Assembly: GCF_018881605.1 (NCBI RefSeq) | Contig: NZ_JACVPZ010000001.1 | Location: 744,001-808,000, forward strand | DNA: 64,000 bases | Origin: Polynucleobacter sp. UB-Tiil-W10 | GTDB lineage: Bacteria > Pseudomonadota > Gammaproteobacteria > Burkholderiales > Burkholderiaceae | Direction: 5' to 3' | Shown here: in pieces, positions 1 to 64,000 of the stretch | How the letters are laid out: each line of letters starts with the position of its first letter | Numbering within the stretch: the first letter of the stretch is position 1 | Made by a program: the position numbers and the translations under genes | The notes under the pieces: model-generated | Seen by the model: the letters and a program-made list of their open reading frames with translations, nothing else | What the model was told of the DNA's origin: nothing | Databases searched by the model: none

Positions 1-38
1 AGACTTGCCCTCTATCTAGTGAAATTAAAAGGCGCAAT

Positions 39-608
39 ATGCACCGCTATCTAATAAATTCCCTCTTTGGCTTATTTGCCCTCCTATCGGGATTTCAGCC
101 TGCTAATGCTGCGACCACTTGCAGCCCCCTGCTCTCCCACACCTTTCCCCGCCTTCAGGATGAGGCGCCGCAAAACCTTTGCCAATATCAAGGCAAGGTT
201 ATTCTGGTTGTAAATACAGCCAGCTTCTGTGGTTTTACAAGCCAGTACGAAGGTCTTGAGAAGATTTATGCCAAGTACAAAGACCAGGGTTTTGTAGTGC
301 TCGGCTTCCCGTCCAATGATTTCGGACAACAGGAGCCGGGTAGCAATAAAGAAATTGCTGATTTCTGCAAGAATACCTATGACGTGAAATTCCCGATGTT
401 TGCCAAGAGTACAGTTTCGGGTAATAGCCCAAATCCCTTATTTAAAATGTTGATTGCCAAAACAGGCACAACTCCAAAATGGAATTTTTATAAATACCTA
501 ATAGATCGTAATGGCAATGTGGTTGATTCATTTGGCAGTATGACTAAACCAAGTAGCAGCAGTATTACTGGCCCAATTGAAAAGCTTTTAGGAGAAAAAG
601 CTCAGTGA
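39..608 (+). CDS. Exported glutathione peroxidase family protein
   Basis: Thiol peroxidase of the glutathione peroxidase fold, which reduces hydroperoxides using glutathione or, more often in bacteria, thioredoxin. Residues 1-24 form a signal peptide ending in ANA, so it should act in the periplasm. The catalytic set is visible: peroxidatic Cys64 in NTASFCGFT (cysteine, not selenocysteine), Gln98 in FGQQEPG, and Trp148-Asn149 in KWNF. At 189 residues it is about normal length once the signal is counted. Its stop overlaps the GTG start of the next gene by 4 bases, so it is translationally coupled to the lipid-modification genes downstream. That suits a role in lipid-peroxide defence (inference). 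Most bacterial homologues are cytoplasmic, so export is the notable point. Confidence 0.93.
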   Translation: MHRYLINSLFGLFALLSGFQPANAATTCSPLLSHTFPRLQDEAPQNLCQYQGKVILVVNTASFCGFTSQYEGLEKIYAKYKDQGFVVLGFPSNDFGQQEPGSNKEIADFCKNTYDVKFPMFAKSTVSGNSPNPLFKMLIAKTGTTPKWNFYKYLIDRNGNVVDSFGSMTKPSSSSITGPIEKLLGEKAQ

Positions 609-1981
609 GTAAAAAACGAATTGCCATTATTGGCGCGGGCATCTCTGGATTGGGCTGCGCATATGCCTTAAGACAACATCCTGAGTTTGAAATTACATTA
701 TATGAAGCAGGCGACCATATTGGTGGTCATAGCAATACAGTAGATTTCACTTGCAACATCAACGGGGAGGAAGTCACCCATGGTGTAGATACTGGTTTCC
801 TAGTCTTTAATCGTAAGACTTATCCGCGCCTCGTTCGGCTATTCGAAGAAATTCAAGCGCCAATATCCCCTTCAGAAATGTCTTTCTCTGTATCCATTGA
901 TGCCTCTGGAAAATCTGGGATAAATAAAAAAATTGAATGGGCCGGTAACGACATTAATTCATTTTTTGGTCAACGATCCAATCTTCTTTCTCCATCATTT
1001 TGGAGAATGGCCTATGACATCTTGCGCTTTAATCGCTTAGCTACTCAGCTAGCGCATGAACAAATTGAAGCCGGTCATCTATACAAAGAGCCAGATGAAA
1101 AAATTTCTGATTTTTTAAAGCGTCATCGCTTTAGTCAAAGCTTTAAAGAGAATTATTTTCTCCCCATGATTGGTGCCATCTGGTCTTGTTCAGTCGAGCA
1201 GATGCTAGAGTTTCCGATTCAAACCATGGTGCGCTTCTGTCATAACCATGGTCTTTTGCAAATCCAAAATCGCCCACAATGGTTGACCATCAAAGGCGGA
1301 TCACGAGAGTATGTAAAGCGGATTGTTGCTGTACTAACAAAACATCAGATAGTGATTCAGCGTGAGTCTGTTCTGCGTGTAAATACCAATCAGAATGGCA
1401 ATCAAGTTGAAGTGATTAGCCAGTCTGGTATGGCCCACTTTGATGAAGTGATCATGGCCTGTCACAGCGACCAAACATTAGATTTAGTTCATGGCATTGA
1501 TCAACAAGCCAGAAATATTTTGGCGGCCATTCCATACCAAAAGAATCGTGCGCTTTTGCATACCGATATTCGCTTCTTACCAGAAGCAAAGCGCTGCTGG
1601 GCAGCATGGAACTACACCGCCAAGTCTGGTGACAAACCAAATACAAAACAGCATGTCAGCGTTAACTATCTAATTAATCGCTTGCAGCCACTGCCAGCCC
1701 AACTACAAGATACGCAAATTATTGTTAGCCTTAACCCTTCGGAAGAGCCCGATCCAAAACTAGTGCATCAAGAGATTCACTACTCTCATCCAGTCTTTGA
1801 TATGAATGCGATACAAGCTCAGAAGGAGCTGCCCTTAATTCAGGGATCATCGTCAATTTGGTATTGCGGCGCTTGGACTGGTTTTGGGTTTCATGAGGAT
1901 GGCTTGCGTTCAGGTGAATTGGTTGCTGAAGCTTTAATTGAAAGCGTTCGACAGCCCATTAAAACTAAACAAGATGTCTAG
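605..1981 (+). CDS. FAD-dependent amine oxidase-like protein (NAD/FAD-binding)
   Basis: Flavoprotein of the amine oxidase/phytoene desaturase-like superfamily, 458 residues. An N-terminal Rossmann motif (IIGAGISGLG, residues 8-17) is followed by an acidic residue ending the second strand (LYEAGDHIGG). The C-terminus carries the conserved FAD-contact block YCGAWTGFGFHEDGLRSG. GTG start inside the stop of the preceding peroxidase; the next gene starts 4 bases downstream. Homologues sit with DUF1365 and Cfa-like genes in ChrR/RpoE-type singlet-oxygen regulons. In Rhodobacter a member of this family has been linked to desaturation during furan fatty acid synthesis (family knowledge from memory). 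That substrate is an inference here. Confidence 0.85.
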   Translation: MSKKRIAIIGAGISGLGCAYALRQHPEFEITLYEAGDHIGGHSNTVDFTCNINGEEVTHGVDTGFLVFNRKTYPRLVRLFEEIQAPISPSEMSFSVSIDASGKSGINKKIEWAGNDINSFFGQRSNLLSPSFWRMAYDILRFNRLATQLAHEQIEAGHLYKEPDEKISDFLKRHRFSQSFKENYFLPMIGAIWSCSVEQMLEFPIQTMVRFCHNHGLLQIQNRPQWLTIKGGSREYVKRIVAVLTKHQIVIQRESVLRVNTNQNGNQVEVISQSGMAHFDEVIMACHSDQTLDLVHGIDQQARNILAAIPYQKNRALLHTDIRFLPEAKRCWAAWNYTAKSGDKPNTKQHVSVNYLINRLQPLPAQLQDTQIIVSLNPSEEPDPKLVHQEIHYSHPVFDMNAIQAQKELPLIQGSSSIWYCGAWTGFGFHEDGLRSGELVAEALIESVRQPIKTKQDV

Positions 1982-1984
1982 TTA

Positions 1985-2770
1985 ATGGCGCAAGCAAACA
2001 TTAACTTTGGAGTAGTAAAACACCAGCGCTTGCGGCCAGCAAGGAATGCATTTGGCTATGGTGTATTTACTATATCCATCCCTATGCGTGCTCGAAGCGC
2101 TAATCCCAATTTACTCACACGTCAGGGCTTAAGCGATAACCGCTGGGGACTTTGCGCATTTTTTGATAAAGATCATGGCTTGGGAGAATCCGACAGCCTT
2201 GCCTGGATTGAAAAGATTCTTGCGGAAAACCATGTGCAACATGTCGACGGAGAAATTTGGCTTCAGACCTTTCCAAGGGTGTTGGGCTATGTCTTTAATC
2301 CAGTAAGCTTTTGGATCTGTAAGCGTGCCAATGGCAAAGTGCAGGCAGTTCTGGCTGAGGTCAACAATACCTTTGGCGAGCGACATTGTTATTTACTGCA
2401 TAAAGATTCAGGCGAAGAGTTGCGCTCAGGCGAAACGCTCACCAGCAAAAAAGTATTTCATGTTTCACCATTTTGCGCGGTACGGGGTGACTACCATTTC
2501 CGCTTCTTATTTCCACAAGATAGCACTAGCGGCATTAAAAACGTCTGTCGTATTGAGTTACATGAAGACGGTCTACCCCTTATCAATACCAGTATCAGCG
2601 GCACCAGTCGCCCATTAAGTCAAACCAACCTCATTTTGGCGATGATGCGCTACCCCCTAATGAGTTTAGGAGTGATTTTCCGGATACATTGGCAAGCATT
2701 GAAATTATGGTTAAAGGGTGTACCCTTTCATTCAAAACCTAAACCACCCGAACTTGAAGTTAGCAGATGA
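1985..2770 (+). CDS. DUF1365 family protein
   Basis: A 261-residue DUF1365 protein with no established biochemical activity. Recognisable family features are the N-terminal block [16 protein letters not shown], the central [13 protein letters not shown] segment and ERHCYLL. The C-terminus has a hydrophobic stretch (about residues 213-240), which could be membrane-associated. It starts 4 bases after the FAD protein and its stop overlaps the start of the cyclopropane-synthase-like gene by 4 bases. The family almost always occurs in exactly this neighbourhood (FAD oxidoreductase, DUF1365, Cfa, SDR), so it probably takes part in the same lipid-modifying pathway. Confidence 0.88.
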
Positions 2771-4062
2771 ATCGCCCAGGACAATCCCTTCTCTCTAGAC
2801 TAAATTTTTCTCGCCCCCAGGAGCGCGTTAACTCCTCACACAAACATCACATTAGCGCCAAGACACTTCTAGCGCTCTTGACCCAACTTAGCAGTGGTCA
2901 CTTGAAATTAACGCTGCCGGATGGCGAAAAGCGGGAATTTGGAAACCATAGTGATCAATTACTTGCTGAAATTCATATCTTGGAGTGGTCAGTATTTAAA
3001 GACATTATGTCGCATGGAGATATTGGTTTTGCTGAAAGCTATATCCAAGGAAAATGGAATACCCCGGATCTCAAGACACTACTTGAGCTAGCGATACGAA
3101 ATCGAACTATCTTAGAAAAAGCCATCTATGGCAATTGGTACGGATCCATCTTTTATCGCCTGAAGCATTGGCTGCGAGATAACAGCAAAGCTGGGAGTCG
3201 CAAGAATATTCATGCACATTACGACCTAGGAAACGCCTTCTATACGCTTTGGCTTGACCCCACCATGAGTTACTCTAGCGCCTGGTTTGCAGAAGGCGAT
3301 AAGCAAGCTCTAGTTGATGCACAGCGCGCAAAGATAAAGCGCATTCTTAAATCTCTTCAAACCAAGTCTGGAGATCATGTTTTAGAAATTGGCTGCGGCT
3401 GGGGTGGAGTGATGGAAGAATCCCTGCGGAGCAATAAAGCGATTACAGGCCTAACTCTCTCAAAAGAGCAAAAGGCATTTGCAGAAAAGCGTTTGCTAGC
3501 AGTTCAAGCGGAGATTGTTGACGCCCCCTCTTTTGAAGTGCGATTACAAGACTATCGCGATTGTCAGGAAAAATATGATGGCATCGCTTCAGTCGAAATG
3601 TTTGAAGCGGTCGGCGAGAAACATTGGCCTGAATATTTTGAAACGATTGCACATTGCCTAAAAGCTGGTGGTAAAGCCTGCATCCAAACTATTGTGATTG
3701 CAGAAGACCTATTTGATCGCTATCGTCGTAATACTGACTTTATTCAACAGTATGTATTTCCTGGAGGCATGCTGCCTTCTAGGGAAAGCTTTAAGGAAAG
3801 CGCAGCCAAAGCCGGATTAAGAATCGAACAAGAATTTGCATTTGGCGCCGACTATGCAAAAACTCTTTGCCTCTGGAGAGATAGCTTTAATCAAAAATTG
3901 AATGAGGTTCGTCAATTAGGATTTGATGAAGCTTTTATTCGTCTATGGAATTTCTATCTGATGTACTGTGCCGCGGGCTTTACGGAGCGCAATATCGATG
4001 TGGTGCAATTTACACTGAGTCACCAACCCTCACCCGCATCTTCTGATGCGCTCAGCGCATGA
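2767..4062 (+). CDS. Cyclopropane-fatty-acyl-phospholipid synthase family methyltransferase
   Basis: SAM-dependent methyltransferase of the CFA synthase family, 431 residues. The N-terminal lipid-binding region (about 30-140) precedes a methyltransferase domain with the SAM-binding loop LEIGCGWGG (206-214), the upstream [14 protein letters not shown] block and [12 protein letters not shown], all typical of Cfa. It acts on unsaturated acyl chains of membrane phospholipids. The context (FAD oxidoreductase, DUF1365, SDR) suggests a specialised methylase of the singlet-oxygen/furan fatty acid type rather than the stationary-phase housekeeping Cfa (inference). Overlaps both neighbours by 4 bases. 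Confidence 0.9.
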
Positions 4063-4835
4063 AACAACTAGGTATCGATCATTTCTCGGGAAAAAGAGTC
4101 TGGGTCATTGGTGCTTCTAGCGGCATTGGTGAAGCCTGTGCACAGGCCCTTCTACTCAAAGGCGCCAAGGTTGCGCTTTCTAGCCGACGAGCCGAACGAC
4201 TGAATCAAATCGCCCTTAATTGTGAAATTGGACAAACCCTCGTTGTTCCACTAGATGTTACAGATGACGTGCAACTCCAGACTGGCTATAAAACTATTTT
4301 GAGTGCCTGGGGTGGAATTGATCTCCTCCTTTTTGTATCCGGAATGTATGTGCCGCTACGTGCAGATAATTTTGATATCAAGATTGCAGAGAAAACGATT
4401 GATGCCAACCTTTTGGGGCCCATGAGAGCGGTTGCATTAGTGGTGCCAGAGATGCTAAAGGCTCACTCAGGGCATATTGCTATTGTTGGCAGTGTCGCAG
4501 GATACAGCGGCCTACCAAAAGCCCTAGCATATGGCCCAAGTAAAGCAGCCATCATCAATTTCTGTGAGAATTTGTATTACGACTTACTACCTACCGGTGT
4601 CTGCGTACATATGATCTCACCAGGATTTGTGGCTACAGAAGCTACCGCACAAAATGATTTTGAAATGCCAGCCTTAATTAGCGCAGAAACAGCAGCAAAT
4701 GAGATATTGATAGGTATTCAGAATGGGGAATTTGATATTCATTTCCCTAAGCGATTCTCAAGATTCTTAAAGTTTCTCCGAATCTTGCCTTATCCAGTCT
4801 ACTTTTGGATTGTGCGCCGCTTCGTCAAAATTTAA
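4059..4835 (+). CDS. Short-chain dehydrogenase/reductase
   Basis: Classical SDR, 258 residues. NAD(P)-binding motif GASSGIG near residues 18-24, with an Arg pair (SSRRAER) after the second strand that favours NADP. The catalytic Ser is in GSVAGYSG and the Tyr-x-x-x-Lys is in AYGPSKAA. The C-terminus ends in a hydrophobic, basic segment (YPVYFWIVRRFVKI) that may associate with membrane, fitting a lipid substrate. Last gene of the five-gene operon, overlapping the preceding gene by 4 bases. Substrate unknown. Confidence 0.87.
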   Translation: MKQLGIDHFSGKRVWVIGASSGIGEACAQALLLKGAKVALSSRRAERLNQIALNCEIGQTLVVPLDVTDDVQLQTGYKTILSAWGGIDLLLFVSGMYVPLRADNFDIKIAEKTIDANLLGPMRAVALVVPEMLKAHSGHIAIVGSVAGYSGLPKALAYGPSKAAIINFCENLYYDLLPTGVCVHMISPGFVATEATAQNDFEMPALISAETAANEILIGIQNGEFDIHFPKRFSRFLKFLRILPYPVYFWIVRRFVKI

Positions 4836-4864
4836 GTAGCGCCAAAGCATGACCTTCAAAAAAG

Positions 4865-5512
4865 TTATTGCTTGTACTTATCTTTGCGGATTTTATCTTC
4901 CAAATAATCCATTACGGCGATTGCTTTAGCTTTAGTCCCCGCAATAGATGGTGAGGTCACGTATTTACCTTGCATCACAATCGTAGGCACGCCATCAATT
5001 CGGTAAGCTTCCGTTAACTGCTTAGCGGCACGCGCTTTGGAAACAACTGCGAAAGAACGATAAGTCGCCAAGAAGGTATTTCTGTCAATGCCTTGTGATG
5101 CAACCCAATCAGCAATCTCCGTCTCCGTTAGAAGGCGCTTGTTTTCTTTATGCATTGCATACATGACTTTTTCATTGAGCGCATCTCCTTTGCCCATTGC
5201 CTCTAAGGCATAGAACAATTGGCTATGTGGCAAGAAGTCATCGCGAAAGGCTACAGGGACTCTGCGAAAGACAACATCTTTAGGTTGACGCTTCACCCAA
5301 GCACTAAGCTCAGGCTCAAAGTCGTAGCAATGTGGACAACCGTACCAAAAGAATTCAATAACCTCTACTTTTCCCTTGGTTTCTACCGGCTGCGCAATAG
5401 GCAAAATGCGGTAATCGAATCCTTCTTCAATTTTTTGACCTTGCGCTCCAGCAAAGCCACTTAAAGAAAGAAGTGTAAATAAGGTAATGAGTCTTTTACT
5501 AAATGAAATCAT
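4865..5512 (-). CDS. dsbA: Thiol:disulfide interchange protein DsbA
   Basis: Periplasmic oxidant that introduces disulfides into exported proteins. The signal peptide is about residues 1-23 (ending AGA). The active site is CPHC (Cys59, Cys62) in the thioredoxin-like domain, and the cis-Pro loop is GVPTIVM. 215 residues, the usual DsbA size. Its start overlaps the stop of the upstream SPOR-domain gene by 4 bases, and argS lies before that, an order often seen in Burkholderiales. Confidence 0.95.
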   Translation of the reverse strand: MISFSKRLITLFTLLSLSGFAGAQGQKIEEGFDYRILPIAQPVETKGKVEVIEFFWYGCPHCYDFEPELSAWVKRQPKDVVFRRVPVAFRDDFLPHSQLFYALEAMGKGDALNEKVMYAMHKENKRLLTETEIADWVASQGIDRNTFLATYRSFAVVSKARAAKQLTEAYRIDGVPTIVMQGKYVTSPSIAGTKAKAIAVMDYLEDKIRKDKYKQ

Positions 5513-6141
5513 GATTTACTAGATTTAATTAAAGTTGGTTTAATGCCCATGCCACTCAATTTATCGCGTACTGAGTTACTCTCTTCAGGGCTGTTATATG
5601 GACCTACACGAACACGCCAGAGGGTGTTTCCATCGCTCGTCACTTCACTTAACTGCGCCTGCATTCCTTGAATAGCCAAATTGGCTTTTTGCGCATCTGC
5701 ATCAGCACGTTTTGTGAATGCGCCCACTTGTAAAAAATAAATAGAATCTGCTTTAGTTGAAGGAGTAAGAGCTGAATCTGCAGGCTTGTCGGCCGATTTC
5801 TTGCCGTTGACTAAATCACCAATCGGATCTGTTGAAGCTGCGGCAGGTGATTTACCCTGGAGCGGTTTATTTAAATCAACTGGCTCGACAGGAGCAGCCA
5901 CTTCACCTTCAGCGGGTGTAGCAGAAGGTTTAATAGTTAATGGCAGACTAGGAGCACGCATCCCCGGTCTTTCTTGGGGCGTATTTTTGGAAAGATAAAA
6001 GGCGATAACAAAGGCAATACCAAGGCCAGCGCCTAGCCCCAAAATAAAGCCGAGAATAGTGCCGCCGTATTGGGTATTTTTACTATCAACGCGGTTAAGG
6101 CGTTTTACGAAGCCAGTTTGCTGATTCGGTGTTTTCATCAT
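5509..6141 (-). CDS. SPOR-domain (FtsN-like) membrane protein
   Basis: 210-residue bitopic membrane protein. Short cytoplasmic N-terminus, one transmembrane helix (about residues 27-50, Gly-rich), a Pro/Ala/Lys-rich periplasmic linker, then a C-terminal SPOR domain (about 133-207; begins YFLQVGAFTKRADAD, contains WRVRVGPY). SPOR domains bind denuded peptidoglycan at division septa, so an FtsN-like division role is likely. It lies 35 bases after argS and is coupled to dsbA by a 4-base overlap. Confidence 0.88.
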   Translation of the reverse strand: MMKTPNQQTGFVKRLNRVDSKNTQYGGTILGFILGLGAGLGIAFVIAFYLSKNTPQERPGMRAPSLPLTIKPSATPAEGEVAAPVEPVDLNKPLQGKSPAAASTDPIGDLVNGKKSADKPADSALTPSTKADSIYFLQVGAFTKRADADAQKANLAIQGMQAQLSEVTSDGNTLWRVRVGPYNSPEESNSVRDKLSGMGIKPTLIKSSKS

Positions 6142-6176
6142 TTCCTCATCTTACATCTTCACTCCATGCCTCGCCA

Positions 6177-7904
6177 TTACATCTTTAATGGTGCTGATAC
6201 CCCGAGTACTTTTAAGCCATTTTGTAGAACCTGGCGGGTTGCTAAAAGCAATGCAAGACGTGCTTGTTTTAAGTTCTGATCGTCAACCAATACGCGATCG
6301 GCGTTATAGAAAGTATGGAAATCACCTGCTAAATCACGCAGGTAAAAAGCCAATGCATGCGGAGCTAATTCTTCAGCAGCAACTGTAAGGACTTCTGGAT
6401 ATTCCGCTAAACGACGCAGTAGATGATCGGATGCCTTGCTTTGTAGAAGGGATAGGTCGGCCATAGCCAATTCTGATGCCTGTCCACCCCATTGATGCAA
6501 GATTGAACTAATTCGCGCATGCGCATATTGAACGTAGAACACTGGGTTCTCATCGTTTTGCTGCAAAGCTAAGTCAACATCAAAAACAAACTCAGTATCT
6601 GCCTTACGCGAGATCAAGAAAAAACGCACCGCATCGCGGCCGCGCTGCAAAGCCAGTTCCCTCTCTTCGGGCGTCATCTCCGGCGTAACACCACCAGACC
6701 ATTCAACCAAATCACGCACTGTTACATACGAACCAGCGCGCTTAGAAATTTTCACTTCTTCACCATGACGCATCACGGTAACCATCTTGTGCAAAACATA
6801 TTCTGGATACGTTTTAGGAATATCCCAACCGCGCTTCTTTGCTACGCCCTGCAAGCCTGAACGAACACGGGCAATCGTGCCATGGTGATCGCTGCCTTGT
6901 ACGTTAATGACTTTGTGAAAGCCGCGATTCCATTTACTTGCGTGATAAGCCACATCAGGAACGAAGTAGGTAAAGCTGCCATCTGACTTACGCATCACAC
7001 GATCCTTATCATCGCCGTCATCCGTACTCTTTAGCCATAGAGCACCTTCAGACTCATAGGTCTTTCCAATGCTTTGCAAATCACCAACGATTTGGGCAAC
7101 ACTACCATCGGTGTACAAAGAAGACTCTAGGTAATAACAATCAAACTTCACACCAAAGATTTTTAAGTCTATATCTTGCTCATTACGCAAATAAGCAACT
7201 GCAAATTGACGTATCGCTTCGATGTCATCTTTAAATTCGGGAGAGGCTTTAAATGTTGCCGCAATCTCCGCAATATATTCGCCGTTATAAGCCTGTTCAG
7301 GCCACTTGGCGTCCCCAGGCTTCAGACCTTGTAAGCGAGCTTGAACCGATAAGGCCAAATTGGCAATCTGCACACCGGCATCGTTGTAATAAAACTCACG
7401 GTGAACTTGAATTCCCTGGGTTGCCAATAAATTCGCTAAGGCATCACCAAGCGCAGCCTGTCTTCCGTGACCTACGTGTAGTGGGCCAGTTGGGTTGGCT
7501 GATACAAATTCAATCATCGCACTTGGGGCAGACCCATCACTTGGGGCAGACTCGCCAAAATGTAATCCCGCGGATAGTATTTCACCCACCACCGCTGTCT
7601 TAGCGGCATTACTGAGGCGGAAATTAATAAAGCCAGGACCGGCAATTTCACAAGATGCAATAAGCTGGTTAAAGCCTGCTTGCTGCTGCAAGCGCTCCAC
7701 CAAAGCTTGTGCCAGCTCGCGTGGATTCAGTTTCCAGGCCTTAGAAAGCTGGAGCGCAATATTACAGGCGACATCCCCATGATCTACAGCCTTGGGGCGC
7801 TCAAGACGGGGGGCGGGAGCATCTCCCAACCCGCGTTCTAGGGCTAAGCCTGTGAGCGCATCACTCAGCATTTCGATTAAACGATTTTTATTGGTCGACA
7901 ACAT
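6177..7904 (-). CDS. argS: Arginyl-tRNA synthetase
   Basis: Charges tRNA-Arg; class I synthetase of 575 residues. The HIGH-type signature appears as HVGHGR in [15 protein letters not shown], and the KMSKS loop is the KISKR variant in [10 protein letters not shown]. An N-terminal additional domain (about 1-110) and the C-terminal DALR anticodon-binding domain (HARISSI... to the end) are both present. Divergent from the DUF1840 gene, and first gene of the argS-SPOR-dsbA unit. Confidence 0.96.
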
Positions 7905-7939
7905 AGATAAGTGAGTTTATCAGGTGGTAAGCTATCGAA

Positions 7940-8254
7940 ATGATCTATCAATTTCGCTCAAAGGCTGGTCCAGATGTCATCATGCTGGCGGATCTGACTA
8001 AACGAATTTTTGACATATTAGGGCGCCCCCTAGAACCCCGCGGCATCCTCACGGTAGAGCAACTCCCAAATCTCATCACCGCGCTTGAAACCGCCATCCT
8101 CAAAGATCTTGAGGAACGGGCCAAAGCAAATGAGAACGAGAATGGTGCAGAAAAGCCCAGGCTGGCTGACCGCCTTGGACAGCGTGCCTACCCTTTCTTG
8201 GAACTTATGAAGCAGTCTAAAGCCAAAGATGAGCCGGTAATGTGGGGCGTTTAA
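7940..8254 (+). CDS. DUF1840 family protein
   Basis: Small soluble protein of 104 residues matching DUF1840, a betaproteobacterial family of unknown function. Typical features are the N-terminal [16 protein letters not shown] block and a helical region [17 protein letters not shown], followed by a charged linker and a C-terminus ending near MWGV. Its stop overlaps the 3' end of metH by 4 bases in convergent orientation. No catalytic motif is visible. Confidence 0.85.
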
Positions 8255-11001
8255 TCCAGTAAGCTCGCTAATTGGCGCCGGGTATCTTCAACACTCTGAC
8301 CACGACGCTTTGCTAAGTCTTCAACCTGATCAATCGAAAGTTTGCCCACATTGAAGTAGCGCGCGTCTGGGTGAGCCAAATAGAAACCGCTTACGCTAGA
8401 AGCTGGATTCATCGCCATCGACTCTGTCAGTGTCATACCGATGTCTTCAGAACCAATCACCCTCAATAAATCTTGTTTGACCTCATGGGCGGGACAAGCT
8501 GGGTAACCAGGCGCTGGGCGAATGCCGCGGTATTCCTCGTTGATCATCTGATCATTTGTCAAAATCTCATCGGTTGCATAACCCCAAAGATCAGTTCGAA
8601 CGCGATGGTGCATTAATTCAGCAAAGGCTTCTGCCAAGCGATCTGCTAAAGCCTTCAACATAATGGCACTGTAGTCGTCATGCTTTGCCTGAAATTCAGC
8701 GACTTTCTTTTCAACGCCATGTCCTGTAGTAACCGCAAAACAACCAAGGTAATCAGAGACGTGAGAATCTTTTGGTGCAACATAATCAGCTAAACAACGA
8801 TTAGGTCTGCGCACACCATCTACAACGGGACGTTCAGATTGTTGACGTAAGTTATGCCACACAAACAAAGGATGTTCACGCGCTTCATCGCTATACAGAA
8901 CAATATCGTCACCAATCGTATTGGCGGGATAGAAGGCAACTACTGCATCGGCTTGCAACCATTGGCCCTTGATCAGCTTGTCAAGCAACTCTTGTGCATC
9001 TGCATAAACCTTGCGCGCCTCAACACCAACAACTTCATCATCTAAGATTGCTGGAAACTTACCTGCTAAATCCCAAGTCTGAAAGAATGGTGTCCAGTCA
9101 ATATATTTAGCAATATCACTCAGTGCAAAGTTTTTAAATATACGACGACCAATAAACTTCGGCTTCTCTGGAACATAAGCCGACCAGTCAATCATCTCGC
9201 GATTCTTACGAGCCGCCTCTAAAGAAATAGTTGGCGCAGCTTTCTTATTGGCATGCTGTTCGCGAATGCGAACATAGTCATCGCGCAAATCTTGAATAAA
9301 TTTCTTGGCGCTTTCATCTGAGAGCAAGCTAGAGGCAACGGATACTGAGCGAGATGCATCAGGTACATACACCACCGGACCATCGTAGTGTGGGGCAATC
9401 TTTACGGCAGTGTGTACGCGCGAAGTGGTTGCGCCGCCAATCATCAAAGGAATTTGACGCTCGCGGAACCAATCATCACGCTGCATCTCCTGCGCAACGT
9501 AAGTCATTTCTTCAAGTGATGGTGTGATTAAACCTGATAAACCAACAATATCTGCATTCTCTTCTTTAGCGCGCTTCAAAATTTCTGCGCAAGGAACCAT
9601 CACACCCATATTGGCTACTTCAAAGTTATTACATTGCAGAACCACAGTCACAATATTTTTACCAATATCGTGTACATCACCTTTAACAGTTGCCATGACG
9701 ATCTTGCCCTTGGCCTTGGCTTCGCCACCCGCTGCAATATGTTGGCGCTTTTCTTCTTCGATATACGGAATCAAGATTGCAACTGCCTGCTTCATCACGC
9801 GCGCACTTTTGACCACTTGGGGTAAGAACATCTTGCCAGCACCAAACAGGTCGCCAACAACGTTCATGCCATCCATGAGTGGGCCCTCAATTACTTCAAT
9901 AGGTCTACCGCCAGCACCCATAATTTCAGCGCGCAACTCTTCGGTATCGTCCTCAATAAAAGTAGTGATGCCATGTACTAGGGCATGCGTCAGACGCTCA
10001 CGCACAGGAGCTTCGCGCCATACTAGGTTCTCAACCTGCTTAGCGCCCCCGCCTTTAAATTGATCAGCAATATCTAACAAGCGCTCTGTTGGTGTCTTGC
10101 CATCTTTTTCTTTAAAACGATTGAGGACAACATCCTCAACACGCTCACGCAATTCGGAATCAAGGTCCGCATAGACACCCAATTGACCTGCATTCACAAT
10201 ACCCATGTCCATGCCAGCCTGAATGGCGTGATACAAAAACACGGTATGAATAGCTTCGCGTACACGATCATTGCCGCGGAACGAAAAGCTCACATTAGAA
10301 ACGCCGCCACTAACCTTGGCGCCAGGTAAATTTTCTTTAATCCAGCGAGTAGCATTAATAAAGTCGACTGCGTAGTTGTCGTGCTCTTCAATGCCAGTAG
10401 CGATGGCAAAAATATTCGGATCAAAAATGATGTCTTCAGCAGGAAAGCCAATTTCGTTTACCAAGATCTCATAGCAACGCTGACAGATCTCCGTCTTACG
10501 CTTAAACGTATCTGCTTGCCCTACTTCATCAAAAGCCATCACCACAGAGGCAGCACCGTAACGACGAATTAAACGTGCCTGCTTTCTGAAGGACTCCTCG
10601 CCCTCTTTCAAGGAAATCGAATTAACGATAGGCTTACCTTGAATACATTTCAAACCAGCTTCAATAACGCTCCACTTAGAGGAATCGATCATGATTGGAA
10701 CGCGTGCGATGTCTGGTTCAGATGCAATCAAATTCAAGAAACGCGTCATTGCCGCTTCAGAATCCAGCATCGCCTCATCCATATTGATGTCGATGACTTG
10801 CGCGCCATTCTCAACTTGCTGACGCGCCACAATGAGCGCTTCATCAAATTGATTATTCAAAATCATGCGGGAAAATGCCTTGGAACCTGTGACATTAGTA
10901 CGCTCACCAATATTGACGAAGCCAACATCAGCAGTAACGTTAAAAGGCTCAAGTCCAGAAAGCTTCATTGCTGGCATTGCTTTTTTCTCTATCTTGCTCA
11001 T
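8251..11001 (-). CDS. metH: Methionine synthase, folate/cobalamin/reactivation part (split MetH, C-terminal subunit)
   Basis: Transfers methyl from methyl-THF to cob(I)alamin and carries the reactivation machinery of B12-dependent methionine synthase. 916 residues: pterin-binding domain (about 20-280), cobalamin-binding cap and domain with GDVHDIGKN (cobalt-ligating His444) and the later [13 protein letters not shown] block, and the AdoMet-binding activation domain at the C-terminus ([12 protein letters not shown]). The homocysteine domain is missing because it is encoded by the upstream gene, which this ORF overlaps by 4 bases (ATGA). Two-gene metH occurs in other Burkholderiales, so this is architecture rather than a frameshift. 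Confidence 0.95.
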
Positions 11002-12062
11002 GCTGCTGCCCCTACATTTTCGCGATAGAAAGCACGAGGCTTGCGTTTGGCAACGGCATCTGCAATTGCACGAATGTGATCAGGCGTAGTGCCGCAGCAC
11101 CCCCCAACTAAATTCACTAAACCATCTTTAGCAAAACCATCTACCAAACTAGAAGTAATTTCGGGCGTTTCATCAAAGCCTGTATCACTCATCGGATTGG
11201 GTAGACCCGCATTAGGATAGCAAGAGACTGCCGCATCGCAAATCCTTGCTAGCTCTGCAATGTAAGGGCGCATCAGAGCAGCACCTAACGCACAGTTCAA
11301 GCCGAAAGTGAGTGGCTTAATGTGGCGTAAGCTATTCCAGAAGGCTTCCACTGTTTGACCAGATAGAATGCGGCCGGAAGCATCAGTCACCGTTCCAGAA
11401 ATCATGACTGGCAAACGTTCGCCCGTTTCTTCAAAAAATTCATCTAATGCAAATAAGGCTGCTTTTGCATTAAGTGTGTCGAAAATAGTTTCAACTAAAA
11501 ATAAATCTACGCCACCAGCAAACAAACCTTCGATTTGCTCGCGATAAGAAGCACGCAAAGCATCAAAGGTTACGTTACGTGCACCTGGATCATTTACATC
11601 CGGTGAAATACTGGCAGTCTTTGGTGTAGGTCCAATCGCTCCCGCTGCAAAACGTGGCTTATTGGGAGTGCTATATTTTTCACAGGCCGCACGCGCTAAT
11701 TTGGCAGAGACTTCATTCATCTCGCGCGCTAAGCCGGCCATTTTGTAATCCTCTTGTGCCACTGAAGTTGCACCAAAAGTATTGGTTTCAATAATGTCTG
11801 CGCCAGCATCCAAATACTGCTCATGAATTTTGCTGATAATTTGCGGCTGGGTCAAAACCAAGAGTTCATTGTTTCCCTTGATATCCCCAGGGTGTTCGGC
11901 AAAACGGGTATTTCCTGGCATGCCGCGATAGTCGGCTTCGGATAGTTTGTATTGCTGAATCATGGTGCCCATGGCGCCATCCAAAATGAGAATGCGCTGC
12001 TTTAATAGCTCGGGAAGCTTTTGACCGCGGGTGTAAGGCTGGGACAAACCATTAGATTGCAT
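10998..12062 (-). CDS. metH: Methionine synthase, homocysteine-binding part (split MetH, N-terminal subunit)
   Basis: Homocysteine S-methyltransferase domain of cobalamin-dependent methionine synthase, 354 residues. It binds and activates homocysteine through a zinc thiolate site: the Cys322-Cys323 pair is in [11 protein letters not shown] and a third Cys is in LNCALGA. The N-terminal [11 protein letters not shown] and ETNTFGA motifs are typical. It ends where the homocysteine domain ends in single-chain MetH and is translationally coupled to the folate/B12 subunit. Its 74-base upstream region is shared with divergent phaM and is too short for a cobalamin riboswitch. Confidence 0.94.
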
Positions 12063-12136
12063 TGTTAAACCGGGAATAATCTCTAGAATCCCTTATTCTA
12101 TTGGAAAAGCCACTTTTCATTTACCCCGGAGCCCTT

Positions 12137-12586
12137 ATGTTTGGAACCATTCCAGAATTTAATCAAAGCCTAGATATGTTTAAAACCATGTGGGGGCAAG
12201 GTGCTGCCGGTCAGGCTGGGCAATTCCCCTTCACAACAGATGCCTCTAAGGCTGCTGGCGGCTTTGGTTCAGCCTTTCCTGGCTTGGATGTGGACGAGCT
12301 TGAAAAGCGGATCAAGGACCTTAAAAGCGTTGAAAATTGGCTTAATCTGAACCTCAATATCCTTAAATCGACCATTCAAGGCCTAGAAGTCCAGCATGCC
12401 ACCATGATGGCCCTCAAATCCTTCGGTGATGCTGTCTCAGCAGCTAGCTCAGCAGCAACCGCCCCAAAGGAAGAGTCTGAGACTAAAACGACTAGTGCTA
12501 AACCGCGGAAAACCGCAACACGCCGTCGTCGCAAAGCTGGCGATGCAACTTTCCTCGACGAAGTAGGTAATTCAGATGAGCAATAG
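12137..12586 (+). CDS. phaM: PhaM-like polyhydroxyalkanoate granule protein
   Basis: 149 residues resembling PhaM of Cupriavidus: it is expected to activate PHA synthase and tether granules to the nucleoid. An N-terminal region (FGTIPEFNQSLDMFKTMWG) is followed by a helical segment (LEKRIKDLKSVENWLNLNLNIL) that could form a coiled coil. The strongly basic C-terminus (KPRKTATRRRRKAG) fits DNA binding. I chose the ATG at 12137, with GGAG five bases upstream, over an in-frame TTG at 12101. The 3' end overlaps the convergent hydrolase gene by 89 bases. No phaC lies in this window. Confidence 0.82.
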   Translation: MFGTIPEFNQSLDMFKTMWGQGAAGQAGQFPFTTDASKAAGGFGSAFPGLDVDELEKRIKDLKSVENWLNLNLNILKSTIQGLEVQHATMMALKSFGDAVSAASSAATAPKEESETKTTSAKPRKTATRRRRKAGDATFLDEVGNSDEQ

Positions 12587-13583
12587 CCTCACCCATCGCA
12601 AATGTGAGTTGATGAATATCTAATTCGCGTTTAAACAAAACCGGCACAAGCTCTCTAGCGTGTGCCGGTTTTTTACATGCGCCCAGAGTATCTGCCAAGC
12701 GTTCGTCATGATGTGCTTTCAGTTGTGCAACGCGCGGTCTGATTCCAGTAAATGGTTTGCCATGCGATGGAAGCACTAATGCATCCTCAGGTAGTTCTAA
12801 ATATTTTTCAATAGAGTCCAAATACAATCCGAGGGGATCTGCATCTGGATCAGCGTCATAAACGCTCACATTCGTGGATATGCGGGGCAACAACATATCT
12901 CCAGAGATCAATACCCCTAGCTCTTCACAAAATAGAGAAGCATGCTCAGGGGCATGTCCATAACCCATGATGACCTGCCACGCACGACCACCAATCAAAA
13001 TAGATTCACCATCCAAAATACGTCGGTACTGACGCGGCACTCCGGGAACCATATTGCTATAGTAATTTGAGCGTGACCGAATTTTTTCTAAATCTTCTAC
13101 GCCTGTTAAACCATGTCTTTGAAAATGATCTGCAGAACCCCCGCTGCCTGCCCGTGACCCAACTGCAGCGCCACCCTCCTTGCAACTTAACCACTGTGCA
13201 GTTAAATAATCTGTCATGGAAATCCACATAGAAACATTCCACTTCTCGCATAGCCATTGCGATAAACCCACATGATCAGGATGCATATGGGTCACAATGA
13301 CACGCAAGACTGGCATACCTTCAAGCTGGGTAGCAAATACCTGCTCCCAAGCAGCTCTTGTCTCATCATTGGCGATACCACAATCCACAATCGTCCATCC
13401 CGCAACACCATCAATTTCGTCACGCAATAGCCATAGATTGATATGATCCAAAGCAAATGGTAGTCGCATCCTGATCCAACGAACACCAGGCGCCACCTCG
13501 ATGCTGCTACCCACTTCCGGAAGCGCCTCTCCTAAGGGATAATGGACTGCGGATTCAGCACTCGCTTTGTTTTGAGTATTCAT
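12498..13583 (-). CDS. MBL-fold metallo-hydrolase
   Basis: Metallo-beta-lactamase-fold hydrolase of 361 residues, substrate unknown. The metal motif THMHPDHVG (HxHxDH) is clear, with further ligand candidates in GYGHAPEH, SGDMLLP and LPSHGKPF. The C-terminal winged-helix-like tail (AMGEAIAHLNYLLRRGKLHR) is typical of the group, so the ORF really extends to 12498. It therefore overlaps phaM on the opposite strand, and a strong hairpin at 12637-12674 lies inside its coding region. Divergent from the short DUF1289 gene, 40 bases upstream. Confidence 0.9.
   Translation of the reverse strand: MNTQNKASAESAVHYPLGEALPEVGSSIEVAPGVRWIRMRLPFALDHINLWLLRDEIDGVAGWTIVDCGIANDETRAAWEQVFATQLEGMPVLRVIVTHMHPDHVGLSQWLCEKWNVSMWISMTDYLTAQWLSCKEGGAAVGSRAGSGGSADHFQRHGLTGVEDLEKIRSRSNYYSNMVPGVPRQYRRILDGESILIGGRAWQVIMGYGHAPEHASLFCEELGVLISGDMLLPRISTNVSVYDADPDADPLGLYLDSIEKYLELPEDALVLPSHGKPFTGIRPRVAQLKAHHDERLADTLGACKKPAHARELVPVLFKRELDIHQLTFAMGEAIAHLNYLLRRGKLHRQLCDDGVLRFSAV
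12637..12674 (+). terminator. Rho-independent terminator of phaM, inside the opposing CDS
   Basis: Perfect 8-bp stem CCGGCACA / TGTGCCGG with a 12-base loop, flanked by AAAA and followed by six T. It lies 51 bases after the phaM stop codon. The same bases encode part of the MBL hydrolase on the - strand, where the hairpin is followed by TTTTGTTT and could also act on that transcript. Confidence 0.8.
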
Positions 13584-13623
13584 GGCTTAGTGTTATTTAT
13601 TTATTTTTATTTCTAGGTTTGCT

Positions 13624-13800
13624 TTGACAACAGTTCCATCGCCTTGCATTAATTGGTGTGACATTAACCCTGAAAATGGTTACTGCCGTGGCTGCTATCG
13701 TACTTTGTCTGAAATTGCTGATTGGTCAGATCTCACGAATCCTGAAAAGCTCGAGGTTTGCTCACAACTCCCTAGTCGCAAACCCCAAGCACCGCAGTAA
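13624..13800 (+). CDS. DUF1289 family small protein
   Basis: 58-codon gene read directly from the sequence. The peptide begins MTTVPSPCINWCDINPENG and continues with CRGCYRTLSEIADW and a final LPSRKPQAPQ. The four cysteines (CxxxC ... CxxC), the GYCRGCYRTLSEI block and IADWS match DUF1289, a small family of unknown function often found as isolated short ORFs; zinc binding is plausible. Start taken as TTG with AGG six bases upstream, since no ATG is in frame. An overlapping hydrophobic reading in another frame (from 13658) is judged spurious. Confidence 0.78.
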   Translation: MTTVPSPCINWCDINPENGYCRGCYRTLSEIADWSDLTNPEKLEVCSQLPSRKPQAPQ

Positions 13801-13820
13801 AACCAATCTTCATTTCTTTT

Positions 13821-14804
13821 TTATTTATTCACGTCGACAATTAAACGTCCACGTACATTTCCTGCCATTAATTCTTGTGCGTATTTGATTGACTCCTCTA
13901 GCGTAATCTCATGAGAGATTTCATCTAAGGTTTTTAGATCCACCAACTTACTGAGTTGCTCATAGGCAGCGATTCGTTTTGGACGAGGTACAGTCACGCT
14001 ATTAATGCCATACAAAGTAACACCGCGCAAAATAAATGGCGCAACACTCGAAGGAAAATCCATGCCTTGAGCCAGCCCACAAGCGGCTACTGCGCCATCA
14101 CTCTTGGTTTGTGCACAAGCATTGGCCAGAGTATGACTCCCGACGCTATCGACTACCGCAGCCCAACGCTCTTTTGCCAATGGTTTGCCAGGGGCCGATA
14201 AAGTAGCGCGATCAATTACTTCTGTTGCGCCCAATTTTTTCAAGTAATCTGCTTCAGCCATGCGGCCAGTACTGGCGACAACACTAAAGCCTAGCTTGCT
14301 AAGAAGCGTGATTGCAAAGCTACCAACACCGCCGGCAGCGCCAGTGACCAAGACCTCCCCATCACTTGGCTTGAGCCCATGCTTTTGTAGCGACATAACG
14401 CATAGCATGGCGGTATAACCTGCGGTGCCAATAGCCAAAGCCTGTTTAGCAGTAAACCCTTTTGGCAACGGAATCAACCAATCAGCCTTTACACGAGCCT
14501 GCTGTCCCAAACCACCCCAATGTCCCTCACCCACACCCCAGCCGTTAAGAAGCACCATATCGCCAACCTTGAAGTCGGGACTAGTGCTTTCTAGCACTTC
14601 ACCAGCAAAATCAATTCCCGGCACCATTGGAAAGCTTCGAACAACTGGGCCTTTACCAGTAATGGCAAGGCCATCCTTATAGTTCAGAGTGGAATACAGG
14701 ACTTTTACGCGAACATCACCCTCTGGAAGGCTAGCCTCATCGACTTGGGCAAGCTCTGCGCGATACCCTTGTTCATCCTTATTTACTAATATTGCTTTAA
14801 ACAT
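13821..14804 (-). CDS. Acryloyl-CoA reductase / YhdH-AcuI family NADPH oxidoreductase
   Basis: Zinc-independent medium-chain dehydrogenase/reductase, 327 residues. The family members reduce acryloyl-CoA to propionyl-CoA with NADPH or act as quinone oxidoreductases. GroES-like domain at the N-terminus (LNYKDGLAITGKGP, VPGIDFAGEV), then a Rossmann domain with GTAGYTAMLCV and VTGAAGGVGSFA. The C-terminal GRLIVDV ending is typical. Physiological substrate not determined by context. Convergent with the DUF1289 gene. Confidence 0.86.
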   Translation of the reverse strand: MFKAILVNKDEQGYRAELAQVDEASLPEGDVRVKVLYSTLNYKDGLAITGKGPVVRSFPMVPGIDFAGEVLESTSPDFKVGDMVLLNGWGVGEGHWGGLGQQARVKADWLIPLPKGFTAKQALAIGTAGYTAMLCVMSLQKHGLKPSDGEVLVTGAAGGVGSFAITLLSKLGFSVVASTGRMAEADYLKKLGATEVIDRATLSAPGKPLAKERWAAVVDSVGSHTLANACAQTKSDGAVAACGLAQGMDFPSSVAPFILRGVTLYGINSVTVPRPKRIAAYEQLSKLVDLKTLDEISHEITLEESIKYAQELMAGNVRGRLIVDVNK

Positions 14805-14891
14805 GTCTCTTCCTTTAAGAACGAGGTATTTCCCCGCAGCAATTGCTTAATAGGTTTATCCTAACGAGCATTGCTGATTATGGAGGTTTCC

Positions 14892-15188
14892 ATGAAAAAA
14901 ATTCTACTATTAACTACGATTTCTGGCTTGGCGCTATCTGGCTGCTATTCCACCCAAATTAATATGTCCATGGGCAATATGCGCCTTATCACCTCTAGTG
15001 CTGCGCCGCAGGATGTCATGGATTTCGCCACCAAGACCTGTCAAGAGGATTTCTATGAAGGCGCCAGCTTTTTATCTAAGGCAGGCAAAGAATATCGCTT
15101 TAAGTGCGTAAAAACTGAAGAAAACGAAATCTTGAATCCAATTCCTGGCACAACGATTGCTGCTACAGCAAAAGCTGAAGCCAAGTAA
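14892..15188 (+). CDS. Small lipoprotein of unknown function
   Basis: 98-residue predicted lipoprotein: the signal peptide MKKILLLTTISGLALSGC ends in the lipobox LSGC. I chose this ATG because GGAGG lies six bases upstream; in-frame ATGs at 14871 and 14880 would lengthen the charged n-region and lack such a site. The mature part contains two more cysteines (TCQEDF and FKCVKT) that could form a disulfide. It ends 10 bases before the flavin reductase gene. I do not recognise a named family. Confidence 0.75.
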   Translation: MKKILLLTTISGLALSGCYSTQINMSMGNMRLITSSAAPQDVMDFATKTCQEDFYEGASFLSKAGKEYRFKCVKTEENEILNPIPGTTIAATAKAEAK

Positions 15189-15198
15189 GTAAAGACTA

Positions 15199-15699
15199 AT
15201 GACTCCATTTACCTCACAAGAGCTGCGCAAGGGGTTTTCTTCATTTGCCACTGGGGTCACTGTAATTACCTGCCTCGATGAGGAAAACAATTCTCACGGA
15301 ATTACGATTAGCTCCTTCAATACTGTCTCGCTTGAGCCACCGCTCATACTCTGGAGTCTAAAGAAGCATTCACGTCTAATGCCCTGGGTTGAGCTTGGCA
15401 AGAAACACCTGATTCATGTTCTCGAGCGCTCCCAAGAGAATTTGGCAATGCATTTCGCCACAGTGAAGATTGATCAATTTAAGGGAATCGATCACAAGCT
15501 CGCAGCCAGCGGCCTTACCCAAATTGATCATTGCGTAGCTTATTACGAATGTGAAACCGTTTGTGTTCATATTGGCGGCGATCACAACATCATCGTTGCC
15601 AAAGTGCTTAACTTAAAAAATCATCCTGAACGAGATCCGCTCATTTTTGCGCGCAGTCAATTTATTGGCCTTGATTTCACTGAAACTAAAACCAACTAA
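15199..15699 (+). CDS. Flavin reductase-like FMN-binding protein
   Basis: 166-residue protein of the flavin reductase-like domain family (small component of two-component flavin monooxygenases and relatives). Conserved N-terminal FRxGxxxFATGVTVIT-type motif, seen here as LRKGFSSFATGVTVITC, then GITISSFNTVSLEPPLILWSL and the mid-protein HVLERSQENLAMHF. No matching monooxygenase is next to it, so the partner is unknown. Followed by a GST gene 27 bases downstream. Confidence 0.88.
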   Translation: MTPFTSQELRKGFSSFATGVTVITCLDEENNSHGITISSFNTVSLEPPLILWSLKKHSRLMPWVELGKKHLIHVLERSQENLAMHFATVKIDQFKGIDHKLAASGLTQIDHCVAYYECETVCVHIGGDHNIIVAKVLNLKNHPERDPLIFARSQFIGLDFTETKTN

Positions 15700-15726
15700 T
15701 TCGAATTAACTTCGTAAGGAAATGCC

Positions 15727-16389
15727 ATGATGCGTTTATGGGGTCGCAAAAGTTCTATTAACGTTCAAAAAGTACTATGGTGCCTTGCTGAGCTTGGGTT
15801 AGAAGAAAGCAAAGACTTTGAGCGGATTGATGCAGGTCTGCAATTTGGCAAAAATAACACGCCCGAGTTTCTCAAAATGAATCCAAATGGGCTTGTGCCT
15901 ACGCTCGAAGATGGGGATCTGGTTCTTTGGGAATCCAACACCATGATGCGTTATTTAGTTTCGCAGTACGACAAAAATGGACGCTTTCCAAAAAGCATTG
16001 CAGCTCAATACAGCTCTGAAAAAATGATGGACTGGCAGCTAGCAACGCTATGGCCTCCATTGCGCACTGCTTTCTTAGGTCTCACTAGAACAGCTGAAAA
16101 AGATCGGAATTACGACGCTATCTATAAGGGTTATCAAACGACAAACCAAACCCTTGGTTTGCTCGATAACATCCTATCGGCGCAAGATTACTGCTCGGGT
16201 AATGAATTTAATATTGGCGATATTGTGGTGGCTTTGTGTGTACATCGCTGGGTTTTGCTGAACGATGCATTTCCAGAAAAAACAGGTCCACGCAGTGAAC
16301 TAAAAAACGTTGAACGCTGGTTACTGCAGATGAGAACTGAAACCTGCTTTGGCGAGTTTGCTGATAAAGAACTGAATATCGTTAAATAA
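15727..16389 (+). CDS. Glutathione S-transferase family protein
   Basis: 220-residue GST with the N-terminal thioredoxin-like domain (MRLWGRKSSINVQKVLWCL; NPNGLVPTLEDG; WESNTMMRYL containing the glutathione-contact Ser) and an all-helical C-terminal domain. Either of two adjacent ATGs (15727, 15730) could be the start; AAGGA lies just upstream. Substrate unknown. Convergent with the RND pump gene, leaving 18 bases between stops and no obvious terminator. Confidence 0.9.
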   Translation: MMRLWGRKSSINVQKVLWCLAELGLEESKDFERIDAGLQFGKNNTPEFLKMNPNGLVPTLEDGDLVLWESNTMMRYLVSQYDKNGRFPKSIAAQYSSEKMMDWQLATLWPPLRTAFLGLTRTAEKDRNYDAIYKGYQTTNQTLGLLDNILSAQDYCSGNEFNIGDIVVALCVHRWVLLNDAFPEKTGPRSELKNVERWLLQMRTETCFGEFADKELNIVK

Positions 16390-16407
16390 GTTTTAGCACT
16401 CAAGAAG

Positions 16408-19400
16408 TTATTGTTGCTTGAACTTTTTAGCGTGGTGGTCAGCCCCTATAAATAGGTACATTGCTGGTACTACGAAGAGAGTGAATAAGGTGCCAATCGA
16501 GAGGCCTGTAAAGATTACAATACCCATCGATTTTCGACCCGCAGCACCAGCCCCAGAGGCAATCACCAGGGGCAAGACGCCTAGGACCATCGCAGCAGTT
16601 GTCATCAAAATTGGGCGCAAACGAACGCTACTTGCCTCAACAATAGCATCGAGCTTACTGCGACCAGCTTCTTGAAGCTCATTAGCAAACTCCACAATCA
16701 AAATACCATGCTTACTAATTAAGCCCATGAGCGTAACGAGGCCAACCTGGGTATAGACGTTTAAGGTCGTGAATCCCAGATTAATAAAGATCAAAGCACC
16801 GAATAAGGCTAGCGGCACAGAAACCAAAATCACAATCGGGTCACGGAAGCTTTCAAACTGTGCTGCAAGCACCAAGAACACAATCAAGATTGCAAAGAAC
16901 ATGGTGACCAAGAATCCACCAGACTCAGCCATAAATTGGCGTGATGGACCTGCGTAGTCCATTGCGTAGCCATTGGGTGCAACCTCTTTCAAGGTCTGGC
17001 GCATGAACTCTAATAAATCTGCCTGAGAAATAAATGGAGTACTCACTCCAGAAATCGTTGCTGAATTCAGTTGCTGGAAATGATTAATCGATTGAGGTAC
17101 TACCCTTTGCTTAATCGTTGCGATAGTGCGCGCCTGCACCATAGCACCACTCGGAGTACGAATGTAGTAATCCAATATTTGATCTGGGTTTAGACGATCA
17201 ACTTGTTTTACTTGTGGAATGACGCGATAAGAGCGCCCGGCCACAGAGAAGTAATTTACATAGCCACCACCCAAAGCGGCAGACAGCGCTGCACCAACCT
17301 GTTGTTGAGTCATTCCTAATGCTGCAACCTTTTCGCGATCAATTTCCAATACATCTTGTGGCTTATCAATCTTGAGATCAGAATCCACAAAGAAAAAATT
17401 GCCACTACGGCGCACTTTATCAAGCACTGCTTGCGATACTTCGTTTAACTGCGCATAAGATTCAGTTGTATTGATGACCACCTGCACTGGCAATCCTTGT
17501 GCGCCTGGTAAAGCCGGGAATTGGAAGGCGGCAACGCGTGCACCGGCAATGGTATTCCACTGCTGCTGCATATCTTCCTGGAACTTCGTTGCATTCCGAC
17601 TGCGCTCGCCCCAATCTTTTAGCAAGATACCGCCAAAGCTAGAGGTTGGACTCGTTATTTGAAAGGCCTGCTCGTATTCTGGCTCTGCAGCAGCAATTGC
17701 GTAGATTTGATCGGCATAAGTCTGCATTTGAGTAACTGTGCTGTTCGGTGGTCCTGATGCTTGCATCAAGACAATGCCCTGATCTTCTGTAGGTGCCAAT
17801 TCAGCACGCGCGGTAGTATACAAATAAGCTACGCCACCCAGCAAGATTACCCCCATCACAATAATGACCTGCCAAGTACTTAATAAATCACGCAAAGTTG
17901 TTTGATAACTGTGATGCACCTTATCAAAAACACGATCAATTTTCTGGACGAATGGTGAGGCTTCTTGCTCTTCGGTAAAGATGCGAGAACACATCATGGG
18001 TGAGAGGGTTAAAGCAATCAATCCCGAAACAGCTACCGCACTAGCTAAAGTAAAGGCGAACTCAGTAAACAATGCACCTGTTAATCCGCCCTGGAAGCCA
18101 ATAGGGATATACACCGCAATCAACACTACCGTCATTGCCAAAATAGGGCCGCCTAATTCACGAGCAGCAATTAAAGAGGCTTCTAGTGGAGACTTGCCTT
18201 CTTTCATATGGCGGTCAACGTTTTCCACCACGATGATGGCGTCGTCCACTACCAACCCAATTGCCAATACCAAGGCCAAAAGGGTCAGCAAGTTTATGGA
18301 GTAACCCAAGACTTGCATTAAGAAAAATGTGCCGATGAGTGATAAGGGCATTGCAATCACTGGTACAGCAACAGCGCGAGCACTACCTAAGAAAAGGTAG
18401 ATCACCACCGTCACAATGACTAAAGCTTCTAATAAAGTAGAAACTACTTCCTCAATAGAGCTGGTAATAAATTTGGTTGAGTCATAAACAATCTTGCCGG
18501 TCATGCCGATGGGTAATTGCTTCTGAATATCGGGCACTACATCACGAACACGTTGTGCCACGTCTAATAAATTGGCTTGAGGCGCAACCTTAATTGCAAT
18601 AAATACTGAGCGCTTGCCGCTAAAAGCAACGTTGGTGTTGTAGTCCTCGGATCCTAAAGTGACAGTAGCTACCTGGTCTAAATAGACAATATTCACACCG
18701 TCTTTTTTAATGACCAACTTACGAAACTCTTCAAGCGTATGTAAATCAGTACCAGCAACTAAGTCAACTGACACCATATCGCCTTTAGTGCTGCCAACCG
18801 CTGATAGATAGTTGTTTGCTGACATGGCGCTATAGACATCATCGGCACCAACACCGAGCCCAGCCATCTTCTCGCGATCTAACCAAGCACGTAAGGCAAA
18901 CTTTCGACCACCAGTGATTTCAGCATTTTGTACGCCCTCAACCGAATCCAGCTTTGGCTTTACAACACGCAATAAATAATCGGTAATGGCATTATTGGGG
19001 ATTTCATCGCTGTAGAAACCCATATACATCGCGGCAGTAGATTGACCAACCTGCACAGTCAAAATAGGTTGCTGCGCCTGCGGTGGCAACTGATTCTTTA
19101 CCGCACTAATTTGAGTCTGAATCTGCGTTAATGCCGCGTTTGAGTCGTAGTTCAACTTCAGCGTTGCAACAATGGTTGAAACACCACTCACACTGGCTGA
19201 AGATAGGTAATCAATACCTTGAGCCTGAGCTATAGAGGCTTCCAGGGGTTGAGTAATAAAGCCTGCAATCGTTTCAGGATCGGCACCATAGTAGGCCGTA
19301 GTAATTGTCACAATCGCGTTTTGCGTTTGCGGATATTGATTTACTGGCAAAGAACCAATTGCCTTCAAACCAAATATCAGCACAAGGGCGCTCACCACCA

Positions 19401-19443
19401 TGGAGAGTACTGGCCTGCGGATGAATATGTCAGTCCAATTCAT
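16408..19443 (-). CDS. RND efflux pump inner-membrane permease (HAE1-like)
   Basis: 1011-residue proton-driven efflux permease of the AcrB/MexB superfamily. It starts MNWTDIFIRRPVLSMVVSALV (TM1), has two large periplasmic loops, and carries the TM4 proton-relay region LALVLAIGLVVDDAIIVVENVDRHM. The second-half motif RPILMTTAAMVLGVLPLVIA is present and the protein ends after TM12. Third gene of the operon (outer membrane factor, adaptor, permease). Drug range cannot be told from sequence. Confidence 0.94.
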   Translation of the reverse strand: MNWTDIFIRRPVLSMVVSALVLIFGLKAIGSLPVNQYPQTQNAIVTITTAYYGADPETIAGFITQPLEASIAQAQGIDYLSSASVSGVSTIVATLKLNYDSNAALTQIQTQISAVKNQLPPQAQQPILTVQVGQSTAAMYMGFYSDEIPNNAITDYLLRVVKPKLDSVEGVQNAEITGGRKFALRAWLDREKMAGLGVGADDVYSAMSANNYLSAVGSTKGDMVSVDLVAGTDLHTLEEFRKLVIKKDGVNIVYLDQVATVTLGSEDYNTNVAFSGKRSVFIAIKVAPQANLLDVAQRVRDVVPDIQKQLPIGMTGKIVYDSTKFITSSIEEVVSTLLEALVIVTVVIYLFLGSARAVAVPVIAMPLSLIGTFFLMQVLGYSINLLTLLALVLAIGLVVDDAIIVVENVDRHMKEGKSPLEASLIAARELGGPILAMTVVLIAVYIPIGFQGGLTGALFTEFAFTLASAVAVSGLIALTLSPMMCSRIFTEEQEASPFVQKIDRVFDKVHHSYQTTLRDLLSTWQVIIVMGVILLGGVAYLYTTARAELAPTEDQGIVLMQASGPPNSTVTQMQTYADQIYAIAAAEPEYEQAFQITSPTSSFGGILLKDWGERSRNATKFQEDMQQQWNTIAGARVAAFQFPALPGAQGLPVQVVINTTESYAQLNEVSQAVLDKVRRSGNFFFVDSDLKIDKPQDVLEIDREKVAALGMTQQQVGAALSAALGGGYVNYFSVAGRSYRVIPQVKQVDRLNPDQILDYYIRTPSGAMVQARTIATIKQRVVPQSINHFQQLNSATISGVSTPFISQADLLEFMRQTLKEVAPNGYAMDYAGPSRQFMAESGGFLVTMFFAILIVFLVLAAQFESFRDPIVILVSVPLALFGALIFINLGFTTLNVYTQVGLVTLMGLISKHGILIVEFANELQEAGRSKLDAIVEASSVRLRPILMTTAAMVLGVLPLVIASGAGAAGRKSMGIVIFTGLSIGTLFTLFVVPAMYLFIGADHHAKKFKQQ

Positions 19444-19450
19444 CTGCTAT

Positions 19451-20782
19451 TTATTCCTGCGGCTTTGGATCAGGTGAGTTTGCTGGCTGCACCTTATTGT
19501 TAATAATCAATGGTGTGCCATTTTTGAGCTTAAGCTGACCACTAGTAACAACCGTTACACCTTCATCCACGCCCTTCAGGATGGCAACCTGATCACCACG
19601 TGTTAGCCCAGTCGTTACAAATACTTGTTGCGCTTCAAGGGCTGGATTGCCTTGCTTGTCTTTCTTGCCAGTAGGTTTAGCAATAAAGACCGTTGATCCA
19701 TAAGGGTTGTAAGTCACTGCCGTCTGAGGCAATGTCAAGTACTTCACTTGATCGCCCAGTTTGATATTTACATTAGCAAACATGCCGGGGAGAATTTTTT
19801 TATCTGGGTTAGCGAGTTGTGCCTCAACCTGAATATTGCGTGTATTGGTATCAACTTTCGGACTAACAGCTGTAATCTTGCCGGTGAAACTAGCATCTTT
19901 AAATGCATCAGTCGTCACTATGACTTCTTGGCCAACCTGAATTAGCTCCGCATTATTTTGTGGCAAGTTGAAGTCTACAAAAATAGGATCCAAGGTTTGC
20001 AGCGTTAATAGCTTATCGCCAGGGTTTACATACTGACCCGGATTGATGGAAACAATACCAACACGACCCGTAAATGGCGCCTTAAGATTTTTCTTTGCTA
20101 CCAAAGCCATCTGTTGCTCTACTTGCGCTTGTTTAGATTTGGCATCAGCAGCGCTTGTATCAAATACGTTCTTGCTAATTGCCTGAATCGCTAGCTGCTG
20201 TCTATCTCGCTCATTAATTACCTTGGCTAAATCAGCCATTGCTTTTAAGGAGTTCAACTGGGCAACATCAGAAGCATCGTTTAATTTAATTAGAAGCTCA
20301 CCTTCTTTGACATCTTGTCCAGACTTTATGGGCACTGTTTGTACCAAGCCGCCGATCTCGGTACTGAGCTCAACACCCCTAAATGCACGTACATTACCAA
20401 CACTAGTTAACTTAGGCTGCCATTCAGCAGTGGTAATCACCATTGTTGATACTGCTGCAGGAGGCAAACCCATGCTAGAGATGAAATGCTTAATCATGAA
20501 GGTCTTCACCTGATTAAAAGTGAAGATCAAACCTAACAATAAAAATACGCCGCAGAGCATGATGGTCATCCGACGCTGCAATGGCTCCATAGCCATCAGC
20601 TTTCCGTACGCCTTAGTGTTGCGCCACTTCTGTCCCATGCGCGCCCAAAAAGCTTTGATCTTTCCCCAAAGAGCAATTGCCCTCTCGCGCAATTTCCATT
20701 CAATTGCTTTACGTTGCATCCATGCCCACATGGCAAGAAACAAAGCAATTAGCTTGTTCTTAATTTTTTCCAGAAGTTTCAT
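19451..20782 (-). CDS. RND efflux periplasmic adaptor with unusual N-terminal extension
   Basis: Membrane fusion protein of 443 residues linking the permease to the outer-membrane channel. The adaptor body (about 105-430) has a split lipoyl/barrel-sandwich domain (GGLVQTVPIKSGQDVKEG and LKAPFTGRVGIVSINPGQYV) and a beta-barrel. A single TM (about 72-90) anchors it. Before the TM there are about 70 cytoplasmic residues rich in Trp, Lys and Arg (for example IALWGKIKAFWARMGQKW) that predict amphipathic helices; this is longer than the short leader usual in the family. It overlaps the end of the outer-membrane factor gene by 23 bases. Confidence 0.92.
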   Translation of the reverse strand: MKLLEKIKNKLIALFLAMWAWMQRKAIEWKLRERAIALWGKIKAFWARMGQKWRNTKAYGKLMAMEPLQRRMTIMLCGVFLLLGLIFTFNQVKTFMIKHFISSMGLPPAAVSTMVITTAEWQPKLTSVGNVRAFRGVELSTEIGGLVQTVPIKSGQDVKEGELLIKLNDASDVAQLNSLKAMADLAKVINERDRQQLAIQAISKNVFDTSAADAKSKQAQVEQQMALVAKKNLKAPFTGRVGIVSINPGQYVNPGDKLLTLQTLDPIFVDFNLPQNNAELIQVGQEVIVTTDAFKDASFTGKITAVSPKVDTNTRNIQVEAQLANPDKKILPGMFANVNIKLGDQVKYLTLPQTAVTYNPYGSTVFIAKPTGKKDKQGNPALEAQQVFVTTGLTRGDQVAILKGVDEGVTVVTSGQLKLKNGTPLIINNKVQPANSPDPKPQE

Positions 20783-22298
20783 TTTGATCTTTGTTCGCTA
20801 TGTCTTTTGGTTTAAAAGCAGGGCCTTCGCGATTCCACCAGCCGCCGCCGAGTGCTGCAAATAATGCTGCCGTATCCGAGAAGCGAGTAGCTTGTGCTGC
20901 AACGGATTTCACTTTTGCTTGTTGATACTGATTTTGGTAATAGAGCACAGCCAGATAACTCGCTGTGCCAAGCTTATATTGCTGCTGCACTAAATCCAAA
21001 GTCTCAAAGGCGTAACGCTCTGCGTCAGATGCCGCCTTGAGTGCTTGCGCACCAGTCTCTAATGCACGCAATGCATTTGCCACTTCCTGAAATGCATTTA
21101 AGACTGTAGCCTGATATTGAAAAGCCGCCAGCTCATAATTAGCAATCGCGCCACGACGCTGCGCCAATAACTGCCCACCCTGGAACAAAGGCTGCAAGAT
21201 GCCACCACCCAAAGTCCATAAGGCAGAGTTAGGGCCAAACAATCCGTTGGAGGTTAATGAAGCAGCACCAATGGATCCGGTGATATTAAATTGTGGCAAT
21301 AAGTTCGCTGTTGCAACACCCACAAAAGCATTCTGCGCCTTTAGCTGAGCTTCGGCGGCACGCACATCAGGACGTTGACGCACTAAGCTAGATGGGACTG
21401 ATAGGGGCAGCTTTTCTGGTAGATGCAAATTTGTGAGATCAAACTTTGCAATATTGGCATTGCTTGGAATTTCTCCAACCAGTACTGCTAACTGATTGCG
21501 TGCAAATGCAAGATTACGTTCGTAGTTAAAGAGATCTACTTGAGAATTGGACACCAAGGTTCGCTGTGAAGTGACATCCACCTTAGAAACCGTACCAATA
21601 ATCAACTGCTTCTCAGTAACCTCGGCAAGATTGGTTTGAGCCTTCAGGATTTCCTCGGTGGCTTGCATCTGTGCACGCAGGGCAGCCTCTTTAACAGCGC
21701 TCGTCACTACGTTAGCAGTTAGTGAAAGATAGGCGCCCTCTAACTGAAACTGCGCAACTTCTGCTTGTGCGCGCGCACCTTCAACCGCCCTTCGAGCCCC
21801 ACCAAACACATCTAACTTATACGTTACATTGACTGTAGCGTTATATAGGTTATACGTATCAGTTCCGTAGTTCATGCCATAAACGGCTGAAGGCTGTTTC
21901 TGTCTTATTGCATTTGCACCAACGCCAATTGCAGGAAAGTACTGCCCACCAATTTGTGCGTTGACATTTTCTTGCGCTGCACGCAATGCCGCATCAGCTG
22001 CACCTAAATTCGGATTCTGCTCAAGCGCCTTTTTAATCAACGCATCGAGTTCGGGAGATTTATAGAGCTCCCACCACTGCGCTTCAATATCCGCGCCCTC
22101 AACAAACTCTTGATCGCCGCCTCCGGGAACCCCGGGGGCAGTAGTGAGTTTCTTTGACAGAGTAGTTTCTGTATAAGTAGAGGTCTTCGGAGCCTCAGGT
22201 TGCTTAAAGTCCGGCCCAACAGCACACGCAGAAAGTGTGCCCGCACAAATTAGTGCAAGCAAATACAAACGGCGAAGCGGAGAGATCGACAGAAACAT
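20760..22298 (-). CDS. Efflux outer-membrane factor lipoprotein (NodT/OprM family)
   Basis: About 512 residues. Signal sequence with a lipobox (LALICAGTLSAC) followed by AVGPDFKQPE, the hallmark start of NodT/OprM-type factors. Two TolC-like repeats follow; SLVRQRPDVRAAEAQL and PLFQGGQLLAQRR are conserved signatures. I place the start at the ATG at 22298. Tandem in-frame TTG codons just upstream lie closer to an AGAGG ribosome site and could be used instead. First gene of the pump operon, 129 bases after glmS. Confidence 0.91.
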   Translation of the reverse strand: MFLSISPLRRLYLLALICAGTLSACAVGPDFKQPEAPKTSTYTETTLSKKLTTAPGVPGGGDQEFVEGADIEAQWWELYKSPELDALIKKALEQNPNLGAADAALRAAQENVNAQIGGQYFPAIGVGANAIRQKQPSAVYGMNYGTDTYNLYNATVNVTYKLDVFGGARRAVEGARAQAEVAQFQLEGAYLSLTANVVTSAVKEAALRAQMQATEEILKAQTNLAEVTEKQLIIGTVSKVDVTSQRTLVSNSQVDLFNYERNLAFARNQLAVLVGEIPSNANIAKFDLTNLHLPEKLPLSVPSSLVRQRPDVRAAEAQLKAQNAFVGVATANLLPQFNITGSIGAASLTSNGLFGPNSALWTLGGGILQPLFQGGQLLAQRRGAIANYELAAFQYQATVLNAFQEVANALRALETGAQALKAASDAERYAFETLDLVQQQYKLGTASYLAVLYYQNQYQQAKVKSVAAQATRFSDTAALFAALGGGWWNREGPAFKPKDIANKDQNETSGKN

Positions 22299-22341
22299 GG
22301 GTTGCAACAAATATCCTCTTTTACAAGAGTTATTTGAACAC

Positions 22342-22371
22342 AAAAAAGCAACTAGGGCTTCGTAAAGCCCT
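22342..22371 (-). terminator. Probable terminator of glmS
   Basis: On the - strand, a 7-bp stem AGGGCTT / AAGCCCT with a 4-base loop (22354-22371) is followed, after six bases, by a run of six T (22347-22342). It lies between glmS and the efflux operon. The gap before the T-run makes it imperfect. Confidence 0.5.
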
Positions 22372-22427
22372 GATTTATCTACTGAAATTTGTTCACAAAT
22401 TAAGGCGAATGTCAAACGGGCGAAAAT

Positions 22428-24260
22428 TTATTCAACCGTAACACTCTTTGCTAGATTTCTAGGCTTATCAACATCAGTTCCGCGTGCACAGGCTGTGTGA
22501 TAAGCCAATAGCTGCAGAGGAACTACATGCAAGATCGGCGAGAGATTTCCGTAGTGCTCAGGTAGCTTAATTACATTGATGCCTTCGCTACTGGAAATGT
22601 TAGCCCCTTGATCAGCAAATACGTAAAGCTTGCCACCACGTGCTTTTACTTCTTGCATGTTGGACTTAAGCTTTTCCAATAGAACATCATTAGGCGCAAC
22701 GGTAACTACAGGCATCTTATCTGTAACCAAAGCTAGTGGTCCATGCTTTAACTCTCCAGCTGGATAAGCTTCAGCATGAATATAAGAAATCTCTTTTAGC
22801 TTTAATGCACCTTCAAGTGCAATTGGATAGTGCATTCCGCGACCAAGGAACAGCGCATTCTCACACTTAGCAAAAGCGTCGCTCCAAGCAATAATTTGTG
22901 GCTCAAGAGCAAGGACTGCATGAAGCGCCTTTGGTAGGTGGCGCAATTCACGGAGCAACTCTTTTTCTTTTTCAGAAGAAATCCTGCCATTGCGCTTAGC
23001 AATCGAAACAGCTAAGAGATAGAGCGCTAAAAGCTGTGTTGTAAATGCCTTGGTAGAGGCAACCCCAATTTCAGCGCCAGCCTTGGTTAAGAAATGCCAA
23101 TCGGTTTCACGAACCATCGCACTACTTGCCACATTACAAATAGCCAAGGTATATCGATGACCAAGACTCTTAGCATGACGTAATGCGGCCAAGGTATCAG
23201 CTGTCTCACCGGATTGTGAAACAACCACAATCAATGTTTTTGGATTTGGCACAGTAGTGCGATAGCGATACTCACTCGCAATCTCTACTTGTGTTGGAAT
23301 GCCTGCAATCTCTTCTAACCAATACTTGGCAACGCATGCAGAGTAGTAACTCGTCCCACAGGCCAATATTAAAATTTGATCAAATGCTTGCCAGTCTTCT
23401 GACTTGGCCTCAAATAAACCTGGGCCAAATTCAGCGATGTTGGCAAGCGTGTCGCCAATTGCTCTAGGCTGCTCAAAAATCTCTTTTTGCATGTAATGCT
23501 GATACGGGCCTAGATCAACCGAGTCAGCTTGTGCTGGCATCGGCTTAAGCTCTCTTTGCACAGTCTTGCCTGCTTGATCAATTATTTCAACAGCATCAGC
23601 TTTAAGAATGGCGACATCGCCCTCCTCCAAATACATCATGGAATGAGCACGCCCTGCCAAAGCCAACGCATCAGAAGCCAAGAAGTGCTCATGATCACCT
23701 ATAGCAACCACCAGCGGAGATCCAACACGAGCACCCACTAGAGTGCTTGGATTATCTTGAGCGATCACACCAATAGCATATGCGCCATGTAGTTTAGGCA
23801 ATACTGCCCTTACAGAAGATGCAATATCTTTTTGTCCACTAGCTACATATTGCTGATGGACCAAATGGGCAATCACTTCTGTATCTGTCTCAGACATAAA
23901 CTCATAGCCAGCCGCTTTTAATTCTGCGCGCAGAGTTTCATAGTTTTCAATAATGCCGTTATGTACAACTGCAATTAAGCCACCAGAAATATGAGGGTGT
24001 GCATTTTGTGTATCTGGCTTGCCATGAGTAGCCCAGCGAGTATGAGCGATACCTAATGTGCCGAAAAAATCTTTTCCTTGTTCGCCCAATTCTGCAACAC
24101 GGGCCGTGGTGCGAGCACGCTCAATAGGATGTTTTGCATCATCGCCATTGATTACTGCAAAGCCGCAAGAGTCATAACCCCTATACTCTAGACGGCGTAA
24201 GCCTTCGACCAAAACATCAACAATATTTTCATGGGAGGCTGCACCAACAATACCGCACAT
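22428..24260 (-). CDS. glmS: Glutamine--fructose-6-phosphate aminotransferase
   Basis: Makes glucosamine-6-phosphate from fructose-6-phosphate and glutamine, the entry to UDP-GlcNAc for peptidoglycan and lipid A. 610 residues: class II glutamine amidotransferase domain starting with catalytic Cys2 ([15 protein letters not shown]), then two SIS sugar-phosphate isomerase domains ([24 protein letters not shown]; ending LAKSVTVE). The glmU stop and glmS start overlap by one base (TAATG), so the two steps of the pathway are coupled. No glmS ribozyme or GlmY/Z-type leader is possible in that gap. Confidence 0.97.
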
Positions 24261-25765
24261 TATTTTTTAGCCTTTGCAGTTTTCTTGGTTGCAATTTTCT
24301 TAGTAGAAACTTTTTTAACAGTTGACTTTTTTGTTGGCGCTTTTTTAGTAATAATCTTTTTTTCCTGCTTCACAGGGCGCTGCCACTGCATTGAAATTTG
24401 CTTTGCTCTAGATACGGTCAACTGATTAGCGGGCGCATCTTTCGTCAGAGTTGTTCCCGCGCCCAATGTAGCGCCGCGACCAACGCGCACAGGTGCAACT
24501 AACTGTGTATCGGATCCAATAAAAACATCATCTTCAATAATGGTCTGGTGTTTATTAACACCGTCGTAGTTGCAAGTGATGGTGCCAGCGCCAATATTGA
24601 CTCTTGAACCAACAATAGAATCGCCGACATAAGCCAAGTGATTTGCTTTGCTATTAGCAGCAATTTTGCTGTTCTTCACTTCTACAAAATTACCAATATG
24701 CACATCGTTTGATAAATCCGCACCCGGACGCAAACGTGCATAAGGACCAATTACCGATTGAGCACCAACTTTTGCACCCTCTATATGGCTGTATGCATGA
24801 ATAGCAACACCCTTACCAACCACACTATTGCGAATCACGCAATACGGACCAATCTTTGTGCCAGCATCCAACGTGACACAACCTTCAAATACACAACCGA
24901 CATCAATTGATACATCAGTGCCACACTCCAGGGTGCCGCGCACATCGATACGCGCCGGATCCGCAAGAGATACTCCTGCATCCATTAATTGGTTGGCAAT
25001 ATTCAGTTGGTGCGTGCGCTCTAACGCTGCCAATTGATCGCGACTATTAACGCCAACCGTTTCACACTCATCATCGGCTTGTGTTGTACGAATCGGAACG
25101 CCATCTTTGACGGCCATAGCAATCACATCAGTCAAGTAATACTCACCCTGTGCATTGCTGGCACGTAAAGCCTTGAGCCATTTCTTCAATGAGCTCGTTG
25201 GTAGCACCATGATGCCGGTATTAATTTCTTGAATTGCTATTTGCGCTGGCGTTGCGTCCTTCTCTTCAACGATCCCTGTGACAGAGCCATCAGCATCACG
25301 CACGATCCGGCCATAACCAATTGGGTTGCGCAGATTCTGTGTCAACAAAGCCAAAGCAGAATCTTGCCCCCTCACCCCATCAGCTAATTTAACTAATTTA
25401 GTAAGCGTCTTCTTCGTAATAAGGGGCACATCCCCATACAAAACTAAGGTTGGCTCTTGCACATCTAGTTTTGGCAAGGCCTGAAGAAGAGCATGGCCCG
25501 TACCCTTTTGCTCTGCCTGAAGCGCAGTTGTTACCTTACTAAAGCTTGGGTCTTCCTTGCTTGTATTTAACAAGAATGTTTTTACGTCTGCTGCTCCATG
25601 ACCAACTACAACTACAGGTCCATTTTTAGCCTGCTTACCCTGCAGTGATAGAGCCGTACTAAGAACATGTTGAAGCAGGGGTTTGCCTGCTAAAGTTTGC
25701 AGGACCTTGGGCAGCGCGGATTTCATCCGCTTTCCTTGCCCAGCAGCCAAAATGACGATATTCAT
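24260..25765 (-). CDS. glmU: Bifunctional GlmU with Lys-rich C-terminal tail
   Basis: GlcN-1-P acetyltransferase / GlcNAc-1-P uridyltransferase. The N-terminal nucleotidyltransferase domain starts [18 protein letters not shown]; the C-terminal left-handed beta-helix contains the acetyltransferase active region [13 protein letters not shown] and [11 protein letters not shown]. The enzyme core ends near residue 465, but the ORF continues with a tail of about 35 residues made of Lys/Thr/Ala repeats ([18 protein letters not shown] and similar). This takes it to 501 residues against the usual 450-460. Overlaps ttcA by 4 bases and glmS by 1. Confidence 0.95.
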
Positions 25766-26670
25766 AGAGGGGGATTATAAATCCCTTGAATCATGGTTCC
25801 GCAGGCTAATTCGTCCAATTCGGCCTCATCAATTGCCTTGTCCCCAGACGATCGGGCAGCAATACCCGATAACTCAGTGGAAATCTCTAGGTTTTTGAAA
25901 TCAAAGGCTTCTCCATCCATTAAATGGGATGGCACGATGTGATGCATAGATCGGAATAAGTTCTCGACCCGTCCCGGATGCTTCTTTTCCCACTCACGCA
26001 GCATTTCTTTCATAACTTGACGCTGTAGATTGGGCTGACTTCCACACAAATCACATGGGATGATGGGGAAGTTCATGTCCGTCGCATAGCGCTCAAGCAA
26101 TTTTTCAGGAACATAAGCAAGTGGGCGAATCACAATATGTTTGCCATCATCCGAGCGTAGTTTTGGCGGCATAGCTTTTAGCTTGCCCGCATAAAACATA
26201 TTGAGCATCAAGGTCTCTAGAATGTCATCGCGGTGATGACCTAAGGCAATCTTCGTTGCGCCCAACTCATCTGCTACACGATACAAAATACCGCGACGCA
26301 ATCTTGAGCACAACCCACAAGTAGTTTTACCCTCAGGAATTACGCGCTTCACAATGCTGTAAGTATCTTGTTCTTCGATGTGATATTGAATCCCTAAACT
26401 CTTTAAATAATTAGGGAGTATTTCTGCTGGGAAATTAGGCTGTTTCTGATCTAAGTTCACCGCAACAATTTCAAAATGAATCGGAGCACGTTCACGTAAC
26501 TTCATCAGAATATCGAGCATGGCATAACTATCTTTGCCACCTGATACACAAACCATCACCCTGTCACCATCCTCAATCATGCCAAAGTCACCAATAGCTT
26601 GGCCCACTAAGCGACAGAGTTTTTTCTCCAACTTGTTTTCTTCGAAGACAACTTTACGAATATCACCCAT
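25762..26670 (-). CDS. ttcA: tRNA 2-thiocytidine(32) synthetase TtcA
   Basis: ATP-dependent thiolation of cytidine 32 in certain tRNAs. 302 residues with the PP-loop SGGKDS (43-48) and the two CxxC pairs expected to hold the iron-sulfur cluster: Cys118/Cys121 in CGLC and Cys206/Cys209 in CDLC. Lies 26 bases after folB and overlaps glmU by 4 bases. Confidence 0.96.
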
Positions 26671-26696
26671 AAGAGTTCTTTTCTAAACTTTATTAA

Positions 26697-27092
26697 TCAA
26701 GAAGTCTTAATACGAAATACTTCAACGCCTACTGAGTGGCAGTCGGGATAGACATCAGGCTTTGCTGTGCTAACACGTGCAGCTAATACTTTCGGGTGAA
26801 GCAGCATTGCCGTCACGATGTCGTCACAAAAGGTTTCCTGCAAATGAATATGCCCCTGTGAAGCCCTGGCCTTAATGGTCTCACGCATAAAGTCGTAATC
26901 CACCACTTCGTCCAACTGATCGTTAGTTGGGGTATTCATTCCCATCGGAATATATAAATCCACATTGAGAATAACCCGTTGCTCTGCTTTTTTCTCAAAG
27001 TCATGAACACCAATGTTGATATAGATCTCATAGTCGCGAAGGAATAAACGGCGACAGTCAACAAGAGCAGGATGAGAAAGAATAGCGTGCAT
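26697..27092 (-). CDS. folB: Dihydroneopterin aldolase
   Basis: 131-residue FolB-family enzyme of folate biosynthesis that converts dihydroneopterin to 6-hydroxymethyl-dihydropterin. Visible features are the INIGVHDFEKKAEQRVILNVDL segment and, near the active site, the conserved Glu in HLQETFCDDIV; the C-terminal segment PDVYPDCHSVGVEVFR is typical. It follows the pteridine-reductase-like SDR by 23 bases, making a pterin pair. Confidence 0.9.
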   Translation of the reverse strand: MHAILSHPALVDCRRLFLRDYEIYINIGVHDFEKKAEQRVILNVDLYIPMGMNTPTNDQLDEVVDYDFMRETIKARASQGHIHLQETFCDDIVTAMLLHPKVLAARVSTAKPDVYPDCHSVGVEVFRIKTS

Positions 27093-27115
27093 AAATATTT
27101 GCTTTTTAAAAATAC

Positions 27116-27925
27116 TTAATTGGTTTTGAACATCACATCACGTGATGATGGCAATAAATGCTGTCCACCATCTACATATAAGGTGGTTCCAGTAATGGCG
27201 CTAGATTCGGCTAAAAATACTGCTGCCTTCGCAATATCTGTGGGCGTTGAAGATTTTCCTAGTGGCGTCATTTGATGCGCTTTGGAAAAACCATCACTTG
27301 TTTGATCGCCTGACGGTAAAGAGATTCCTGGCGCCAATCCAATTAACCGCAGATGTGGCGCGAAATCCATAGCTAGCAATTCAACCGAAGAAAGCAATGC
27401 CGCCTTAGACAATGTGTAAGACAAATAATCTGGATTGGGATTAATCAATTTTTGATCTAACAAATGAATTACTGCTGGAATTACTTCTGATTTGTTTGGC
27501 TTATTCTTGTGATACTCAAACATGAGTTGAGACAACAAAATTGGCGCCGACAAATTGACCTGCATATGATCTTGCAAGCTTTTCGCACTGAATGGGGTCT
27601 TTGAATTTGCGCGGTCATATTCAAAGATAGATGCGCTATTTACTAGGCAACCTAAGCTGGGAAAGGCCTTGGCTACGGCTAAGAATAGGTCTTTAGTAGC
27701 GATTTCATTGGCTAAATCCGCCTGAAAGGCCTGAGCCTTGATCCCTAAATCCTGAAGCTCTTGAACGGTTTGGGCTGCCTCTTGGCCTGATCGCCCATAA
27801 TGAACGGCAACATCCCAGCCCTGACGGGCAAACTGCAAGGCAATTTCTCGACCCAGACGCTTTGCGGCGCCAGTCACTAAAACTGCTTTTCCTTGCTGGG
27901 ATGGAGGTGTTGAACTAGGGTTCAA
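27116..27925 (-). CDS. SDR family oxidoreductase, probable pteridine reductase type
   Basis: 269 residues. The cofactor motif TGAAKRLGREIA has the Arg-containing TGxxxRxG form typical of pteridine reductase/FolM-type SDRs, followed by HYGRSGQEA, which supplies NADPH-selective residues. NSASIFEYD and the Tyr-x-x-x-Lys in SYTLSKAAL complete the active site; the C-terminus GTTLYVDGGQHL is standard. Adjacency to folB supports reduction of dihydropterins (tetrahydromonapterin or tetrahydrofolate salvage), which is an inference. Divergent from the MidA-like gene with 25 bases between. Confidence 0.8.
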   Translation of the reverse strand: MNPSSTPPSQQGKAVLVTGAAKRLGREIALQFARQGWDVAVHYGRSGQEAAQTVQELQDLGIKAQAFQADLANEIATKDLFLAVAKAFPSLGCLVNSASIFEYDRANSKTPFSAKSLQDHMQVNLSAPILLSQLMFEYHKNKPNKSEVIPAVIHLLDQKLINPNPDYLSYTLSKAALLSSVELLAMDFAPHLRLIGLAPGISLPSGDQTSDGFSKAHQMTPLGKSSTPTDIAKAAVFLAESSAITGTTLYVDGGQHLLPSSRDVMFKTN

Positions 27926-27950
27926 TTAAATTCTCTTAGACTAGCGAGCT

Positions 27951-29138
27951 ATGGATATTACCTTGACCAGCCTTGAAACGGAGCATAGTGCCCTTCTAAG
28001 GGCCAAAATAGCCTCTCAAATCGCTTCAAAGGACGGCTGGCTCCCATTCTCTCGCTATATGGAGATGGCTTTATACGAGCCAGGAATGGGCTATTACAGC
28101 GCCGGCGCTCACAAACTAGGGGCTGGTGGCGACTTTACTACCGCACCAGAATTAAGCCCCCTTTTTGGCGCAGCCATTTGCTCCACCCTTCTGCCCGTGC
28201 TTGAGGGGCTTCGGGAAAAAGGCATTCCCACTCAAATCTTGGAGTTTGGGGCCGGCACAGGAAAACTCGCCACATCGATACTCGCCCGCCTCAATGATCT
28301 TGGATTTCATTTGGACCGTTACGACATCATTGAAATTTCACCTGACTTAGCCCAGCGACAACAAGAAAAAATTGGGGGTCTTCTTCAGCAACTCAATCTC
28401 AAAATTCAATGTAACTGGTTAACTGAATTACCCCAAAATTTCAAAGGCATCATTCTGGCGAATGAAGTGATTGATGCCATACCTTGCGATGCCATCATTT
28501 ATCAAAATGGATTTTGGTATTGGTATGGTGTAGCTTACGAGAATGACAAACTCATTTGGAAATTAGGTTCTCCAGTAGAACAACCATTGCTTCCTGAAAG
28601 CCTTCTTGATGGTAATTTCTCAGAAGGCTACATCACTGAACTGCACACGCCAGCAAATGCATGGATGCAACAAGTTGCCAAGCATTTAGAAACTGGCCTG
28701 TTTCTCACGTTTGACTATGGCTTTCCTGAAAGCGAGTACTACCACCCACAAAGGCTTGAGGGCACCCTGATGGCCCATCATCGCCATCATGCGATTCAAG
28801 ATCCATTCTATCTTCCTGGTCTTTGCGATTTAACAACGCACGTTGAGTGGTCACAAATTGCTCGTAGTGCTTTAACTGAAAATGCAGATGATGTATATCT
28901 CACCAATCAAGCCGCCTATCTACTGGATGCTGGCATTGGTGACATTGCTTTAGAAATTGGTGACCCTAGTGACCCAGAAAAATTTCTACCGATTTCCAAC
29001 TCATTGCAAAAGTTATTGTCTGAGGCAGAGATGGGCGAACTCTTTAAGGTCTTTGCGTTTTCTAAGAAATTAGAAGACCTACTGCCAGACTATGTTCTGG
29101 AGGATCTACCGGGCCTACGGGGTAGAAATAAACTGTAA
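27951..29138 (+). CDS. MidA/NDUFAF7-like SAM-dependent methyltransferase
   Basis: 395-residue protein of the class I methyltransferase family that includes mitochondrial NDUFAF7/MidA, which methylates an arginine in a complex I subunit during assembly. Conserved blocks: LYEPGMGYYSAG, GDFTTAPELSPLFGAAIC, the SAM loop LEFGAGTGKLA, LANEVIDAIPCD, and TFDYGFPESEYYHPQR. The bacterial target is not known. Sole + strand gene in this stretch; its stop is 8 bases from the convergent cca stop. Confidence 0.88.
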   Translation: MDITLTSLETEHSALLRAKIASQIASKDGWLPFSRYMEMALYEPGMGYYSAGAHKLGAGGDFTTAPELSPLFGAAICSTLLPVLEGLREKGIPTQILEFGAGTGKLATSILARLNDLGFHLDRYDIIEISPDLAQRQQEKIGGLLQQLNLKIQCNWLTELPQNFKGIILANEVIDAIPCDAIIYQNGFWYWYGVAYENDKLIWKLGSPVEQPLLPESLLDGNFSEGYITELHTPANAWMQQVAKHLETGLFLTFDYGFPESEYYHPQRLEGTLMAHHRHHAIQDPFYLPGLCDLTTHVEWSQIARSALTENADDVYLTNQAAYLLDAGIGDIALEIGDPSDPEKFLPISNSLQKLLSEAEMGELFKVFAFSKKLEDLLPDYVLEDLPGLRGRNKL

Positions 29139-29146
29139 AAGTTTAA

Positions 29147-30277
29147 TTAAGCCTCTAAGGCTGCGGTAATCGCAGACAGCCTAGCAGACTCAAATGCACT
29201 GCCAATTCGCTCACCATTGGATCGATCTTCCGCAGCGACGCCAGCAATAATTTCTGCAGTATTGATTGCTTGTGTGGCGCGCATTGCGTTGATCAAGGGC
29301 GAAACAGGCATTCTCAATTTTTCTGCAAGCTTCAAAAGTGCTTGCGCTCGATCTGGCTTACGCCAAACATCCGCACGGTTAAACCAAGCTAAAACATCTA
29401 CTGCCCGATAAGAGGTATTCAGATACTTCTTTACCAAGATCCGAAGATCGCTGAAAATTTCACTAAAATCTCGCACTTCAATTGGCATGCGAACACACTC
29501 AGCCCATGAACGAATTGCACTGGCAGGCAGATCCATCAAGGTAATTGCACAGCGCTCTTCAATGCTATTTCCAATCAATACAAAATGTGTGATCAATTCC
29601 TCGCGAAACAGCTCCTCAGATAGCTTGGCGGTTAACGCAGACGGCAATATGGTGTTGGCAGCGCCAGTGTTTAACAGAACTTGAAATAAATGCATGGGCT
29701 TGGAAGCAACTAAGCCCCTGGCTAACTCCTGCCAAATACGCTCTGCTGATAATGCGTTTAATTCCCCCGAGCGAACAATCGCCTTTAAGGCGATAAGTGT
29801 TTCATCAGCAACGCTAAATTCTGGAAAACGTGCAGAGAATCGAGCAATTCGCAATAAGCGCAATGGGTCCTCTGCAAAAGCATCTGACACATGACGAAAT
29901 ACTTTGGCAGCCAAATCTTCTTGGCCGTTATAGGGATCAATAATCGGGCCGAACTGCTTTCCATCGGCGCCTACCTCTTGCGCCATTGCATTGATTGTTA
30001 AATCACGACGCTCTAAGTCTTGCTCGAGTGTTACGGAAGGATCGGCGTAAAAATAAAAGCCTTTATAACCCTGGCCAGTTTTACGCTCAGTACGTGCAAG
30101 CGCATATTCTGCTTGCGTCTCTGGATGTAGAAATACAGGGAAGTCTTTACCAACGGGACGAAAGCCCTTAGCCAACATCTCTTCTACGCTTGAGCCCACC
30201 ACAACATAATCAATGTCGTTTACAGGCAAACCCATGAGGGTGTCCCTGATGGCGCCACCCACTGCGTAGATTTTCAT
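29147..30277 (-). CDS. cca: CCA-adding tRNA nucleotidyltransferase
   Basis: Adds or repairs the 3' CCA of tRNAs. 376 residues with the class II nucleotidyltransferase head: [10 protein letters not shown] and the metal-binding DIDYVVVG near residues 8-28, [12 protein letters not shown], and [15 protein letters not shown]. In enterobacterial Cca the C-terminal half carries an HD phosphohydrolase domain with a HDLGK motif. Here the equivalent region reads [16 protein letters not shown] and I see no HD pair, so the phosphohydrolase activities are probably absent. The start overlaps the stop of the upstream NDUFA9-like gene by one base. Confidence 0.93.
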
Positions 30278-31185
30278 TACTGCATACCCTCTAGGGTGCG
30301 GCGACTCATTTTGAATACTTCCGTCAACGCATCAACACCATTTGCTGGCAAGATATTAGGCAATTGCATGGAGGCAATATTGTCACGTGACATCAATGTT
30401 GGGCCCGGCAGAAATTCAAATGCTAATGCTTGTAGATAGCCCACAAAGGCTGGCACAGGAATAATGACACAAGACGTTTTTGCCTTACGTGCCGCAAACT
30501 CAACAATCTCTTTCATGGTGTAAACCGTTGGGCCCACTAAGTCATAAGACTGATGAATCGTTTGGGGCATTAATAAAGATTTAACAAATGCAGTCGCAAC
30601 ATCATCCACACTAACAGGCTGGAACTGCGCTTGATAATTTGCCAGGGGCATCGCTGGAAAAATCTTAGTCAATTTAGAAAACAGGTTAATAAACTGATCT
30701 TGCGCACCAAAGATGACTGAAGGCCTAAAGATGGTCCAGTCCAAATTACTTGCTCTCACAGCAGCTTCGCCATCGCCTTTGCTACGCTGATACATAGACG
30801 GGCCCTGAGAATCTGCTCCTAAGGCACTCATATGTAAGTAGCGTTTTAAGCCATGCAATTGCATCGCAGTAATAATATTTTTTGGCAGTTCCACATGCGC
30901 AGCCTTAAATACTTTTCCATATGGCTTGGCTGGCTTGTCGTGCAGCACCCCAACTAAATTAATCACAGCACCATTTGGCTTAATACGCCCACAAAGACTC
31001 TGCAGCTCATCAAACTCATGAATATTAGCCTCTTCAACATGTACTTTAGGCAGCATGCGTAGTTCACGTGCGGCTATTAAATGGCTAGTAGGAACCAATA
31101 CAGAATATCCAGCTAGCTGAAGTTGCGCAGCAATCACTCGCCCCACAAATCCGTTACCACCGATCAAAAGGATGTCATATTTCAT
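30277..31185 (-). CDS. NDUFA9-like NAD(P)-binding epimerase-family protein
   Basis: 302-residue atypical SDR with the N-terminal [11 protein letters not shown] motif (residues 8-18), NLVGVLHD, and [22 protein letters not shown] containing the Tyr/Lys pair. This is the family that includes complex I accessory subunit NDUFA9 and many bacterial NAD-dependent epimerase/dehydratase proteins of unknown role. It lies between slt and cca, overlapping the latter by one base. Confidence 0.85.
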
Positions 31186-31221
31186 GGGAAACTTTCTTTA
31201 CTTTAGGCAGCAATGATTGGG

Positions 31222-33180
31222 TTAAGGAAGCTCAGATTGAGTTGCAGCCTTAGGTGTAATAACACCTAAGCGTTGCTTTAAAGATTGCGTCTGGCCGTTC
31301 ATCACTGATGAATAGTAATTCGCATTAGAAAGGACATTCTTCACATATACGCGTGTCTCAGTAAACGGAATGGTTTCAGCAAAGATAGCGCCCTCTGTAG
31401 GGCCAGATAATTTCTCACGCCAAGCCTTTGAGCGAGAAGGTCCTGCGTTATAAGCCGCAGAAGCCAAAACCCAAGAACCATCCAGATCAATAAGAACCAT
31501 ATTTAAATAGTTGCTGCCCAATGTCAGATTGGTATTGGTATCGCTCAGCTTGTCATTGGTGTAATTTGTCATCCCAATTTTCTTGGCCACATACTTTGCC
31601 GTATTGGGCATCACCTGCATTAATCCTGATGCACCTACAGAAGATGCGGCATTCATAATGAAACGCGACTCTTGACGAATCAAGCCATAAGCCCAGGCAA
31701 GATTCAAATCAATTTGACGCGCAATGGGAGATAGCTCTTCTTTGTAAGGAGTTGGATAGCGCAAACTAAAGTCGTGCTCTTGTTTTGTACGATCAGCTGT
31801 ATTGACGACCCGGTCATATAAGTTGATGCGCTTTGCATACTCTGCAGCAGCCAACAATTGCTTGTCGGTCATGTTACGTAATTCCCAATTCCATTCGCGA
31901 TTACCTTCAAAGCGAAGATTCATGGCATATAAACGCTCGCCGCGAATAAAACCCTTGCGGCTCGCCATGGCATCAATCTCTTGCTCAGTCACTTTAGTTT
32001 TGGCGGGCGCGTGATTAGGTTTACCCAACTCTTCGCGTGCGAGCTGACCATAAAAGTTATATTGATCTGCAATTAACTCAAAACTATCTTTGGCTTTTGC
32101 ATCTTGACCTTCGGCTTTTAGCGCCCGACCGTACCAATAAGTCCAAGCTGGATCTTTACTGCGCACGGTAGGATTCATGCCATCAATCGCATTTTTAACT
32201 AGGTCCCAATCTTTGGCACGCAAACCTGCACGTACTTTCCATTCCTGTGACTCCACTGAAAGGAGCTCGTTGTATCCAAGCTCTTGTTGTAGGCGGTATG
32301 CATCATCTGCATTAGGATCTAATTTCTTCGCTAAAAATTGTCCGATCACACCCCATGCAACAGCTTGATTCTCTTTGCTATAACGCGAAGCATTTTGAGA
32401 AAAATCACGATAGGCTTTGGCTGGATCAGCCTTAGCTGCTTTGACAATATCTGCAATAGGATCTTCGCCACCAAGGCGACGGGCCATTGAGTCAAAACCT
32501 TTTTCACTAGCAGCGCGGCCAATAGCTTTTGCCTCACTCGGAGACATACCGCCAGCAGCAACCAAAGATGGGACCAATTCTTGGCATGCTTGTCCAAAAT
32601 AACTTGGATCCAACAATATCGCTCGAGAATCAATAGCCAATTTAGTTGGGTTTTCAGCTTGCGACAATTTGGATAATAAGGAGTAGCACTTCACTTGTGT
32701 ATCGTCATCTAATACAAACTTGGCGTACTCCGCATCAAAACGCGCCCAGTCCTTACGCTTACCAAGCACCAAAAGCCAATCATTGCGCATACGGTCAGCC
32801 AGTGCCGTACCTTGATATTGATTTAAAAAAGCAACTACTTGGGAATCCGCACCATAGTCATTACGCGCCCCACCAGCGCTATCAAATAATTGCGGTTTGA
32901 TGCGGAAGTAAGCTACATAGTCATCAAATGGGTAATTGGATAAATTAGATGACAGTTGCTGAGTACGGAATACATCATTCTTTTTTGCCGCCTCACGCAG
33001 ATCGATAAACATACGATCAGTATCGGTAATTTCCGCTGGAGCAATCTTGCTTTCATAAGACTTCGGTAGAGCAGGTTTTTTCAGCTTTTCAGCAAAGCTA
33101 CTGGACGCAATAAGGGCCAGGCCCAAAATCAGAATTTTGGCCCATTGAAGGTATTTGCTATTTACTATTGCAGACTTCAT
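31222..33180 (-). CDS. Soluble lytic murein transglycosylase (Slt70-like)
   Basis: 652-residue periplasmic enzyme that cleaves peptidoglycan glycan strands to 1,6-anhydromuropeptides. Signal peptide about residues 1-30. A long alpha-superhelical U-domain (about 40-470) precedes the SLT domain, where the catalytic Glu504 is in LIRQESRF and is followed by GASGLMQVMPNTAKYVA and AYNAGPSRSKAW. Full-length for the Slt70 class. The AmpG-like permease at 42.0-43.3 kb would import its products. Divergent from the 5-formyl-THF cyclo-ligase gene. Confidence 0.93.
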   Translation of the reverse strand: MKSAIVNSKYLQWAKILILGLALIASSSFAEKLKKPALPKSYESKIAPAEITDTDRMFIDLREAAKKNDVFRTQQLSSNLSNYPFDDYVAYFRIKPQLFDSAGGARNDYGADSQVVAFLNQYQGTALADRMRNDWLLVLGKRKDWARFDAEYAKFVLDDDTQVKCYSLLSKLSQAENPTKLAIDSRAILLDPSYFGQACQELVPSLVAAGGMSPSEAKAIGRAASEKGFDSMARRLGGEDPIADIVKAAKADPAKAYRDFSQNASRYSKENQAVAWGVIGQFLAKKLDPNADDAYRLQQELGYNELLSVESQEWKVRAGLRAKDWDLVKNAIDGMNPTVRSKDPAWTYWYGRALKAEGQDAKAKDSFELIADQYNFYGQLAREELGKPNHAPAKTKVTEQEIDAMASRKGFIRGERLYAMNLRFEGNREWNWELRNMTDKQLLAAAEYAKRINLYDRVVNTADRTKQEHDFSLRYPTPYKEELSPIARQIDLNLAWAYGLIRQESRFIMNAASSVGASGLMQVMPNTAKYVAKKIGMTNYTNDKLSDTNTNLTLGSNYLNMVLIDLDGSWVLASAAYNAGPSRSKAWREKLSGPTEGAIFAETIPFTETRVYVKNVLSNANYYSSVMNGQTQSLKQRLGVITPKAATQSELP

Positions 33181-33264
33181 TCTTGCTATCTAACCCTATC
33201 TCTATTTGCAAGGCATTGTGCCCTGCAGCACTTGATTACTATATTCTTTAATTTTCGCCTGATA

Positions 33265-33891
33265 ATGGTCGATATGCACGGTAATTCACCAAAAACTCTT
33301 CGCCAAGATTTATTAAAACAACGCAAAGAATTTACTTCTGGGAATAGCTACGCTTCTGCAAAAGCCGGCTTGATTGCAGGTATCAATCATTTTTTAGTCA
33401 ATGAAGGCAAATCCATTCGCTCAATAGCGCTTTATTGGCCTATTCAAGATGAAATTGATTTACGTCCCGCCTTACTCAATTGGGCGAAGAATGATGCTGG
33501 GCGTAAATTAGCACTGCCTTATGCACGTGCCGATAAACACCTTGATTTTTTTGAGTGGCAAGAAGGGGATGCATTAATTCCAAGCGCACACGGCGTTCCT
33601 GAGCCTAGTCCAGAAAATACTGCCAGGCCACAACTCATTCCTGACTGCATCCTGATTCCCTGTGTAGGCTGGTCTAGCTCTATTGTGAGCGGTAAAGCGC
33701 ACTACTGGCGACTAGGCTATGGTGGTGGATATTTTGATCGAACCCTAGCGCAACTCAGAAAAGACAATCCAAACCTCATTTGCATAGGGATTGGATTTGA
33801 TTGGCAAAAATTAGATGATTCTCAATGGGCGGCCCAAACACATGATGAGCCTTTAGATTTAGTACTGACGGAGTCTGGTTTACTCCGCTAA
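33265..33891 (+). CDS. 5-formyltetrahydrofolate cyclo-ligase
   Basis: Converts 5-formyl-THF to 5,10-methenyl-THF with ATP, returning a dead-end folate to the pool. 208 residues from the chosen ATG (33265; another in-frame ATG is at 33274). A longer reading from 33145 overlaps slt on the other strand and adds a non-homologous hydrophobic N-terminus. Motifs: N-terminal KTLRQDLLKQRKEF, the PxPxxE-like GVPEPSPEN, and the C-terminal RLGYGGGYFDRTLA. Convergent with metF, another folate gene. Confidence 0.9.
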   Translation: MVDMHGNSPKTLRQDLLKQRKEFTSGNSYASAKAGLIAGINHFLVNEGKSIRSIALYWPIQDEIDLRPALLNWAKNDAGRKLALPYARADKHLDFFEWQEGDALIPSAHGVPEPSPENTARPQLIPDCILIPCVGWSSSIVSGKAHYWRLGYGGGYFDRTLAQLRKDNPNLICIGIGFDWQKLDDSQWAAQTHDEPLDLVLTESGLLR

Positions 33892-33902
33892 ATTAAGTAT
33901 TG

Positions 33903-34745
33903 TTAAGTATTGGCTTTCGTTGTTAAGCCTAAGTTATCTGCAATTGCTAATACTGCATCGGCCTGATTCAGTGAATAGAAATGAATTCCTGGTGCGCCAA
34001 CTGCTAGAAGTTGATCACATAAGTCGGTTACCACTTCTTCGCCAAATGCCCGAATAGAGGCGATGTCGTCGCCATAAGACTGAAGACGCAAACGAATCCA
34101 ACGTGGAATCTCTGCGCCACATGCATCAGAGAATCTCAACAACTGACTACTATTTGTGATGGGCATAATGCCGGCGATGATGGGCTGCGTTACGCCGAGA
34201 TCATAAGCTTCATCCACAAAGCGGAAATAAGCATCGCTGTTATAAAAATACTGAGTGACGGCAGAATTTGCGCCTGCCTTCATTTTTTGCACAAAGAAAT
34301 CGACATCACTAGCAGGCGACTTTGCCTGTGGATGCATTTCGGGATAGGCGGCTACATCGATATGAAACCAATCACCTGTTTCTGCGCGAATAAATTCAAC
34401 CAATTCGTTGGCATGATGAAACTCGCCATACTGACCCATGCCAGATGGCAAGTCACCACGCAAAGCCACAATACGCTTCACACCTAAAGCTTGATATTGC
34501 TTAAGCATCTCACGCACGCTTTCACGTGAGCTACCAACACAAGATAAGTGAGGAGCAACTGCTGCACCGGCAGCATGAATGTCGCTCACCACTTTTAATG
34601 TGCCTGATTGTGTAGAGCCACCGGCACCAAACGTCACAGAATAAAACGAGGGCGTGAGCGTTTCGGAAAACCGCTCACGCACCAGATGCAACTTACTCTC
34701 ACCTTCAGGTGTTTTTGGAGGAAAGAATTCGACGCTTAATTCCAT
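33903..34745 (-). CDS. metF: 5,10-methylenetetrahydrofolate reductase
   Basis: FAD-dependent reduction of methylene-THF to methyl-THF, the methyl donor for MetH. 280 residues with the N-terminal SVEFFPPKTPEGE (catalytic Glu), SVTFGAGGSTQ, ALRGDLP and the C-terminal GAPGIHFYSLNQA. It lies 37 bases after ahcY on the same strand and is probably co-transcribed with it, putting methyl supply and homocysteine production together. Confidence 0.96.
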   Translation of the reverse strand: MELSVEFFPPKTPEGESKLHLVRERFSETLTPSFYSVTFGAGGSTQSGTLKVVSDIHAAGAAVAPHLSCVGSSRESVREMLKQYQALGVKRIVALRGDLPSGMGQYGEFHHANELVEFIRAETGDWFHIDVAAYPEMHPQAKSPASDVDFFVQKMKAGANSAVTQYFYNSDAYFRFVDEAYDLGVTQPIIAGIMPITNSSQLLRFSDACGAEIPRWIRLRLQSYGDDIASIRAFGEEVVTDLCDQLLAVGAPGIHFYSLNQADAVLAIADNLGLTTKANT

Positions 34746-34782
34746 GATTTTGGGCCTAGATATCTATTGAACGGTGACTGGA

Positions 34783-36228
34783 TTAATAACGATAGTGGTC
34801 GGCCTTGTATGGGCCTTCCTTCGTTACGCCAATATAAGAAGCTTGCTGATCTGACAACACAGTTAATTCTGCATTCAGAGTCTTGAGCTGTAAGCGAGCT
34901 ACCTTCTCATCCAAATGCTTAGGCAAGGTGTAAACACCAATTGGGTATTTATCCGTACCTACTGCATTCCACAATTCAATTTGCGCAATTACTTGATTTG
35001 CAAATGAAGAGCTCATGACATAAGAAGGGTGACCTGTACCGCAACCCAGATTAACTAAACGACCTTTAGCCAAAATGATGATGCGCTTTTCAGGCTTGCC
35101 ATTGGCGGCCGGGAAAATCACATGATCAACTTGTGGCTTGATTTCTTCCCATTTGTATTTTTCAATACCAGCAACATCGATCTCGTTATCAAAGTGGCCA
35201 ATGTTACAAACGATGGCTTGATTCTTCATCTTTGCCATGTGGTCATGTGTAATCACGTGGTAGTTGCCGGTTGCAGAAACAAAGATATCGGCTTTATCAG
35301 CAGCGTAATCCATTGTTACAACACGGTAGCCTTCCATTGCAGCTTGCAATGCACAGATTGGATCTACTTCAGTAACCCAAACTTGAGCAGATAAGGCGCG
35401 CAATGCTTGAGCTGAGCCCTTACCCACGTCACCATAACCACAAACTACTGCAACCTTGCCAGCCACCATTACGTCAGTAGCACGCTTGATCGCATCTACC
35501 AAAGATTCACGGCAACCATAGAGGTTGTCAAATTTACTCTTAGTAACAGAGTCATTTACGTTAATTGCAGGGAACTTCAAATCACCCTTAGCAAACATTT
35601 GATATAAGCGATGTACGCCAGTAGTGGTTTCTTCTGTAACGCCCTTGACTTGCGCTAAGCGTGTTGAATACCAAGTTGGGTCTTGCGCCAATTTGTTCTT
35701 AATGGCTGCAAACAAAATAGTTTCTTCTTCGCTGGTAGGGTGATTCAAGCAAGCTTGATCTTTTTCAGCACGTGCACCAAGGTGCAATAGCAAAGTAGCG
35801 TCGCCACCGTCATCCAAAATCATATTGGTGTAGCCACCATCAGCCCACTCAAAAATGCGATGGGTAAAGTCCCAATACTGCTCAAGGGTTTCACCCTTGA
35901 TTGCAAATACTGGTGTACCGTTGGCAGCGATTGCAGCAGCAGCATGGTCTTGTGTAGAGAAAATATTGCATGAAGCCCACTGCACTTCAGCACCGAGCGC
36001 CTCAAGTGTTTCGATCAACACCGCAGTTTGAATGGTCATATGCAATGAACCAGTAATGCGTGCACCACGCAATGGCTGTTGTGCCGCGAACTCATCACGA
36101 ATAGCGATCAAGCCAGGCATCTCAGTTTCAGCGATCGCAATCTCTTTGCGGCCAAAGTCAGCCAAAGAGATATCAGCAATTGCGCAACGAGTTGCTACAA
36201 AATTATTTAAATCAGAAACGGTATTCAT
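34783..36228 (-). CDS. ahcY: Adenosylhomocysteinase
   Basis: Hydrolyses S-adenosylhomocysteine to adenosine and homocysteine, removing the product inhibitor of methyltransferases. 481 residues from the ATG at 36228 (MNTVSDLNN), which has GGAG five bases upstream; a longer in-frame reading to 36288 runs into the riboswitch leader and is not used. NAD-binding [14 protein letters not shown] and the C-terminal KADHYRY ending (Lys and Tyr contacting NAD of the neighbouring subunit) are clear. Controlled by the SAH riboswitch and palindrome described separately; metF follows. Confidence 0.97.
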
Positions 36229-36233
36229 TAATG

Positions 36234-36262
36234 CTCCAGCTAAATACGATCCAATGCTGGAG
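36234..36262 (-). promoter_or_regulatory. Shine-Dalgarno-sequestering hairpin of ahcY
   Basis: On the - strand, CTCCAGC (36262-36256) pairs perfectly with GCTGGAG (36240-36234). The second arm contains the GGAG ribosome site of ahcY. A hairpin 5' to it (36264-36294; 7-bp stem CTCGCTA / TAGCGAG with further pairing) overlaps the 3' GCGCTC element of the SAH aptamer. Together they look like the expression platform, with translational control of ahcY (inference). Confidence 0.6.
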
Positions 36263-36296
36263 TAGAAACTCGCTAGCCATTGAATCATGGGTTAGC

Positions 36297-36394
36297 GAGC
36301 GCGGTTGCAATTAGCAAACTCCGTTTAGGAGCCTACTCCCTTCAAGCCTGGGGAAGTGCTGGGTCTCAGCATTCCTTGCAACGCTCCTTGAAGG
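36297..36394 (-). promoter_or_regulatory. S-adenosylhomocysteine (SAH) riboswitch
   Basis: Leader of ahcY matching the SAH aptamer. On the - strand, P1 is formed by CCTTCAAGG and CTTGAAGG. The conserved AAGGAGCGTTGCAA follows the 5' P1 strand, a small stem (GCTGAGACCCAGC) follows, then CCCCAGGCTTG closes the core. The downstream TTGCAACCGCGCTC can pair with GAGCGTTGCAA as the pseudoknot helix. SAH riboswitches are known ahead of ahcY/metH genes in beta- and gammaproteobacteria and turn expression on when SAH accumulates. Confidence 0.88.
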
Positions 36395-36424
36395 TATGCC
36401 GTAATTGTAAACAATTACGGCATA
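36395..36424. promoter_or_regulatory. Perfect 30-bp palindrome over the probable ahcY promoter
   Basis: TATGCCGTAATTGT, two bases, then the exact reverse complement ACAATTACGGCATA. It abuts the 5' end of the SAH aptamer. On the - strand the right arm contains TACAAT (36409-36404), a good -10 candidate placing the transcript start at about the first base of the aptamer. A weak -35 (TTGAGG, 36435-36430) is 20 bases away. Operator for a dimeric regulator is the favoured reading. A metK terminator is less likely because no T-run follows. Confidence 0.6.
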
Positions 36425-36462
36425 TTTCGCCTCAATACACCTACAAACTGCGTATTTCCTGC

Positions 36463-37629
36463 TTACAGACCTGCTGCTGCACGTAATGCAGTCGCTTTGT
36501 CTGTTTGCTCCCAGGTAAATTCTGGCTCCTCACGACCAAAGTGGCCATAAGCAGCAGTCTTACGATAAATTGGACGCAAGAGGTTGAGCATCTTCACGAT
36601 ACCTTTTGGACGTAAGTCAAAGTGCTCAGATACCAATTGAGCGATCTTCTCGTCAGAAATCTTACCGGTGCCAAATGTGCTCACCATGACTGAAGTTGGT
36701 TTCGCAACACCAATAGCGTAAGAGATCTGAATCAAGCACTTGCTCGCTAAACCAGCAGCAACCACGTTCTTCGCAACATAACGACCAGCATATGCAGCAG
36801 AGCGGTCAACCTTAGAAGGATCTTTACCAGAGAAAGCGCCACCGCCATGAGGAGCTGCGCCACCGTAGGTATCCACAATAATTTTGCGGCCTGTTAAACC
36901 GCAATCGCCCTGTGGGCCGCCGATAACGAAACGACCGGTTGGATTAACCAAAAAGTTAATCGCGCCTTTGATCAAATGCTTAGGCAATACTGGTTTGATG
37001 ATTTCTTCAATCACTGCTTCACGTAATTTCTCAAGGGAAATCTCTTCATCATGCTGAGTAGAGAGCACAACGGTATCGATAGAGTCAGGTTTGCCATCCA
37101 CATAACGCAAAGTCACTTGTGACTTTGCATCAGGGCGCAACCAGTTCAAACGGCCATCGCGACGCAATTGTGATTGACGCTCAACCAAACGATGCGACAA
37201 GTGAATCGGCAAAGGCATAAGCTCTGCAGTTTCGTCACAAGCATAACCAAACATCAGGCCTTGGTCGCCAGCGCCTTGATCTAAGCCGTCATCATGAGCC
37301 TTATCAACGCCTTGAGCGATGTCAGGGCTTTGCTTGTCATAAGCAACCAACACTGCACAACCTTTGTAATCGATACCATAGTCAGTATTGTCGTAACCAA
37401 TTTCACGCAAGGTATTGCGAGCCACCTGAATGTAATCAACGTTAGCGTTAGTAGTAATTTCACCAGCCAAAACTACCAAGCCGGTGTTACATAAAGTCTC
37501 TGCTGCAACGCGTGCAGTTGGATCTTGAGCCAAAATGGCATCCAAGATGGAATCAGAAATTTGATCTGCTACTTTATCGGGGTGACCTTCAGAAACGGAT
37601 TCTGAGGTAAAGAAGTAATCGTTTGCCAT
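36463..37629 (-). CDS. metK: S-adenosylmethionine synthetase
   Basis: Makes SAM from methionine and ATP. 388 residues. Characteristic motifs: [15 protein letters not shown] near the N-terminus (ATP contact), [12 protein letters not shown] (methionine/ATP loop) and [16 protein letters not shown] (phosphate loop). ATG start with AAAGGA upstream. Preceded by a leader resembling a SAM-II riboswitch, and followed by the ahcY-metF unit after 234 bases. Confidence 0.98.
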
Positions 37630-37697
37630 TGCATATTCCTTTAAAAAATTAACACGATCATTGGGACAACTCGACGTGCCAGGAACAACAACGGCGA

Positions 37698-37748
37698 CGC
37701 TTTAGCAGAATTTATGAATCGCCCTGCAAGTTGCCTTAACTCAGCGAT
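37698..37748 (-). promoter_or_regulatory. Probable SAM-II-type riboswitch of metK
   Basis: On the - strand the leader reads ATCGCTGAGTTAA, then CTTGCAGGGCGAT, then ATAAAT and TGCTAAA. This follows the SAM-II order: P1 ATCGC/GCGAT, UGANUUAA loop, UUGCA, AUAAAU, GCUAAA. The loop GCAG and tail CTGC can form the required pseudoknot with bases different from those of the published aptamer. An alternative stem GGCGA/TCGCC would disrupt P1. The first codon of metK is about 68 bases downstream. The match is from memory of the family; no covariance model was run. Confidence 0.65.
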
Positions 37749-37754
37749 AGTGAG

Positions 37755-37784
37755 ATTTTATCCGAAAAATACCCAATTCAGCAA
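37755..37784 (-). promoter_or_regulatory. Probable sigma-70 promoter of metK
   Basis: On the - strand, TTGCTG (37784-37779) and TAAAAT (37760-37755) are separated by 18 bases. Transcription would begin about 7 bases further on, right at the 5' edge of the putative SAM-II aptamer, so promoter and riboswitch positions support each other. Confidence 0.5.
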
Positions 37785-37833
37785 AGTAAGCTGAAATCCA
37801 CACACTAAGAGCGGCATTGAATATCATTGGGGG

Positions 37834-38694
37834 GTGCGAAAACTCCTTCTCAAGCTCTGCCTTAGTGCTATTGCCGTACTTCCCCTTGCGCTCGTGCAGG
37901 TGATTGGGTCATTTTTAGGCATGCTGGCCTATGTTGGCTCAAAGCAATATCGCTCACTCTTTAGACCTCAATATGAAGCTGTAGTGCGTGTTCGAGGTCT
38001 GCCATTCAAGCTCTGGGAAGCAGTGCGCGCCTCCGGAATGCTGTTTTCAGATAGCTTATGGATTTGGCGTAACCCCCAAAAGGCGCTTGCATTGGTAGAT
38101 GTTCAAAACTGGGATTTGGTAGAGACCGCCATTAACGAAGGTCATGGCTTAGTCATGCTGACCCCTCATCTCGGTGGCTTTGAGATCATTCCACGCGTAC
38201 TTGCCCAGCATTTTCCAGCAACTATTCTCTATCGCCCCTCACGCCAAGAGTGGCTCAATGAGGTAGTAGAAGAAGGTCGCGCTTATCCCAATATGCATTT
38301 TGTGCCAACCAACCTCAATGGTGTGCGCCAAATGACTAGAGCGCTCACGCGAGGCGAAGCGATTGGCATTCTTCCAGATCAAGTACCCAGTGGAGGCGAA
38401 GGTGTTTGGGTTCCGTTCTTTGGGCGCCCCGCATACACAACACCATTACCAGCACGTCTTGCCAATCGAAACAACACTCCAGTAGTGATGTTTACCGCCA
38501 AACGCAAAGGCATTGGCAGGGGTTGGCTCATGCAGGCAACCCGTCTTGCCCCCCTGTCTGAGGATGCAAGCATTGCTGCTGCAGAACTCAATATTGCGAT
38601 TGAAAATGCAGTGCTCGTCGCACCTGAACAATTCATTTGGTCATACAACCGCTATAAGCATCCCACTGGTGCAGAATTGCCTCCAAGCAATTAA
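37834..38694 (+). CDS. LpxL/HtrB-like lysophospholipid acyltransferase (copy 1)
   Basis: Late acyltransferase family member that adds secondary acyl chains to lipid A precursors at the inner membrane. 286 residues: N-terminal hydrophobic helix (about 5-34), the HX4E catalytic motif His112-LGGF-Glu117, then LYRPSRQ, LPDQVPSGGEGVWVPFFGRPA and the C-terminal WSYNRYKHP. GTG start; no ATG is available upstream in frame, and the ribosome site is poor (G-run directly before it). Divergent from metK; another family member follows 23 bases later. Confidence 0.88.
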   Translation: MRKLLLKLCLSAIAVLPLALVQVIGSFLGMLAYVGSKQYRSLFRPQYEAVVRVRGLPFKLWEAVRASGMLFSDSLWIWRNPQKALALVDVQNWDLVETAINEGHGLVMLTPHLGGFEIIPRVLAQHFPATILYRPSRQEWLNEVVEEGRAYPNMHFVPTNLNGVRQMTRALTRGEAIGILPDQVPSGGEGVWVPFFGRPAYTTPLPARLANRNNTPVVMFTAKRKGIGRGWLMQATRLAPLSEDASIAAAELNIAIENAVLVAPEQFIWSYNRYKHPTGAELPPSN

Positions 38695-38717
38695 ATAAAT
38701 TCGTTATCATTTTTGAA

Positions 38718-39617
38718 ATGACCTGGTTACAAAACCTCTTCAATTTCTTAGCGCTCAGTATTTTGCGCCTCTTTGCCTTTCTGCCTTATACGATTACTGT
38801 CCATGTTGGCTATGCCTTAGGCTGGCTGGCTGCTCATATTCCAAATAGTCGTACCCACGTAGTAAAGACCAATTTACGTTTGTGCTTTCCTAATCTCAGT
38901 GAAAAAGAAATTGATCATCTGGCGATTGAGCACTGGAAATTATTTGGTCGTAGCGTATTAGAAAGAAGTCGCATCTGGCTTGGTAGTGGCAAACAAATTA
39001 CCGGCATCGTCAAAATCGATTCAGCAATTACCTTAGGGGATCGCAAGCCACGCCTACTGATTAATCCACACTTTGTTGGGCTTGAAGGCGGCTTTATGGC
39101 CCTTTCAGTATTGGCTAACCAGCATGACTGGCCACGGGGTGCAGGTCTTTATCAAAACATGAAGAACCCCTTCTTCAATCAAAAAATGATTGAGTGGAGA
39201 AATCGCTTTGGCGGAAAGTCAATTGAGAGGCAAAGTCGCCTGCGCGATCTCATACGAGAAATTCAAACGGGTAACTTTATTTTCATTGCCCCTGATATTG
39301 ACCTGGGACCTCGTGACTCGGTCTTTGTACCTTTCTTCGGCATCCAGACCAACACCATTACCTCTGTCTCACGACTAGCAAGACTCAGCGGGGCTGAAGT
39401 GTGTCTTATGACGACTACATTAAATAAAGACCGCAAAGGCTATACCTGCCATATCAGCGAGCCATTACCAAACTTTCCAAGTGATGATGTTGAAAAAGAT
39501 ACCGCTCGCATAAACCAATACATTGAGGAACTTGTTCGAGAAAGACCAGCAGAGTACTATTGGGTTCATAAGCGTTTTAAACATAGGCCTGAAGGCGAAC
39601 CCAGCCTTTACGATTAA
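38718..39617 (+). CDS. LpxL/HtrB-like lysophospholipid acyltransferase (copy 2)
   Basis: 299-residue late acyltransferase with an N-terminal membrane helix, HX4E motif His118-FVGL-Glu123, and the [17 protein letters not shown] block. The C-terminus [16 protein letters not shown] is typical. Closely similar in length and sequence to the third copy at 61.9 kb, and more distant from copy 1 beside it. Probably the second lipid A acylation or an acylation of another lipid. Followed 11 bases later by dapF. Confidence 0.88.
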
Positions 39618-39628
39618 ACGGAAATATT

Positions 39629-40531
39629 TTGAGCACCAATACAAACAACCCAGTACGCAAGCTACGCTTCACCAAAATGCATGGTGCTGGCAATGATTTC
39701 ATTGTGCTCAACGGAATAGATCAAGATCTGAGTGACATTACCAAAGAACAATGGCAAGGTTTAGCCCATCGTCAATTTGGTATTGGTGCAGATCAAATTC
39801 TTCTAGTTGAAAAGGCAACGCGCCCAGATGCTGATTTTCGGTATCGCATTTTTAATGCCGATGGTGGCGAAGTAGAGCAATGTGGCAATGGCTCTCGTTG
39901 CTTTGTACGCTTTGTATTAGATCAAGGTCTATCCAGCAAGAATCCCTTACGAGTAGAGGTTGCGCATACCGTCCTTACACTCAAATCCCATGAAGATGGT
40001 CAGGTAGAGGTAAATATGGGTGCGCCAATTTTTGAACATAGCCATATTCCGTTTAATGCAAACGGCTTGGCAAGCCTTCAAGAATTTCAGGAAACTCTTT
40101 ATGCACTTCCACTAAATCATCCTGCCACGCATGACACTTTGGTTGGAGTTCTTTCTATGGGCAATCCACATGCCGTGCAAGTGGTTGGCGATGTCGATAG
40201 CGCACCCGTCCTAGAAGAAGGTCCCGAGATTGAAAGGTTTGCCGCGTTTCCTAAAAAGGTAAACGTGGGCTACCTGCAAGTGATCAATCGCAATGAAATC
40301 AAATTACGCGTCTTTGAACGTGGCGCTGGCGAAACCTTAGCCTGCGGCACTGGTGCTTGTGCAGCCGTGGTTTCAGGTATCCGTAGGGGCTTACTAGATT
40401 CACCTGTAAAAGTACATACGCGCGGCGGAGACTTGCAAATTACTTGGGACGGCGTCTTAAATGATGTTGTTCAATCCGTCATCATGACTGGCCCTGCGGT
40501 CACCGTCTTCGAAGGCGAAACTACAATCTAA
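39629..40531 (+). CDS. dapF: Diaminopimelate epimerase
   Basis: Interconverts LL- and meso-diaminopimelate for lysine and peptidoglycan. 300 residues from a TTG start (weak GGAAA site upstream), giving about 12 residues before the conserved [12 protein letters not shown]. Catalytic cysteines: Cys85 in EQCGNGSRC and the second in [10 protein letters not shown]. Its end overlaps pyrE by 4 bases in convergent orientation. Confidence 0.95.
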
Positions 40532-41196
40532 ATGCCGTATTTTTCGCGGTAAGCTTTTACTGCAGGCAAATAGTTTGTTAGTTCAGCATCACTAGAAGAA
40601 GTTAAGAAAGACATTAAGCCAGCCAAGTTTGCAATCGTAATTACCGGCAAACCAAACTCTTGCTCTACCGCTTGAACTGCAGATTTATCTCCAATTTCTA
40701 TCGCATTACCCGAGCGCTCCATACGATCTAGAGCAATGAGAACAGCTGCCGGCTCTGCACCCGCACCGCGAATCAAATCGACTGACTCTCTTACTGATGT
40801 GCCTGCTGAAATCACATCGTCAATAATGACAACTCGGCCCTGAACGGGAGCGCCAACCAACATGCCCCCTTCGCCGTGGTCTTTTGCCTCTTTACGGTTA
40901 TAGGCATAAGGCACATTAATGCCGTTATCAGCCAAAGCGATAGCCGTAGCAGCCGCCAGTGTGATTCCTTTATAAGCCGGGCCATAAAGCATGTCGAACT
41001 GAACGCCCGACTCTTGTAAAGCTTTAGCGTAGTAGCGACCTAAGGCGCTTAAACGAGCACCATCATTAAATTCGCCGGCATTAAAGAAATAAGGCGAGAG
41101 TCTTCCCGCTTTAGTTTTAAACTCCCCGAAGGACAAAACCTTTGCCTCTAAGGCAAAACGAATAAAGTTATCTTGATTTGAATTATTTGAGCTCAT
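40528..41196 (-). CDS. pyrE: Orotate phosphoribosyltransferase
   Basis: Fifth step of pyrimidine synthesis, joining orotate and PRPP. 222 residues with the PRPP-binding motif [13 protein letters not shown], the [10 protein letters not shown] block and the N-terminal [19 protein letters not shown]. Divergent from xth, with only 8 bases between the two starts. Confidence 0.95.
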
Positions 41197-41204
41197 AGGC
41201 CTAC

Positions 41205-41987
41205 ATGTTACGCATCATTTCCGCGAACCTCAACGGTATCCGTTCCGCAGCCAAAAAAGGCTTCCTACCATGGGCTATTAAGCAAAAAGCCGACTTCATT
41301 TGCATGCAGGAGCTTAAGGCTCAGCGCGATGATCTTGAGGATGCCATCCTCAATCCAGATAACCTGCACGGCTTTTTCCATCACGCCGAGAAAAAGGGCT
41401 ACAGCGGTTGCGGGATTTATACCCCCCATAAACCAGATGAAGTCTTATATGGCTACGGTAATGAAGAGTTTGATGCGGAAGGGCGTTATGTAGAAGCACG
41501 CTTTAAAGGGCTTTCCGTCATTTCAGTCTATATGCCCTCAGGCTCAAGCTCTCCTGAGAGACAAGAGGCCAAATATCGCTATCTCGATAGTTTTCTACCG
41601 CATCTTATTTCCCTCAAAAAATCTGGTCGTGAAATCGTGCTTTGCGGTGACGTCAATATTGCCCATCAAGAAATTGACCTAAAGAATTGGAAAGGCAATC
41701 TCAAAAATTCAGGCTTCTTACCTGAAGAACGTGCATGGCTCACTAATCTTTTTAGTAAAGTGGGCTATGTAGATGTTTACCGCCAGCTTGAGCCAGAGGC
41801 GACTGAAACTTGCTATACCTGGTGGAGTAATCGCGGACAAGCTTATGCAAAGAATGTTGGCTGGCGCATTGACTATCACATCACTACGCCTGGCATTGCA
41901 GCTACAGCCAAGAAAACCGCTGTGTACAAGGATGAAAAATTTTCAGATCACGCCCCGCTCACTGTGGATTACGACTGGAAGTTTTAA
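41205..41987 (+). CDS. xth: Exodeoxyribonuclease III
   Basis: AP endonuclease / 3'-5' exonuclease for base-excision repair, 260 residues. Metal and catalytic residues visible in [19 protein letters not shown] (metal-binding Glu), [27 protein letters not shown] and the C-terminal [12 protein letters not shown]. Followed by a terminator hairpin that overlaps the 3' end of the convergent permease gene. Confidence 0.94.
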
Positions 41988-41999
41988 GCAAGAAACAAT

Positions 42000-42028
42000 A
42001 GGGGAGAAATTACTCCCCTTCTTTTTTG
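42000..42028 (+). terminator. Terminator of xth overlapping the ampG stop codon
   Basis: AGGGGAG-AAATTA-CTCCCCT stem-loop followed by TCTTTTTT, 12 bases after the xth stop. The - strand permease stop codon (42012-42010) lies in the loop and its last codons form one arm, so hairpin and coding sequence share bases. Confidence 0.75.
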
Positions 42029-43329
42029 ATCTGCACAACCTTAAAATGAATCGTAACCCAAATGAGAAGCAGGACTGGGGCGCCAATAATGGCGGTGCCA
42101 TAGAAGAATGCTTGATATCCAAAATTGTCTACAAACACTCCTGAGAAGCCTGCCAACCATTTCGGCAAGAGTAGCATCATGGAGCTAAATAAAGCGTACT
42201 GAGTTGCCGAATAGCGGATATTGGTTAATGAGGATAAAAAAGCAATAAAAGCCGCACTCGCGATACCAGAACTGAGATTGTCTGCTGAGATCACCCAAAT
42301 CAAGCCATGTAAATCATGTCCTTGAGTAGCCAGCCATGCAAACAATAAATTACTGACGGCTGAGAGAACCGCCCCCACAAACAGTATTCGCAAGACACCA
42401 AAACGAAGCGTCAGCACACCGCCAACAAAGGCTCCAACCAAAGTCATTACTACGCCGAATACTTTACTTACGGCCGCTACTTCATCTTTGGTATAACCCA
42501 TGTCGACATAAAACGGATTGGCCATAATTCCCATCACCACATCACTAATGCGATAAATGGCAATTAAAGACAAAATCAAAATGGCATGCCAGCGATAGCG
42601 CGTAATAAATTCAGCAAATGGCTCAACCAAGGTTTGGTACAGCCATGCTTTGGCAGTGCGCACTTTTGCCAATTCATATCTTGCTGGTTCTTTACTTAAT
42701 AAAGTTGTAATCACGCCTATACCAATAGAGGCCGCCATACAGAGATAGGCAAACTGCCACGCACTTGGGTCATAGCCACTGCCTGTTTCAGCACGAGCTG
42801 CAAGCCAAAGGACGCCAGCGCCAGCCCAAATCAAAGCCAGTCGATAACCGGTTTGATAAGTAGCTGCTAAGGCAGCTTGATGATCGCTATTAGCCGATTC
42901 AATACGAAATGCATCTAAAGCGATGTCTTGGGTGGCAGAACCAAAGGCGACCAAGAGCGCACACCAAACAATCGAGTTCAGTGCAAGCTTAGGATCTAAA
43001 GTCGACATTCCAATAAGACCCAGAATGATGATCGCTTGCGCAAAGAGTAGCCAGCTACGGCGGCGGCCAAATAGTTTGGTTAACAAGGGAATTTGTATGC
43101 GATCTACAAGCGGCGCCCAAACCCATTTAAAGGCGTAGATCAAGCCAACCCAGGTTAAGTAACCAATCGTGCTTCGATCAATACCAGCCTCACGCAACCA
43201 AAAACTGAGAGTTCCTAGAATGAGTAATAAAGGAAGGCCCGCGGAGAAGCCCAAGAACAACATGCGTAAACAAGGCCATTCGAGATAAACCCGAAAGTCT
43301 TTTAACCAAGATTGGACTGCAGTGAACAC
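42010..43329 (-). CDS. ampG: AmpG-like muropeptide permease (MFS)
   Basis: 439-residue major facilitator with about 12 predicted TM helices. The N-terminal GFSAGLPLLLILGTLSFWL and the YLTWVGLIYAFKWVWAPLVDR loop are typical of AmpG, which imports anhydro-muropeptides released by lytic transglycosylases such as the Slt at 31-33 kb. It starts 15 bases after metW on the same strand. Start ATG at 43329. Confidence 0.87.
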   Translation of the reverse strand: MFTAVQSWLKDFRVYLEWPCLRMLFLGFSAGLPLLLILGTLSFWLREAGIDRSTIGYLTWVGLIYAFKWVWAPLVDRIQIPLLTKLFGRRRSWLLFAQAIIILGLIGMSTLDPKLALNSIVWCALLVAFGSATQDIALDAFRIESANSDHQAALAATYQTGYRLALIWAGAGVLWLAARAETGSGYDPSAWQFAYLCMAASIGIGVITTLLSKEPARYELAKVRTAKAWLYQTLVEPFAEFITRYRWHAILILSLIAIYRISDVVMGIMANPFYVDMGYTKDEVAAVSKVFGVVMTLVGAFVGGVLTLRFGVLRILFVGAVLSAVSNLLFAWLATQGHDLHGLIWVISADNLSSGIASAAFIAFLSSLTNIRYSATQYALFSSMMLLLPKWLAGFSGVFVDNFGYQAFFYGTAIIGAPVLLLIWVTIHFKVVQIKKEGE

Positions 43330-43344
43330 CTTTAAATTTTTACC

Positions 43345-43938
43345 CTACGCACGACGAATGCGGAATAAAGCGAGGCTGCCAAATAAGTTTGGCATCAAGG
43401 TAACTTGATGCCCTTCATGCAGGATGCATTGATCAAGAACCTTCAAGCCGAGACTTGAGGCCAACTTCTCAAAGTCGGCAACAGTAAGCACGCGAACGTT
43501 AGGGGTGTTGTACCACTGGTAAGGCAGACTCTTCGAGACTGGCATACGGCCTAGACCAACAGCGAGGCGATGAGACCAATGCCCAAAGTTTGGAAAAGAA
43601 ATTACTGATTCTTTTCCTACACGCACCACCTCACGCAAAATCTTTTCAGTCTGATGGATGGTTTGTAATGTTTGTGAAAGTACAACCGTATCAAAACTAT
43701 TATCTTCAAAAAGCGCTAAGCCACCCTCTAAATCCTGCTGAATTACGTTCAAGCCTTTTTGCACGCATGACAGTACACGTGAGTCATCAATCTCGACACC
43801 ATAGGCATGAACGGGTTTTTGTTTCTGCAAATACTCTAGAAAGCTGCCATCACCACAACCGAGGTCCAACACTTGAGTATTAGGCGCAACCCAATTAGCA
43901 ATTGCAGCAAAGTCTGCACGCTTATTAAAGTTACTCAT
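43345..43938 (-). CDS. metW: MetW methyltransferase-like methionine biosynthesis protein
   Basis: 197-residue class I methyltransferase fold protein with SAM loop [11 protein letters not shown], the [11 protein letters not shown] segment and [14 protein letters not shown]. MetW accompanies MetX in many proteobacteria and is needed for, or enhances, homoserine acylation. It overlaps metX by 4 bases. Confidence 0.93.
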
Positions 43939-45074
43939 TGTTGAGCCTCGCGCATTTGCCTAAAGTAAGCTCGAACTAAATTATGGTAACGCTCATCGTC
44001 CAACAAGAATGCATCGTGCCCATGAGGCGCATCAATCTCAGCATAAGTCACTTCACTCTTATTGCTCAGTAAAGACTGCACAATCTCGCGACTACGATCA
44101 GGCGGGAAACGCCAGTCGGTTGAGAAGCTCACAACCAAAAACTTGGCACGCACTTCTGCTAAAGCACGATTCAGACTGCCATCGTAACGACGCGCAGGAT
44201 CAAAATAATCTAGGGCGCGGGTAATGAGTAAATAGGTGTTCGCATCAAAATAAGTTGAAAATTTATCACCTTGATGGCGTAAATAACTTTCAACCTCAAA
44301 CTCAACACCAAAACTAAAACGATAGTCGTTTGACTCACCATTAGGGCGCTGTAATTCCCGCCCAAATTTTTCTGCCATGTCATCATCAGACAGATAGGTA
44401 ATATGGCCAACCATTCGCGCTAAGCGCAAGCCGCGCTTCGGAACAACGCCATGTTCGTAATAGTTGCCGCCATGAAAATCTGGATCAGACAGGATGGCGT
44501 TGCGCGCCACTTCATTAAAAGCAATATTTTGCGCGCTCAACCTTGGGGTAGATGCCACCACAACGCAATGATCTATCCGCTTAGGAAACTGAATAGCCCA
44601 AGCCATTGCCTGCATTCCACCTAAGCTGCCGCCCATTACCGCAGCAAACTTCCGAATACCCAACTTATCTGCCAAACGAGCTTGCGTATTAACCCAATCT
44701 TCTACTGTTACAACAGGAAAATCTGCCCCATAAGGCTTACCGGTTGCTGGATTAATACTCATCGGCCCAGTAGAACCAAAGCAAGAGCCTAAATTATTTA
44801 CGCCTATAACAAAAAAGTGATCGGTATCCACCGGCTTGCCCGGACCAATCATGTTGTCCCACCAACCAATATCTTCTGGATCTTCTGGACTTGGACCGGC
44901 TACGTGGTGAGATGCATTCAGAGCATGACAAACGAGCACAGCATTACTTTTATCGGCATTAAGCTTGCCGTAAGTTTCAATGACTAAATCGTAGCCAGAC
45001 AGCATGGCGCCACTCTGCAAAGGCAGGGGCTCGGCAAAATGAATGGTATTTCTAGAGAGATGTAGCTCGCTCAT
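43935..45074 (-). CDS. metX: Homoserine O-acyltransferase MetX
   Basis: Alpha/beta-hydrolase-fold enzyme that acylates homoserine, the first committed step to methionine. 379 residues. Nucleophile Ser150 is in [11 protein letters not shown], with FSTDWRFPP (Asp) and [10 protein letters not shown] (His) completing the triad; [10 protein letters not shown] and [12 protein letters not shown] are family signatures. Annotated as acetyltransferase by family; MetX homologues paired with MetW may use succinyl-CoA, which sequence alone does not settle here. Coupled to slmA and metW by 4-base overlaps. Confidence 0.95.
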
Positions 45075-45721
45075 TCTGACAGGAGAAGACGCAAACTAAC
45101 ATCAGAGGCTTCAGTCGGCAGCTTCTTAAATCCGCTACGGGCAAAGCGATGCCAACGACCCAATACAAAACTCATCAACATAGCAGCGCGGATGCTGACC
45201 TCTTCTTGGCCCAACTGCCCCCAGTTACCGCCTTGAGTTTGAGCAATACGTAGAGCTTGCTTAAGAGACGCTTCAACACGGTCTAGCACTTGAGTAATAC
45301 GCTCTTGCAGACGATCATCTTCTTGCAATAAAGCATCTCCCAATAGAACGCGAGTCATACCAGGATTCTTTTCTGCAAAGAACAAGAGCATTTGCAAAAT
45401 ACCGCGTGCTTGGGCTAGGCCAGACTCTTCCTTTTGATTGATTTGATTAATCAACCCAAAAACTGTTTGCTCAATAAAAGAAATAAGACCCTCAAACATT
45501 TGAGCCTTGCTAGCGAAGTGACGATATAAGGCCGCTTCCGAAACCTCAATCTTGGCCGCTAAAGCTGCAGTAGTAACGCGCTCACCCTTAGGGTTTTGCA
45601 ACATCTCAGCAAGCACTTGCAGGATCTGCAATCGGCGCTCGCCTGGGCGAGGGCGCTTACGAGCCTTGCCAGCATCAGCATTGCTATCGTTGATGTTGGC
45701 TGGCTCTAAAGATTCGCGCAT
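45071..45721 (-). CDS. slmA: Nucleoid occlusion factor SlmA (TetR family)
   Basis: 216-residue TetR-type DNA-binding protein. The N-terminal helix-turn-helix ([33 protein letters not shown]) is the SlmA form, as is the following [13 protein letters not shown] helix. SlmA binds dispersed chromosomal sites and blocks FtsZ assembly over DNA. Positioned between argB (10 bases) and metX (4-base overlap), so it sits in a biosynthetic operon. Confidence 0.88.
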
Positions 45722-45731
45722 GCTTATCTAC

Positions 45732-46634
45732 TTATCTAGAACGGATCATCGTACCGAACGCTTGCTCGGTCAGAATTTCTAACAATAATGAATGCTCAAT
45801 GCGGCCATCAATGATGTGCACTGAATTCACACCACTCTTGGCTGCATCCAATGCAGACGATATCTTAGGCAACATGCCACCTGAAATAGTTCCATCAGCA
45901 AACAGTGCATCAATTTCTCGCGCTGTTAAATCCGTCAACAACTTACCGTCTTTATCCATCACGCCAGGAATATTCGTCATCATGACCAACTTCTCTGCAT
46001 GAAGGATTTCAGCCATCTTGCCAGCCACCAAGTCCGCATTAATGTTGTAAGCCTGGCCTTCTGCACTAAAGCCAATAGGAGAAATTACCGGAATAAACGC
46101 ATCGTCTTGCAAGGCTTTAACGACCGCAGGGTTAATTGCCTCAATTTCGCCAACAAAACCGATATCCAGTTTTTTTCCCGGCTCAGTATCGCTCGGGATC
46201 ATCATTTTCTTGGCATGAATTAGTCCACCATCTTTACCGGTCAAGCCAACAGCTTGGCCGCCAAAGTGGTTAATCAACATCACGATATCTTGTTGCACTT
46301 CACCGCCAAGAACCCATTCAACCACTTCCATGGTCTCTTCATCGGTGACGCGCATACCCTGAATAAAAGTACCCGTCTTACCAATTTTCTTGAGGGCCTC
46401 GTCAATCTGTGGGCCGCCGCCATGAACCACCACTGGGTTCATGCCAACCAACTTCAACAAAATGACATCGCGTGCAAAACTTTCTTTCAGACGCTCTTCA
46501 ACCATGGCATTGCCGCCGTACTTAATCACGATCGTTTTACCGTGATACGCGCGGATATAAGGCAAGGCCTCAGCCAAAATCTCTGCCTTTAACAAAGGAG
46601 AGATATCACTAATAGTTGGTAAATACTTAGTCAT
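45732..46634 (-). CDS. argB: Acetylglutamate kinase
   Basis: Phosphorylates N-acetylglutamate in arginine synthesis. 300 residues with [11 protein letters not shown] (phosphate contact Lys), [10 protein letters not shown] and the C-terminal [17 protein letters not shown]. Follows dksA by 13 bases on the same strand. Confidence 0.96.
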
Positions 46635-46647
46635 CGCTACTTAAAAT

Positions 46648-47136
46648 TTATTCGCCAAATAATTTTTGACGGAGTTCACGACGCTCTTGAGCCTCAAGAG
46701 ATAAATTGGCTGTAGGCCTTGCAATTAAACGGTTTAAGCCAATCGGCTCACCCGTTTCTTCGCACCAACCATAATCACCAGACTCAATGCGAGCCAATGC
46801 TTGCTCTACTTTTTTGAGCAACTTGCGTTCACGATCACGGGTTCGCAATTCCAATGCATGCTCTTCTTCAATCGTTGCACGATCAGCGGGATCAGGAACC
46901 AAAATATTTTCACGAAGATGCTCTGTCGTCTCAGACGCATTCTTCAGAATGTCATCCTTGAGGGTCAGTAATTTTTGACGGAAAAAATCTAACTGGGCAG
47001 CATTCATGTAGTCCTTGTCGGACATTTTGAGCAATTCGGCTTCAGTTAATGGAGCGCCTTTTGCAACCTTAGGGCTCGCAGCCTTGCTACTAGCTTTTGC
47101 AGCTGTTGCTGGTTTTGTTGCTGTTTTTACCGTCAT
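46648..47136 (-). CDS. dksA: RNA polymerase-binding protein DksA lacking the zinc-finger cysteines
   Basis: 162-residue DksA, which enters the RNAP secondary channel to potentiate the ppGpp response. An Ala/Lys-rich N-terminal extension (about 1-30) precedes the coiled coil (about 45-115, with DPADRATIEEE at its tip, holding the functional Asp pair) and the C-terminal domain. Enterobacterial DksA has four zinc cysteines. Here only Cys125 (GWCEETGEPIG) remains, and the second pair is replaced in RPTANLSLEAQERRE, so zinc binding of the usual type is not possible. Confidence 0.92.
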   Translation of the reverse strand: MTVKTATKPATAAKASSKAASPKVAKGAPLTEAELLKMSDKDYMNAAQLDFFRQKLLTLKDDILKNASETTEHLRENILVPDPADRATIEEEHALELRTRDRERKLLKKVEQALARIESGDYGWCEETGEPIGLNRLIARPTANLSLEAQERRELRQKLFGE

Positions 47137-47247
47137 CTCATTCTTCCTTGATTTGAAGCATTATTGCCTCATTCTGCCAAACTTTTACGGCCCTTTTATT
47201 AATATTTATCAATATGGGCTGTGGCGGCGGATTGTAACCGAATCTTG

Positions 47248-48312
47248 CTAGGCCAAACATCCCTCAAGCCCAGCCAATAGGGTGTCTTTAGGTAAATCGA
47301 TGCCTATGAAGACCATCCTAGTTTGCTTGGGTTCTACACCCCATGGACCAGCCAAATCGCTGCCCATCATCTGATGAACCCCCTGGAGCACTACTTTTCG
47401 GTTGCTACCCTTCACATAGAGCACCCCTTTATAGCGCAGCATCTTCTCTCCAAAGACCTCCAGAATGCCCCCAAGGAAGTCTTCCAGTTTTTTATGATCA
47501 AAGGGTTTATCACTACGAAAAACGAAGGATTGAATACGGTCTGTATGCCCAGCATGCCCATGATGATGCTGATCATGACTGTGGTCGTGCCCGCAGGTGC
47601 TGTGATCATGGTCATGGCTATGGTCATGGCCGCAATTCTCGTGATCGTGGTCATCCTGCTCCAAGAAATGCGGATCAATATCCAGCTTGGCATTTAGATT
47701 GAAGCCTTTAAGGTCCAAAACTGCATTTAAAGGGACAACGCCCTTAGAAATGCCCGTAATAGGAGCCCTCGGATTCATATGCATAAGGCGATTACGCAAA
47801 GCATCTACTTCGGCAGGAGTCACCAAATCGGTCTTGGTAATAAAGATTTGATCTGCAAAGCCGACTTGGCGCTGAGCCTCTTCATGCTCATTGAGCTGCT
47901 GCTGACCATGCTTGGCATCAACCAAGGTCACTACAGCATCTAATACGTAGTGGTCGGCAACATCATCATCCATAAAGAAAGTCTGGGCTACAGGACCAGG
48001 ATTAGCAACGCCAGTGGTTTCAATCACGACGCGATCAAAGCTAATCTTTTTATCTTTGCGCTGCTCCCAAAGCTCGTTCAGAGCGTCAACCAGGTCACCG
48101 CGAATGGTGCAACAGATACAGCCATTACTCATCTGCACAATGTTCTCTTGATTATCTTGTACCAAGATGTCGTTATCTATATTTTCTTCGCCGAACTCAT
48201 TCTCAATCACAGCAATTTTTTTACCGTGTTCCTCAGTCAGAATATGTTTAAGCAAAGTGGTTTTGCCGCTTCCTAAGAAGCCCGTCAAAATCGTTACCGG
48301 AATTAATGCCAT
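47248..48312 (-). CDS. CobW/COG0523-type GTP-binding metallochaperone
   Basis: 354 residues from the ATG at 48312 (an earlier in-frame ATG at 48327 adds five residues). Walker A is GFLGSGKTT (11-19); CxCC is in [12 protein letters not shown] (Cys65, 67, 68), the metal site coupled to GTP hydrolysis. Between the two domains lies a His/Asp-rich loop (about 220-258, many HDH repeats), fitting zinc or other divalent metal handling. The C-terminal CobW_C domain follows. It is 111 bases upstream of dksA on the same strand. Confidence 0.9.
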
Positions 48313-48381
48313 GAATGATCCAATCAAAATCTAAAAGCCACCAATTCCCAAAGCGGGAAACCTTCTATCTTACCGAGTTCC

Positions 48382-49383
48382 TCAGCCTTTGCCAGCCTTT
48401 GCACGCGGATGCGCTTTATCGTATGCCTGAGCTAGGTGTTGAAAATCCAAGGAGGTATAAATCTGGGTGCTGGCGATACTTGCATGCCCCAACATCTCCT
48501 GTACAGCCCGTAAATCTTGCGAAGATTGCAACACGTGACTTGCAAAGCTATGACGCATCATATGGGGATGCACATGGGTAGGCAATCCAGCGCGCATAGC
48601 TAAAGTACGCAATCTGGCTTGTACGGTACGCGGTGATAGGCGCTTACCAGTCGCAGACAAAAATAAAGCGATGGATTCTTGTGGATAACTTCCAGCATCA
48701 CGCAACTCTCGCCAAGCAGCAAGAGATTTCATTGCCGGCACGCCAACAGGGACAGAGCGCCGTTTGCCGCCCTTACCTAATACCGTTACTTCAGCAGCAT
48801 CCCAATCTAACCAACCCGCAGATTCATGCTGACGATCTTTGCTTTGCATCACATCAATCCCTAGTAGCTCTGAAAGACGTAGACCGGAGGAATAGAGTAA
48901 GTCAATAATTGCTGCATCACGAATCGATTCCAAATCCTGCTTTTCTTCAGCTTCTTTGACGGCTTGATTAACCAAGGCAAGGGCCTGTTCAACTGACAGG
49001 GCCTTAGGTAAGGACTTCAAACGCTTAGGCGCCTTGACGTCATCAACTGGGTTAGCTACCAAGTTGCTAGTGACTTTGCCAGCACGTGCATCTCGCCTTG
49101 CATCTTTTTCGGTTAGCCAGTCATACCAACCACGCCACGCAGAGAGCGCTCTCGCAATACTTCTGGAGGATTTCCCCTTGGAATGCAAACGCCCAGCCCA
49201 GCGTCGCACATGGCCATTGCTAACTTTTAATAGCTCAATAGAATCTTCAAGGGCAAAATTTTGGAGGTCACTCAGATCCGTGCCGTACGCTTTAAGCGTA
49301 TGCGGCGAGAGTTGACGCAACACATGTAGCTCATGCAAATACTCTTGCATGAGAGGGTGAAGATCAGTCGCCTTTAGTTTCAT
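48382..49383 (-). CDS. xerC: Tyrosine recombinase XerC
   Basis: Site-specific recombinase that resolves chromosome dimers at dif with XerD. 333 residues; N-terminal SAM-like core-binding domain (QEYLHELHVLRQLSPHTLKAY), then the catalytic domain with SSGLRLSELLG (Arg), GKGGKRRSVPV (Lys), HPHMMRHSFASH (His-x-x-Arg), LGHASIASTQIYTSL (His and nucleophile Tyr). Its 5' end overlaps the DUF484 gene by 20 bases, a pairing common in proteobacteria. Confidence 0.93.
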   Translation of the reverse strand: MKLKATDLHPLMQEYLHELHVLRQLSPHTLKAYGTDLSDLQNFALEDSIELLKVSNGHVRRWAGRLHSKGKSSRSIARALSAWRGWYDWLTEKDARRDARAGKVTSNLVANPVDDVKAPKRLKSLPKALSVEQALALVNQAVKEAEEKQDLESIRDAAIIDLLYSSGLRLSELLGIDVMQSKDRQHESAGWLDWDAAEVTVLGKGGKRRSVPVGVPAMKSLAAWRELRDAGSYPQESIALFLSATGKRLSPRTVQARLRTLAMRAGLPTHVHPHMMRHSFASHVLQSSQDLRAVQEMLGHASIASTQIYTSLDFQHLAQAYDKAHPRAKAGKG

Positions 49384-50038
49384 AAGCCTGGATACGATCC
49401 AAAGCTGCAGCAGTTAATTCGGCGATCTGACGTAAGTAGAAGGCACCCATGTCTGCCGTAAAGCGGGATTCATCTTTACTAGCTAGCAACAACACTGCTG
49501 GCGATTGGTTGGCGCCAATGCTCTTGCCTAAGGGCAGACCAATCGCCACCATACTTTGCCATTCTGGATTAATCGTTATTTGGCTTGCTAACAAATCTAC
49601 ACTGGCAGCAGCCAACTCTTTTGCAGAGCCACACAGAGGCGTGTCTACCCAAGGACCAAAAGCAGAGTTGGGTGATAGTAATTGTGCAGACTCTACTTCA
49701 AACACCTCAGCCAGACCAGAAGTAATTGCAGCCTCTACATCAGCTTTGTTATTAGCTTTCATTAAGCGCAATAACCAGGCAACTAAACTTTGTTGGGTTT
49801 TATCGTTACGACTACCAAAATGCAGCATTTCACTTAAGCGACGATTGAGCTCTTGATTTTGTGTCCTCAATACCGTCATCTGACGCTCTTGTAAAGAAAT
49901 AGCACGATCCTCATGCGGATGCTTAATCCGAATCTCATTAAAGAGATCCGCATATCGCTCAAAGAAACCTGGGGTTACGCGTAACCACTCAGCAACCAAC
50001 TCTTCTTGCTCTGCTTGCTTCGGATCAATTGCACTCAT
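49364..50038 (-). CDS. DUF484 family protein
   Basis: 224-residue GAF-like protein of unknown function, usually found upstream of xerC as here. N-terminal helical part (EQEELVAEWLRVTPGFFERYADLF), a heptad-like stretch (VLRTQNQELNRRLSEMLHFGSRND) and a C-terminal GAF-type domain with LASKDESRF and GAFYLRQIAELTAAAL. No catalytic motif is apparent. Confidence 0.87.
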   Translation of the reverse strand: MSAIDPKQAEQEELVAEWLRVTPGFFERYADLFNEIRIKHPHEDRAISLQERQMTVLRTQNQELNRRLSEMLHFGSRNDKTQQSLVAWLLRLMKANNKADVEAAITSGLAEVFEVESAQLLSPNSAFGPWVDTPLCGSAKELAAASVDLLASQITINPEWQSMVAIGLPLGKSIGANQSPAVLLLASKDESRFTADMGAFYLRQIAELTAAALDRIQAYETKGD

Positions 50039-50064
50039 GAACTTCTTTCTAAATATATATTTTG

Positions 50065-51537
50065 TTAGCCAAGCTTTTTACGCAAGAGCTCATTGACCTG
50101 ACCAGGATTTGCCTTACCTTGCGATGCTTTCATAATCTGGCCAACGAGCGCGTTAAATGCTTTCTCTTTGCCGGAGCGGAACTCATCAACCGATTTCTGA
50201 TTGGCTGCTAATACTTGATCAATGATCGCCTCAATTGCTCCGCTATCACTAATTTGCTTTAGACCCTTGGCATCAATCACTTGATCCACGGTGCTGATAG
50301 CCTTACCTGCGATAGCATCTTCCCAAAGAATCGCAAAGATATCCTTAGCAATCTTGTTTGAGATAGTGCCGTCAGCTACACGCATCAGCAGTGGCGCCAA
50401 GTGTCCAGCGTTTAATGGCGCATCTACAGTAGCAATACCAGCGCGATTTATAGAGGAAGCAAATTCACCGGCAATTAAATTAGCAGCTGCTTTGGCCAAT
50501 GACTTGCCTACGATAGCCAACAACTCTTCAAATACTTTTGCAGTGTCACGATCTTGCGTGAGCAACTGCGCATCGTATGCGCTTAAACCAAATTCGCTTT
50601 GCCATTGTTCGCGCAACTGGGCTGGCAATGCAGGCATCTTGCTACGCACATCCGCAATCCAAGCATCATCAATTACTACAGGCAGCAAATCCGGATCTGG
50701 AAAATAGCGATAGTCATTAGCATCTTCTTTACTACGCATGCTGCGTGTTTCACCGCGATCAGGATCATATAGCCGCGTCTCTTGAACAACGGTCCCGCCA
50801 TCCTCAATAAGCTCGATTTGTCGACGCACTTCATATTGAATGGCTTCTTCCAAGAAACGGAAGGAATTCAAGTTTTTGATTTCACAGCGGGTACCAAATT
50901 CAGCCTGACCTTTCGGGCGAACAGACACGTTCGCATCGCAGCGGAAGGAGCCTTCCTGCATATTGCCGTCACAAACTCCCAACCACACCACCAAGCCATG
51001 CAAGGCCTTAGCATAGGCAACCGCCTCAGCAGCGCTACGCATTACTGGTTCAGTCACGATCTCGAGAAGTGGTGTACCGGCACGATTTAAGTCAATTCCG
51101 CTAGAAGGTTCACCATGAGGGCCTGTGAAGTCTTCTTCATGAACGGATTTACCGGCATCTTCTTCCATATGGGCACGAGTGAGCTCAACCACCTTCACTT
51201 CATCGCCCACCAAAATTTCGAGATGTCCACCAACAACAACCGGGATTTCCATCTGACTAATTTGATACCCCTTAGGTAGATCGGGATAAAAATAATTCTT
51301 GCGCGCAAAGATGCTCGCCGGTGAAATCTTCGCATTCACCGCCAAACCAAAACGAATAGCATGTTCTACGGCTTGACGGTTCAACACTGGCAGTACACCA
51401 GGCAAAGCCAGATCAACAGGACATGCTTGCGTATTGGGCTCTGCACCAAAGCGCGTGCTCGCCCCACTGAAAATCTTAGATTGTGTTTGCAGTTGTGCGT
51501 GGGTCTCTAGACCAATAACGACTTCCCATTGCATCAT
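50065..51537 (-). CDS. gatB: Asp/Glu-tRNA amidotransferase subunit B
   Basis: tRNA-binding and kinase-like subunit of GatCAB, which converts misacylated Glu-tRNA-Gln or Asp-tRNA-Asn. 490 residues from the ATG at 51537, which overlaps the gatA stop (ATGA); an in-frame start further up inside gatA is less likely. [36 protein letters not shown] and the C-terminal Yqey-like domain ([20 protein letters not shown]) are typical. Confidence 0.96.
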
Positions 51538-53051
51538 GCCACCTCGCTTGCTTGACGCAAATGCCAATCACTGGCCTGCTGATATTGATGAGCCACTTGT
51601 AACAAACGGGCTTCCGAAAAATAATTACCAATGAGTTGCATGCCAATAGGCAAGTTATTTCCATTAAATCCACAGGGAACACTCATTGCTGGCAGTCCTG
51701 CCAAGTTCGTAGAAAGGGTGTAAATATCTTCCAAATACATTTGCACTGGGTCTTTTGATTTCTCGCCTAAGCGCCAGGCCACATCAGGGGCTACGGGCCC
51801 TAGGATGACATCGCATTGATTGAATGCCGCCTGAAAATCAGCTGCAATAATTCGACGAATTTTTTGTGCCTGAAGATAATAAGCATCGTAGTATCCATGA
51901 CAAAGAACGTAGGTTCCAATCATGATGCGGCGCTTTACTTCTGCGCCAAAACCTTCAGTGCGTGACTTGGCATACATATCATTCAGATCACGATATTCAT
52001 TGGCACGGTATCCATAGCGCACACCATCAAAGCGACTTAAGTTACTGGATGCTTCTGCTGGGGCTAAAACGTAATACACCGGAATGGATAGTTTGGTTTT
52101 TGGCAAACTCACCTCAACCAATATTGCACCTAAATTTTCTAACTGCTTTGCTGCTTCATTAACGGATTTAGCAACATCGTTTGACAAGCCTTCTGCAAAA
52201 AATTCTTTTGGCAAACCAACGCGCAAACCTTCCAACGGTTTGGCGGGATTTACATTACCCTCTTTCCAACCCTGATTAAGGTAGCGCCCATAGTCCTCTC
52301 CTGAATCAGCCAAGGAAGTGGAGTCGCGCGGGTCATGTGAAGACATCGCCGAGAGTAGTAGTGCGCAATCTTCAGCAGTCTTGCCCATAGGGCCCGCTTG
52401 ATCTAGTGATGATGCATAAGCAATCATCCCGTAGCGTGACACGCGCCCATAACTGGGCTTAATTCCAGTTAGGCCACAAAACGCAGCTGGCTGACGAATC
52501 GAGCCCCCCGTATCCGTGCCGGTCGCAATCGGTGCCAAGCCAGCAGCAACGGCTGCGGCTGAACCACCCGAGGAGCCACCAGCTACGTGAGCAGCATTCC
52601 AGGGGTTTAGAACTGGCCCAAAGGCAGAGTTTTCATTAGAGGAGCCCATAGCAAACTCGTCCATATTGGTTTTACCCAAACACACCATGCCGGCACCATG
52701 AGGGCTGTTTTCATCCGGTATTCCCAGATTGGCAACGACAGTGGCATCAAAAGGACTCTGATAACCAGCCAAGATTTTGGAGGCGGCCGTCGACTTCCAC
52801 CCACGGGTTACAAAGACATCCTTATGTGCAACAGGGATGCCGGTCAGCTTACCGGCCTTACCTGAAGAAATAATCTGGTCTGCTTTATTTGCTTGCTCTA
52901 AACTTAAGTGAGCATTCACATCAAGGTAAGCATTCCACTGCTTTCCCGCCTCAATGCGGTCCAAAAAGTATTGCGTTAACTCTGTGCTGGAGACCTCTTT
53001 TGCAGCAAGTGCTTTTGCCATTAGGGCGATAGGGGTATTGTGCCAACTCAT
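51534..53051 (-). CDS. gatA: Asp/Glu-tRNA amidotransferase subunit A
   Basis: Amidase-signature subunit that releases ammonia from glutamine. 505 residues; Ser-cisSer-Lys triad region visible as VAHKDVF (Lys), [14 protein letters not shown] and [15 protein letters not shown] (Ser nucleophile). Overlaps gatC and gatB by 4 bases each. Confidence 0.97.
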
Positions 53052-53341
53052 TCGATCACCCTTGGCACCAAGAAGTAGCCTTCCTGCTGAGCAGGGGCGG
53101 ATTGCATGTTTTCGGCACGATGGTCTGACTCGGTAACCTGATCAGCGCGCATGGGTTGAGCCAAATCACGCAAAAAGAGAATTGGATGAGCCAAAGGCTC
53201 AAGACCGGTTGTATCGACCGCCTGCATTTCCTCAACCAAGGAAAAAATAGCCTGTAATTGAGGCAAAACAGCCTCAGCTTCTGCCTGATTTAACTCAAGC
53301 CTGGAAAGGTGCGCAATGCGCTGGACATCATCAAGTTTCAT
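53048..53341 (-). CDS. gatC: Asp/Glu-tRNA amidotransferase subunit C
   Basis: 97-residue small subunit that wraps between GatA and GatB. Starts [17 protein letters not shown], the family hallmark, and contains the LEPLAHP segment. First gene of gatCAB, divergent from mreB with a 61-base shared promoter region. Confidence 0.94.
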
Positions 53342-53378
53342 GGGGCGCTAGAGTATCATTCCTATATATTTTCATTAA

Positions 53379-54446
<1,068 letters not shown>

Positions 54447-54470
54447 GCGACATACACGTCGAACAGGGAA

Positions 54471-55406
54471 TTGCAACATAGCGCTCCACCACTTTTCAGA
54501 CAGGGCATTCCGGCCTTACTTAAACTGATTGTCTGTCTGTCAATCAGCATCGCTCTGATGCTGATCGATTTTCGCTTCAAAGCACTCGATCCAATTCGCA
54601 ATAATATCAATTGGGTTTTGCGTCCGCTGGAATATGTCATGATGGCGCCACGAAATGCATTCGAAGCAACATCTGAATACTTCACAACAAGATCAACTCT
54701 TGACCAAGAAAACCAGGTAATGAAAGTGCGCCAAGCAGAACTTTCATTACTGGCAAATCAATCAGAATTTTTGATGGTCGAAAACCAAAACCTGCGCGAG
54801 CTAATGACCTTGCAAAAACAGGTTCCATTCAAAACATTGCCTGTAGAAATTCTGTTTAATCCGCCCAATGCGATTTCACAGCGCATCGTCATTAATCGCG
54901 GCAGCAATGAAGGCCTTAAGCTTGGCAACCCAATTGCAAACGATGCAGGAATTCTTGGCCAAGTGGTGCGACTTTATGAGCGCTCTGCCGAAGTATCACT
55001 ATTAGAAGATCGCGACTTTGCAGTTCCAGTCCAGGTTGCCCGCAATGGCTTGCGTGCAGCGGTTTTTGGGGCGGGACGGGGTAATCCCCTGGAATTACGC
55101 TATTTACCCGTTGCCAGCGATCTTGAGGTTGGCGACATCTTGCTAACATCGGGAATTGATGGTGTTTACCCGCCAGGCTTTGCTGTAGCCGTCATTAGCA
55201 AAATTGAACGTAACGTCGACAAAAACTCTTCCAATGTATTTTGCGTGCCAGTTGCCGCAGTGAATCGTTATCGTCAGGCACTTGCCTTTTTGTATGACCC
55301 ACAGTTTGATGCGAAGGCACCAACCTTAAATAACAAATCTCCTTCTGGTGCACCTTTAACCAATACGCCAGGCAGACGTCAAACTCGGGCGCGAGGAATG
55401 CAATGA
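54471..55406 (+). CDS. mreC: Rod shape-determining protein MreC
   Basis: 311-residue bitopic protein: cytoplasmic N-terminus, TM about residues 17-37, coiled coil (about 70-105, ending LMVENQNLRELM), then the periplasmic beta-barrel domains (VVINRGSNEGLKLGNPIANDAGILGQV; SGIDGVYPPGFAVAVI). TTG start with AGGGA upstream. C-terminal tail is Pro/Arg-rich and low complexity. Overlaps mreD by 4 bases. Confidence 0.93.
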   Translation: MQHSAPPLFRQGIPALLKLIVCLSISIALMLIDFRFKALDPIRNNINWVLRPLEYVMMAPRNAFEATSEYFTTRSTLDQENQVMKVRQAELSLLANQSEFLMVENQNLRELMTLQKQVPFKTLPVEILFNPPNAISQRIVINRGSNEGLKLGNPIANDAGILGQVVRLYERSAEVSLLEDRDFAVPVQVARNGLRAAVFGAGRGNPLELRYLPVASDLEVGDILLTSGIDGVYPPGFAVAVISKIERNVDKNSSNVFCVPVAAVNRYRQALAFLYDPQFDAKAPTLNNKSPSGAPLTNTPGRRQTRARGMQ

Positions 55407-55927
55407 TCGATTTCCAGAGCGGCTATATTCTGCGTCCGGTAAATCCGGTCTTTATTTATTTCAGCCTATTTTGTGCGCTGCTACTCAACCTATTACCGAT
55501 AGGTAATTATGGTTGGGTGCCGGATTGGTTAATTCTGTGCATAGTTTTTTGGAATATTCATCAACATCGTTATGTCAGCGTGATTACCGCATTCATTTTG
55601 GGTTTGATGATGGATGTCCACAATTCCGATTTATTGGGCTTACATGCATTCAGTTATTCACTCGTCGCTTACGTGGCCATCTCATGGCATCGGCGTATTG
55701 TGGCCCTTACAGTGCTGTCACAAGCTTTGCACCTACTGCCTATTTTCTTATTGGTATCGCTATTTCCAGTACTAGCGCATTGGTTGCTCAGCGGCGAACT
55801 CTATTGGTGGGCTTTAACAGGCATCATCCAGGCCTTGGTTGAGGCAATGCTGTGGCCCTTAGCCACTCGCATCTTGCTTGCGCCGCAGCGTCGCCCTATA
55901 GATGTTGATCACAATCGACCCCTCTAA
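55403..55927 (+). CDS. mreD: Rod shape-determining protein MreD
   Basis: 174-residue integral membrane protein with about five TM helices. IYFSLFCALLLNLLPI, FWNIHQHRYVSVITAFILGLMMDVHNSDLLGLHAFSY are characteristic. Couples MreC to the elongation machinery. 4-base overlap with mreC; PBP2 gene begins 9 bases later. Confidence 0.9.
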   Translation: MIDFQSGYILRPVNPVFIYFSLFCALLLNLLPIGNYGWVPDWLILCIVFWNIHQHRYVSVITAFILGLMMDVHNSDLLGLHAFSYSLVAYVAISWHRRIVALTVLSQALHLLPIFLLVSLFPVLAHWLLSGELYWWALTGIIQALVEAMLWPLATRILLAPQRRPIDVDHNRPL

Positions 55928-55935
55928 GAAGCAGC

Positions 55936-57843
55936 ATGGTTTCTTTTAAAAAACCGGATCTCGACTCATTCCAAGAGCGCATTCATATTGCGACTCTATT
56001 TGTCACCTTTTGTTTTTTGCTGCTAATCACGCGTCTGGTATGGCTGCAACTCGTTAGCCATGGAAAATATGCGCTTCTGGCTGAGAGCAATCGGATTGCC
56101 TTAGTTCCTGCGCCTGCAAATCGCGGTCTTTTAATTGATCGAAACGGTATCGTCATTGGTCGCAATTATTCTGCGCTTACCTTGGATGTAAATGCTGAAG
56201 AGGTAAAAGGGAATGTAGACCAGCTCATTAACGACCTTTCTGAAATCATCGATATCTCCCCCAGAGATCGCCGTAATTTCAAAAGATCCCTTGAAGATTC
56301 GCGCAATATGGGCACTTTCCCGCTGCGCTCGATGCTCAACGAGACCGAAACGGCGCGCTTTATGGCCAATCGCTACCGCTTCCCGGGAGTAGAAATCCGC
56401 GCTAGAAGCTTTCGAGAATACCCATATAACGAATTAGCATCCCATCTGATTGGATATATTGGCCGCGTTTCCCAAAAGGATAAGGAACGCATGCAGGCTG
56501 AAATTGAAGGCGCCAAAGCAGATGATCCTGATGCATTACAGGCTTCTTTTTTGCCAGGCATTCAGTACGTCGGCAAGATTGGTTTAGAGCAAAGCTATGA
56601 AACTGTTTTACGCGGTGTGCCTGGATACGATCAAGTAGAAATTACTGCGGGCGGCAAACCAGTGCGCACACTTTCTAGCTCGGCATCCGTTCCTGGCAAA
56701 AACGTTGTTCTCTCAGTTGATATCAAGCTGCAATATTTAGTTGAGCAACTGTATGGTAATTTCCGTGGCGCATTTGTCGCAATTGAACCAGAGACGGGTG
56801 ACGTATTAGCATTTGTATCTAAGCCCAACTTCAATCCGAATGACTTTGTTGAGGGCATTGATTCTGTTACCTGGAAAGAGCTCAATGACTCTCCCCAGAA
56901 GCCGCTCTACAACCGCCCCCTGAAAGGCATCTATCCTCCAGGCTCAACTTATAAGCCTTTCATGGCGCTTGCGGCTTTAGAAAACAAAAAGCGCACACCA
57001 TCGCAAACTATTTCTGATCCGGGCTACTTCGACTTTGGCAATCACACTTTCCGCGATGATAAAAAGGGTGGTCATGGCACTGTCGACATGCAAAAGTCTA
57101 TTGTTGAATCCTGCGACACCTACTACTACATGCTTGCACGTGACATGGGTGTAAACATGATTGCTGATTTTATGAAGCCGCTTGGTTTTGGGCAAATCAC
57201 TGGAATTGATTTACAGGGAGAGTCAAGAGGCGTATTGCCATCTACTGAGTGGAAGAAAAATACTTTTAAAAAACCTGAGCAACAAAAGTGGTACGAAGGA
57301 GAAACCATTTCTCTTGGTATTGGCCAAGGTTATAACGCTTTTACCATTCTGCAGTTAGCTCACGCTATGGCAAACGTTGCCAATAACGGTATCGTCATGA
57401 AGCCCCACCTAGTCAAAGCAATTGAAGATCCATTTACTCGCAATCGGGTGCTCACGACACCGAAAGAAAGTTATCGTATTGATCTCAATGCCGAGAATAT
57501 TGAAGTGATCAAGAAGGCCATGGTCGAGGTTAATAACTCTGGCACATCTGCTGCGGCATTTAAAGGCACCGGATATCAAGTGGGCGGAAAGACTGGGACC
57601 GCACAGGTGTTTAGCTTAAATTCTAAAGATTACAAACATGGATCCACAGCAGAATTTTTACGTGACCATGCTTTGTATATTGCATTTGCACCTGCCGATA
57701 AACCAACTATTGTGATTGCAATGGTTGTAGAGAATGCAGGCTTTGGTGCACAGTACGCAGCGCCAATTGCACGACAAGCACTGGACTATTACATAGAGGG
57801 CAAGTGGCCTAAGGAGATTCCTGAATGGAAAAGAGCCCCTTAA
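55936..57843 (+). CDS. mrdA: Penicillin-binding protein 2 (elongation transpeptidase)
   Basis: Peptidoglycan transpeptidase of the elongasome, 635 residues. TM about 20-40, pedestal/dimerisation domain (about 60-240; contains ESNRIALVPAPANRGLLIDRNG), then the transpeptidase domain with catalytic Ser337 in PPGSTYKPF (SxxK, Lys340), SxD in ESCDTYYY, and Lys552-Thr-Gly in GGKTGTAQV. Overlaps rodA by 19 bases. Confidence 0.96.
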   Translation: MVSFKKPDLDSFQERIHIATLFVTFCFLLLITRLVWLQLVSHGKYALLAESNRIALVPAPANRGLLIDRNGIVIGRNYSALTLDVNAEEVKGNVDQLINDLSEIIDISPRDRRNFKRSLEDSRNMGTFPLRSMLNETETARFMANRYRFPGVEIRARSFREYPYNELASHLIGYIGRVSQKDKERMQAEIEGAKADDPDALQASFLPGIQYVGKIGLEQSYETVLRGVPGYDQVEITAGGKPVRTLSSSASVPGKNVVLSVDIKLQYLVEQLYGNFRGAFVAIEPETGDVLAFVSKPNFNPNDFVEGIDSVTWKELNDSPQKPLYNRPLKGIYPPGSTYKPFMALAALENKKRTPSQTISDPGYFDFGNHTFRDDKKGGHGTVDMQKSIVESCDTYYYMLARDMGVNMIADFMKPLGFGQITGIDLQGESRGVLPSTEWKKNTFKKPEQQKWYEGETISLGIGQGYNAFTILQLAHAMANVANNGIVMKPHLVKAIEDPFTRNRVLTTPKESYRIDLNAENIEVIKKAMVEVNNSGTSAAAFKGTGYQVGGKTGTAQVFSLNSKDYKHGSTAEFLRDHALYIAFAPADKPTIVIAMVVENAGFGAQYAAPIARQALDYYIEGKWPKEIPEWKRAP

Positions 57844-58976
57844 CTAAAGTCAAAGGGTTTTTCTTTGCTATCTTTGCTGGCCTAGACCGCCAGCTAGGCC
57901 TTATTCTGCTTGGATTAGCGGCTGTTGGCTTTTTTACTTTTTTATCTGCAAGTCAAAATACTCCCGTGCAAATTGCAGATGAACTACGCAACCTCGCACT
58001 GTCATTTGTAGTGATGTGGCTTGTCTCGCGCATTCCACCAAAGTGGTTGGAGATGGGTGCAGTTTGGATTTATGGATTAGGCATTGCTCTTTTAATTGCG
58101 GTAGCCGTTTTTGGATTAATTAAAAAAGGGGCGCGCCGTTGGCTCAACATCGGCATTGTGATTCAGCCATCCGAGATCATGAAGATCGCAATGCCACTAA
58201 TGCTTTCTTGGTACTTTCAAAAGCGTGAAGGCATTAAAAAATCTTGGGACTATGGTGTAGCAGCAATCATTTTAGCAATTCCCGTCTTTTTAATTGCACG
58301 CCAACCAGACTTAGGAACTGCACTACTTGTTTTTGCAGCCGGACTTTATGTCATTATTTTGGCGGGTCTACCCTGGAAATGGATTCTGCCATTTGTTGGC
58401 CTTGGGGTCATAGGCATTCTGCTAATTGTTATTTTTGGCAATACCATTTGCGCGCACGATATTGTGTGGCCTTTTGTACATGACTACCAAAAACATCGTA
58501 TCTGTACCTTATTGGATCCTACGAGCGATCCCCTTGGAAAAGGATTCCATACTATTCAATCAATGATCGCGATTGGGTCTGGTGGATTTTTTGGCAAAGG
58601 CTGGTTTCAAGGAACTCAGGCGCACTTGGAATTCATTCCAGAAAAACATACTGACTTTGTGTTTGCCGTTTTCTCAGAAGAGTTTGGCCTGCTGGGTAAT
58701 TTAGTTCTTCTTGCGCTTTTCTTTGCCCTAATTAAGAGAGGCCTCGCTATCTCTGCGAGTGCGCCAAATTTATTTACGCGATTACTAGGTGCAACAGTGA
58801 CTTTAATTTTCTTTACCTATGCGTTTGTGAATATCGGCATGGTGAGCGGCTTATTGCCGGTTGTTGGAGTGCCGCTTCCATTTATTAGCTATGGTGGCAC
58901 TGCACTTGTTACGCTAGGGTTTGGGGCCGGAATACTCATGAGCATTCATCGTCACCGCCGTTTAGTTCAAAGCTAA
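57825..58976 (+). CDS. rodA: Rod shape-determining glycosyltransferase RodA
   Basis: SEDS-family peptidoglycan polymerase partnered with PBP2. 383 residues, about ten TM helices, with conserved RRWLNIGIVIQPSEIMKIAMP, ARQPDLGTALLVF (catalytic-site Asp), LEFIPEKHTDFVFAVFSEEFG and PLPFISYGGTALV. Start ATG at 57825 has AAGGAG upstream, inside the 3' end of mrdA. Last gene of the operon; terminator follows. Confidence 0.96.
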   Translation: MEKSPLTKVKGFFFAIFAGLDRQLGLILLGLAAVGFFTFLSASQNTPVQIADELRNLALSFVVMWLVSRIPPKWLEMGAVWIYGLGIALLIAVAVFGLIKKGARRWLNIGIVIQPSEIMKIAMPLMLSWYFQKREGIKKSWDYGVAAIILAIPVFLIARQPDLGTALLVFAAGLYVIILAGLPWKWILPFVGLGVIGILLIVIFGNTICAHDIVWPFVHDYQKHRICTLLDPTSDPLGKGFHTIQSMIAIGSGGFFGKGWFQGTQAHLEFIPEKHTDFVFAVFSEEFGLLGNLVLLALFFALIKRGLAISASAPNLFTRLLGATVTLIFFTYAFVNIGMVSGLLPVVGVPLPFISYGGTALVTLGFGAGILMSIHRHRRLVQS

Positions 58977-59022
58977 CTCAATGATTTGCGGTAATTTTCA
59001 TTGCCTAGATTTTTGAGGAAAT

Positions 59023-59050
59023 AAAAAAGCCCGGCATACCGGGCTTTTTA
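59023..59050. terminator. Bidirectional terminator between rodA and hupB
   Basis: AAAAAAGCCCGG-CATA-CCGGGCTTTTTA: a 6-bp GC stem extended by A/T pairs, with T-runs on both strands. It lies between the convergent ends of rodA and hupB and can serve both. Confidence 0.9.
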
Positions 59051-59065
59051 TCAACAAGGGAAAGA

Positions 59066-59350
59066 TTACTTCTTACGCTTGTTAACTGAATCTTTAAATG
59101 CTTTACCAGCAGAAAACTTAACAGTTTTAGCAGCAGCAATTTTGAGTGGCTCGCCAGTTTTTGGGTTACGACCCATACGTGCAGCACGCTTACCAGATGC
59201 AAATGTACCAAAGCCAATCAGTTGTACTGAGTCACCTTTAGTAACAGCTTTGATGATTGTGTCGATTGCAGAATTCAATGCGAATTCAGCTTTGGCTTTT
59301 GAGATCTCCGCGTCGTCAGCAATCGCTGCGATTAGTTCGGCTTTGTTCAA
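59066..59350 (-). CDS. hupB: HU-family DNA-binding protein
   Basis: 94-residue nucleoid protein. [23 protein letters not shown] at the N-terminus, the beta-arm with GRNPKTGEP (Pro intercalation site), and the C-terminal [13 protein letters not shown] place the start at the TTG at 59350 (read as Met-Asn-Lys), seven bases after AAGGAG. The longer reading to 59386 adds residues not seen in the family. Confidence 0.95.
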
Positions 59351-59463
59351 GTGAAGCTCCTTATAGATATTGATGTCAGCGCACATTACGCTTACATGAT
59401 TTTAACCACAAAAAATTATAAAAATAAAGTTGCGTTACAGCAATTTTTTACTACGCCTACAAA

Positions 59464-59829
59464 TTACTCATCCAAAACAGTGATATCAGAAACAAAATAC
59501 TCAGTATCGCCAAAACAAGTAGTTGGCAAACCAATGTGTTGCTCATACTTTAGAGCAACTTTTTTCCCTAAATTAGCATTTATTTTTTGCGCCACAGCAT
59601 CTTCACGCACCGTGAAGAGGAATTTTTCTGACATGGTACCTGGCATGGAAACCATAGCTAATTCACCCTCCCAGGTTTTGCATATGTAGCCACGATTTGA
59701 GAATTTCTGAACATACCCTGCGCGCTCACCGCTACCATAGCTCCAATTGAGCATTCCCCAGGTATAGGCTGAAATGCCCACTAACCCAATTAAAACAAGG
59801 CTTAAGAGCCACCTTATAAACCTATTCAT
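59464..59829 (-). CDS. Conserved hypothetical membrane-anchored periplasmic protein
   Basis: 121 residues from the ATG at 59829, which has AAGGAAA upstream. One N-terminal TM (about residues 5-25), then a periplasmic domain with YVQKFSNRGYICKTWEGELAM and a second cysteine near the end (LPTTCFGDTEYFVSDI). The two cysteines could form a disulfide. I do not recognise a named family. Separate transcription unit upstream of hupB, divergent from the LpxO-like gene. Confidence 0.7.
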   Translation of the reverse strand: MNRFIRWLLSLVLIGLVGISAYTWGMLNWSYGSGERAGYVQKFSNRGYICKTWEGELAMVSMPGTMSEKFLFTVREDAVAQKINANLGKKVALKYEQHIGLPTTCFGDTEYFVSDITVLDE

Positions 59830-59980
59830 AAGAATTTCCTTAGTAAATCTCCACACAAACCCGTAGCGGGCCCTTACATCTTCTATCTGAAGTATATGGG
59901 CATCCCAGTAGAAGAAATAGTCTATTTAGCGGCAACATACAAATTAAAATAAGAGCAATTACCTCACTTAGATAAAACCC

Positions 59981-60883
59981 ATGGAAATTCGCCACATCAT
60001 CTTTTTTATTTTTGTAGCATCAGCGATCTATGTTTATTACAGGGGGAAAGTTCGTTTCGGGGTTGTCAGATCTCTGACTGACTACCAAGTACTTTTAGCA
60101 CCAGTAAACGCACTTTTATATTTATTCTCAAAAGTGAAGCCTGGTGCTTTTATTCCAGTTAGCCAATTTCCTGAGATGCAGCCCATTCAAGATAATTGGG
60201 AAACTATTCGCCAAGAAGCGCTTTCCTTACAAGAGGGTGGCTCAATTGCTGCGGCAACTGGATATAACGATATCGGCTTTAACTCTTTCTTTCGCACTGG
60301 CTGGAAGCGTTTTCATCTGTGCTGGTATGGAAAAGAGGTGACGTCAGCCCAGGCAAGGTGTCCGAAAACGGTTGCATTGCTTAAATCAATCCCTTCCGTC
60401 AAGGCGGCCATGTTTGCCTCTCTGCCTCCTGGAGCGACTCTGGTGCGCCATCGTGACCCCTATGCTGGCTCCTTGCGCTATCACATTGGCTTAGTAACCC
60501 CCAATGATCCTAAATGCTTTATTGATGTGGATGGGGAGCGCTATTTCTGGAAAGATGGTGAAGCAGTGATGTTTGATGAAACTTATATTCATTTCGCTGC
60601 CAACGAAACAGATCAACAAAGAATCATCTTATTTTGCGATGTCGAGCGCCCGGTTTATACCAAAGCAGTACAACTATTTAACCGCTGGTTTGGGCGCTAT
60701 GTCATGAGCGCTGCCTCATCCCAGAATGTTGAAGGTGAAAAAGTAGGCTTTGTAAATGTTCTGTTTACCTATTTTTATCAACTGCGTGCACAAGCCAAAA
60801 AGTTGAAAGCAAAACATCGCTCTGTTTACTACGTAGGTAAGTGGGTTCTCATTCTAGGAATTTTGTGGGCTATATTTTGGTAG
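59981..60883 (+). CDS. Aspartyl/asparaginyl beta-hydroxylase domain protein, LpxO-like
   Basis: Fe(II)/2-oxoglutarate dioxygenase of 300 residues. N-terminal TM (about 3-21), an AspH-type domain with the iron ligands His157-x-Asp159 (RHRDPYAGSLRYH) and His204 (YIHFAANETD), and a C-terminal TM (about 282-300). This architecture matches LpxO, which 2-hydroxylates acyl chains of lipid A at the inner membrane. Context supports it: an LpxL-like acyltransferase lies 1 kb downstream. Start ATG has no strong ribosome site. Confidence 0.82.
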   Translation: MEIRHIIFFIFVASAIYVYYRGKVRFGVVRSLTDYQVLLAPVNALLYLFSKVKPGAFIPVSQFPEMQPIQDNWETIRQEALSLQEGGSIAAATGYNDIGFNSFFRTGWKRFHLCWYGKEVTSAQARCPKTVALLKSIPSVKAAMFASLPPGATLVRHRDPYAGSLRYHIGLVTPNDPKCFIDVDGERYFWKDGEAVMFDETYIHFAANETDQQRIILFCDVERPVYTKAVQLFNRWFGRYVMSAASSQNVEGEKVGFVNVLFTYFYQLRAQAKKLKAKHRSVYYVGKWVLILGILWAIFW

Positions 60884-60898
60884 GTCCAGACATGACTT

Positions 60899-61195
60899 TT
60901 AGGGGCTTAATAACTGAACAATTTGCTCTGGACTAATAGGCCCCCAAATTTCCACTCGTTTCTTGCGACTATTTTGACCGGAAACAAATTGAATCTGCTT
61001 TTGGGGCACCCTTAATTGCTTTGAAAGCCAGGCCAATAAAAGCTCATTAGCCTTATTTTCAAGCGCTGGCGCCTGTAGAGAAATTTTTAAGCAGCCATCA
61101 TGCAGGCCAACAACCTTAGTCACCTTTGCGCCTGGTTGGCAATGTAGATTTAAGGTAATTCCGGTGGGGGTTTGTTTTAACCAAATAGGTGTCAT
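60899..61195 (-). CDS. DUF167 (YggU-like) family protein
   Basis: 98-residue DUF167 protein of unknown function. Family features: LNLHCQPGAKVTKVVGLHDGCLKISLQAPALENKAN and the C-terminal strand pattern IQFVSGQNSRKKRVEI. Divergent from the carbonic anhydrase gene with 22 bases between. Confidence 0.88.
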   Translation of the reverse strand: MTPIWLKQTPTGITLNLHCQPGAKVTKVVGLHDGCLKISLQAPALENKANELLLAWLSKQLRVPQKQIQFVSGQNSRKKRVEIWGPISPEQIVQLLSP

Positions 61196-61217
61196 TAAAG
61201 TACTTTAAACTGAAAGC

Positions 61218-61889
61218 ATGACGATGAAGAATTCTCAAGCTCTAGAACAGCTATTTGCCAATAATCGTGCCTGGGCTGAAAGCATGGTGGCAGAAGATGC
61301 CAATTTCTTTAAGCGCCTTGTCTCTCAGCAAGCCCCTGAGTATTTATGGATTGGCTGCTCCGATAGCCGAGTACCGGCAAATGACATTGTGAATTTATTA
61401 CCTGGTGAATTATTCGTTCACCGAAATGTGGCAAACGTAGTTGTTCACACGGATTTGAATTGCTTGTCTGTTATTCAATTTGCCATTGACTTGCTTAAAG
61501 TGAAGCACATCTTGGTAGTGGGTCACTATGGTTGCTCTGGGGTACATGCAGCACTAACCGACAGGCGAGTAGGTCTCGCTGACAACTGGTTACGTCATGT
61601 GAAAGATGTACATCAAAAACATGAACGCTATTTGGGCGATATGATTCCAACCCCTAAACGTCAAGATCGACTATGTGAACTCAATGTCATTGAGCAAGTG
61701 GTTAACGTATGCGAAACAACTATCGTGCAGGATGCATGGGCACGCGGGCAAGATCTGACGGTGCATGGGTGGGCCTATCGCCTAGAAACTGGCTTAGTAA
61801 ATGATTTGGGAATGTCGAGTAGCTCCATTGAAGAGATGACCGAACGCTATGCCAAATCAGTAAAGCGCTACGAATCAGAACACAACTAA
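61218..61889 (+). CDS. can: Beta-class carbonic anhydrase
   Basis: Hydrates CO2 to bicarbonate. 223 residues with zinc ligands Cys47 and Asp49 (with Arg51) in WIGCSDSRVP, and His103 and Cys106 in VGHYGCSGV. Full length for the Can/CynT type. Only one base separates its stop from the TTG of the next acyltransferase gene. Confidence 0.95.
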   Translation: MTMKNSQALEQLFANNRAWAESMVAEDANFFKRLVSQQAPEYLWIGCSDSRVPANDIVNLLPGELFVHRNVANVVVHTDLNCLSVIQFAIDLLKVKHILVVGHYGCSGVHAALTDRRVGLADNWLRHVKDVHQKHERYLGDMIPTPKRQDRLCELNVIEQVVNVCETTIVQDAWARGQDLTVHGWAYRLETGLVNDLGMSSSSIEEMTERYAKSVKRYESEHN

Positions 61890-61890
61890 G

Positions 61891-62790
61891 TTGCTTAAGT
61901 CATTTTTGAACTACCTAGGAGTTGGTTTTCTAGCGCTCCTTTCAATACTCCCCTATAGGCTGTTAGTTTCTATTGGCTACGGTCTAGGCTATATAGCTGC
62001 GCGCATTCCGAGCGATAGAAATCGAGTGGTCAAAACAAATCTGCATTTATGTTTTCCGTATTTAAGCTCGGCAGAAATTGATAGTCTTGCCAAAGAACAT
62101 TGGCGATTGCTAGGGCGCAGCCTAGTAGAGAAAAGTATTATCTGGTGCGGAAGTGCAAAGCAGCTAAGCAATATGATTGAAGTGAAGTCGGCAGTAGATC
62201 TCTCCAGCAAAAAGCCACGCATCTTGGTAAATATGCATTTCACAGGAATTGAGGGCAGCATTATCTTGAGTGCGCTCTCCAAAGAAAAGCATTGGCCACG
62301 AACCTCAGGATTTTTCCAAAGGATGAAGAGTCCTTTTTTTAATAAGCGGATTGTGGAATGGCGCAATCGTTTTGGTGGCAACTCGATTGATCGGCAGGGC
62401 AATGCTAAAGCAATCATTCGAGAAATTCGCAATGGGGACTTCATCATCATTGCGCCTGACATTGATCTAGGTCTCAAGGATTCTGAATTTGTGCCATTTT
62501 TTGGGATTCAAACAAACACCATTACTACCATCTCTCGTTTAGCAAGAATTACTGGTGCTGACGTATGCTTGATGACCACTACATTAAAGGCCGATGAATC
62601 TGGCTATCTTTGCGAAATTGGAAAGCCTTTAGAAAATTTTCCAGGAACGGATCCCAAGTCAGACACTGCGCGCCTAAACCAATATTTTGAGGCTGAGATT
62701 CGACTGCGACCGGCTGAGTACTATTGGGTGCATAAGCGCTTCAAAAACCCACCAGACAGCGGCCCAAGCCCCTATAACCCTTCTAAATAG
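61891..62790 (+). CDS. LpxL/HtrB-like lysophospholipid acyltransferase (copy 3)
   Basis: 299-residue late acyltransferase. N-terminal helix, HX4E motif His116-FTGI-Glu121, PDIDLGLKDSEFVPFFG and [16 protein letters not shown]. Same length as copy 2 (38.7 kb) and clearly alike along the whole protein, including VVKTNLxLCFPxLS and NTIT-ISRLARxxGA, which suggests duplication. TTG start directly after the carbonic anhydrase stop, with no good ribosome site, so translation may depend on coupling. Confidence 0.87.
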   Translation: MLKSFLNYLGVGFLALLSILPYRLLVSIGYGLGYIAARIPSDRNRVVKTNLHLCFPYLSSAEIDSLAKEHWRLLGRSLVEKSIIWCGSAKQLSNMIEVKSAVDLSSKKPRILVNMHFTGIEGSIILSALSKEKHWPRTSGFFQRMKSPFFNKRIVEWRNRFGGNSIDRQGNAKAIIREIRNGDFIIIAPDIDLGLKDSEFVPFFGIQTNTITTISRLARITGADVCLMTTTLKADESGYLCEIGKPLENFPGTDPKSDTARLNQYFEAEIRLRPAEYYWVHKRFKNPPDSGPSPYNPSK

Positions 62791-62815
62791 AGGTTATTTG
62801 TCCTATCATTAAGAG

Positions 62816-63568
62816 ATGAGCGAACGTATTGGGCTATTTGCCGATCTCCATAGTAATTTAGAGGCCTTTGAAGCCTGCATGGCTCGTGCTGAAGAACTTG
62901 GCGTTACTCGCATGGTATTTCTAGGCGACCTCGTGGGCTACAACGCTGACCCAGCAGCCATTATTGAGCGCATTGCGACCCTCGTAGCAGACAAAAAGGC
63001 AATTGCCGTTCTAGGCAATCATGATGAAGCGGTTTTTAAAGATTGCCGCGATCAAATGAATGCTAGTGCTAACGCAGCCATTGAATGGACTCGGTCTCAA
63101 CTAAAAAATAGTCATGTAGATTTTCTTAAAAATCTACCTCTCATTGTTCAAGAAGAAAATATCTGTTTTGTACATGCTTCTGCACATAATCCGGCTGACT
63201 GGAATTACATTACTGACAGCATGAGTGCTTGGCATTGTGTACAAAACTCTGGGAAAAGTTATACCTTTGTAGGTCATGCGCATGAGCAAGCGCTTTTTTA
63301 TCAAAGCGCCGTTGGAAAACTGATTCGCTTCGCACCACATCCAGGAGATGAAATTCCAGTGCTTCATCATCGTCAATGGGTGGGCGTTGTAGGTTCACTT
63401 GGTCAGCCCAGAGATGGAAATCCTGAAGCTTGCTTTGCAGTGTTTGAACCTGAATCTGAAGTGCTTACTTTTCATCGCGCAGCCTATGATTACTTTACAG
63501 CTGCTGACAAGGTCCGTCGTGCCGGCCTACCGGAAGATCTGGCAAATCGCCTCATTACTGGCAAATAA
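62816..63568 (+). CDS. Calcineurin-like metallophosphoesterase
   Basis: 250-residue phosphoesterase. Dimetal motifs in order: GLFADLHSNLEAF (DxH), FLGDLVGYNADP (GDxxG), VLGNHDEAVF (GNHD), FVHASAHNP and TFVGHAHEQALF (GHxH). Resembles YfcE/PPP-like bacterial enzymes; the substrate could be a nucleotide, phosphodiester or phosphoprotein. The gene for a Ser/Thr kinase starts 5 bases after its stop, so a kinase-phosphatase pair is possible (inference). Confidence 0.88.
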   Translation: MSERIGLFADLHSNLEAFEACMARAEELGVTRMVFLGDLVGYNADPAAIIERIATLVADKKAIAVLGNHDEAVFKDCRDQMNASANAAIEWTRSQLKNSHVDFLKNLPLIVQEENICFVHASAHNPADWNYITDSMSAWHCVQNSGKSYTFVGHAHEQALFYQSAVGKLIRFAPHPGDEIPVLHHRQWVGVVGSLGQPRDGNPEACFAVFEPESEVLTFHRAAYDYFTAADKVRRAGLPEDLANRLITGK

Positions 63569-63573
63569 AATCG

Positions 63574-64000
63574 ATGGCAATCAACACTGATATTGAAGCG
63601 GTAGACGATATATTTCAAGAAGGAAAAGTAGTAGACGGCTTTGTCATGGGCAAGGAAGTGCATCGCGGTGGAATGGCGAGTCTTTTTTCAGCGACTAAGG
63701 AAGGTATAGATATACCTATTCTGCTAAAGATTCCGCGAGTTGGCAGAGATCAGCCGGTAGAAAGCTTGATCGGCTTTGAAACCGAGCTCACTATTTTGCG
63801 CTCCTTAAAAAGTCCATATGTTCCTAAATATTTAGGATCTGGCAATATGGCGACGCGCCCTTACATTGCCATGGAAAGAGTCGAAGGCAGACCACTAGAG
63901 GACTTCATTAAGGAAGGGAAAGTATTTACGATTGATGAGGTCGTCCGTATTGGTGCTGATCTGGCACAAGCGGTTCAGTCGCTGCACTCACAAGACGCCA
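63574..64000 (+). CDS. Serine/threonine protein kinase, N-terminal part (cut by window end)
   Basis: Open frame from ATG 63574 to the window edge, 142 codons visible. The product begins MAINTDIEAVDDIF. Hanks-type kinase features: glycine loop KEVHRGGMASLF, the VAIK-like Lys in PILLKIPR, an alpha-C Glu in GFETELTILRSL, and the hinge YIAMERVEGRPLEDFI. The catalytic loop (HRD) and activation segment lie outside the window. Close spacing to the phosphoesterase implies an operon. Confidence 0.82.
   Translation, partial: MAINTDIEAVDDIFQEGKVVDGFVMGKEVHRGGMASLFSATKEGIDIPILLKIPRVGRDQPVESLIGFETELTILRSLKSPYVPKYLGSGNMATRPYIAMERVEGRPLEDFIKEGKVFTIDEVVRIGADLAQAVQSLHSQDA

Follow-up and report, generated by a model that had tools for sequence, protein, structure and literature searches.

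The metK locus

The window, a 64,000-nt stretch of Polynucleobacter DNA, carries on its minus strand metK, an SAH riboswitch, ahcY and metF (the gene names are our own reading). SAM, the cell's main methyl donor, is the product of MetK. The SAM cycle is here gathered in one cluster with two riboswitch types, the metK leader coming first and the SAH riboswitch following it between metK and ahcY-metF; an SAH riboswitch is also found in 5 of 18 named loci that have such a metK leader.

The metK leader folds, between 37748 and 37696 on the minus strand, as a SAM-II-type pseudoknot (Table 1). Each of the aptamer elements that the original prediction had named between 37748 and 37698 is present, in the place, order and strand given. 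The aptamer does lie in that interval; the boundary at 37698, however, falls inside the outer pseudoknot helix, and the interval omits a downstream platform at 37700-37627. The inner helix pairs GCAG (37727-37724) with CUGC, and TTGC occupies 37729-37726; the outer helix contains one G-U pair in the window.

Table 1. Features of the metK leader and its neighbourhood, in window coordinates
Feature	Position	Strand	Sequence, assignment and basis
-10-like hexamer	37760-37755	-	TAAAAT; 6 nt before P1; would place +1 near 37748
P1 stem	37748-37743 with 37723-37718	-	AUCGCU with GGCGAU; from sequence
Third strand	37742-37736	-	GAGUUAA; SAM-II positions 8-14 by our own alignment
Position 10	37740	-	G, not U; name from PMC3764141
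U11, U12	37739, 37738	-	names from PMC3764141
Outer 3-bp pseudoknot helix	37735-37733 with 37698-37696	-	GGC with GUC; covariation in alignments A1 and A4
Candidate apo-state helix	37735-37730 with 37670-37665	-	GGCAAC with GUUGUC; clade-specific complementarity
Inner pseudoknot helix with putative SAM pocket	37729-37724, 37708-37705	-	UUGCAG, CUGC
ATAAAT element	37715-37710	-	from sequence
GCUAAA element	37706-37701	-	invariant in 53/53 model-retrieved sites
Equivalent of SAM-II U44	37704	-	U; adenine contact; by alignment, contact from PMC3764141
Equivalent of SAM-II A47	37701	-	A; methionine contact; by alignment, contact from PMC3764141
P3 hairpin, candidate anti-sequestor	37700-37692 with 37681-37674	-	GCGU-c-GCCG with UGGC-ACGU; shares GUC with the aptamer
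P4 sequestor	37693-37681 with 37640-37627	-	covers SD (AGGA) and AUG; covaries in 69 leaders
metK	36463-37629	-	SAM synthetase, 388 aa; ORF start 37629; regulated gene in the proposed scheme
SAH riboswitch (RF01057)	36290-36395	-	Rfam 48.4 bits, cut-off 37; separate element

A sigma-70 promoter had also been placed directly upstream of the aptamer. A consensus scan finds none, and the TAAAAT hexamer by itself (the -35 region is weak by eye) makes this a weak claim. A -10-like hexamer does recur in 64 of 66 leaders of the genus, at identical spacing in 49, as judged by a loose pattern chosen post hoc.

Distribution and covariation

All 66 readable metK leaders of Polynucleobacter (67 loci, one of them incomplete) carry the core GAG-UU-UUGC-GCUAAA, with GCTAAA lying 62-79 nt upstream of the metK start. 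Among the first-fetched metK leaders of 23 other families our own pattern finds the core in 9 and none in 14; three further families have it (G079, G074 and G094), and a metK leader of this type is present in at least 13 families, that of the genus itself included. A pattern search of named genomes yielded at least 119 stretches, 80 of them listed as loci, and 68 of these listed loci stand before metK, in genera that include Cupriavidus, Ralstonia, Burkholderia, Paraburkholderia, Massilia, Achromobacter, Bordetella and Pandoraea. Elsewhere among the listed loci, a tandem (L187) precedes a small protein, the downstream gene is not assigned at L214 (also a tandem), L169 and L218, and L167 and L212 end short downstream. 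Five listed loci (L159, L163, L176, L180 and L190) have no GCTAAA core by our pattern and are probably chance matches. At L142 a GAGTTAA (G10) SAM-II copy at 826-887 on the plus strand of Pelagibacteraceae DNA is followed by a terminator-like hairpin and a metY-type gene (O-acetylhomoserine sulfhydrylase). Searched with a covariance model built from 33 metK leaders (R1), the order yields a match at E<=0.01 in 228 of 300 genomes (117 of 139 genera); in the class, at E<=1e-4 and mostly with weaker scores, 107 of 276 genomes match. Canonical and tandem SAM-II are counted in both figures, and some families of the order are without a match.

The original prediction had taken the bases of the pseudoknot, different from those of a published example, for covariation, and had proposed an alignment of related metK leaders; in such alignments the pairing is both conserved and covarying. 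Alignment A1 comprises 33 of 63 distinct cores, themselves picked by letter pattern (L028 and L029 are among those omitted, for an insertion or a misplaced pattern start). In it 97.0% of 429 cells pair, with two-sided changes in 7 of 13 pairs against a shuffled mean of 2.4, and in 500 shuffles neither the two-sided count nor the covariation score was ever reached; structures slid along the same alignment pair at 22-51%. The number of further pair types in A1 is not raised (12 against 11.5 in shuffles, 251 of 500 as high). Alignment A4 holds 77 sites, five of them GATTTGA copies, from 69 of the 80 listed pattern loci plus L008, L123 and L125 (left out were L148, L159, L163, L169, L173, L176, L180, L186, L190, L208 and L211); 97.5% of its 996 cells pair, 9 of 13 pairs show two-sided changes, none of 500 shuffles reaches any of five measures, and slid structures pair at 25-56%.

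P1 has two-sided changes in four of its six pairs in A1 and in all six in A4, in which P1 leans toward R1 because A4 was aligned to the P1 of that model. In the inner pseudoknot helix two variable pairs covary (A-U, G-C, U-A) and the other two are constant, and the outer helix shows few changes, some of them compensated (AAC/GUU in L091). Covariation thereby extends over P1 and the H-type pseudoknot that mark SAM-II, and it argues that the aptamer fold is under selection.

Relation to SAM-II

Rfam does not find the element. A cmscan of 37500-37950 gave no match up to E=10, so that the search with the SAM-II family (RF00521, SAM_alpha), for which a match had been anticipated, came out negative in the window, as it did for SAM/SAH (RF01727), likewise to E=10. 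The long-loop SAM-II family (RF01726) has no Rfam match in the window or in the loci of 18 relatives; many relatives carry loop inserts, some of them hairpin-like by eye. Nor does the window match SAM-V, for which we take RF01826 to be the accession; the SD at 37640-37637 is separate from the outer helix at 37698-37696. A search of the bacterium's own genome with RF00521 returned 15 matches, the best at 14.1 bits and the metK leader not among them; these weak matches were set aside as noise, control genomes matching too, in 13 of 14 and 14 of 14. In the leader loci of the 18 relatives, RF00521 matches 2 at E<=5, with a best score of 20.9 bits against a cut-off of 36, and no SAM family rises above its Rfam cut-off in the 18 named loci. 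The Rfam SAM-II model thus misses metK leaders of, among others, Cupriavidus, Ralstonia, Paraburkholderia and Achromobacter. To judge from its alignments, RF00521 covers P1 alone, without the pseudoknot. By Rfam score the window falls outside the family, whose gathering cut-off is 36 bits.

Because Rfam was negative and its weak matches were noise, models of our own were built. One line starts from ten loci that RF00521 retrieved in a genome search at 33-45 bits, four above the cut-off and six at 33-35. A model made from only these ten canonical loci (R3) scores 33.3 bits (E 1.2e-7) at 37751-37689 of the window, over a best background of 12.3, which places the leader in profile homology with accepted SAM-II members. 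R3 also scores 28-42.5 bits on 14 of 14 other metK loci, not a fair sample, since they were chosen with the scores of another model, R2, in view (good scorers plus two weaker ones). R2, derived from 19 canonical SAM-II sites, gives the window 40.1 bits; over its 29 sources it scores 22 at 28.9 bits or more and four long-loop relatives at 15-20, and on L084, L092 and L140 it picks up background fragments only. In the opposite direction, R1 scores 25-44 bits on the canonical copies of the RF00521 loci and recovers all ten. At the site itself, a model of related leaders that includes the window's own gives 83.1 bits, with at most 10.7 elsewhere in the 64 kb.

Two further results were discarded. 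A second R2 match in the same genome (18.9 bits) was dropped, no metabolic leader context being visible around it; a search of a plasmid collection returned 19 records, at 60-90% identity and each with less than 80% of the query covered, which are probably metK coding sequence.

The SAM-II reading of the original prediction is thus borne out by model homology in both directions, by covariation of the three aptamer helices and by linkage to metK beyond the genus. Comparative analysis identifies the metK leader element as a SAM-II-type riboswitch variant homologous to SAM-II and outside the coverage of Rfam 15.

The downstream platform

Downstream of the aptamer two mutually overlapping helices are predicted, of which P4 would sequester the SD and the start codon. 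Its evaluation drew on 69 leaders, a dissimilar subset of 138 distinct ones (53 from the genus, 21 from other fetched loci and 64 from the pattern search). Across these the P4 duplex has a mean of -15.0 kcal/mol with its own partner strands and -10.5 (sd 0.31) with permuted ones, a difference reached in 0 of 20000 permutations. Against dinucleotide shuffles, which preserve composition, the mean z is -1.83, with p<=0.05 in 36 of 69 leaders and values below zero in 63 of 69; in the window itself z is -2.6 (p 0.015). P3 is the weaker of the two, at a mean z of -1.37 with p<=0.05 in 20 of 69 and only -1.18 in the window. The segment GUUGUC on the 3' side of P3 matches the aptamer's GRCAAC in 53 of 53 distinct leaders of the genus, and GUUGUC is found in 3 of 85 others; the two plausibly form a clade-specific apo helix, too invariant for a covariation test.

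That the leader acts instead on transcription, as a SAM-II riboswitch with a terminator, is very improbable. Most SAM-II riboswitches are described as transcriptional in PMC6061858, and GATTTGA copies in related genomes have terminator-like hairpins on their 3' side (by eye), but a scan of 37600-37860 found no terminator-like site, and it is with the SD/start region that P4 covaries.

How the aptamer would communicate with P4 is less straightforward. In nearest-neighbour folds of the window P4 stays closed whether or not the aptamer is formed (8.44 against 8.46 kcal/mol to open the SD); P1 plus P4 come to -16.1, and P3 plus the GRCAAC/GUUGUC helix to -9.6. With P4 closed in both states, switching would need co-transcriptional or pseudoknot effects that these programs ignore, or else the proposed exchange of P3 for P4 is wrong. 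Over the 69 leaders, blocking the aptamer raised the cost of opening the SD in 41 and lowered it in 10 (mean 7.66 versus 6.27 kcal/mol), in a test that is biased because blocking also removes competing pairs; blocking GUC on top of the rest had no significant added effect across the same leaders (p 0.10).

Tandem copies

Some related genomes carry the aptamer in tandem. At L125, L187, L122 and L008 the first copy is of the GATTTGA type and has a terminator-like hairpin (by eye); the second, a GAGTTAA copy, lies where a small protein begins, and in the tandem loci examined the metK-type copy stands before a ribosome-binding site. This layout agrees with a translational role of the metK-type copy.

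The small protein is conserved, begins MYDC, is ~95-105 aa long and has INxxFGxxLxISCxLRR near its end (L121, L123, L125, L008 and L187); it follows a tandem made up of a canonical and a metK-type SAM-II, and its start lies 92-105 nt beyond the GAG of the metK-type, second aptamer. Pfam has no match for the small protein of L121 or L187, or for the more distant one of L135. In one genome of the class (G585, L270-L274) there are five tandem SAM-II pairs, accounting for ten R1 matches, and in each pair the copy with a terminator-like hairpin comes first. Downstream of L270 is an HD_4-domain gene. Of separate interest, RF02424 (Bp2_287, a Burkholderia sRNA) has sub-cut-off matches antisense to canonical SAM-II in five of the ten RF00521 loci (L001, L002, L005, L008 and L009), and the family could derive from a SAM-II leader read on the wrong strand.

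The pocket and position 10

Thirteen SAM-II nucleotides are given as completely conserved in PMC3764141, U10 among them. The other 12 show no variation in the 53 sites that R1 retrieved, canonical copies included, from 42 loci not selected by letters, nor in the 66 genus leaders, a set chosen solely by place before metK. (The same invariance in A1 carries less information, its rows having come from a pattern that requires most of these letters.) The window likewise has the pocket letters U11, U12, U20-C23 and G42-A47. The exception is position 10, which is G in the window, in 32 of 33 A1 rows and in all 66 genus leaders; its count over the 69 leaders was not used because the search pattern, which fixes GAGTTAA and GACAACTTGC, biases it. 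U10 occurs at L079, before metK, and in the second tandem copies of L004, L135 and G585, so that both letters serve the same architecture. The class assignment of the original prediction accordingly holds as to the SAM-II-type fold; being outside RF00521 as defined, and with G for U at position 10, the metK leader is a SAM-II variant.

The G at position 10 raises the question of the ligand. A SAM-II-derived aptamer whose ligand has shifted with the U10-to-G change, toward no preference for SAM over SAH or toward another compound of the SAM cycle, could still control metK translation. The near-universal G10 of the metK leaders would suit such a shift, as would the tandem arrangement of both aptamer types, which would accommodate two different inputs. 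In SAM-V the equivalent of position 10 (by our own alignment) is a U that hydrogen-bonds the uridine reading the SAM adenine (PMC6061858), and spermidine-binding variants of the SAM-I aptamer are reported, including one upstream of a metK gene (PMC10853860). Against it, U10 and G10 interchange within the same lineage and the same roles (L079 and the second copies of L004, L135 and G585), the sulfonium-reading U11 and U21 and the methionine-reading A47 are invariant, and a G10 copy stands, with a terminator-like hairpin, before the metY-type gene of L142. A shifted ligand is therefore unlikely. Somewhat more doubtful is a wider proposal, that the metK-type aptamer forms a distinct SAM-II subclass in which the U10-to-G change tunes or changes the preference, and that the U10 (transcription) and G10 (translation) copies of a tandem report different signals of the SAM cycle.

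The aptamer might also have lost ligand binding altogether, the likeness to SAM-II being ancestral and the structured translational leader responding to a protein or to temperature. The window folds, in which the RBS-sequestering helix is closed whatever the state of the aptamer, are compatible with this, and in a tandem riboswitch the SAM-II component can fail to respond to SAM (PMC11508383). Loss of binding should, however, relax the pocket, and its letters have stayed invariant in the 53 model-retrieved sites while the helices vary; the retention of the leader before metK in so many families also speaks against the loss, which is quite improbable. The metK leader element probably works like SAM-II.

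A proposed model for control of metK

A SAM-II pseudoknot with its pocket, homology to SAM-II, recurrence before metK and a covarying P4, all drawn from sequence comparison, point to a SAM-II-type riboswitch that acts on translation, which we consider the likely nature of the metK leader. Since the covarying P4 pairs the segment following the aptamer with the SD/start region, SAM-dependent translational shut-off is its likely output. The ligand would be SAM, the product of MetK. Binding would fix the outer helix of 3 bp (GRC/GUC) together with the third strand, and GUC would thereby be withdrawn from the P3 anti-sequestor and, in this genus, perhaps also from a state that includes the GRCAAC/GUUGUC helix. 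The strand so freed would close P4 over the SD and AUG, and translation of metK would fall at high SAM.

Comparison with known systems

The closest relative is SAM-II itself (RF00521; PDB 2QWY). The metK leader has in common with it P1 and the H-type pseudoknot, detection by each other's models, the pocket letters (U11 U12 / U20 U21 G22 C23 / G42 C43 U44 A45 A46 A47) and, by eye, an outer 3' helix at equal spacing. It differs in the G at position 10, in GRCAAC before UUGC, in an outer helix of 3 bp, in its sub-cut-off Rfam score, in having metK as its target and in its downstream P3/P4 RBS platform. Mixed platforms have a precedent: 44 tandem SAM-II riboswitches, some with both kinds, are recorded in PMC9481103, with the terminator copy first and the RBS copy second, as at L125, L187 and L008; the metK leaders examined, in contrast to those tandems, are single, and neither position 10 nor metK comes up in the passages of that paper drawn on here.

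SAM-V shares the pocket core, translational control and a short outer helix (PMC6061858), but there the outer helix itself holds the SD, whereas in the metK leader a separate helix binds the SD, ~56 nt further downstream. SAM/SAH (RF01727) is, like this element, a small pseudoknot before metK; PMC2864571 confines it to Rhodobacterales, and here it has no match.

The original prediction regarded a betaproteobacterial metK case of SAM-II as worth checking. Occurrence as such was already known, SAM-II being reported from Alpha-, Beta- and Gammaproteobacteria in PMC2704228; the new parts are the platform and metK as the target. No description of the metK leader was found in the CC-licensed papers that the literature search covered. 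The 2014 survey of Leyn (PMC4239095) bears most directly on it. As far as the portions of that survey drawn on here go, SAM_alpha was found in Rhizobiales and Rhodobacterales only, a metXZ element of betaproteobacteria was described, with a terminator-antiterminator and without a link to SAM-II, and regulators of betaproteobacterial metY, metK and metNIQ were sought unsuccessfully. Two of the ten RF00521 loci, L001 and L003, stand before metZ (O-succinylhomoserine sulfhydrylase by NCBIfam), and their leaders score 44.3 and 38.1 bits with RF00521; from these scores we infer that the metXZ element is probably canonical SAM-II. The metK leader is in turn a candidate for the regulator of betaproteobacterial metK that the survey failed to find; recurring across the order, and with a defined change in its pocket and a translational platform that covaries, it opens the question of metK regulation to direct testing.
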